From IMG/VR virus record IMGVR_UViG_3300031918_000082, positions 1-36,525 of that record: a DNA stretch of 36,525 nucleotides. One strand, written 5' to 3'. Below are positions 1 to 36,525 of the stretch, one piece after another. Each line of letters starts with the position of its first letter. Within the stretch, counting starts at the first letter, position 1. Made by a program: the position numbers and the translations under genes. The stretch comes from a virus. The notes under the pieces were generated by a model. That model was given only the letters and a program-made list of their open reading frames with translations, was not told the DNA's origin and searched no databases.

Positions 1-38
1 TCGGGGTCAACGGTGGGGATGGCGGTCTGGTCGGTCAT
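1..38 (-). CDS. 5' end of an unidentified phage gene (cut by window edge)
   Basis: Only 12 codons are present (MTDQTAIPTVDP), so nothing can be said about function. The ATG overlaps the TGA of the HNH-AP2 gene as ATGA, the coupling seen between most genes here. A GGAG stands nine bases upstream. It shows that the early operon continues leftward past the window. Confidence 0.6.
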   Translation of the reverse strand, partial: MTDQTAIPTVDP

Positions 39-523
39 CGGGTTGTGCTCCTCTCGCATGGTTGCAGGAAGTTGGGGCGAGCGAACTCGCCGTGGTGCTC
101 TATGGCGTGAAGGTCGTAGGCGAGGGCGGCGTCCACTTCGTCAGCGAACTCTCCCAGATACCGCCTCTTCCCTGTGTTGATCTGAGCCACCCAGCGGCGC
201 CGGTCGCCACGCAGACAGACGCCCAGGTAGATGGACGACCCGTGCGGACGGCGGTTGTAGGCGTTCTCAGCGTATGTCGCCAGGCGAAGATTGCACCGCC
301 TGTTGTCGAGAAGGTCGTGGTTGATGTGATCGACCTGTTCGCTGGGACCAGGGAGCAGGATCTGCCGGTGCATGAGAACGACAGTCTGACGCCCACCGAC
401 GCGGGTGCCGCGCTTCGCGTACCCGCTGCTCGCGAGACACCAACTCCAGCCGGACAGCATCTCGTAGTCCTCATCGTCAACGAGCGCCACTGCGCCCCTT
501 GTGAGCTCTATCTCCCTGGTCAT
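35..523 (-). CDS. HNH homing endonuclease with C-terminal AP2 DNA-binding domain
   Basis: The 162-residue protein has an HNH core at about residues 50-92: H52-R53, then VDHINHD at 64-70, N74, and NLRLAT with following Asn residues to 90. This is the layout of phage homing nucleases, in which His and Asn bind a metal and cut DNA. Residues 97-152 match an AP2-like fold (YLGV, RRRWVAQI, YLGEF, ALAYD, Ala/His-rich helix) that gives DNA-site binding. HNH-AP2 genes are usually free-standing selfish genes in phages. The start at 523 is chosen because its ATG overlaps the upstream TGA (ATGA); a longer reading frame to 649 exists but overlaps the loader gene and its extra residues look like out-of-frame translation. 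The free-standing homing role is inferred. Confidence 0.88.
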   Translation of the reverse strand: MTREIELTRGAVALVDDEDYEMLSGWSWCLASSGYAKRGTRVGGRQTVVLMHRQILLPGPSEQVDHINHDLLDNRRCNLRLATYAENAYNRRPHGSSIYLGVCLRGDRRRWVAQINTGKRRYLGEFADEVDAALAYDLHAIEHHGEFARPNFLQPCERSTTR

Positions 524-1020
524 GGCGTGCAGGTAATCTTGTTTTTGGTCCAATACTCGGACCTGGCGATGCGGAGGCCCACGGGCATGGATGGGGCAGA
601 CCCAGGCTTCGGGCATTTGACGTGGAACAGCCCGCGCTGTTCGTCCCAAAGAGAGTGCAGGGACTGGTCCTCGAGCGAGATGGCGAGATCACAGCGCCAG
701 CACCAGATCCAGTGGTCCTCGCTGGCGCCGTAGATGTCGGCCATCGTGTCGGTGTGCTCACCCGGCTTGCCGGCCGGCAACTGCGGCAGCGTGGCCCGCG
801 GCACCGCGGCGGCGATGTGGTAGTGCTTCTTCACGTCCGCCATCGACGGCCTGAAGATGAGGCTGTCCCGCATCAGGTCGATCGACTCGAGTGTGATCTC
901 GCCGTCGAGCTTTCGCAGGAACGTCACCCATTCCTGGCGCTCCTCGAGTGTGGGCGCGTTCTTCGGCGGCCAGATGCCATCGATGCGGGCGACGACCTGG
1001 CGGATCTGGTCAGCGTTCAC
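520..1020 (-). CDS. Replicative helicase loader-like protein (G39P/DUF-type N-terminus)
   Basis: The 166-residue protein starts with GTG at 1020 overlapping the upstream TGA. Residues 1-65 resemble the N-terminal domain of the SPP1 G39P helicase loader/inhibitor family: an alpha-helical start, IDGIWP at 14-18, a Trp at 31 in EWVTFLRKLD, and FRPSMADV at 57-64. These small proteins load the hexameric DnaB-type helicase at the phage origin. The C-terminal third has C107 and C110 (CWRC) plus C136, which may bind zinc; this is not part of classical G39P. Its position after an initiator-like gene supports a replication role. The family call is by eye and moderately sure. Confidence 0.55.
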   Translation of the reverse strand: MNADQIRQVVARIDGIWPPKNAPTLEERQEWVTFLRKLDGEITLESIDLMRDSLIFRPSMADVKKHYHIAAAVPRATLPQLPAGKPGEHTDTMADIYGASEDHWIWCWRCDLAISLEDQSLHSLWDEQRGLFHVKCPKPGSAPSMPVGLRIARSEYWTKNKITCTP

Positions 1021-1352
1021 TTCCCACCTCCGCGCTCGGCCCAGCGGGACTCGATGTCGGCCATGATTTCTTCCGAGTCCCAGTCGCCCCAGTACGCTCC
1101 GGGGTCGATAAGTTCGGCGACGACGAACTTCAACCGCTCCACCTCGGCCTCGGCCTGCTTCCAGTTGTCCTCGGACTGCTCGTTACAGGTCTTCCCCATG
1201 TCGCGCTCGCGCTCGGCTTCGGCAAGGGCGGCGTCGGCACGTCTGAACGTCTCCAGCACTATGTTGGTCCAAGTTGCGGTGCTGGGTGTTCCGTTGTTGT
1301 GAAGGTCAGCCCACGACTCATACTCCTGCCGTGCCGCTCCCGGCTCGCTCAT
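1017..1352 (-). CDS. Small coiled-coil protein, paralogue of the gene at 1567-1779
   Basis: The protein has 111 residues and is of unknown function. It opens with MSEPGAAR, and residues about 38-80 form an Ala/Glu-rich helix (ALAEAERERD, QAEAEVERLK) typical of a coiled coil. The C-terminus is acidic and Trp-containing. The ATG at 1352 overlaps the upstream TGA as ATGA; a GTG three codons earlier is possible but less likely. The first eight residues and the ALAEAE helix recur in the protein encoded at 1567-1779, one gene upstream, so the two look like paralogues. Confidence 0.7.
   Translation of the reverse strand: MSEPGAARQEYESWADLHNNGTPSTATWTNIVLETFRRADAALAEAERERDMGKTCNEQSEDNWKQAEAEVERLKFVVAELIDPGAYWGDWDSEEIMADIESRWAERGGGK
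1333..1352 (-). repeat. 20-bp direct repeat, copy 1 (start of paralogous gene)
   Basis: The first 20 bases of this gene, ATG through the codons for SEPGA and part of the next, are identical to those at 1760-1779. Confidence 0.9.
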
Positions 1353-1570
1353 CGTGACCACCTCGGATGCTTCTTTGCGGCAATCTGAATGTCAGTGCCG
1401 TTCTTCCTCCAGCGCAGCGCCTTCATCACGACGCCTCGCCGCGTCCACGCTCTCGGGGCTGTGGCGCACATCGGCCACTCGGCTTGCCAACGTCTGCGCC
1501 AGAAGTCAGCCCCCTTGCTAATGCGGTAGACGCTGACCCCCTTCGCTAGTGCCTCGTCCTGAACGTTCAC
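1349..1570 (-). CDS. Small basic protein of unknown function
   Basis: The protein has 73 residues and starts with GTG at 1570 in a GTGA overlap with the upstream stop. It is rich in Arg, Lys and Trp (FWRRRWQAEW, ALRWRKNG, HPRWSR), which suggests nucleic-acid contact but proves nothing. Residues 10-20 (KGVSVYRISKG) could begin a small fold. It lies between the two MSEPGAAR paralogues. I do not recognise a family. Confidence 0.6.
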   Translation of the reverse strand: MNVQDEALAKGVSVYRISKGADFWRRRWQAEWPMCATAPRAWTRRGVVMKALRWRKNGTDIQIAAKKHPRWSR

Positions 1571-1779
1571 TGATACACCGCCTTAGCCAGCATCCTGTTC
1601 TCGTCTTCAAGCCGGGAGACTTCGTCCCGCAGCGCCTTGTTCTCGGCCTCGGCCTCGGCAAGGGCGGCGAGCAGTTCGTCGTGCATGTCGTCGCCAAGCG
1701 TGGTCACGTCGTCCGTGAACTCAGCCGTCAACATCTCCCACTGCTTCGTTCTTGGACGCGCCGCTCCCGGCTCGCTCAT
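1567..1779 (-). CDS. Small coiled-coil protein with MSEPGAAR start
   Basis: The protein has 70 residues. After an MSEPGAAR start, residues 35-66 form a leucine-zipper-like helix (LLAALAEAEAE, LRDEVSRLEDE). It probably dimerises. ATG overlaps the upstream TGA (ATGA). It is a shorter relative of the protein at 1017-1352, sharing the N-terminus and the ALAEAE helix. Function is unknown. Confidence 0.7.
   Translation of the reverse strand: MSEPGAARPRTKQWEMLTAEFTDDVTTLGDDMHDELLAALAEAEAENKALRDEVSRLEDENRMLAKAVYQ
1760..1779 (-). repeat. 20-bp direct repeat, copy 2 (start of paralogous gene)
   Basis: Identical to 1333-1352 over 20 bases, covering the start codon and the next codons of the second MSEPGAAR gene. 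Confidence 0.9.
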
Positions 1780-1934
1780 GTCGCCTCCTTCTGCTCACAG
1801 CGTAGGTGCTTGAACATGAACGCAGCGGCGGAGGCGAACGAGTAGCACGTCTTCTCCTCGCCGCACTGGCCGCAGGCGCACACCCACCAGCCCTTGTCGG
1901 GCCGCTTGGTCAGGGCGAAGTCCTTGTCGCTCAT
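1776..1934 (-). CDS. Small cysteine-rich protein, possible zinc ribbon
   Basis: The 52-residue protein carries C19, C21 and C24 (VCACGQCGEEKTC), a fourth Cys at 29 and another near the C-terminus (HLRCEQ). This suggests a zinc knuckle. Two Trp precede the first Cys. The ATG at 1934 overlaps the upstream TGA (ATGA); a longer frame to 2153 is rejected because its extra part is Arg/His-rich out-of-frame sequence. Function is unknown. Confidence 0.65.
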   Translation of the reverse strand: MSDKDFALTKRPDKGWWVCACGQCGEEKTCYSFASAAAFMFKHLRCEQKEAT

Positions 1935-2146
1935 GGCCTCCGCCCCTTGCACCGGCCGCAGATGTCGCGCTCGGCCGGCTTGTGCTGGCTCGCGACGCCC
2001 ATGATGTCGTCCACGGTGGTGCCGCAGCGCATGACCATCGCCGGGTAGCCCAGGTCGTGGCGGACGTCGCCGTCGTAGATGTGCCAGCGGTAGCCGTTCT
2101 CGGTGCGCCAGTACATGTCGGTGGCGACGTAGGCCAGGCCGGTCAC
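1931..2146 (-). CDS. Small protein of unknown function with C-terminal CxxC
   Basis: The protein has 71 residues and begins with GTG at 2146 in a GTGA overlap. It has aromatic segments (YVATDMYWR, YRWHIYDGD) and ends in an ICGRCKGRRP tail, with one more Cys at 41, so metal binding is possible. It looks like a compact mixed fold. I do not recognise the family. Confidence 0.62.
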   Translation of the reverse strand: MTGLAYVATDMYWRTENGYRWHIYDGDVRHDLGYPAMVMRCGTTVDDIMGVASQHKPAERDICGRCKGRRP

Positions 2147-2442
2147 GACTCACGCTCCCCGTAGTTGAAGTCCAGGATGAGCCGCGGGACGCCGTGCCAG
2201 TTCTCGTCGTGCGGCCGGCCGAGAGCCTTGTCGGTCAGCCACTCGGAGTAGGAGCACAGGTCCATGCGCTCATGGAAGGTGGTGCTCATCTTCGGGCTCT
2301 CGTGCTCGGCGTCAGCCCAGGCGGCGTGCGCCTCGAGCGCAGCCTGCATCTCCTCACGCTTGGCCTTCTCCGCCTGCCACAGGTCGTAGTAGGTGAAGCC
2401 ATCCGTCGTCGGGTCGAAGACGTCAGGGCACATCGGGGCCAT
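2143..2442 (-). CDS. Acidic protein of unknown function
   Basis: The protein has 99 residues and is acidic. It has a helical middle (WQAEKAKREEMQAALEAH) and a HERMDL segment, followed by YSEWLTDKALGRP. The ATG at 2442 lies 20 bases inside the upstream gene; a second ATG at 2433 gives a protein three residues shorter. Neither has a strong Shine-Dalgarno sequence, so translation is probably coupled. Function is unknown. Confidence 0.6.
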   Translation of the reverse strand: MAPMCPDVFDPTTDGFTYYDLWQAEKAKREEMQAALEAHAAWADAEHESPKMSTTFHERMDLCSYSEWLTDKALGRPHDENWHGVPRLILDFNYGERES

Positions 2443-2779
2443 CGGCAGAGTCGAAGCAGGAGTCCACGCCGTCGTTCAGCGTCGCGATCGCGTTGTGCGA
2501 GGGATCCTTCCTCACGGCCGGGAAGCGGTCGGTGATCATGTCCTTGACCATGCGCCGGACGTCCACCTTCAGGTAGTCGCGCTCCTCGATCAGGCGCTCC
2601 ACGACCTCCTCGACCCTCTTGCGCTCCTCCGCGTAGACCTCCTTCAGGCGCTCGATCTCGTGGTCCTGCGAGTGCTCGGCGCGGGCGAGCAGCTTGTTCT
2701 CGCGCGCCAGGGCGCGGGCCATCTTCTTCCAGCCGCGCTTCAGGATCTTCTCCTCGATGAGTTGCTCCCTCAAGCTCAC
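2423..2779 (-). CDS. Coiled-coil protein of unknown function
   Basis: The protein has 118 residues; residues 1-85 are a long charged helix (KKMARALARENKLLARAEH, RKRVEEVVERLIEERDYL) predicted to form a coiled coil. The C-terminus is short and acidic. The GTG start at 2779 overlaps the TGA of the replication gene (GTGA) and sits behind AGGAGGG. It follows the initiator-like gene and may partner it, but this is inference from position only. Confidence 0.65.
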   Translation of the reverse strand: MSLREQLIEEKILKRGWKKMARALARENKLLARAEHSQDHEIERLKEVYAEERKRVEEVVERLIEERDYLKVDVRRMVKDMITDRFPAVRKDPSHNAIATLNDGVDSCFDSADGPDVP

Positions 2780-3585
2780 GAACCCTCCTCTGTGTAAGTG
2801 GCGGCCAGGGCGGCCTCCAGTGTCGATGCCTGCTGCGCGGCGCGGTCCTGGCTCTCGTCCTGCCAGCCGGCCGGCACGCCTTCACGCCAGTCCTCCCAGC
2901 GTTCCTGGTGCAGGAACGTCGTGGGCATGGGGATGTACTTCTTCTCCTTCTGGCCGTAGCGGAACAGGTCGCCCATGACCTGGGCGACGCCGATCGCGAG
3001 CTCGTGGTTGGCCTTGCTGATGTTGCGCCAGGCGACCTCGGCCGTCTTCCTGCCCTCGTGCCGAGGGTAGAACGCCCAGAAGATCTCGAAGCTGCCGTCG
3101 TCCTTGCCGTTGCTCTTGACCACGTCGGTGCCGGCCTTGGCCGCCGGCTTCTTCTTCTCGGCCCGCTTCTCGGCGACGTCGTCCACCTCGTAGTGGCCGC
3201 GCGTCTTCTCCTCGCGGTTGCCGGGCACCCAGCGCACCCAGGGCGGGAGCGGGAGGTTGGGCGACTGCGGGTTGCGCGGGTGCTCGTGCTCGTGGAAGGC
3301 GCGGATGAACAGCAGCTGGTCGCCGTGGTCTGAGTACGGGACCAGCTTGCCGGCCTCACACATCTCGTCGCGCCACTGGTCGAGCATCTCGACCGTGATG
3401 TCGGCGTCGAACGGGCTCGTCCAGAGGAGACACTTCCAGGTGAAGGTGTCGTCCTCGACGCAGCCAGAATCCTCGGCCATCGCGTACAGGCCGGAATAGG
3501 TGAACCTCTTCTCGCGCGGCCAGCGCAGGAGCTCGCCGTCCGACCAGAAGTCTGCTTTGAGGATGCGGTTACGAAGTCGAGCCAC
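2776..3585 (-). CDS. Phage replication initiator-like protein (DnaD/replisome-organiser type)
   Basis: The 269-residue protein has two parts. Residues 1-110 resemble the N-terminal winged-helix domain of phage replication proteins (ILKADFWSDGEL, FTYSGLYAMAEDSG, then FIRAFHEHEHPRNPQSPN). Residues 110-165 are a Lys/Ala-rich linker. Residues 168-232 carry the DnaD-like C-terminal pattern FWAFYPRHEGRKTAEVAW and YIPMPTTFLHQERWEDW, common in phage replisome organisers. Such proteins bind the origin and recruit helicase loader and helicase. The GTG start at 3585 overlaps the upstream gene by 17 bases. A helicase-loader-like gene lies 1.8 kb downstream in the same operon, which fits. Confidence 0.72.
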   Translation of the reverse strand: MARLRNRILKADFWSDGELLRWPREKRFTYSGLYAMAEDSGCVEDDTFTWKCLLWTSPFDADITVEMLDQWRDEMCEAGKLVPYSDHGDQLLFIRAFHEHEHPRNPQSPNLPLPPWVRWVPGNREEKTRGHYEVDDVAEKRAEKKKPAAKAGTDVVKSNGKDDGSFEIFWAFYPRHEGRKTAEVAWRNISKANHELAIGVAQVMGDLFRYGQKEKKYIPMPTTFLHQERWEDWREGVPAGWQDESQDRAAQQASTLEAALAATYTEEGS

Positions 3586-4009
3586 TGCCCACCTCCACGC
3601 CCGCGAGATTCGGTAGGTCAGAGTCGAGGAAGGCGTCGTACACGCGCTTGATGCGGACGTAGATTTCCCAGCTGGTGCAGCGCCCGCCGATGCCGCCGTG
3701 GAACTTGGCGCGCACGCCGGCGGTGCGGTAGACCCACTGCATCGAGAGGCCGGCGTCGCGCATCTCGAGGAGCATGGAGCGCACGAAGCAGTTGGGCACG
3801 CGGTGGTCGGGGATAGGCTCGTCCGCCGGCACGCGCAGGATGGCGTCCGACGTGCTCTTGTGGATGGTGTCGAAGCGCCCGTCGAAGACGCTCCGCACGG
3901 TCGAGTGTGAGAGGCCGGCGCGGTCGGCGATGGCGTTCATCTCGAAGCCGATGCGACCGAGGTACTGAAGGTGGCGCTGGGCCGGATCCACCAAGACCTT
4001 GGTGCCCAT
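3569..4009 (-). CDS. Helix-turn-helix DNA-binding protein
   Basis: The 146-residue protein has an HTH at about residues 21-60: GFEMNAIADRAGLSHSTV, then a recognition-helix-like STVRSVFDGR. A second HTH-like stretch lies near residues 82-100 (MRDAGLSMQWVYRTAGV). Many actinophage early operons encode such proteins, whose targets are mostly unknown. The ATG at 4009 overlaps the upstream stop as TGATG and follows GGCGGAG; a GTG one codon earlier is an alternative. It could be a repressor, an activator or a replication accessory; the sequence does not decide. Confidence 0.68.
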   Translation of the reverse strand: MGTKVLVDPAQRHLQYLGRIGFEMNAIADRAGLSHSTVRSVFDGRFDTIHKSTSDAILRVPADEPIPDHRVPNCFVRSMLLEMRDAGLSMQWVYRTAGVRAKFHGGIGGRCTSWEIYVRIKRVYDAFLDSDLPNLAGVEVGSGSTS

Positions 4010-4209
4010 CACTCCGCCTCGGCGAGTATCACGTTGAGCTCAGGATGAGCGCCGCACCAGTCGGTGGCCTTGATGCGCGGCCAGCAGGCGACGATGGCGT
4101 CTCGACCCTGGAACGTGTTCGGAGGGTTGACCCGACAGAGCCCCTTCTGCTCTGCCGGGTCGAACTCCGCCCACTCGCAGGTAGTGCAGCGCGGGCGCTC
4201 AGTCGTCAT
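4009..4209 (-). CDS. Small cysteine protein (CxxC ... C ... WC type)
   Basis: The 66-residue protein has C8 and C11 (CTTCEWAEF), C25 (GLCRVNPP), C42 and C52 (DWCGAHPE). This spacing, with Pro-Pro after the third Cys and a WP before the fifth, recurs in many small phage proteins of unknown role. Zinc or iron-sulfur binding is likely but not shown. The gene overlaps the end of recT by 11 bases. Confidence 0.7.
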   Translation of the reverse strand: MTTERPRCTTCEWAEFDPAEQKGLCRVNPPNTFQGRDAIVACWPRIKATDWCGAHPELNVILAEAE

Positions 4210-5191
4210 CGCCCACCTCGTCCGGCCCGGCCATCAGGTGGCGCACGACCTCGAGGCCCTGCTCGCGCGTGAGCTCCTTCGCGTCGGCGACGCCGTAGCC
4301 CGAGAGCAGAAGCTCGTAGGCCTCCTTCGACCAGCCGTTGTTGCGGAACGCGGCGCCGATGGCGGCGAGCGTCTGGCGGGTGATCTTCTTCTCCTCGCCG
4401 TCCGGCTCGTCGGGGCCGACGTTGCCCTCGACCGTGACGCCACCGTCGAAGGTGTTCTCGTCGGCGATGACCTCGCCCTCGAGGACTTCACCTGTGACCT
4501 CGTCTACGGCCACAGGAGCCGATTCTGGGGCCTCCTGTGCGTGGAGAGAGGACTTGGTCGGGCGGAGGGCCTGCTTGGCTCTTTCGGCCGCGCTGGAGGC
4601 CGGCTCGATGACCATGTCGTTGCCGCCCTCGGCCAGGATGCGTTCCTTGTCGTCCTCGTCGTAGAGGTTGATGCCGAAGGACTCGCGCACGGCTTCCTTC
4701 ATCGCCTTGCCGCGGAGCATCTGGTAGGGCATCGCCTTCCAGGTCGGCGTCGAGCGGAACCACTCGACCAGGCGCACGCGGGACGTCTCAGGGTCGCGGC
4801 CGTCGCGGAAGGTGATGGTGCATTCGACCCACTCGGGGCACGGCTTCGAGCCCTCCATCTTCAGCATGTTCTCGGACTCGGTGTAGCTCTTGCCCTTGTA
4901 CGTCTTCTGCCGCAGCAGCACGCGGATCCACCCGTCCTTGAAGATCATCGGGTAGACGACGCCGTCCTTGGCGAAGCCGCCCATCTCCTTGAGGAACGGG
5001 TTGAGGTCGTAGCTGTTGGCGATGACGAGCAGGGAGATGAGCTCGTGGTCCTGCTTGACGCCCTTGAACGCGCCGGCCAGGAGCGTCTCGCGCACCTTGG
5101 ACGGCTCGACGTTGTACTTCTCGCCGAAGACCTGGAGCAGGCCCGGCTTCTTCTCTTCGGTGGTGGCTACTGCTGTGCTCTCGTCCGGCAT
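4199..5191 (-). CDS. recT: RecT-family single-strand annealing protein
   Basis: The 330-residue protein matches the RecT core over residues 15-180: SLLVIANSYDLNPFLKEMGG, YPMIFKDGWIRVLLR, PEWVECTITFRDGR, and PYQMLRGKAMKEAVRESFGI. RecT proteins coat single-stranded DNA and anneal it to complementary strands; they usually work with a 5'-3' exonuclease. Here that partner is the YqaJ-type gene encoded 0.5 kb upstream in the same operon (5720-6664). Residues 205-330 form a variable, acidic C-terminal extension with ITRQTLAAIGAAFRNNGW, probably a protein-interaction tail. The start ATG at 5191 has only weak upstream purines. Confidence 0.93.
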   Translation of the reverse strand: MPDESTAVATTEEKKPGLLQVFGEKYNVEPSKVRETLLAGAFKGVKQDHELISLLVIANSYDLNPFLKEMGGFAKDGVVYPMIFKDGWIRVLLRQKTYKGKSYTESENMLKMEGSKPCPEWVECTITFRDGRDPETSRVRLVEWFRSTPTWKAMPYQMLRGKAMKEAVRESFGINLYDEDDKERILAEGGNDMVIEPASSAAERAKQALRPTKSSLHAQEAPESAPVAVDEVTGEVLEGEVIADENTFDGGVTVEGNVGPDEPDGEEKKITRQTLAAIGAAFRNNGWSKEAYELLLSGYGVADAKELTREQGLEVVRHLMAGPDEVGDDD

Positions 5192-5196
5192 GGTCT

Positions 5197-5439
5197 TCAG
5201 CTTCCTTCCTCTAGTTGCCGCTGCTGCGGCAGTTCTCTGTGGCCTTCGATCTCCTCGGCCCTGAGCGGGATGACGACCATCGTGAGGTCGATCTCCATGC
5301 TCTTCGGCCCTACGACCTCGGGCCCGTCGATGTAGTCGTAGACCTGGCGCTCGATGTTCAGCTGCGCGCGCTTCACGATGAGGTGGCAGGGCTCGCCGGC
5401 GATGACGGCGTCGAACTCCAGACCAGCCTCGAACCTCAT
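5197..5439 (-). CDS. Small protein of unknown function in the recombination operon
   Basis: The protein has 80 residues with alternating hydrophobic strands (EFDAVIAGEPCHLIVKRAQL, EIDLTMVVIPLR) and an acidic, Gln-rich end, so a small beta fold is likely. The ATG at 5439 overlaps the upstream TGA (ATGA). It lies between the exonuclease and RecT. I do not recognise it. Confidence 0.62.
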   Translation of the reverse strand: MRFEAGLEFDAVIAGEPCHLIVKRAQLNIERQVYDYIDGPEVVGPKSMEIDLTMVVIPLRAEEIEGHRELPQQRQLEEGS

Positions 5440-5723
5440 ATCTCTTCGGGGTAGTGGGGCGCCCACGGCGGGGCGTCAGTGGGCTGTTCGACGCCGGCGA
5501 TGGCGTCGGTCGCGGCCTCGTAGGTGGTGATGGACAGGGTGTGGACGCGGCGGCCGGTGTAGCGGTAGGAGACGAACGAGTCGCCGGGTGCCCAGCCGCC
5601 CTGGTGGCCGGCGCGCTGCTCGCCGCTGAAGTCCACGATGTCCACGCCGTCCTTCTCGATGTACTCGATGAGCTCGAGCAGATGCTCGACCAGCTGCTCC
5701 CTCTTGGTCTTCTCGTCGGTCAC
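5436..5723 (-). CDS. Small acidic protein of unknown function
   Basis: The protein has 95 residues. Residues 1-25 form a helix (REQLVEHLLELIEYIEKDG), then come beta segments (DSFVSYRYTGRRVHTLSITTYE) and a Pro-rich end. GTG at 5723 overlaps the exonuclease stop as GTGA. Its place between a nuclease and an annealing protein suggests a recombination accessory, but there is no motif to prove it. Confidence 0.62.
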   Translation of the reverse strand: MTDEKTKREQLVEHLLELIEYIEKDGVDIVDFSGEQRAGHQGGWAPGDSFVSYRYTGRRVHTLSITTYEAATDAIAGVEQPTDAPPWAPHYPEEI

Positions 5724-6664
5724 GGCTTCACGTCTCCAATCGTCAGCGGGCGCTTGGTCCGCTTCTCGGTGTACTGCGCCATGAGCTTCTCCCAGCCGGC
5801 GGCGCGCATGCCCTTGGCATCGAAGAAGTCGTACTCCTGCGTCTTCCAGCGCACGACCTTGCTGCGGCTCTGCAGCGACTCGCGCTCCTCGAGCACGACC
5901 TTGAGCCGGTTGCCCGTCTCGTCGCGCTCCGTCTCGAGGGCCTTGATCTGCTTGCCCTGGGCCTGGTAGCTCATGGCGAGGCGCTCGATCTCGGGGTCAT
6001 CGATGACCTCGGTGTACTCGGGCGTCGAGTTGCCCCAGCGCGTCTTGATGGCGTTGGTGGTCGCCTCGCTGCCGTCCACGTCCGGCGGGATGCCGGGCTT
6101 CAGGTGGTTGAGGTAGAAGTCGCGTTCCTTGTCGGTGATGAGCGCGATGAGCTCGTCGTCGCGGGGCACGGCATGGTAGACGAACTGGTTCCCGACGATC
6201 GCCGCGGCATAGAACTTCTCCCAGCCCGTGCAGGCCAGCTGGTGCTGGATCTGCACCATGTAGTGGACCGGCACGTCGTCGGTCCAGTCGGGCAGCATCC
6301 AGGCGCTGGCGTTCTTCGCCTCGATGCCCACGGGCTGGCCGTCCTCGAGGCAGGCGGCGTCGATGAGCGCGCCCATCGGGAAGCCGTACTCCTCGGTCAC
6401 GAACCAGAAGTTCGGGTCCACCGTGCGGTGCGGGCGCCGGCACTTCAGGCCCGTCTCGCGGGCGAAGGCGCGGACGACGATGCCCTCGATCTGTGTGCCC
6501 AGCCACATCTGGAACGTCTGTTCCTTGGGCGGCAGCTGGCCGGTCATCTGCATGAAGAGCTCGTAGGGGCTGCTCCAGGGCGAGACGCCGGCGATGACGG
6601 GAGCCTTCGAGGCGGTGATGCCGTCGAACTCCTCGTGCAACTTCTGGACTGCGTTCTTAGGCAT
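5720..6664 (-). CDS. YqaJ-type viral recombinase / PD-(D/E)xK exonuclease
   Basis: The 314-residue protein has the YqaJ nuclease pattern: GTQIEGIVVRAF at 56-67 (Glu60), then D102 in LIDAACL, E115 and K117 in GIEAKNAS, and HYMVQIQHQL at 134-143. D102, E115 and K117 fit the catalytic PD-(D/E)xK triad, and Q138/Q140 fit the motif QxxxY-like end. Such enzymes chew the 5' strand of DNA ends and supply single strands to RecT. Residues 225-265 are a coiled coil (ALETERDETGNRLKVVLEER). The ATG at 6664 overlaps the upstream gene by eight bases. Confidence 0.88.
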   Translation of the reverse strand: MPKNAVQKLHEEFDGITASKAPVIAGVSPWSSPYELFMQMTGQLPPKEQTFQMWLGTQIEGIVVRAFARETGLKCRRPHRTVDPNFWFVTEEYGFPMGALIDAACLEDGQPVGIEAKNASAWMLPDWTDDVPVHYMVQIQHQLACTGWEKFYAAAIVGNQFVYHAVPRDDELIALITDKERDFYLNHLKPGIPPDVDGSEATTNAIKTRWGNSTPEYTEVIDDPEIERLAMSYQAQGKQIKALETERDETGNRLKVVLEERESLQSRSKVVRWKTQEYDFFDAKGMRAAGWEKLMAQYTEKRTKRPLTIGDVKP

Positions 6665-6845
6665 CTACGCTTTCCTCCCCGGCCTTGAAGCCATCGTTGT
6701 GGCCGTCGTCGTAGGCGGCGTCCTTGCACTTCTCGCAGACCTCGACCGACAGATACGGCTCGCCGTGGCGCGGGGCCTCCCACTTCGCGGTGAGACTCTC
6801 TCCGCACTCGCAGTTGACATCAATCTCGAACTCAAGCGTCGCCAT
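6657..6845 (-). CDS. Small zinc-ribbon protein
   Basis: The 62-residue protein has C12 and C14 (NCECGESL) and C37 and C40 (VCEKCKDA), a four-Cys arrangement fit for one zinc. The N-terminus is a beta strand (LEFEIDV) and the C-terminus is acidic (YDDGHNDGF). It overlaps the upstream gene by 14 bases and the exonuclease start by eight. Function is unknown. Confidence 0.7.
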   Translation of the reverse strand: MATLEFEIDVNCECGESLTAKWEAPRHGEPYLSVEVCEKCKDAAYDDGHNDGFKAGEESVDA

Positions 6846-7131
6846 CGTCGCCCTCCAGGTCTGGCGCCTCGGTGAAGAACGCCGGCGCGAGGATGTGGTC
6901 GGACGGGACGGCGACCATGCCGGCGTCCGTGAGGTTGAGCGGCTCGAACGAGGCGAGCGGGATGACGAGCGCGACCTTGACCACGATCTGGTCGCGCCGA
7001 ATCACTCCCGGCTTGCCGAAGGTGGCCTTGATGACGCGGCCGGACCTGATGGGGCCGCTCCTCTGCCAGGAGTTGCGCCGGCCCTCGACGGTCAAGTAGG
7101 CCGTGACCTTGATGGTGGACAGGTCGGCCAT
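6832..7131 (-). CDS. Small beta-rich protein of unknown function
   Basis: The protein has 99 residues with predicted strands (STIKVTAYLTVEGRR, QIVVKVALVIPLASFEPL) and an acidic end. ATG at 7131 shares the TGATG overlap with the upstream stop. I do not recognise a family; a structure prediction could help. Confidence 0.62.
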   Translation of the reverse strand: MADLSTIKVTAYLTVEGRRNSWQRSGPIRSGRVIKATFGKPGVIRRDQIVVKVALVIPLASFEPLNLTDAGMVAVPSDHILAPAFFTEAPDLEGDDGDA

Positions 7132-7436
7132 CAGTTGACCGTCCCGTTGTCGAACCCGAGGATGTCGAGCATCGGGTCCGGCTGCTTCTCGCGGAGGCCG
7201 GGGAGCGCCTCGACCGGGACGTGGTCCGCGGCGATGATGACGCTCATCACGGCGTTGGTGTGGTACATGAGCGCGTCGAGGATGGCCGGGTCGATGGCGC
7301 CGGCGGCGGTCATGCGCGCGGCGTTGCGCGAGAGGTCGTTGACCATGAGCGCGATGAAGCGGATGCGCTCGTTGTCGATGCCCATCTCGATCATCTCTTC
7401 GACGTTGCGGAACGAGTCTTCCATCTCTTGGTTCAC
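7131..7436 (-). CDS. Small helical protein of unknown function
   Basis: The protein has 101 residues and is mostly helical (NVEEMIEMGIDNERIRFIAL, LDALMYHTNAVMSVIIAADH). The GTG start at 7436 sits in a GTGA overlap. It is in the first part of the early operon. No family recognised. Confidence 0.6.
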   Translation of the reverse strand: MNQEMEDSFRNVEEMIEMGIDNERIRFIALMVNDLSRNAARMTAAGAIDPAILDALMYHTNAVMSVIIAADHVPVEALPGLREKQPDPMLDILGFDNGTVN

Positions 7437-7750
7437 TTGGCCTCCCTCAATGTCGGTGTGCCGCAGCGGCGCAGGAACGCCTCGACTTTGAGGCTGGCTC
7501 CCTGCTCACTCAGGATGCTGTCGAGCGCGTTCGCGAGGTCGAGCGCGGCGCCGGCGCGCGTATCGCGCCGGGCCTGGTGGCTGCCGGCGACCGCCTCCGC
7601 CACCTTGACGACGAGCTCACGGGTCCACTCGAGGTCTTCGGTGAGCTCGCAGGAGTCGCCCTTCAGGCACTCGTACATGCCGTTGCCGGCGTACTTGCGG
7701 TCCTCGCAGCCCCAGCAGGGGTCGCCGCCGGTGATGAGGGGCTCAGGCAT
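7433..7750 (-). CDS. Small protein with N-terminal cysteine cluster
   Basis: The protein has 105 residues. C12, C15, C28 and C34 (CWGCEDRK, YECLKGDSC) could bind zinc or iron-sulfur. Residues 40-95 look helical. The ATG at 7750 lies eight bases inside the upstream gene; the longer frame to 7909 is a Ser-rich shadow of the membrane protein gene and is rejected. Function is unknown. Confidence 0.6.
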   Translation of the reverse strand: MPEPLITGGDPCWGCEDRKYAGNGMYECLKGDSCELTEDLEWTRELVVKVAEAVAGSHQARRDTRAGAALDLANALDSILSEQGASLKVEAFLRRCGTPTLREAK

Positions 7751-7916
7751 CCCAGAGCTCCGCGATGAAGAACGCGAGGATGACGATGATGACGACGAGC
7801 ACGCCCCATGTGGGGATGTGCGCCCCCATCCAAGCACCGCCGAGCCAGACGGCGAGCACCACAGCCGCAGCGGCGATGGTGATGACGAACTGGCGGATGA
7901 CACGAGCACGTTGCAT
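7743..7916 (-). CDS. Small two-helix membrane protein at the head of the early operon
   Basis: The 57-residue protein has two predicted membrane helices (FVITIAAAAVVLAVWL and WGVLVVIIVILAFFIAELW) joined by a short loop with a basic N-terminus (MQRARVIR). This is holin-like in shape, but the gene lies past the terminator that closes the lysis cluster, as the first gene of the next unit, so another role such as host membrane takeover is possible. The start at 7916 is chosen for GGGAGG five to six bases upstream; an ATG at 7967 would add 17 residues. Confidence 0.65.
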   Translation of the reverse strand: MQRARVIRQFVITIAAAAVVLAVWLGGAWMGAHIPTWGVLVVIIVILAFFIAELWDA

Positions 7917-8001
7917 GGCTACCTCCCTCAAGGTTTGCTTCTCAGTATTCGACGCTCTGGGGAGCATAACCTCCCTGCCGGACGGAATACAAGATGCAAA
8001 T

Positions 8002-8034
8002 GGCCCCGAGGCGGGAGCGAGTCGCCTCGGGGCC
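8002..8034 (-). terminator. Terminator hairpin closing the structural/lysis operon
   Basis: A perfect 12-bp GC-rich stem (8002-8013 with 8023-8034) closes a nine-base loop. On the minus strand it is followed by ATTTGC, a weak U-run, 32 bases past the holin stop. It fits a rho-independent terminator for leftward transcription. Confidence 0.75.
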
Positions 8035-8065
8035 TGGGGCGCGGCGGGAGGGCCGCAGTGGAGGG

Positions 8066-8248
8066 CTACTTGCTGACGTGCATTGCAGCCATGAGGGCCG
8101 TGAGCACGCCGACGATACCGATGACGTTCTCGGTGACCGAGGAGAGCTCGGCCGTGGTGAACACGCCGGTGATGACAGCAGCCGCCATAGCGATGGCGAC
8201 CACCCAGTAGATCACGAGGCGTACTTTCGGCGTCAAAACCTTGTCCAT
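8066..8248 (-). CDS. Small holin-like protein with two membrane helices
   Basis: The 60-residue protein has two predicted membrane helices (VIYWVVAIAMAAAVITGVF and VIGIVGVLTALMAAMHV) separated by a short polar turn, with a charged start MDKVLTPKVR. Size and layout match class II-like phage holins, which make pores for the endolysin. It directly follows the endolysin gene. The ATG at 8248 has an excellent GAGGAGGTGAC leader, which rules out a longer start at 8332. It is the best holin candidate of three small membrane proteins nearby. Confidence 0.75.
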   Translation of the reverse strand: MDKVLTPKVRLVIYWVVAIAMAAAVITGVFTTAELSSVTENVIGIVGVLTALMAAMHVSK

Positions 8249-8314
8249 GTCACCTCCTCGAGTCCGAATGCGGACATTCTCGCAGACGGTGGAGACGGCC
8301 CTGGCGCAAAGAGC

Positions 8315-8350
8315 GGCCCGGCCGGGAGCCATGCATCTCCCGACCGGGCC
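8315..8350 (-). terminator. GC-rich hairpin between endolysin and holin genes
   Basis: A 14-bp stem (8315-8328 with 8337-8350) closes an eight-base loop; one pair is a G-U wobble only when read as minus-strand RNA, so it is better paired in that direction. There is no U-run. It could be an attenuating terminator or an mRNA-protecting hairpin that sets the holin to endolysin ratio. Confidence 0.55.
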
Positions 8351-8386
8351 ATGAGAGCGCGTTGAGGGCCGCGCTGTCTCAGTCTA

Positions 8387-9145
8387 CTACTCTTCGACCA
8401 CGATGAACCAGCAGTTGCGCCAGGGGCGAACGTGATAGTCCACACCCTCGCGCCCCTGCGCGTCGGTCGCGTTGGCCTCGAGGGTCTTCTCACCCGAGAC
8501 GTGCAGGCCGGCGTGGTCAGGGTCAGCATGCCCGTTGAAGTCGATCAGCATGATGTCGCCGGCGTCGGGGTCCGTGGTCAGGTGGACGCCGTTGCTGCCG
8601 GCCTTGGCGCAGTAGAGCAGGTAGTCGGTGCCTTGGAAGCGGCCGGCGGACGGGCTGATGACCTTGGAGCCGGCGAAGTGGTACCAGTAGCTGTCCGCGC
8701 GCACGCAGTACGGGGCGCCGTCGTTGTGACCGCCGGTCCACCACTCGTTGTACTTGATGTGGTTGTTCGTCTGCTCGTGGAGGCCGAGGTCGTCGGTCGC
8801 CAGGGACAGTGCCTTCTTCGACAGCGGCACCTTCGCCGCGGCGGCCTTGGCGGCAGCCACGCGCCGGTTGCGCGCGGCGCGGTACGCCGGCGGGAGCGGC
8901 TTCTCGCGCTTGATGAGGTCGAGGAAGTTCTGACCGGCCACCTGATCCTTTAGGTGCGGGTCGATCGTGCCCTTGGCGTAGCCCATCCAATACTTGAGGC
9001 TGTGGATGGCGGACATCGTGCGCGCGCCGGCCTGCCCATCCACGGCAAGCCTCGCCTTGAGCGGGTGGAACGTGTTGGCGTTGATGGCGCGCTGCACCAC
9101 CTTGACCTTCTCGCCCTTGTCGCCGTAGTCCACGTAGAACGCCAT
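8387..9145 (-). CDS. Endolysin with N-terminal PG-binding-like region and CHAP domain
   Basis: The 252-residue protein starts with a peptidoglycan-binding-like motif (GDKGEKVKVVQRAI, then RLAVDGQAGARTMSAIHSL) at residues 8-52, followed by an Ala/Arg-rich linker. Residues 111-250 are a CHAP-type domain: C147 in GAPYCVRADSYWY, DPDAGDIMLIDF at 192-203, H211 in PDHAGLHV, and E223/N225 in TLEANAT. C147 and H211 fit the catalytic pair. CHAP enzymes cut peptide or amide bonds in the cell wall. The start ATG overlaps the upstream TGA (TGATG). Next in the operon is a holin-like gene. Confidence 0.88.
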   Translation of the reverse strand: MAFYVDYGDKGEKVKVVQRAINANTFHPLKARLAVDGQAGARTMSAIHSLKYWMGYAKGTIDPHLKDQVAGQNFLDLIKREKPLPPAYRAARNRRVAAAKAAAAKVPLSKKALSLATDDLGLHEQTNNHIKYNEWWTGGHNDGAPYCVRADSYWYHFAGSKVISPSAGRFQGTDYLLYCAKAGSNGVHLTTDPDAGDIMLIDFNGHADPDHAGLHVSGEKTLEANATDAQGREGVDYHVRPWRNCWFIVVEE

Positions 9146-9330
9146 CAGTCGCCCTCCTCGCGCTTGGTCACGAGCTCGATGCTCGCGCTGTCTCCACCCA
9201 GTGGGTTCGCCATGTTCGTGGCATAGATCGCCGCGGCGTCGCCGACATCCTGTGGATTGCCCCTGAACGATACAAAGGCGTAGCCCTCGCAGTCAAAGAA
9301 CGTCGCCGTCACCTGAGTCCTGCGCGCCAC
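9145..9330 (-). CDS. Small protein of unknown function before the endolysin
   Basis: The 61-residue protein starts with GTG at 9330 right behind AGGAGGGGAA, which fixes the start; a frame extending to 9444 is out-of-frame sequence of the upstream gene. It has a beta-like centre (ATFFDCEGYAFVSFRGN) and a helix (DAAAIYATNMANPL). The AFVSF strand and small size resemble small phage proteins of unknown role in lysis cassettes. It overlaps the endolysin start (TGATG). Confidence 0.65.
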   Translation of the reverse strand: MARRTQVTATFFDCEGYAFVSFRGNPQDVGDAAAIYATNMANPLGGDSASIELVTKREEGD

Positions 9331-9338
9331 TTCCCCTC

Positions 9339-9812
9339 CTACTTCCGCCTTGCGCTGATGTACCAGCCCGCCAGAGTGACGAGCGGCATGAGGATGAGCA
9401 GAACGCGGCCGGCGACGATCTCCTGGTCGTAGAACTCGAGCCACGCCGCAGCGCCGAGAACGATGAGGATCCCGAGCACGATTATCAGTATGGTGACCAT
9501 CCTCCGACGCTCGTCGCCGTTGTCCCTCTTCGCCTGGAGCGCCTTGGCGACGCTGACGTCGATGAACTTGGGGATCTTCGCGATCTCACCGCGTAGTTCA
9601 GACTGGCCGTCGAACAGCTTGCCCACGTTCTCAGTGATGTGGGCCTTCCACACCATGTCCGCTTCTCGCGCCTCGTTGCGGGCCTTCTCGCGGGACTCGT
9701 CGCGGACGTCCAGCCTCGCCAGGGTGATGGCCTGCTGCATGATCGCGTCCCTGATCGAGCCGAGGCCCGTCATGTCGTCTACGCCGGTGATCTCTTTCTC
9801 GTGTGCGTTCAC
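9339..9812 (-). CDS. Coiled-coil protein with two C-terminal membrane helices
   Basis: The 157-residue protein has a long charged helix (residues 20-100: LARLDVRDESREKARNEARE and later parts) and two membrane helices at the C-terminus (VTILIIVLGILIVLGAAAWL and VLLILMPLVTLAGWYI), ending in basic ARRK. Phages often encode such N-in/C-in proteins in lysis modules, as holin, anti-holin or spanin-like partners. GTG at 9812 follows AGGAGGCGAGCC. A 51-base gap separates it from the upstream tail gene. The precise lysis role is unproven. Confidence 0.68.
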   Translation of the reverse strand: MNAHEKEITGVDDMTGLGSIRDAIMQQAITLARLDVRDESREKARNEAREADMVWKAHITENVGKLFDGQSELRGEIAKIPKFIDVSVAKALQAKRDNGDERRRMVTILIIVLGILIVLGAAAWLEFYDQEIVAGRVLLILMPLVTLAGWYISARRK

Positions 9813-9863
9813 GGGCTCGCCTCCTTCACTCGCTCCGTTTGTCGGCCATTGGCTGGTTCTGTC

Positions 9864-11588
9864 TCAGGTTGGATGATGGCGGCGGTACTTGTGCGGCCCG
9901 TGCAGCTTCGATTTGTTCACGGCGCCGGCGTTCTGAAGTTGGTCGAGCAAGGCGGTGGCCGGCAGACCGACCTCGAACTGGGTGGTCTGTTCATCGATGT
10001 TGACGACGGAGCGCGTCACGACCAGCGGGCCAGTACCCGAGTCCTGCTCACACTCCACAAAGTCGCCGCCCTGGACGTAGGCGTAGGGCACCGGGTTGTT
10101 GTCTTTGTTCTTGAGCGTCCGCAGCCTCGAGTCGCAGATGCCGCTCGAAGTGCGCGCCAGGCCCAGCTTCGTGGCGAGCGTGCGCGCCATCCCGAGGGCT
10201 GTCTGGTCCTTGAAGTTGTGCTTGGTGAACGAGACGTTGATCACCGGCGCGGTAGCGCCTTCAAAGGGCTTTCCGCTGGCGAAGCCTGGGTTGGACGGCG
10301 CGATGACGGTGGCCGGCGTACCGCCGGGGAAGCCGCTCTTGCGCCCGATCCGGCCGTAGTTGAGGCGTACCGCGGCGACGACTCCGTACTCATCCTCTGG
10401 GTGCGGGCCGACCTCCCAGGTGACACCCGGCTCGGCCGACACCTTGTAGTAGTTGATGAGGCCGCGGATGGTCGTCGGGTCCGTCCGCATCGGCCGCGCG
10501 CGAAACTCGATACCGTTGCTCGCGTTCGGCCACCAGCCCCACTCCACGATCTCGTCGGAGAGCACGGCAAGTTGGTTGATGCCGGCGCCAGGGTCGGTCG
10601 CCGGGCGCACGAAGATCTCGGGCGAGACGGTGTTGACGGCCGAGGTCACGGTCGTTGTGTGCAGACCGATGAAGCTCGCGATGTCCACCATCGCCTGGTC
10701 GAGCCGGTGCGTCGCCATGTCGGGGTAGATGCGGAGGTTGTCGATCCGAATGAAGCGGTCGGCGGTCATCTTCTTCTTGTCGCCAGCGACGTCGGTGCAG
10801 TACATGCACAGGGCCAGGTACTTCTTGCCACCGGACGGCGAACTCCAGAAGGCGCTGGTGTCGAAGTGGACGCTATCCATGTGCATCTCGTTGCCGGCGT
10901 CGCCCCAGGTCTTGATGGTGCTGTAGTCACCGCCGGCCACCTCGCGCTGCGTGCTGTAGGCGTCGGCGACCACCAAGCGCGCACGCATGTTGTCGCCCAG
11001 GTTGGAGGAGACTTCGCCCTCGAGCCGGCGGATACCGTTCATCGTCGGCATCATGTGTTGGGCGCCGAGGTAGGCGACGTAGCCGACGAAGCCGCCGCGG
11101 TTGTTGGACGGCACCTCCTCGCCCTTGTCCACGGAGATCTCGAGGCAGTCGCTGGTGTCCACCGAGTAGACCTTGTTGTTGCGCTTGTTGACGATCCAGT
11201 TGTCGGTGCTCGTGTCGGAGAACCAGAACTGGCAGTCACCGCGCCACTTGGCGACCTCGAGGACGCCGCCGCACTCGACCTGGACGTAGGGCATCTTCTC
11301 GCCGGCCGGGCCACGGCGCGGGTCGTTGAGGATCCAGCCCTTGAACAGGTAGGTGGTGGCGGCGTCGTAGGTGTGCGAGACGCTGACGTAGGCGCCGCGG
11401 TAGAGCAGGCTCGGCGTGTTCCACGGCGACGACGCCTCCATCCAGAACGAGAACGAGGCGCTGCCGTTGAGGGACGACTCGAGGACGCGCCCGAAGGTCG
11501 TGGCCGCGCAGTCGGTCCCGCCGGTCCAGTTGGCCGCGCAGCCGATCTTGACGGAGAGGCCGCCATCCAGGAGTCCCGCGTAGGCCAC
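9864..11588 (-). CDS. Tail tip / hub-like minor tail protein
   Basis: The 574-residue protein opens with strands typical of tail-tip hub proteins (GLSVKIGCAANW, then SFSFWMEASSPW and GAYVSVSHTYDAATTYLFKGWI) at 8-90, where phage hubs carry a baseplate beta-barrel. The middle has VYSVDTSDCLEISVDKGEE and RFIRIDNLRIYPD; the C-terminal 150 residues include YYKVSAEPGVTWEVGPHPED and a short basic, His-rich end. Position after the fibre gene and before the lysis genes fits a tail-tip component. The GTG start at 11588 shares a G with the upstream TAG (TAGTG). The hub role is inferred from fold pattern and context. Confidence 0.6.
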   Translation of the reverse strand: MAYAGLLDGGLSVKIGCAANWTGGTDCAATTFGRVLESSLNGSASFSFWMEASSPWNTPSLLYRGAYVSVSHTYDAATTYLFKGWILNDPRRGPAGEKMPYVQVECGGVLEVAKWRGDCQFWFSDTSTDNWIVNKRNNKVYSVDTSDCLEISVDKGEEVPSNNRGGFVGYVAYLGAQHMMPTMNGIRRLEGEVSSNLGDNMRARLVVADAYSTQREVAGGDYSTIKTWGDAGNEMHMDSVHFDTSAFWSSPSGGKKYLALCMYCTDVAGDKKKMTADRFIRIDNLRIYPDMATHRLDQAMVDIASFIGLHTTTVTSAVNTVSPEIFVRPATDPGAGINQLAVLSDEIVEWGWWPNASNGIEFRARPMRTDPTTIRGLINYYKVSAEPGVTWEVGPHPEDEYGVVAAVRLNYGRIGRKSGFPGGTPATVIAPSNPGFASGKPFEGATAPVINVSFTKHNFKDQTALGMARTLATKLGLARTSSGICDSRLRTLKNKDNNPVPYAYVQGGDFVECEQDSGTGPLVVTRSVVNIDEQTTQFEVGLPATALLDQLQNAGAVNKSKLHGPHKYRRHHPT

Positions 11589-11758
11589 TACCCGACCTCA
11601 GAGATATTGTCGGCCTTCGATCCAGTCTCAGCAGCGATCGCATTACGAGTAGCTGCGTCTCGTAGCTCCTCGATCTCGCAGAGCGCGATCGCCAGTTCTC
11701 TCTGAGATCCTGCGAGCATCTCGCTCAGCTTGTTGATGACCTTTGTTGCGTCAGCCAT
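11588..11758 (-). CDS. 56-residue helical protein between fibre and hub genes
   Basis: This short gene encodes one amphipathic, probably coiled helix (KVINKLSEMLAGSQRELAIA, then LCEIEELRDAATRNAIAAE) followed by a polar tail ending ISEVG. The ATG at 11758 has GGAGG nine bases upstream and the frame ends in a TAG that overlaps the hub gene start. It could be a small tail chaperone or tip component; I see no family match. Confidence 0.68.
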   Translation of the reverse strand: MADATKVINKLSEMLAGSQRELAIALCEIEELRDAATRNAIAAETGSKADNISEVG

Positions 11759-11773
11759 TCGATGTCCTCCACA

Positions 11774-14700
11774 TCAGGTGAATGCTACATAGTGTGTTTC
11801 GTTGCCACCCTTGAGCGACACGTAAAGGCGGTCAGTTCCATTGTCGTAGTAGAGCTTCCAACGATAGGCAACAGTAGCCCTGTCCTGGATATAGACGCCG
11901 TCGTAGGACTGATACGTGCTGAAGTCAGCACTAGGGTTGAAGAAGACCGCCGTGCAGAAACAGCCGATTGCCACCGTGCCACCAGCCGAGTTGACACTGG
12001 CTGCCCAGAGAGTGCCGGTTACGCCGACATCCACGCTGATAGCCAAAGATCCGGTGATCTGGACATGGCTCGCAGAGTCTCCAACCTCTAGCGCCGCACT
12101 GTTGCCCGTCAGGTAAACATGCTTGTCCTGACCGCTGATCTGAATGTAGGCAGCGCTGTTATCGGTATGGTTGGCGAGCAGCGTGATCGTCTGCTGACTG
12201 TCCGACGATGTCTGGTCGATGTACGACGCAGCCGGGTCACCGTTGGTGGCGTTGTTGAACCGCGGCCCCTTCCAGCGGGTGATGAGTGAAGACCCTCCGT
12301 CAGCGACGTAGATGGCGCTGTTAGCAAGCTCGCTGGTGTTGCCCGTGTAGAGGTTGAGGTAACCAGCGGCACCACCGGACAGCGACACGCGAAGCCCGCT
12401 GCCAGCAGTCTGGATGGTCGCTCCAGTGATGAAGCTAGCGGAGTCGATTGTCGCGCCGTGGATGCTGCCGTCAGCGTCGATGTGCCAGACCGGGGTTGTC
12501 CCGCCGCCGCCTGTGTAGGGCCACTCCTCGAGGACTCCCGCCCTGACAGTGAGGCCCGTGATCATGTTGCCGGCGATGGCGTCGGCCGTGACGGTTCCCT
12601 CGACCAGGAGGTTGCCGGCCAACTTGCGGCGGCAGAGCATGTCATCGAAGTAGGCCGTGCGGGCCGATGCGTCGGAGCGACAGACGAGCTGCGCCTTCAT
12701 AAACACCGTGGTCGTCTGGGTGACTTGGGCGTCGATCGAGATCTCAGCCCATGTCGTCGTGTTGTTGTAGGCCGAGATATGGCAGTCCGTCGCCACCTCC
12801 GTCGTCCCGTCCGACTGGAGGGCCACGAGACGGACGGCGGCGCCGTACCCGGCGGCAACGGCCGCGCTGGCCTTCGCCCACGCGACGAAGTGGTACTCGA
12901 CAACCGCCTCTGGCGTCGCCGCCGCGCCAACCCTGACCGGCCACGGCCGCGTGACGTCCACGTAGGTCGTGGTGCTCGCCGTGCCGATGATCTGGCGCCC
13001 GTGCGCGCCGCGGTTGTATGTCGTGCAGGCTCCTCTGAACTCGATGGCGGCGTTAGCCTGGTCAACGGGGTAGGAGAGCCCGGCCGGCAGCGCGAGCTCG
13101 CTGTTGGCGTTCTGGATGAGGTTCTCGTAGTCAGCGATGACGAGGTTCTTGGCGTAGACGCTGTCCGCCGCCAACTCGTCCGCGGTGATCGCGCCGGTCG
13201 CGATCTGGCCGGCGGTGATGGAGTTGGCAACGACGTCGTTGGCACCGATGAGTTTCGACCAGGAGGATCCCAGCGACTTGTACAGGTTGCTGTCGTTCGT
13301 CCAGTAGAGGATCTTGCCGGTGGGGTAGTTGGTCGCATCAGGCAGCGTCGGCAGTGAGCCGCCGGTGTAGATGGCCGGCGGGACCAGGCCCGTCGCCAAC
13401 TTTGCCTGCGAGATGGCACCATCGGCAAGGTCGGTCGTCTGGTTCTGGAGCGAGGTCTGCTGCGTCGTCGCGCCCGAGTACGCGGAGGTGGTGCCATCAG
13501 GGTCGATACTCTTCACGCGGCAGTAGACGCCCGCCGCGCCGGCGGACAGCTTGTGGGTGTACATGGTGTCACCCACGGTGGCGACCAACGTCGTCGGCGT
13601 CGCGGTCCCATCGATATAGACCTCGTACCGCTCGCCGGGGATCGCCAGCGACGTCCAGCGGAAGATGATGGCCCCGATGGCCGGCGTGCCCGTCACGGTG
13701 ATGGTCTTGCTCGCCACCATGTTCACGTAGACGACGTTGGTCGGCTCGACGTAGCCGTCCTTGCCGACGCTCCAGAACTCGACCTTGTGGGAAGCGGCCG
13801 TGGTGGTCGCGGCGATGGTGAACGCCGACGAGTATTTCTGGTCGGCGCCGTTGTCGAGGCGGTACCAAGTCGCATCGACGGAGCCGGACGGCATGCCGCT
13901 GTAGGTCGGAGACAGCGTCACGGCAATCGTGCCGGCGGTGGTGATCCAGTTCTTGTACGGCGACTCCGCGACGGACCCAGAGGATAGTGAGACGGCCGTC
14001 TTGAGGTTCTTCACCGTGGTCGTTCCGTAGGTGAAGGTGCGGTTGTCGGCACTGGTGCCCCACTGGTTGACCACGTAGACGTTGACCGTCGTGCCGACGA
14101 AGGTGGCCTCGCCAGGGACGACCACGCGCATGCTGGTCGAGGAGTCGATGTAGAAGCCCGCGGAGAGGGTTCCCCACAGCACCTCAGTCGTCTCGAGGAA
14201 GTCGGTGCCGGTCAGGATCACGGTGTCACCGGGGAAGCCGCTGGCTGGAGATATCGAAGTCAGCGTCGCCACCGTGGAGCCGGGATAGACGAAGTCGTTG
14301 TTGGCGCTGTCCGCGCTCGTGCCGTAGGGGTTGCTGACGAAGACGTTGACGGTGCCGGCGCCAATCGGCGAGATCGCCACGATGGTCGTGTCGCTGGTGA
14401 TGCTGAAGACGGCGTCGGTGGTCCCGAACAAGACCTCGGTCGCGGTCATGAAGTCGGTGCCGGTGATGGTGACCGTATCGCCGCCGGCGCCGTCCGTGCG
14501 CGCACTCGTGTGCAGCGACATGGCGGTGACCGTGGGCGGGTTGCCGGTGCCGCCCTTGTAGGTGGCGTACGTCCACGCGGCCCCGGTCGAGTTGGTGCCG
14601 CCGGACGTCGTCACCTTGACGATGTGCGGGCCGCCGGTGCCGGCCGGAACGACGAACGAGATGTTGGTGTCGCTGATGAAAGTGTAGTTCAGGCCGACCT

Positions 14701-14818
14701 CGTATGAGCCGACCTGGATGCGCGAGCAGTCGATGAGGAAGTCGGTGCCGGTGATGGTGACCATCGTCCCGGCCGGCCCGGCAGTCACGTCCAGGGCCGT
14801 CACAACAGGAACGGCCAC
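11774..14818 (-). CDS. Large tail fibre with three IPT domains
   Basis: The 1014-residue protein has three consecutive IPT/TIG immunoglobulin-like domains at about 3-85, 94-178 and 182-265, each with a GxxVxITGTDF strand. An Ig-like domain follows at 270-370 and a fibronectin type III-like one at 371-455. A hinge of the type SITAGQIATGAITADELA at 533-550, common in phage fibres, leads to a carbohydrate-binding-like sandwich at 565-735 and a repetitive C-terminal shaft and tip. It most likely contacts the host surface. GTG at 14818 shares TAGTG with the upstream stop. Two lines of the tip-coding DNA (11821-11940) are about 52% GC by hand count, below neighbouring genes, which hints at exchange of the tip. 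Confidence 0.83.
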   Translation of the reverse strand: MAVPVVTALDVTAGPAGTMVTITGTDFLIDCSRIQVGSYEVGLNYTFISDTNISFVVPAGTGGPHIVKVTTSGGTNSTGAAWTYATYKGGTGNPPTVTAMSLHTSARTDGAGGDTVTITGTDFMTATEVLFGTTDAVFSITSDTTIVAISPIGAGTVNVFVSNPYGTSADSANNDFVYPGSTVATLTSISPASGFPGDTVILTGTDFLETTEVLWGTLSAGFYIDSSTSMRVVVPGEATFVGTTVNVYVVNQWGTSADNRTFTYGTTTVKNLKTAVSLSSGSVAESPYKNWITTAGTIAVTLSPTYSGMPSGSVDATWYRLDNGADQKYSSAFTIAATTTAASHKVEFWSVGKDGYVEPTNVVYVNMVASKTITVTGTPAIGAIIFRWTSLAIPGERYEVYIDGTATPTTLVATVGDTMYTHKLSAGAAGVYCRVKSIDPDGTTSAYSGATTQQTSLQNQTTDLADGAISQAKLATGLVPPAIYTGGSLPTLPDATNYPTGKILYWTNDSNLYKSLGSSWSKLIGANDVVANSITAGQIATGAITADELAADSVYAKNLVIADYENLIQNANSELALPAGLSYPVDQANAAIEFRGACTTYNRGAHGRQIIGTASTTTYVDVTRPWPVRVGAAATPEAVVEYHFVAWAKASAAVAAGYGAAVRLVALQSDGTTEVATDCHISAYNNTTTWAEISIDAQVTQTTTVFMKAQLVCRSDASARTAYFDDMLCRRKLAGNLLVEGTVTADAIAGNMITGLTVRAGVLEEWPYTGGGGTTPVWHIDADGSIHGATIDSASFITGATIQTAGSGLRVSLSGGAAGYLNLYTGNTSELANSAIYVADGGSSLITRWKGPRFNNATNGDPAASYIDQTSSDSQQTITLLANHTDNSAAYIQISGQDKHVYLTGNSAALEVGDSASHVQITGSLAISVDVGVTGTLWAASVNSAGGTVAIGCFCTAVFFNPSADFSTYQSYDGVYIQDRATVAYRWKLYYDNGTDRLYVSLKGGNETHYVAFT

Positions 14819-15255
14819 TACGGCCTCCGCATCAGCACGAGAGTGAACGAGGCGCGGAACTGGAGCTCGTAGGTCGTGTCGCGCTGCACCTCTTCGGGGA
14901 GCGCGCTCTCAACGATCGTGAGGGCCGCCTCAGAGGCGATCTGGAGCGTTCCAGGGTCCGCGTAGGTACATGTGTCCACCAGCGTCCAGAGCGCGCTCAA
15001 AGCGGTGTTGAGGTTCGCCACAGAGTTGCTCGCCACCCACATGGGGATGGGGATCGCGACGAGTCCCTTCTTGTTCACGTTGACCTGGACGACGCCGCCG
15101 TTCCATCCGGGCACCTCGTCCCAGGTCTTCTTGCCCACGTTCGCGAGGTAGGGGCCGGGGTTGAACCCCTCCTTGTCCACGAAGTAGTTGGTCTGGTCGT
15201 TCAGGTTGATGCTGGCCGGCGTACCGCCGTGGCCCAAGGTGACTGCTGTCGCCAT
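14818..15255 (-). CDS. Minor tail protein, distal-tail candidate
   Basis: The 145-residue beta-rich protein follows the tape measure, where siphophages carry the distal tail protein. It has strands such as VVQVNVNKKGLVAIPIPMWV and TTYELQFRASFTLVLMRRP, with a helix (VANLNTALSALWTLV) between. It lacks the extra domains of large Dit proteins, so it may be a minimal form. ATG at 15255 shares TAATG with the tape measure stop. Context rather than sequence supports the call. Confidence 0.55.
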   Translation of the reverse strand: MATAVTLGHGGTPASINLNDQTNYFVDKEGFNPGPYLANVGKKTWDEVPGWNGGVVQVNVNKKGLVAIPIPMWVASNSVANLNTALSALWTLVDTCTYADPGTLQIASEAALTIVESALPEEVQRDTTYELQFRASFTLVLMRRP

Positions 15256-18191
15256 TAGAGTGCTGCCACTCCTCTCATGCGCCGGCGCTCGGCGGTAGCC
15301 AGCTGGTGGTCCTGCCAGGGCGCCAGCCGCTGGGCGAAGTCCTGGGTGTCGTCAACGACGATGCCGCGCGGCACCGTGACGTGGCTGTGGTAGTGGACCT
15401 CTGCCGGGCCAGAGTGAGTTGGCGCCGAGGCGGTCGGGCTCGCGTAGGTGGCGCCGGCGCGGCGCATGCCGCCGCGGTTGTCGGTGAGGTTGGCGATGCC
15501 GGCCTGCTTCATCAGCGAGAACATGCGCGCCGGCTTGGTCAGCGGCAGGATAAGCTCGGGGCCGGCCTCGCCGACCAGCACGACCTCGGGCCTCTTGATG
15601 AAGCCGCCCATCGCCTTCGGCGGTGGTCCCTGCGCGTCGATGTAGACCTTGACGTACTTGTCCTGGATGGACTGGATCTGCTGGTTCACGTAGGCCACGG
15701 AGCCGGCGACGGTGCTGGTATCGACCGAGATCTTCGGCTTGGTCTGCTGCTGTGCCAGGCCCTTCAGGATGCCCTTGGCGCCCTTGACTCCGGCCTCGAG
15801 CATGCCCTTCTCGGCCTTCAGCTTGGCGGTCGTCGGGTGGTCGCCGATGACCTTCAGCCGTGCCTGCATGCCCTTGACGGCGTCCTGGACGGTGCTGATC
15901 TTCGCGGTGATGGTCAGCTTGCGCGTCTTGGTCACGGCGTCGAGGTACTTGCCCATCCCCTGCACCGCGACCTTGGCGCCCCCGACCTCGACCTTGGGGA
16001 ACTTCATCTTGCCGGCCCACTGGGGCACGGGAATCCGCAGGCCGCCGGTGCCGCCGCCGACCCAGTCCTTCATGCCGGGGATCTGCAGCGTGTTCGCCTG
16101 GTTCGCGAACGCCTGGCGCTGGCTCTTGGTCTGGATGCGCGTCAGCTTGGCCTCGACCTTGGCGAGCTCCTCGTTCGTGCGCGTGAGCCCCTCGAGGTCG
16201 CCGAACAGGGTGAAGCGCGCCTGGTCCTGCTTCAGCTTCGAGATCTTGTCGGTGAGGAAGCCGACGCTGTTGCCGACGTTCTTCAGGGCCTTGTCGGTGT
16301 AGGCGACGCCGGGCCCGAACATGGTCCGCATGACCGCTTCGGCTTCCTTTTTGCCGATGTTCAGGTTGTCCATGAGCGACGTGCGCCACTCGCGGAACTG
16401 GGCCGCGCTCTTCTCCACATTGAGATCCCCGAGGATGTTCTTGTTGGCCTGCACCTTGGAGAGATCGTCACGCAGGTAGCGGTTCATCAGGATGGCCTTG
16501 CCGCCCGTCTTGGCGAACTGGTCGAGGCGCTTGCCGGCCGTGTAGAAGAAGTCGAGGAACGCGGTCTGGGCGTCGTTCCCGCTGACGTCGGAGAGCCAGT
16601 TGCCGGGAGCCGTGAACATGGCCTTCGTCTCGGACCAGAAGTTGTGCCAGCCCCATCCGTCGCCGTTGGCGGCGTCAGCCTTGGTGTTCTCGGCGGCCTT
16701 CTTCATACCGGCGCGCACGGCGAGCGTCACCGCGGTGGCGATGCCGGCGGCGATGGCGACCACCGGGACCGCGGCGGCCAGGCCGGCCGCCATTGCACCA
16801 AAGCTCGCGGCGCCGCCCATCAGCCCCGTTGAGCTCAGAGCACCTGCGGTGATGTCGAAGCCGGCCATGCGCGCGGCGAAGGCGCCCATCTGCGGGCCGA
16901 TGCCGGAGAGCGCGGGCCCGATGAGGCCGATTCCACGCAGCAAGGAGCCGAACATCATCGCCAGTGGACCCAGGACCGCGCTGACGGCCAAGAAGCCCAG
17001 GATGGCCTTCTTGGTGCCGTCAGGGAGCTTGTTGAAGGCGGACACCACGCTGGCGATCTTCTCGGCAATCTTGGCGAACGTGGGCAGCAGCATCGAGCCG
17101 ATCTTGATGAACTCACCCTGCAGCGTGGCCCAGGCGCGGCGCAGCTTCTGGATGGTCGTCTGCTCGGTGTTCTTCATCGCCTTGTCGAGCATGCCCTGGG
17201 AGTTGGTGACCTCCTGGGTGATCTCGACGTTGCGCTTGTAGTTCTCGCCCAGCAGTGAGAAGACGCCGTTCAGCGCCCTCACGTTGGGGATGATCTTCCG
17301 CATCTGGAGCATGTTGCCGTCCGTCTTCTCGTACAGCATCTCCAGGGTGGCGATGAGCCCGTTCTTGCCGATGGACGCGGTGACGTCCTTGTACGACAGG
17401 CCGAGCTTCTTGAGCTCATCGATCGACATCTTCGCCGGTGCCGCCAGCGACACCATCGTGCCGCGGAGGGCCGTGACGGCTTCCGCGCTCGAGAGGCCGC
17501 CGAGGGTCAGGCCGGCGATCATGCCGCCGACTTGCTCGAAGGGAACCTTCAGCTGGGCGGCGACCGGCATGATGCGGCCCAGCGAGTTGGCGAGAGCGAT
17601 CGGCTCCGCCTTGCCGACTTCGATGGTCTTCATGAGGATGTCGGTGGCGCGCGCGGCGGTGATGTTCTCGTGGCCGTAGGCGTTCAAGACGGACGTCAGA
17701 ACGTCGGCCGTGGTCTGGACGTCTCCGAGGCCGGCGGCCGATGCCTTGGCCGACACCCTGAGCACGTCCATCGCCGCGGCGCCCTTGAATCCCGAGCTCG
17801 CCACGAAGTACAGAGAACTCGCCAAGGCGAGGGGCGTCTGGCCCGTGGCGGCGCCGAGCTTGATGATCTCCTCGCCCCAGGCGGCGGTCTGGCGCGCGTT
17901 GGTGCCGGTGAGGTTCTGGATCTTCATCAGCGAGTCTTGGAACTTGAACGCGGCCACGCCGGCGACGGCGAAGCCGGCGACCACCGGGAGGGTGACGAAC
18001 TGAGTGGCGGTACGGCCGAGGTTCTGCAGGCCCATGCCGACGCGGTTGAACTTCTGGGCCATCGTCTGTGAGGAGGCACTGACCTTCTTGCCAGCGGCCT
18101 CCACCTGTGCGGCGGAAGACTGGAGGCCGCTGGTCAGGCCTTTGGTGTCCGAGGTGATGCGGACAATGAGCTCGCCGTAGAAGTTAGCCAT
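15255..18191 (-). CDS. Tail tape measure protein
   Basis: The 978-residue protein has the TP901-type tape measure pattern: N-terminal coiled coil (SGLQSSAAQVEAAGKKVSAS), then a core at 90-310 (IKLGAATGQTPLALASSLY, GGMIAGLTLGGLSSAEAVT, ALRGTMVSL). Hydrophobic stretches lie at 66-83, 397-427 and 462-493. The C-terminus has VVLVGEAGPELILPL, a common tape measure ending. It sets tail length and helps DNA pass into the host; at about 0.15 nm per residue the tail would be near 147 nm. The ATG overlaps the frameshift product stop (TGATG). Length is typical. Confidence 0.95.
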   Translation of the reverse strand: MANFYGELIVRITSDTKGLTSGLQSSAAQVEAAGKKVSASSQTMAQKFNRVGMGLQNLGRTATQFVTLPVVAGFAVAGVAAFKFQDSLMKIQNLTGTNARQTAAWGEEIIKLGAATGQTPLALASSLYFVASSGFKGAAAMDVLRVSAKASAAGLGDVQTTADVLTSVLNAYGHENITAARATDILMKTIEVGKAEPIALANSLGRIMPVAAQLKVPFEQVGGMIAGLTLGGLSSAEAVTALRGTMVSLAAPAKMSIDELKKLGLSYKDVTASIGKNGLIATLEMLYEKTDGNMLQMRKIIPNVRALNGVFSLLGENYKRNVEITQEVTNSQGMLDKAMKNTEQTTIQKLRRAWATLQGEFIKIGSMLLPTFAKIAEKIASVVSAFNKLPDGTKKAILGFLAVSAVLGPLAMMFGSLLRGIGLIGPALSGIGPQMGAFAARMAGFDITAGALSSTGLMGGAASFGAMAAGLAAAVPVVAIAAGIATAVTLAVRAGMKKAAENTKADAANGDGWGWHNFWSETKAMFTAPGNWLSDVSGNDAQTAFLDFFYTAGKRLDQFAKTGGKAILMNRYLRDDLSKVQANKNILGDLNVEKSAAQFREWRTSLMDNLNIGKKEAEAVMRTMFGPGVAYTDKALKNVGNSVGFLTDKISKLKQDQARFTLFGDLEGLTRTNEELAKVEAKLTRIQTKSQRQAFANQANTLQIPGMKDWVGGGTGGLRIPVPQWAGKMKFPKVEVGGAKVAVQGMGKYLDAVTKTRKLTITAKISTVQDAVKGMQARLKVIGDHPTTAKLKAEKGMLEAGVKGAKGILKGLAQQQTKPKISVDTSTVAGSVAYVNQQIQSIQDKYVKVYIDAQGPPPKAMGGFIKRPEVVLVGEAGPELILPLTKPARMFSLMKQAGIANLTDNRGGMRRAGATYASPTASAPTHSGPAEVHYHSHVTVPRGIVVDDTQDFAQRLAPWQDHQLATAERRRMRGVAAL

Positions 18192-18792
18192 CAGTCAATC
18201 TCACCCTTCGCTCGCTTGATCTGCACGAGCAGCACCCTCTCCATCGCTGGTGACTTGGTCAGCTTCTCCTGCGGCGTTCCAGACTCGACTTCCTGCCACG
18301 CCTCCGCGAAGCGGCGGAGTGACATGATCCGGCGGCACCGCCAGGGATCCTGCTTGTCCGCCTCGGTGGGCGAGCAGCTGAACTCCTGGCAGATGCCGCT
18401 GGTGAACCATTCGTCCGGCTCCTCGGCTCCCTTTACGCCTCGGAGGTATCGGTCGAACTCGGCCCACTCGGCAAAGGGCGTTCTTGCTCTCCCAGGCCGA
18501 GGGCTGCCGTGAGCGTGAACATGTACTTGTAGGGCAGCGCCTGGATGTTCTCAGGCGTCACAGGGGCTGTGTCGCTCCAAGCGACGATGCAGGCCTCGAG
18601 CGCGAGCCTTGAGAGCTCGAACCCCTGTGCCTCGTCTGCTTCCTCACCGCCGACCGCCTGGACTGTGGCGGACGCACGGCGCATCTCACGCAGCGCACCG
18701 ATCGAGAGTGACCGCAACTCGACCCACTCTTTGGGGTCGCCTTCGTTTTCGGGCTCGAGCTCGATGCGCTTTGTCTGGTTCAGCAGTGACAT
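18191..18792 (-). CDS. Tail assembly chaperone, gpGT-like -1 frameshift product
   Basis: The product shares its first 107 residues with the shorter chaperone and then continues in the -1 frame for 93 codons, 200 residues in all. The extension begins AEWAEFDRYLRG and includes CQEFSCSPTEADKQDPW and ERVLLVQIKRAKG, plausible folded sequence. The switch occurs at CCCTTTG (18472-18478). In lambda-like phages the G protein and the G-T fusion help assemble tail tube on the tape measure, and the fusion is made in a minority of passes. The extension has no good start of its own and ends in TGA overlapping the tape measure ATG (TGATG), which supports a fusion. Confidence 0.86.
18433..18792 (-). CDS. Tail assembly chaperone, gpG-like (unshifted product)
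   Basis: The 119-residue zero-frame protein starts MSLLNQTKRIELEP and has the all-alpha centre usual for gpG proteins (LRSLSIGALREMRRASATV, FELSRLALEACIVAW, YKYMFTLTAALGLG). It ends 13 codons past the slippery site. Position between tail tube and tape measure genes is conserved in siphophages. The short Ser/Pro/Thr-rich end (PSGPSSTDTSEA) is what remains after the shift site and looks unstructured. Confidence 0.85.
   Translation of the reverse strand: MSLLNQTKRIELEPENEGDPKEWVELRSLSIGALREMRRASATVQAVGGEEADEAQGFELSRLALEACIVAWSDTAPVTPENIQALPYKYMFTLTAALGLGEQERPLPSGPSSTDTSEA
18472..18478 (-). promoter_or_regulatory. Programmed -1 ribosomal frameshift site CCCTTTG
   Basis: Read on the minus strand in the zero frame as C CCT TTG, this is a perfect X XXY YYZ heptamer. 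Its first C is the third base of codon 105, the position needed for tandem slippage to CCC TTT. It lies at the only place where the -1 frame then stays open to the tape measure start. Confidence 0.88.
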
Positions 18793-18798
18793 GTGGGT

Positions 18799-19230
18799 TT
18801 ACGCCTCCGTGATCGTTCCGGTGTACCTGAGCGACGCGCTGAAGCCGTGGTACTCGCCCACGGACATCGTGCGGGTGTACTTCTCGATCCAGACCTCGCC
18901 GGTGATGGTCTTGCCGCTGGCGAAGGTGAGGACGGTCGAGCGCGTGGCCGCGTGCGTGATGCGGCCGATGTTGAGGATGGCGTCGGGGCCGTTGGTGGCC
19001 GTGTCGTCGTAGAAGCCCTCGATGACGAGCGGCTCCCGCTTCTTGATGACGCCGATGATGTACTGCTCGTCCACGACGCCGAACGGCGTGGCCTCGACGG
19101 CCTCCCGGTTGACGACCGAGTCGCCGATCTTGGTCAGGTAGGTCGAGCCGAAGCTGGTCGAGAGCGAGCCACCATCGCTGATGTCGATCTCGAACGAGAC
19201 CTCGTTACTGCCGTGCTTGCCTGCAGCCAT
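18799..19230 (-). CDS. Tail tube-like protein (second)
   Basis: The 143-residue beta-rich protein lies just before the chaperone pair, the usual tail tube place. It has EVSFEIDISDGG near the N-terminus, LVIEGFYDD at about 69-77, ITGEVWIEKYTRTMSVGEYH and a final ASLRYTGTITEA strand, which fit the tail tube fold of Ig-like strands. The ATG at 19230 follows GGAGTAGCAC. With the gene at 19246-20004 it makes two adjacent tube-like proteins; one may be the main tube, the other a minor or capping ring. Confidence 0.65.
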   Translation of the reverse strand: MAAGKHGSNEVSFEIDISDGGSLSTSFGSTYLTKIGDSVVNREAVEATPFGVVDEQYIIGVIKKREPLVIEGFYDDTATNGPDAILNIGRITHAATRSTVLTFASGKTITGEVWIEKYTRTMSVGEYHGFSASLRYTGTITEA

Positions 19231-19245
19231 GTGCTACTCCTTTGC

Positions 19246-20004
19246 TTACGGTGCGACGTAGACGCCGAGGGCGAAGGTCACGGTCGGCGCGGTGCCGCCC
19301 GTGTACGCCCAGGACGCCGAGACGTAGCGGTTGAGGGCTCCTGAGAACGGCACCCAGAGGCCACTGGTGGCCGGGATGGCCGTGAACAGGATGACGCCGG
19401 TGTCGATCTTCGCGGCGTAACCACTGCCCGAGGTGGCGCTGTGGCGCAGCCCGATGGTGATGTTGGTCGGGGCAGCGGTGCCGCCGGCCGCGGTGATGTG
19501 GACGAAGATGCCGCCGCCGTTGCCGGGGCCGGCCACTCCGAGGTCCACGTAGGCGCCGTCCGAGTTGCCGGCGGTGCTCTCCGTGGCGAGCTCGTGGACG
19601 ATGGTGCCCACGCGCTTGCCGTAGTAGATGCCGTACTTGCCCTGGGCCTTCTGCACGTCGCCCACGGCGATCTGCTTGGTGTAGCCGACGCGCTGGACGG
19701 ACGGGTAGCCATCGAACATGCGCCCCTTGACGTTGCCGTGCGGGGCGATCGACATCGGCAGGGCGGTGACGGGCAGGCCCACGAGCGAGTCGTGGATGCT
19801 GCCGACCGAGTCATCGAACCAGCCGTCCTGCGTGACCTCCGTCTTCTTGGCACCGCTCGACCAGTAGGACTCGTCGGCCTCACCCAGCGCCGGCGTCTCG
19901 TTGAGATTCAGCGAGACGGTGTCCTCGATCTTGCTCGTGGCTCCCAGGACGCTGTAGCCGCCCAGGAGCATGAAGCCGACGTCCTTGGATGCGTACTTGC
20001 TCAT
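19246..20004 (-). CDS. Major tail tube-like protein (first)
   Basis: The 252-residue protein has a tail-tube-like N-terminal half: GFMLLGGYSVLGATSKIEDT, then the pattern KKTEVTQDGWFDDSVGSIHD seen in many siphophage tube proteins, and GRMFDGYPSVQRVGYTK. The C-terminal half (from about 130) is Gly/Ala/Thr-rich beta sequence ending FALGVYVAP, possibly a decorating domain. The ATG follows AGGAGGTAGTGG. Major tail protein is likely because of length and place. Confidence 0.7.
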   Translation of the reverse strand: MSKYASKDVGFMLLGGYSVLGATSKIEDTVSLNLNETPALGEADESYWSSGAKKTEVTQDGWFDDSVGSIHDSLVGLPVTALPMSIAPHGNVKGRMFDGYPSVQRVGYTKQIAVGDVQKAQGKYGIYYGKRVGTIVHELATESTAGNSDGAYVDLGVAGPGNGGGIFVHITAAGGTAAPTNITIGLRHSATSGSGYAAKIDTGVILFTAIPATSGLWVPFSGALNRYVSASWAYTGGTAPTVTFALGVYVAP

Positions 20005-20007
20005 CCA

Positions 20008-20244
20008 CTACCTCCTGAACTCGTAGCCGCAGTCGTCACAGCGCCAGTGCTCGACGGTGCCGAACGTGGGCAGCGGAGTGCGGTTCTCGTGCTTACAGAT
20101 GCCGGACGTGTCCGCCGGCTCGGGCTCGGGCGCCGGCGCGGACTCGGCCGGCGCGTCTTTGCGGGTCAGGGCCAACAGGGCGCTCTCGATGGCGGCCTTG
20201 GCCGATAGCAGAGCGGCGATGAGTTGCGTGTCATTCGCCGTCAT
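20008..20244 (-). CDS. Small protein with C-terminal zinc-ribbon motif
   Basis: The 78-residue protein has an N-terminal helix (TQLIAALLSAKAAIESALL), a Pro/Ala/Glu-rich linker and a C-terminal C50-x-H52 ... C69-x2-C72 (GICKHEN, WRCDDCGYEFRR) able to bind zinc. It overlaps the tail terminator-like gene by 14 bases. Its place in the head-tail region is odd for a zinc protein; the role is unknown. Confidence 0.65.
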   Translation of the reverse strand: MTANDTQLIAALLSAKAAIESALLALTRKDAPAESAPAPEPEPADTSGICKHENRTPLPTFGTVEHWRCDDCGYEFRR

Positions 20245-20602
20245 GCGAGAACCTCACGTCCACGTCGCGGCGGTTGATGCCGCTGGTTGCCTCACGGTTG
20301 CCGCGCTCGTCCTCGATGACGATCGGATAGCCACAGCCATTGACGGCGGCGCGGATCTCTTTCGCGATGGCCTTGGCGGCGCCGTAGCCCCTCGCGTAGA
20401 TGCTGTACTGGATGCGCGGCTTGCTGACCGCCGCGGCATTGCCGAAGGTGGCCTCACGCGGCGTCGCGAACTCGTACCAGACGATGTAGGGCAGCGCCGG
20501 ATCGGGCGGCGCGCCGTTGGGGTACAGGCGGTCGCCGATGAGCGCGGTGAGCCCCGCGCGCGCCATGAGGATGTTATCGAGGGCGGTCTGGAAGTCAGCC
20601 AT
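20231..20602 (-). CDS. Tail completion / terminator protein (DUF3168-like)
   Basis: The 123-residue protein shows the pattern of DUF3168-type tail terminators: N-terminal helix (FQTALDNILMARAGLTALIG), RLYPNGAPPDPALPYIVW, then RIQYSIYARGYGAAKAIAKE and a closing strand (VDVRFSHDGE). Such hexamers cap the tail tube below the head. The ATG at 20602 overlaps the upstream stop (TGATG); the longer frame to 20824 is out-of-frame sequence. Confidence 0.75.
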   Translation of the reverse strand: MADFQTALDNILMARAGLTALIGDRLYPNGAPPDPALPYIVWYEFATPREATFGNAAAVSKPRIQYSIYARGYGAAKAIAKEIRAAVNGCGYPIVIEDERGNREATSGINRRDVDVRFSHDGE

Positions 20603-21132
20603 CACATGCCCCCGAAGATCGCACGCAACTCCTTGAAGAAGTAGCCCAAGATGGGCACCAGAGCCCGGTACGTGCCGTTGTAGACGTAGCGGTAGGCGAT
20701 GTTGCCAGGGTGCTGCACGCTGGGACCGATGAAGAGCTCGCCACCAGGAACGCCGGCGTTGCCGGCCGCCGAACCCTGAGACGAGTGAGCGTTGCCGTAG
20801 CCGCCGCTCTTGGCGCCCTCCCACATGAAGGCGAGCAGCGGGTTGCCGGTGATCTCGTGCGCGGCGGCTCCGAGCTCGAGGGGCTCCGCGTACTCGAGCC
20901 CCTTGCCGAAGCCGATGCTGATGCCGTTGGCGGTCTGGTAGAAGACCCGGCCGCTGTAGAACAGGGCGCCGGTATCCTCGAGGCCCTGTTCGATGATGCT
21001 CTCCTGGATGGAGAGCTCGACCAACTCGCCGACGTCGCGCAGCCAGGTGGGCTTCTCTGCGACGACCTTGGCGGCTGCTGCGTTGAACTTAGCCGCCAGC
21101 GCCTCGTCGCCGATGAGCGTGGCGCGCACCAT
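20602..21132 (-). CDS. HK97 gp10-like tail completion protein
   Basis: The 176-residue protein has the N-terminal helix pattern of gp10-type head-tail proteins (KFNAAAAKVVAEKPTWLRDV, LVELSIQESIIEQGLEDTG) and the strand pattern SGRVFYQTANGISIGFGKGL. Gly/Ser-rich stretch at about 125-140 (NAHSSQGSAAGNAGVPGGE) looks like a loop. It sits between head closure and tail terminator genes, the standard place. TGATG couples it to the upstream gene. Confidence 0.68.
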   Translation of the reverse strand: MVRATLIGDEALAAKFNAAAAKVVAEKPTWLRDVGELVELSIQESIIEQGLEDTGALFYSGRVFYQTANGISIGFGKGLEYAEPLELGAAAHEITGNPLLAFMWEGAKSGGYGNAHSSQGSAAGNAGVPGGELFIGPSVQHPGNIAYRYVYNGTYRALVPILGYFFKELRAIFGGM

Positions 21133-21533
21133 CAGATGTCTCCCGGCTCGATCGACTCGCAGAGGAGCTCGGTGAACGTCCCGGTGACGTCGGCAGCGAT
21201 GGAGACGATGGCCCAGTCCTTCTCGCCGATGCGACAGCGGTCAGCCTTGTCGATAGTGCTGTCGTAGGGGCCGGTGAGCAGGATGCGCTTGTAGTCCGCC
21301 TCGTAGGTGGTCTGGTTGGTGCGGAACTCCTGCTTCTTGAGGCGGACGGAGACGTCGCCGCCGGCGATGAGTGCCGGGAGGTCAACGTGGTCGAGCAGCG
21401 GGGCCCAGGTGGGAACCTGCTCACCGTAGTCATCGCGCGCCCTGGTCGAGCGCATGATGGTCACGGTGGAGTTGAAGAAACCTGAGAGGCTCGAGCTCAT
21501 GGCGGAGCCGCCGGCCTGGGCGGAGCGGATCAT
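21132..21533 (-). CDS. Head closure / head-tail joining protein
   Basis: The 133-residue protein resembles small head-closure proteins: STVTIMRSTRARDDYGEQVP at 22-41 is the typical first strand and loop (drug-like pattern of TV-x-R-x-x-DDYGE), and DLPALIAGGDVSV and DRCRIGEKDWAIVSIAADV follow. Such proteins close the portal channel. It starts in a TGATG overlap at 21533; an ATG 11 codons later is possible. Confidence 0.7.
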   Translation of the reverse strand: MIRSAQAGGSAMSSSLSGFFNSTVTIMRSTRARDDYGEQVPTWAPLLDHVDLPALIAGGDVSVRLKKQEFRTNQTTYEADYKRILLTGPYDSTIDKADRCRIGEKDWAIVSIAADVTGTFTELLCESIEPGDI

Positions 21534-21922
21534 CAGTAGCCCTCGGACTCGATGACCTTGCGGAACTTCTCTTCACGCGCCTCGGGGCCGTCCACCAGTT
21601 CGATGGAGAGGAACCCAGGGCCACCGTCGCCGAGCGTCGCGTACTCAGTCCGCAGGGTCTTGGCCTGCGCGAGAAGCTGCTTGGCAGCCGATGCGGAGTC
21701 GGTGACGATGGCCCCCATGAGGTTCACGACCTTGAGGCACAGCACCTCGTTCACCGCGATCGCCTCGAGGGCTTTCGCGGCGCCGAGGATGGGCGAACCG
21801 CCAGACAGGTCGAGGAACCCCTGGATGTCCTCGTCGTCCATGATCTTGCGGCTCATGTCGGTGTCCGCGATCTGCATGCGGACCTTGCCGATGTCCGTGC
21901 TCGGGTCGTAGCTCCAGGTCAT
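21533..21922 (-). CDS. Head-tail connector (gp6-like adaptor)
   Basis: The 129-residue mainly helical protein fits the connector family that binds beneath the portal: SYDPSTDIGKVRMQIADTD at 4-22, DEDIQGFLDLSGGSPILGA, AKALEAIAVNEVLCL and QLLAQAKTLRTEYATLG. The DP-x-TDIGKVRxxIxD start is characteristic. ATG overlaps the upstream TGA (ATGA). Confidence 0.78.
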   Translation of the reverse strand: MTWSYDPSTDIGKVRMQIADTDMSRKIMDDEDIQGFLDLSGGSPILGAAKALEAIAVNEVLCLKVVNLMGAIVTDSASAAKQLLAQAKTLRTEYATLGDGGPGFLSIELVDGPEAREEKFRKVIESEGY

Positions 21923-22236
21923 GCTGGCTTCTTCCTCGGGGCAGGCTTCTTGGCCTGCGGCTTCCGCTTGGCGGGAGTCTTCTTCGGGGCCGGCGCCGGC
22001 TTCGGTTCCTCGACGTGGTCGATGTCGGGGTCGGGCGCCGGGATGTCGGCCGTCTGGTGTTCGTGGGTGGCGAGGACGCTGGCTGCCACTGAGGCTTGCT
22101 CATCAGTCACCACGGCCCCTGGCTCCACCGCGGTGGGTGGAGCCAGGAGGTCGCGGATCTCGACCAGCGCCGAGTAGATGTGAGCCAGGATCTCGTCCGA
22201 CTCAGTCCGCGGCACTATGTCGTCAAAGTGGCGCAT
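21919..22236 (-). CDS. Small protein with Lys/Pro/Ala-rich tail, after the capsid gene
   Basis: The 105-residue protein begins with a helix (DEILAHIYSALVEIRDLLAP), continues in an Ala/Asp/Glu-rich linker and ends in about 30 residues of Lys, Pro and Ala (KPAPAPKKTPAKRKPQAKK), histone-like in composition. The tail could bind DNA or be a disordered anchor. It lies between major capsid and connector, often home to small head proteins. Function is unknown. Confidence 0.65.
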   Translation of the reverse strand: MRHFDDIVPRTESDEILAHIYSALVEIRDLLAPPTAVEPGAVVTDEQASVAASVLATHEHQTADIPAPDPDIDHVEEPKPAPAPKKTPAKRKPQAKKPAPRKKPA

Positions 22237-22238
22237 GC

Positions 22239-23396
22239 TTACGAGCCGGTGCCGTTCGAGGCTACGGTCGCCCGTGCGTCCACGACCACGCCGCCGTAGC
22301 AGTGACGCACCTTGTGCTCGATCTCGTCCGTCTCGAACGACTCGGCCACGGTGCCGCCGCCGACGCGAGAGGCGTTCGGGGTCTTGATGAAGAGCTCGGG
22401 GCTCTCATGGCCGCGGAGGCGGTCAAGCTGCAGAGCCGGGCGAGCCGCGCTGGTGCTCGCGAACATGAACCAGCTGGTGGCGGCGTTGGCGCTCGTCGCG
22501 ACCAGACCGATGTAGTCGTTGATCACGAGGTTGAGCTTGCCGGCCATCCAGTTCTTGGCGACGATCTGGTCCATGCCGTTGTACGCGCCGCCGCCGGTGC
22601 CCGTCTCGATCTGCAGAGCGTTGAGCAGGTTCTCTGCGGTGACCTGGAGGGCACGCGGGATGACCAGCGTGTAGGCATCGATCATCAGCGGGAAGCCGTC
22701 CACGTCGGTCTGGCCGGCGAACTGCAGGAAGCCTGCAGCCAGGCCAGCGACGCCGAGGACTGGGTTGCTGGTGATGATGTTCTTGTTGCCGGCGGCGTAG
22801 ACGCTGGCGTTCGGGCCGTTGGCGCCGACGAACAGCTTGGTGACGGCCAGGGCCTCGGAGCGGCGCGCGGCCACGACGAGCTTGTTCGGGAGATCCCGAA
22901 GCGCGTCGAGGTCGTCGTTCACGATGGACTCCCAGCTGAGTCCGAAGCGCGCGCCGTACTTGGCGACCTGGCGGTACTTCGGCGTCTCTTCACTCGGGCC
23001 ACGCTCGGGGTACTCAGCGCGCTCCCCGACCGGGTCCAGGATGGCGCCCATGCCTTCGATGCCGAGCGCCTTGGCCTGGCGGAAGTCCTTGAGGGTGCCG
23101 GTCTTGCAGTAGGAGCCCCACTCGGGCAGCGACGTGGACCACTGAGCCATGAGGCTGCGATCCAGGATGTCTGCCATGAGGTAGGGGAAGTCGGCCGTGG
23201 CCGAGGCCTCCTGCAGGATGTACGTCGCCCGGCGGTCGCCCGCGTAGGCCTCGTTCAGGATCTTGGTGAACTCGGCGAGAGAGCTCTCGGAGACTTTCGC
23301 CTTCGAGAACCCTTCGCGCTTCTCGCCGGCGAGCAGCGTCTGCGCCTGATCGGAAGCGACGCGAGCCTCCTCGACCAGCTTGATGATGTCTGCCAT
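22239..23396 (-). CDS. Major capsid protein (Mu gpT-like)
   Basis: The 385-residue protein has a gpT-like pattern: ILNEAYAGDRRATYILQEAS at about 46-65, PEWGSYCKTGTLKDFRQAKA, KYGARFGLSWESIVNDDLDA, then LFVGANGPNASVYA and MDQIVAKNWMAGKLNLVINDYI with ALQLDRLRGHESPELFIKT. Mu gpT-type proteins have the HK97 fold and build the icosahedral shell. It follows protease/scaffold and decoration genes, as expected. ATG at 23396 follows GGAGGAAC. No N-terminal delta domain is needed, since a separate scaffold is encoded upstream. Confidence 0.88.
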   Translation of the reverse strand: MADIIKLVEEARVASDQAQTLLAGEKREGFSKAKVSESSLAEFTKILNEAYAGDRRATYILQEASATADFPYLMADILDRSLMAQWSTSLPEWGSYCKTGTLKDFRQAKALGIEGMGAILDPVGERAEYPERGPSEETPKYRQVAKYGARFGLSWESIVNDDLDALRDLPNKLVVAARRSEALAVTKLFVGANGPNASVYAAGNKNIITSNPVLGVAGLAAGFLQFAGQTDVDGFPLMIDAYTLVIPRALQVTAENLLNALQIETGTGGGAYNGMDQIVAKNWMAGKLNLVINDYIGLVATSANAATSWFMFASTSAARPALQLDRLRGHESPELFIKTPNASRVGGGTVAESFETDEIEHKVRHCYGGVVVDARATVASNGTGS

Positions 23397-23415
23397 GTTG
23401 GTTCCTCCTGCCGGC

Positions 23416-24666
23416 TCAGTAGCCGAGCTTGACCTGGATCTTGCGAGCGGCCGGGGCCACGGTCACGGTGCCGCCGATGCGCGCGGTGCCCGTGATGACG
23501 AGGTCGGCGTTGTCGCCCGCAAGGGTGATCGTGCCTGTGACGTTCGTGGCGGTGAGGCCGCGGATGCCGTAGACGGGATCGTTGATGCAGGCAGCGAGCT
23601 CGTCGCCGTCCGCCGTGTCCGACCCGCTGATGCTGAACTCGTGCTTGGACTTGGTGGTGACCGTCGCGTGGGCCGTGAACACGATGCCGTTGATGATCAC
23701 GGTCTGACCCGAGGTGACGCTCGCCATCGTGAACTTACGGTCCACGATGCCGCCGGCCTCGGTCACCTTGCCGAACTGAGCGGTGCCCGTCTCGGCCTTG
23801 CAGTTGAGCGTGGACGGCGAGGTCCAGTAGACCTTGTCGCCCTGGTCAATGTCGCGCACGCTGACAGCGGCGTGATCGACCGTGGCGGTGGCACCGGAAG
23901 CCGTGCCGGTCACTGCCGAGATGACCTCGGAAGAGGTAACCGTGACGACCGCAGCCGCGGCCTTGGCCCGGCAGAACGGCACCGGGGCGAGGACGGACAC
24001 GGTGGCGTGGGCCGCCAGGGTGACGTCGATGACCGGAGCCGGATAGGCGGCGGTCGGGTAGAGCGTCAGCGGCTGGATGAGAACTTCAGCAGCACCGCCG
24101 GCCGTGGCGATGTAGCCGAGCGGGACGATGCCGTAGGTGGCATCGTTCAGGACGGCTGCGAGCTCGGTCGCGTCCGCGGTGTCGGCACCGGCGATGGAGA
24201 ACTCGCGGTTGGCCGCCGTGGTGGTGCTGGTGTGAGCCGTGAAGGTCAGGCCCTTGACGACGATCTTCTCGCCGGCTGCGACGCCCGCGAGGGTGATGAT
24301 CTGGCCGCCGTTGATGGCCTTCGCCACCAGGAGCGCGTCGGCGGTGTCGTTGCCGGCGATGGAGACGGTGCGCGTGCTCCAGGTGTTGACCGTGGCGTGC
24401 GCCGTGACGGTGACGCCGTTGATGATGAGGGTCTGGGTCGAGGTCACGGTCGCGAGGGTCAGGGTGACCGCATCGCAGGCCGGATCGACGGTGACGTCCA
24501 CGACGCCCTTGGCGAGGCACGTAGCAATCTGCGTGCCGCTCGATCCCGTGGGCGTGAGGGTGACGACCGGGAGCTTACCGACGCACACTGGAGTACGTGC
24601 CGCCACGCTTGCGCCGACCGTCAGCGGAATCTTGATCCCGCGCTTGTACCACTCGTTCGTTGCCAT
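23416..24666 (-). CDS. Expanded DUF2190-type capsid decoration protein with three inserted repeats
   Basis: The 416-residue protein begins (1-57: KIPLTVGASVAARTPVCVG, SSGTQIATCLAKGVVDV) like its 121-residue neighbour and also shares that protein's later strand (DIDQGDKVYWTS near 272) and last strand (KIQVKLGY). Three related repeats are inserted: about 66-120 and 122-190 in one loop, 312-395 in another. Each has an IINGVxVTAH or VKGLTFTAH strand, then FSIAGxDTAD and a helix (ELAAVLND). DUF2190 proteins coat phage capsids. The repeats should project as spikes. ATG at 24666 follows GAGGTGACC. The decoration role is inferred from family and from its place next to the capsid gene. Confidence 0.75.
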   Translation of the reverse strand: MATNEWYKRGIKIPLTVGASVAARTPVCVGKLPVVTLTPTGSSGTQIATCLAKGVVDVTVDPACDAVTLTLATVTSTQTLIINGVTVTAHATVNTWSTRTVSIAGNDTADALLVAKAINGGQIITLAGVAAGEKIVVKGLTFTAHTSTTTAANREFSIAGADTADATELAAVLNDATYGIVPLGYIATAGGAAEVLIQPLTLYPTAAYPAPVIDVTLAAHATVSVLAPVPFCRAKAAAAVVTVTSSEVISAVTGTASGATATVDHAAVSVRDIDQGDKVYWTSPSTLNCKAETGTAQFGKVTEAGGIVDRKFTMASVTSGQTVIINGIVFTAHATVTTKSKHEFSISGSDTADGDELAACINDPVYGIRGLTATNVTGTITLAGDNADLVITGTARIGGTVTVAPAARKIQVKLGY

Positions 24667-24681
24667 CTCAGGTCACCTCGC

Positions 24682-25047
24682 TCAGACGCCGAGCAGGACG
24701 GGGATGGTGGTCGTGGCGCCCGAGTTGACGGCCGCGAGGGCGTACCCGAAGCGCACGGCGGACGCGCCGTCGCTGTACTTCGAGAGCTTCGGCGTCTGGC
24801 CGGGCACGTAGTAGAGGATGTCGCCCTGGGCGATGGCGCCGTTGCCGCCGCCGGTCGTGATGCCCTTGCAGGACAGGTTGAAGACGCCCTCGGTCGCCAC
24901 GGTGGCGATCTGGGTGCCCGAGGACAGGGTGGCCGTGAGGGCCACGCCGACCAGCTGACCCACAGCGACCGGGCTGCGCGCAGCGACGCTGGCGCCCACG
25001 GTCAGCGGGATCTGACGTGCTTCCTTGTAGACTTCATTCGTTGGCAT
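24682..25047 (-). CDS. DUF2190-type capsid cement / decoration protein
   Basis: The 121-residue protein fits the compact DUF2190 fold: QIPLTVGASVAARSPVAVGQ, SSGTQIATVATEGVFNL, AIAQGDILYYVPGQTPKLS, FGYALAAVNSGATTTIPVLL. These beta-tulip-like trimers stabilise capsids. It is a paralogue of the 416-residue protein encoded next. ATG at 25047 follows AGGAGGCAAC. Position between scaffold and capsid genes is standard. Confidence 0.8.
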   Translation of the reverse strand: MPTNEVYKEARQIPLTVGASVAARSPVAVGQLVGVALTATLSSGTQIATVATEGVFNLSCKGITTGGGNGAIAQGDILYYVPGQTPKLSKYSDGASAVRFGYALAAVNSGATTTIPVLLGV

Positions 25048-25055
25048 GTTGCCTC

Positions 25056-25505
25056 CTAGCGACCGTTGGCGGCGCGCTTGGCGGCGTCGTCGGAGAGGTT
25101 GAAGAACGAGCCGATGCCGCTGGCGAGGCTCTCCTTGACTTCCGCGTCGCCCGACTCGCTGCTGGCGGCGCCCTGATCGGTGACCTTGCCGGTCACGCCG
25201 AGCGACTCGAGGTAGTCGGCTTCGAGCTTCGCCTCGGCCTCGACGGCCTCGGTGAGCTTCTCGACGTCGAGCTTGCCTTCCTTCATCGGCGGATCGGCAC
25301 TTACCTTGGTGACCACGCGCGTCTTGGCCGCGGCGGGCAGGCTGATGTTCTCCATCGCCTTGCGGGCCTGGCCCTGAGCTTCGAGGATGGCGAGGGCGCC
25401 CTCGGCGCGGTCAGCGCGCGCGGACTCCTCGAGGTTCTTGTCGTTGGCTTCCTTCAGGTCCGACTCGAGAGCGGTGATCTGCTCCTGTGCTTCCTTCAGA
25501 TCCAT
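25056..25505 (-). CDS. Nested scaffold protein, in-frame internal start
   Basis: Met309 of the protease gene is preceded by AGGAGG with an eight-base spacer, a far better ribosome site than expected inside a gene. From there 149 residues are translated in the same frame: a coiled coil (MDLKEAQEQITALESDLKEA, then RADRAEGALAILEA) and an acidic, alpha-helical end with IGSFFNLSDDAAKRAANGR. Nested protease/scaffold pairs are known in Mu (I/Z) and lambda (C/Nu3). The C-terminal basic tip may bind capsid protein. The signal is seen; expression is inferred. Confidence 0.8.
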   Translation of the reverse strand: MDLKEAQEQITALESDLKEANDKNLEESARADRAEGALAILEAQGQARKAMENISLPAAAKTRVVTKVSADPPMKEGKLDVEKLTEAVEAEAKLEADYLESLGVTGKVTDQGAASSESGDAEVKESLASGIGSFFNLSDDAAKRAANGR

Positions 25506-26429
25506 ACCTTCTGCCTCCTGGTGGAGAGTGTCGTCGTGGGACTCCTGCTGCTCGGATGAAACCACAGCGGGCTCCTCGGTCTGGCGCAGGCTCTCCATGA
25601 TGGCGATGACCTGTCCGCCGGCGCCGGCCTTGGTGACGAAATCGATGCTGTTGCGAGGACTGGGATTGATCTTGGTGATGACGCGACCCTTGCGGCCGTC
25701 CGCCTCCCCTTCCTTGAAGGCACCAGCGGCGCGGATCGAGACGCCGATGTGCGGCGCCAACGCCCTGATGGCCTCCTTGTACTGGGGCATGACGGTGGCC
25801 TTGGCGTAGAGCCCAGGGCCCTTGATGCCGTTCTCCTGATACACCGGGTCGGAGATCGTGACCGCCGCGAGATCCTTGATGCTGCGCTCGGGCCGGTCCT
25901 TCGCCTCCTGGGCGGTGGGATGGTCGAGGTACATGTGAGTCCCGGCCTGCCAGGCGGTCGGGCCGTCTTCCTTGAGCACGTCGGCCGGATAGAACCCCGA
26001 GGAGCCCCAGCCTGGCTTGATGATCTTCAGGTCGATGGTCGCCGGCGCGTTGGCCGCCTCGTGGAGCTCGAGCTCGTAGTCGGCGTCCTCGGTGAACGAC
26101 TCCTGGGCGCCGCCGCCGACTGGGACGTAGGTGGTCTTGCGCTTGACCTCGACGGCCTCGCCGAGGTTCGCCTTGACGACGCCCGAGCGGTCGAGCGTGT
26201 AGGCGGCCTGGAAGTAGCACGCCGGGGCGCTGTCAACGCCGCGCGGGCTGACCTCGTAGATGACCTTGTCGTCATAGAGCTCGGCGACCCAGGTCCACGA
26301 GTTGGGCTTCGGGTGCCGGTCGTAGAGAGCGGTGCGGACGATCTCGGTGAGCTCACTCACAGAGAGGCCGGCCACCTCGGTCAACTGGACGACCGCCGGC
26401 GGCATGCCGTCCTTCTCATGGGTTTGCAT
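25056..26429 (-). CDS. Prohead protease with C-terminal scaffold region (Mu gpI-like)
   Basis: The 457-residue protein has a protease domain over about 130-285: IDLKIIKPGWGSSGFYPADV, H170 in THMYLDHPTAQE, RPERSIKDLAAVTI at 179-192, and S231 in HIGVSIRAAGAF. H170 and S231 fit the catalytic pair of the phage prohead protease families. Residues 309-457 are the scaffold region, which the protease would digest during maturation. The first 130 residues (VAELYDDKVIYEVSPRGV, FQAAYTLDRSGVVKANLGEA) look like a separate beta domain. ATG at 26429 follows AAGGAGACACGA and lies 14 bases inside the MuF gene; a frame to 26570 adds out-of-frame sequence. Confidence 0.83.
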   Translation of the reverse strand: MQTHEKDGMPPAVVQLTEVAGLSVSELTEIVRTALYDRHPKPNSWTWVAELYDDKVIYEVSPRGVDSAPACYFQAAYTLDRSGVVKANLGEAVEVKRKTTYVPVGGGAQESFTEDADYELELHEAANAPATIDLKIIKPGWGSSGFYPADVLKEDGPTAWQAGTHMYLDHPTAQEAKDRPERSIKDLAAVTISDPVYQENGIKGPGLYAKATVMPQYKEAIRALAPHIGVSIRAAGAFKEGEADGRKGRVITKINPSPRNSIDFVTKAGAGGQVIAIMESLRQTEEPAVVSSEQQESHDDTLHQEAEGMDLKEAQEQITALESDLKEANDKNLEESARADRAEGALAILEAQGQARKAMENISLPAAAKTRVVTKVSADPPMKEGKLDVEKLTEAVEAEAKLEADYLESLGVTGKVTDQGAASSESGDAEVKESLASGIGSFFNLSDDAAKRAANGR

Positions 26430-27279
26430 TCGTGTCTCCTTGGTTGAACCCAGGCGGGTAGGGGATGAGGCCACCGACCGCGGTTCCCCACGGCTGCGGC
26501 TGGCCGGCCGCCGGGTAGGTGATGATGGAGCAGCCGCAGTTCGGATGCTGCGGCGTTGCCATGTCTCCACTCGGGAACGGTTGCTGGAGCGGGATGGCGC
26601 CCGCCTGGTTGTTGTCGTCGCAAAGGTCCATGCGCTCGTGCAGCGGGCCGAGCAGCCACTCCTTGACCATCATGAAGCCGGCCTGCTCCATGAGCCCAGC
26701 CGTCTCAAGCTCGGCGAAGCTCCACGCCTTGCTCGCCTCGGTCCTGGCGATCTTGAGCGCCCGCGCTGCGCTCATCTCATCGAAGGAAGCCATGATGCGG
26801 TTCGCGATGACGTCGAACGAGTCGCCGCTGGCGAAGGCGTCGGCCAGCAGCGCGCTCATGCGCTCCCTGGTGTAGGCGTTCAGGCCGGTGACCAGTTCGC
26901 CCCCGTGCTCCAAGAGGTAGGTCTGGGCCTGGATGGAGCGGATGTCGCCGGTGATGCCGTACTTGGTCAGGCCCGAGTTGATGACCGCGGCCTCGAGCGC
27001 AGCGAGCAGACCAGGGCGGAGGGTGAGCACGTCGCGAGTGACGCGCGCAGCCAGCGCGGCGGCGATCGCGGCGAGGATGATCTCGATGTTGCGCTTGTCC
27101 TTGCGCGACAGCGCCTCGGTCATATCCGCGGTGAACAGGGCCATCAGGATGTCGTAGCCCTGCATCGCGAAGAGCGCGCTGGCGTCGCCCTCGATCTGCC
27201 GCTCGGCGCCGAGGAGACTCATCACCCGGTGCGCGTACAGCGTCTTCTGCAGCGCCTTCGTGAGCGTCTCCTCGAGCAT
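26416..27279 (-). CDS. Minor head protein, MuF / SPP1 gp7 family
   Basis: The 287-residue protein is helical at first, then has the family pattern: RALKIARTEASKAWSFAELE at 173-192, VKEWLLGPLHERMDLCDDN at 205-223, and PQHPNCGCSI at 243-252, with Cys and His placed as in MuF domains. These proteins sit inside the head near the portal and are injected or help assembly. ATG at 27279 overlaps the upstream stop (TGATG). The partner portal gene is 6.4 kb away, separated by the six-gene island, which is unusual. Confidence 0.88.
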   Translation of the reverse strand: MLEETLTKALQKTLYAHRVMSLLGAERQIEGDASALFAMQGYDILMALFTADMTEALSRKDKRNIEIILAAIAAALAARVTRDVLTLRPGLLAALEAAVINSGLTKYGITGDIRSIQAQTYLLEHGGELVTGLNAYTRERMSALLADAFASGDSFDVIANRIMASFDEMSAARALKIARTEASKAWSFAELETAGLMEQAGFMMVKEWLLGPLHERMDLCDDNNQAGAIPLQQPFPSGDMATPQHPNCGCSIITYPAAGQPQPWGTAVGGLIPYPPGFNQGDTNANP

Positions 27280-27590
27280 CAATAGACCGTGATCGCGCCG
27301 GCGCGCAGGACCGGGATCTCGGGGTTGTCAGAGATCTGCACGAAGACGTTGTAGGTGCCGGCGGCGAGTTGTACGACGCCTGGGCTGGGACCGACGAGGC
27401 AACGCGCCATGTGGCCGCCGGTCATGTCCTCCCAGGAAGCGGCGTACCATGTCGGCGCGACGCCCAAGTGCTCGGTGAGCGAGAAGGTCATCTTCACGGT
27501 GTCGGAGCTCGGGTCGTAGGCGACGCCGGCCTTCTTGGCCGTGACGGGAACCTTCACGTATTCGGTGGACAGTGTGCTGATCTCGAACAT
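27279..27590 (-). CDS. Small beta-sandwich-like phage structural protein
   Basis: The 103-residue protein has regularly spaced strands (STEYVKVPVTAKKAGVAYDP, SDTVKMTFSLTEHLG, GTYNVFVQISDNPEIPVL, GAITVY) and a WEDM segment. I recall similar small proteins near phage structural genes but know no function. ATG at 27590 follows AGGAGGCGCG, which overlaps the stop of the repeat protein. It is the last gene of the island. Confidence 0.65.
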   Translation of the reverse strand: MFEISTLSTEYVKVPVTAKKAGVAYDPSSDTVKMTFSLTEHLGVAPTWYAASWEDMTGGHMARCLVGPSPGVVQLAAGTYNVFVQISDNPEIPVLRAGAITVY

Positions 27591-27598
27591 CGCGCCTC

Positions 27599-30031
27599 CT
27601 ACCTCGGCTTCTTGACGGCCCAGCCGCCTTCTGGCTCGGCCGTCTTCCAGCCACCAGTCCGGTCCATGATGGACGTTCGCCACCCGCCATCTGGCGCAAC
27701 CGCCGCCCAGCCGCCCTGCGGCGAGCCTGTAGACCAGCCGGCGGTGGGCGACCCGATGACGAAGACGATGTCCTTGGCGAACGTCCGCGTCGGCGTGACG
27801 GTCACACTCGACACCGACTCTACGGTGAAGCTCATGTCGTAGACGAAGACGGCGTTCTTCTGGCCGGTGATGGTGACCGCCGACACGGACTCGACGGTCG
27901 CATTCATCGCCCAGGTGGCGTCCGTCTTGGTCGGCGTGATGACGACCGCGGAGGTACTCTCCGCGCCCAGCGTCATGTCGAGGACGGCGTGGCTCGCGGA
28001 GCCGGCGACGGTGACCGCCGACACGCTCTCCTTCGTCATCGTCATCTCGAGTGTGGCATGAGAGACGGACGGCGCGATCGAGACGGCCGACGCGCTCTCG
28101 ACCGTCAGCGCCATCTCCCGCAGGCCGGCGGCGCCGACGACCACCGTCACCGCGGAGACGGACTCCGCGGTCAGGCTCATCTCCCAGATCGGATGGACGA
28201 CCGCCGCCGGCGTGACGCTGACCGCGCTGACGCTCTCTTTGGTGAGCGTCATCTCGAGGGTCGCGTGGGTGAGCGACGGCGCGATGGTGACCGCTGACAC
28301 GGACTCCTTCGTCAGGGCCATCTCCAGAGTGGTGTGGGCCACAGAGGGAGCAACGGCGACGGCGGATACGCTCTCGTTTGTGAGCGTCATCTCGAAGGTC
28401 GCGTCGGTCTTGGCTCCGGTGATCGCGACGGCCGAGACGAACTCGATTCCGAGCGACATCTCCCAGAGGTTGACGCCGGTCTTCTGCGGCGAGATCACGA
28501 TCGCTGAGACGGACTCCCGCGTCAGCGTCATCTCCCAGACGGCCTCGGTGAGGGTCGGCGTGACGGTGACGGCCGAGACGCTGGCCGGCGTCATCGTCAT
28601 CTCCAGGACCGCGTGAGCGACGGATGGCGTCACCGTCACGGCCGACACGCTCTCTGTGGTCAGCGTCATCTCGAGCGTGGTGTGCGCGACCGCCGGCGTC
28701 ACGCTGACGGCGGACACGCTCTCCGACGTCAGCGTCATCTCCCACGGCGCGGACTCGGCCTTCTGCCCTGTGATCGCAACAGCCGAGATGCTCTCGGCCG
28801 TCAGCGTCATCTCCCACGCGGCTCCCTCGACCTTCGATCCGGCGATGGCGACAGCAGACACAGACTCGACCGTCGCGCTCATCCCCAGCGTCTGGTGAGC
28901 CACGGACGGTGCAACAGCGACCGCGCTGACCGATTCCTTGGTGAGGGTCATCTCCCACAGAGCCTGGGTGAAGCTCGTCGCGACCGTGACCGCCGACACG
29001 CTCTCTGTGGTCAGCGTCATCTCGAGCGTGGTGTGCGCGACCGCCGGCGTCACGCTGACGGCGGACACGGACTCCTTGGCGAGGCTCATCTCCAGGACCG
29101 CGTTCACCAGCGTCGTCGCCACAGTGACGGCGGACACCGACTCGGCGGTGAGCGACAGCGCCAGGGTCCGCTGGTTGACGACCGTGACCGCGGAGACGGA
29201 CTCCTTGGTGAACGTCATCTCCCAGACGGCCTGAGCCAGTGAGGTCGCGATGGTGACGGCCGAGACGGACTCGGCGGCGAAGCTCATGGCGAGGATGTCG
29301 TCGGTCTTCTGGCCCGCGAGGGTGACCGCGGACACCGACTCCTTCGTCAGCGTCATCTCCTGGACGGCGTGGGCCACCGACGAGGAGATCGCCACGGCGC
29401 TGACGGACTCCTTGGTCAGCGTCATCTCGAGGAGCGCGTGGCTCACGCTCGGAGTCACCGTGACCGCAGACACGGCCTCCTTGGTGAAGGACATCTCATA
29501 GGTGACGGAGCCGCCGGTCGTATCGAACTGAACCTCGCCGCCGTAGCCGGTGCCGTCAGGGTTGGTGGCGTAGAAGCGGACGTAGTAGTGCTCGCCGGCG
29601 GTGAGTCCTGTGAGTTGGCTGATGACCGACTTCGCCCAGTCGAGGGTTACGGCAGAGGCAGACTCCACCGTGAAGTTCATCGCCAGGACAGCGTGGGTGA
29701 CGGAAGGAACTATGGTGACCGCGGAGACGGACTCCTTACCGAGCGTCATCTCCAGCGTTACGTGCATGACCGATGGCGCCACGGTTACCGCGGAGACGGA
29801 CTCCTTGGTGAGGGCCATGTCGAGGACGGCGTTCCCCAGCGTCGTCGCCACGGTTACCGCAGAGACGCTCTCCTTGGTGAACGTCATCTCCCAGGTAGTG
29901 GCGGACGAGGCCTTCTGGCCCACGATGGAAACAGCGGAGACGCTCTCCGCTGTGAGGGTCATCTCTCGTGTGGCCGCCGCCTGCGCGAAGCCGAACCAGT
30001 CGCCCCAGATTGTCGAGCGGGCATCAGCCAT
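27599..30031 (-). CDS. Giant tandem-repeat protein: 30 copies of a 23-residue unit
   Basis: The 810-residue protein consists of a 22-residue start (WGDWFGFAQ), then 30 repeats over residues 23-754, typical unit EMTLTKESVSAVTVAPS plus about six variable residues, with SVSAV nearly invariant. After unit 5, residues about 138-174 hold half of a fibronectin-like module (LTAGEHYYVRFYATNPDGTG). The last 56 residues have five GW motifs (GSPTAGW, GSPQGGW, APDGGW, DRTGGW, EPEGGW) and a basic end. Two strands per unit fit a beta-solenoid or fibrous adhesin. ATG overlaps the upstream stop by eight bases. It has no signal peptide; a virion fibre or head spike is inferred from neighbours. I know no named family with this repeat. 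Confidence 0.85.
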   Translation of the reverse strand: MADARSTIWGDWFGFAQAAATREMTLTAESVSAVSIVGQKASSATTWEMTFTKESVSAVTVATTLGNAVLDMALTKESVSAVTVAPSVMHVTLEMTLGKESVSAVTIVPSVTHAVLAMNFTVESASAVTLDWAKSVISQLTGLTAGEHYYVRFYATNPDGTGYGGEVQFDTTGGSVTYEMSFTKEAVSAVTVTPSVSHALLEMTLTKESVSAVAISSSVAHAVQEMTLTKESVSAVTLAGQKTDDILAMSFAAESVSAVTIATSLAQAVWEMTFTKESVSAVTVVNQRTLALSLTAESVSAVTVATTLVNAVLEMSLAKESVSAVSVTPAVAHTTLEMTLTTESVSAVTVATSFTQALWEMTLTKESVSAVAVAPSVAHQTLGMSATVESVSAVAIAGSKVEGAAWEMTLTAESISAVAITGQKAESAPWEMTLTSESVSAVSVTPAVAHTTLEMTLTTESVSAVTVTPSVAHAVLEMTMTPASVSAVTVTPTLTEAVWEMTLTRESVSAIVISPQKTGVNLWEMSLGIEFVSAVAITGAKTDATFEMTLTNESVSAVAVAPSVAHTTLEMALTKESVSAVTIAPSLTHATLEMTLTKESVSAVSVTPAAVVHPIWEMSLTAESVSAVTVVVGAAGLREMALTVESASAVSIAPSVSHATLEMTMTKESVSAVTVAGSASHAVLDMTLGAESTSAVVITPTKTDATWAMNATVESVSAVTITGQKNAVFVYDMSFTVESVSSVTVTPTRTFAKDIVFVIGSPTAGWSTGSPQGGWAAVAPDGGWRTSIMDRTGGWKTAEPEGGWAVKKPR
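28641..28718 (-). repeat. 78-bp perfect direct repeat, copy A
   Basis: Identical over 78 bases to 28992-29069 at an offset of 351 bp, while other units differ at many silent sites. It spans parts of units 17 and 18 of the repeat protein. Confidence 0.92.
28992..29069 (-). repeat. 78-bp perfect direct repeat, copy B
   Basis: Second copy of the 78-base repeat, covering parts of units 12 and 13 of the repeat protein. Confidence 0.92.
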
Positions 30032-30707
30032 AGTTGTCGATCCACGGGTAAAGCTGGTTGACGTCCTGGAGCCACGAGGACTTCAGGAGTGGGCCGTCGC
30101 CCGTGTCTGTACCGGCGCTTGGCGTGTAGTGCGAGACGTACAGCCGCGGGCTGATGGCCCCAGCGTTCTCCGCGAAGTTCATCGAGGCCGACGACAGCGC
30201 GGTCGGAGTGGTCGAGAGGCGGTTCCCCTTCGAGGCGACCATGAGATAGGTGTGTCCGGTCTTGTTGATGGCGCCGGCGAAGTCTGCCGTGCTCGTGAAG
30301 CGCGCGTCGGTTCCGGTGTCCCATCCCATGCTGTCGATGTCATAGGAGGCGAGCAGCGTCATCGCAGCGAGTTGCGTCGGAGTGCGCCAGCTCGCCGTCG
30401 TCAGTGTGCCGCCCCAGTTGAAAGCGTAGAGCTCGAGGACGACGCCCGGCTGTGTGACGGCAGCGTATGGCCGCAGGACGAACCCGGCTCCCTGTACGGC
30501 GTCGCCGTCAGGGATGACCGCGGTGTCGAGGTCGAAGAACATCTGGCGGATCGTGTAGGTACCGCCGCTGTACTCACAGCCGCAGGCGCCGTAGTAGCCG
30601 GTGGCGTTGACGCCCAGAGCGGCGCCCGCAAGCGCGGTCGCATAGGAAGCGTCCGATGACTGGACGCGACCGTCGTTCGTGCTGACGATGCCACCCGTGA
30701 CCGGCAC
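30024..30707 (-). CDS. Beta-rich structural protein, DNRLRE-like pattern
   Basis: The 227-residue protein has a pattern seen in DNRLRE/carbohydrate-binding-like domains: TIRQMFFDLDTAVIPDGDAV at about 50-69, GAGFVLRPYA, VLELYAFNWGG, then HTYLMVASKGNRLS and NAGAISPRLYVSHYT. Such domains bind polysaccharide or build shafts. The start is taken as GTG at 30707, two bases after the upstream stop, with AGGGC upstream; a CTG at 30713 overlapping the stop is an alternative. The frame upstream to 31469 is out-of-frame sequence. Family match is tentative. Confidence 0.65.
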   Translation of the reverse strand: MPVTGGIVSTNDGRVQSSDASYATALAGAALGVNATGYYGACGCEYSGGTYTIRQMFFDLDTAVIPDGDAVQGAGFVLRPYAAVTQPGVVLELYAFNWGGTLTTASWRTPTQLAAMTLLASYDIDSMGWDTGTDARFTSTADFAGAINKTGHTYLMVASKGNRLSTTPTALSSASMNFAENAGAISPRLYVSHYTPSAGTDTGDGPLLKSSWLQDVNQLYPWIDNYG

Positions 30708-30709
30708 GG

Positions 30710-36525: not shown

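Follow-up and report, generated by a model that had tools for sequence, protein, structure and literature searches.

Two open reading frames of very unequal length lie between a capsid protease gene and the major capsid protein gene of the virus analysed here, and the question they raise is whether both derive from one capsid decoration gene and, if so, what the longer one adds to the virion. The original prediction held that such a gene had been duplicated and that one copy had acquired three inserted repeats, placing short and long studs on one capsid. The sequence analysed, referred to as the window, is an IMG/VR virus record of 36,525 bases with 66% G+C. Both reading frames (121 and 416 aa) are present at the coordinates given there, on the minus strand, in the order Mu-F-like head protein, protease/scaffold, short copy, long copy, major capsid protein. 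The four adjoining genes are:

25056..26570, minus strand: gene for the capsid maturation protease/scaffold, immediately upstream (match to phrog_15531, head maturation protease, E 2e-37)
24682..25047, minus strand: short copy, 121-aa Phage_cement_2 (DUF2190) capsid decoration protein (PF09956, phrog_122, structural model)
23416..24666, minus strand: long copy, 416-aa paralogue, as judged by BLASTP to the short copy (E 4e-19), with three inserted modules
22239..23396, minus strand: major capsid protein gene, directly downstream (PF25209 Phage_capsid_4, E 1e-36)

The short and long genes are separated by 15 bases, and the long and capsid genes by 19. A purine-rich ribosome-binding stretch precedes the start of both the short and the long frame; the short RNA structures checked where these genes meet are unremarkable.

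A short and a long DUF2190 protein

The short protein is a DUF2190 member by profile and has the fold of a decoration protein. Its residues 13–117 align to positions 7–101 of the 103 of the PF09956 model (Phage_cement_2, DUF2190; E 9e-11, 42.5 bits against a curated Pfam cut-off of 24), and it matches phrog_122 (PHROG 122, head decoration). Its structural model (pLDDT 82) has capsid decoration proteins as top fold matches, namely phiCD508 gp48 (Foldseek E 1e-4, Z 10.9 over 109 residues) and HFTV1 8qsy (Z 9.1), followed by Pam3, Pa193, E217, XM1, phi29 gp8.5 and lambda gpD. The trimeric stud assumed for DUF2190 in the original prediction agrees with these best solved matches: phiCD508 gp48 forms a trimer on the capsid (PMC11948020) and E217 gp24 a capsid trimer (PMC10329688), and HFTV1 gp18 trimers attach to the exterior of the shell (PMC12494034). 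A sequence search of solved structures returned nothing meaningful for either the short or the long protein, and a search of 50,697 records of phage isolates returned only distant matches to the short protein and none to the long one.

By sequence, the long protein carries the same core in three segments. Residues 1–68 are 57% identical to the short protein (BLASTP E 4e-19), and residues 1–63, 266–308 and 402–416, once joined, aligned to the whole of a profile built from short proteins alone (94.8 bits, E 2e-28), with a profile-profile probability of 99.9%. The segments are located as follows:

24478..24666, minus strand: core segment 1, residues 1–63 (short-profile match 5e-20)
23743..23871, minus strand: core segment 2, residues 266–308 (12.6 bits against the short profile when taken alone, reached by 0 of 2000 shuffles)
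23416..23466, minus strand: core segment 3, the last strand, residues 401–416, and the stop codon (joined-core comparison)

These comparisons establish the duplication of the decoration gene and bear out the prediction that the start, middle and end of the short protein are kept in the long one, which, as judged from sequence, is a disrupted DUF2190 paralogue of its neighbour. A whole-protein Pfam scan of the long protein gave no PF09956 match because of the ~290 inserted residues, which, together with its position as the second of two adjacent copies, set it apart from the Phage_cement_2/DUF2190 family to which the short protein belongs. In the AlphaFold model of the long protein the repeats reach pLDDT values of mostly 65–93 and the DUF2190 core only about 25–40, so the claim of a single core draws on the sequence comparisons; a Foldseek search with this model gave no PDB match below E 0.001. 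In the model of the short protein, the two insertion points fall in the loops after strands 54–61 and 98–103, in agreement with the predicted entry of the repeats through two loops. If strand direction reverses from each strand to the next, one end of the barrel would hold both loops.

Modules within the inserts and in other virion proteins

Insert 1 comprises two modules (A and B) and insert 2 a single one (C), distributed as follows:

24307..24477, minus strand: module A, first part, residues 64–120 (50 bits at 66–119 with a profile that leaves out the window's unit A)
23977..24306, minus strand: module B, residues 121–230, apparently inside module A (unit profile, 81 bits at 124–190)
23872..23976, minus strand: module A, putative second part, residues 231–265 (9.7 bits, reached by 5 of 2000 shuffles)
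23467..23742, minus strand: module C, residues 309–400, in the second loop (unit profile, 137.6 bits at 308–400)

The unit profile left out the long forms' units A and B as well as the hand-joined A but included the window's unit C, which bears on the score of the latter. The units are mutually related, with profile-profile probabilities of 98.4–99.8%, values that carry some circularity for unit A since it was joined by hand beforehand. The repeats of the original prediction are thus real, with matches at 66–119, 124–190 and 308–400; two details required revision. The FTAH motif described as common to the repeats reads VTAH in the first unit, and insert 1 spans about 64–265 rather than 66–190, because module B interrupts module A, whose second half would correspond to about 231–265.

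The proposed nesting of B in A is deduced from three kinds of evidence. Firstly, matches to a split A flank B: beyond the first half, a weak match to the unit end lies at 234–259 (9.7 bits when this segment is scored alone, 5.4 bits within the whole protein). Secondly, the relatives L022 and L019 (317 and 318 aa) possess A and C and lack B; one uninterrupted unit occupies residues 65–158 in their first loop, its ends aligning with residues 64–120 and about 231–265 of the window's long protein, and a stretch the size of 121–230 is missing. Thirdly, model residues 121–229 alone superpose on a cyanophage tail sheath domain (Z 10.2, 2.5 Å over 91 residues), and the Bxb1 capsid chain 9d9x_Ha matches the model across 64..265 (Z 4.5, 76 residues). 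If B is nested in A, it arrived after A; L019 and L022 may never have had B or may have lost it. Insert 1 might instead be a plain tandem, in which A lacks its second half and B, interrupted by a spacer, ends at about 265. Joining the halves of A by hand does not raise the score above that of the first half, the second half contributes about 5–10 bits by itself, and the first half of A and B each score about as well with 231–268 joined on as without it, as a plain tandem would allow. We nevertheless regard the tandem as unlikely, given that residues 121–229 match whole domains by themselves, that both ends of A align to the uninterrupted L019/L022 unit at the same position in the core, and that one fold match covers 64..265.

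The structural model builds the modules from beta strands and one helix, and their fold matches are domains of sheath, nozzle and flagellin proteins; for module B these are the tail sheath (Z 10.2), a T7-type nozzle (Z 8.8) and FliD/flagellin (Z 4–7). Module B thus resembles tail sheath, T7-type nozzle and flagellin/FliD D2-D3 domains in fold, at middling Z scores that prove neither descent nor function. A flagellin-type domain was considered on the strength of these matches; the likeness to flagellin and FliD is kept as a fold resemblance because no sequence match accompanies it. Neither Pfam nor PHROGs has a name for the module, with no Pfam match up to E 10 and none to Pfam Ig families, and the 50,697 phage records contain no match to it.

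Scanning with the unit revealed the module in a head-tail adaptor (L058, residues 35–115), in a tail tube protein (L061, 310–395) and in a T7-type nozzle protein (L075, 672–762), where nozzle sequence flanks it on both sides. Proteins of phrog_28483 also carry the module, and cutting the unit out lifts their family score from 28.3 to 41.6 bits; an Actinomycetes MAG contig likewise has it outside a DUF2190 protein. The module is therefore promiscuous and not specific to DUF2190. Neither this spread nor the nesting of B in A formed part of the original prediction. We are evenly divided on a broader reading, according to which the module would be a movable cassette of the tailed-phage surface that has so far gone undescribed, comparable to the Ig-like domains of phages. 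It would insert in loops of unrelated virion proteins, among them cement, adaptor, nozzle and tail tube proteins, and in its own copy, and would be exchanged while its carrier stays constant, here making a duplicated cement protein a second, variable stud.

Further occurrences were noted. In L058, the module is present in two virion proteins of one phage, a phrog_28483 protein and the head-tail adaptor (4722-5465 and 5758-6621). L079 has two adjacent similar genes (3563-4282, of the phrog_28483 type, and 4331-4999), each with the module, a second tandem virion pair with an insert. In L121 (Rhodobacter phage RcTitan), the unannotated gp13 and gp17 (8559-9128 and 10535-12748) have a similar predicted fold in BFVD; both were rejected as carriers by sequence, as the module profile finds neither. 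Patience gp22 was likewise rejected, the profile giving no match.

Distribution and divergence of the pair

Nine further IMG/VR contigs contain a short-long pair (L003, L004, L005, L008, L015, L019, L020, L021 and L022), two of which, L020 and L021, show no difference over 8.7 kb; L006 holds a partial short-long locus. The order protease, short, long, major capsid protein is found in ten loci, window included, and a single short DUF2190 gene adjoins the capsid gene in 45 related loci. In a tree built on the N-terminal stretch, the shortness of which limits resolution, the long copies cluster apart from the short ones with a support of 0.93–0.95. Since the long copies group together, a single duplication before the phage group diverged is likely.

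The same data bear on whether short and long proteins co-assemble as mixed trimers, so that each stud would carry from zero to three tall arms. Within each genome the two copies share 53–65% identity in their first 62 residues and their genes are always adjacent, both of which would favour co-assembly; against it, shorts and longs remain separate lineages, and insert 2, located before the last strand, could disturb a shared interface. On balance, mixed trimers appear improbable, and separate short and tall studs are preferred.

The capsid protein of L029 is sister to that of the window (79% identity, support 1.0), and L029 has one short copy only; hence these phages can do without a long copy or L029 has lost it, and the role of the tall copy may be minor. 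The short stud of L029 (5001-5348) groups weakly with the longs rather than the shorts and may be a long copy minus its inserts. Other arrangements of the family were also observed: an independent tandem DUF2190 pair with no inserts (L102, 2517-3184; 115 and 107 aa), DUF2190 proteins enlarged by C-terminal extensions (L032, 5001-5753; L033, 4207-5157; L041, 5001-6023), and a 429-aa frame whose C-terminal end is a DUF2190 domain (L114, 4068-5357).

Since carriers of the module include a nozzle protein, a tail tube protein and a head-tail adaptor, the long protein might have a different location and reuse its DUF2190 base at the neck, the portal vertex or the tail. We consider this very unlikely, as the base is a capsid decoration domain and, in 10/10 loci, the long gene has the short stud gene on one side and the capsid gene on the other. 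Decay of the long copy, or its persistence as a neutral leftover of the duplication, would suit its pN of about half pS (pN/pS about 0.5, rather relaxed) and the fact that L029 manages without it, but is hardly credible for a frame that stays open at 409–416 aa across seven distinct phages, the six besides the window being 66–75% identical to it, and that is preceded by a ribosome-binding stretch.

Local change within the long gene was observed in one pair of relatives. L019 and L022 share 97–100% identity from about 1.3 kb upstream of the long gene into its first part, and identity drops at unit A. Their cores differ at 1/63, 1/39 and 1/15 residues (3/117 in total), compared with 26/102 in unit A (Fisher p 4e-7) and 11/98 in unit C (p 0.012), in a single pair picked after inspection. 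Change is thus concentrated in the modules in this pair, a pattern that fits exposed, exchangeable modules; the more distant pair L003/L005 shows no contrast between core and modules. The sharp divergence between L019 (1948-2247) and L022, limited to module A and to a lesser degree C, resembles a cassette replacement.

A proposed tall stud and its relation to known decoration proteins

We consider it probable that the second copy of a duplicated cement gene, given modules in two loops and a nested one, constitutes a tall, exposed and variable stud beside a short cementing stud. According to this proposal, a beta-tulip-type (DUF2190/Phage_cement_2) gene beside the major capsid gene would have been duplicated before the group diverged. 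The first copy would have stayed a short stud, presumably at threefold and quasi-threefold sites, stiffening the shell. The second would have gained a movable virion-surface module of 90–110 residues, of beta/alpha type, in two loops, and another module copy would later have entered the first inserted one. The long protein would be present in the virion and form trimers with the same capsid-binding base, their modules raised above the surface and pointing outward, so that the head probably carries both short and tall studs. Exposed in this manner, the modules could be swapped or diversified; by analogy with the Ig-like domains of Hoc-type proteins, they may play an adhesive role, most likely contacting the host surface or environmental ligands.

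Several elements of this arrangement have precedents. The short protein resembles phiCD508 gp48 (9gay, Z 10.9) and E217 gp24 (8frs, Z 6.9) in fold and in a gene adjoining that of the capsid protein; the available portions of the reports on those phages describe one such stud type and no modules of the window's kind. A beta-tulip base with a tall projection is known from the phi29 gp8.5 head fibre (PMC7602432), whose capsid-binding base belongs to that fold class (Z about 6) and bears an elongated projection; this projection is a C-terminal helical supercoil (PMC7602432), whereas the long protein of the window has modules in loops. T4 (Hoc/Soc) and Sf14 each combine two decoration proteins on a single capsid (PMC7602432, PMC11821841), and Hoc proteins carry Ig-like modules (PMC7602432, PMC11821841). 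T4 Hoc and Sf14 gp20 thus provide, as proposed for the window, a second, taller decoration with strings of modules besides a small one, but their Ig-like strings sit on an unrelated capsid-binding domain (PMC11821841), whereas the two putative stud proteins of the window are paralogues. The Patience minor capsid protein gp22 (8giu) is encoded directly before the capsid gene, as in the window; its residues 104–187 give a weak fold match to model residues 121–228 (Z 4.4), on a different base and with no sequence similarity. In the literature searched, coverage of which was incomplete, we came across no report of a short cement protein with a tall paralogue, nor of any module inserted into another copy of itself.

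The loci form a natural series, from a single short protein through a short pair (L102) to a long protein with two modules and one with three, one of them apparently nested, which shows how a capsid stud can turn into an elongated display platform. They also point to an unnamed surface module common to several virion proteins. The cement fold seems to tolerate large inserts in two loops, which suggests its usefulness for protein display.
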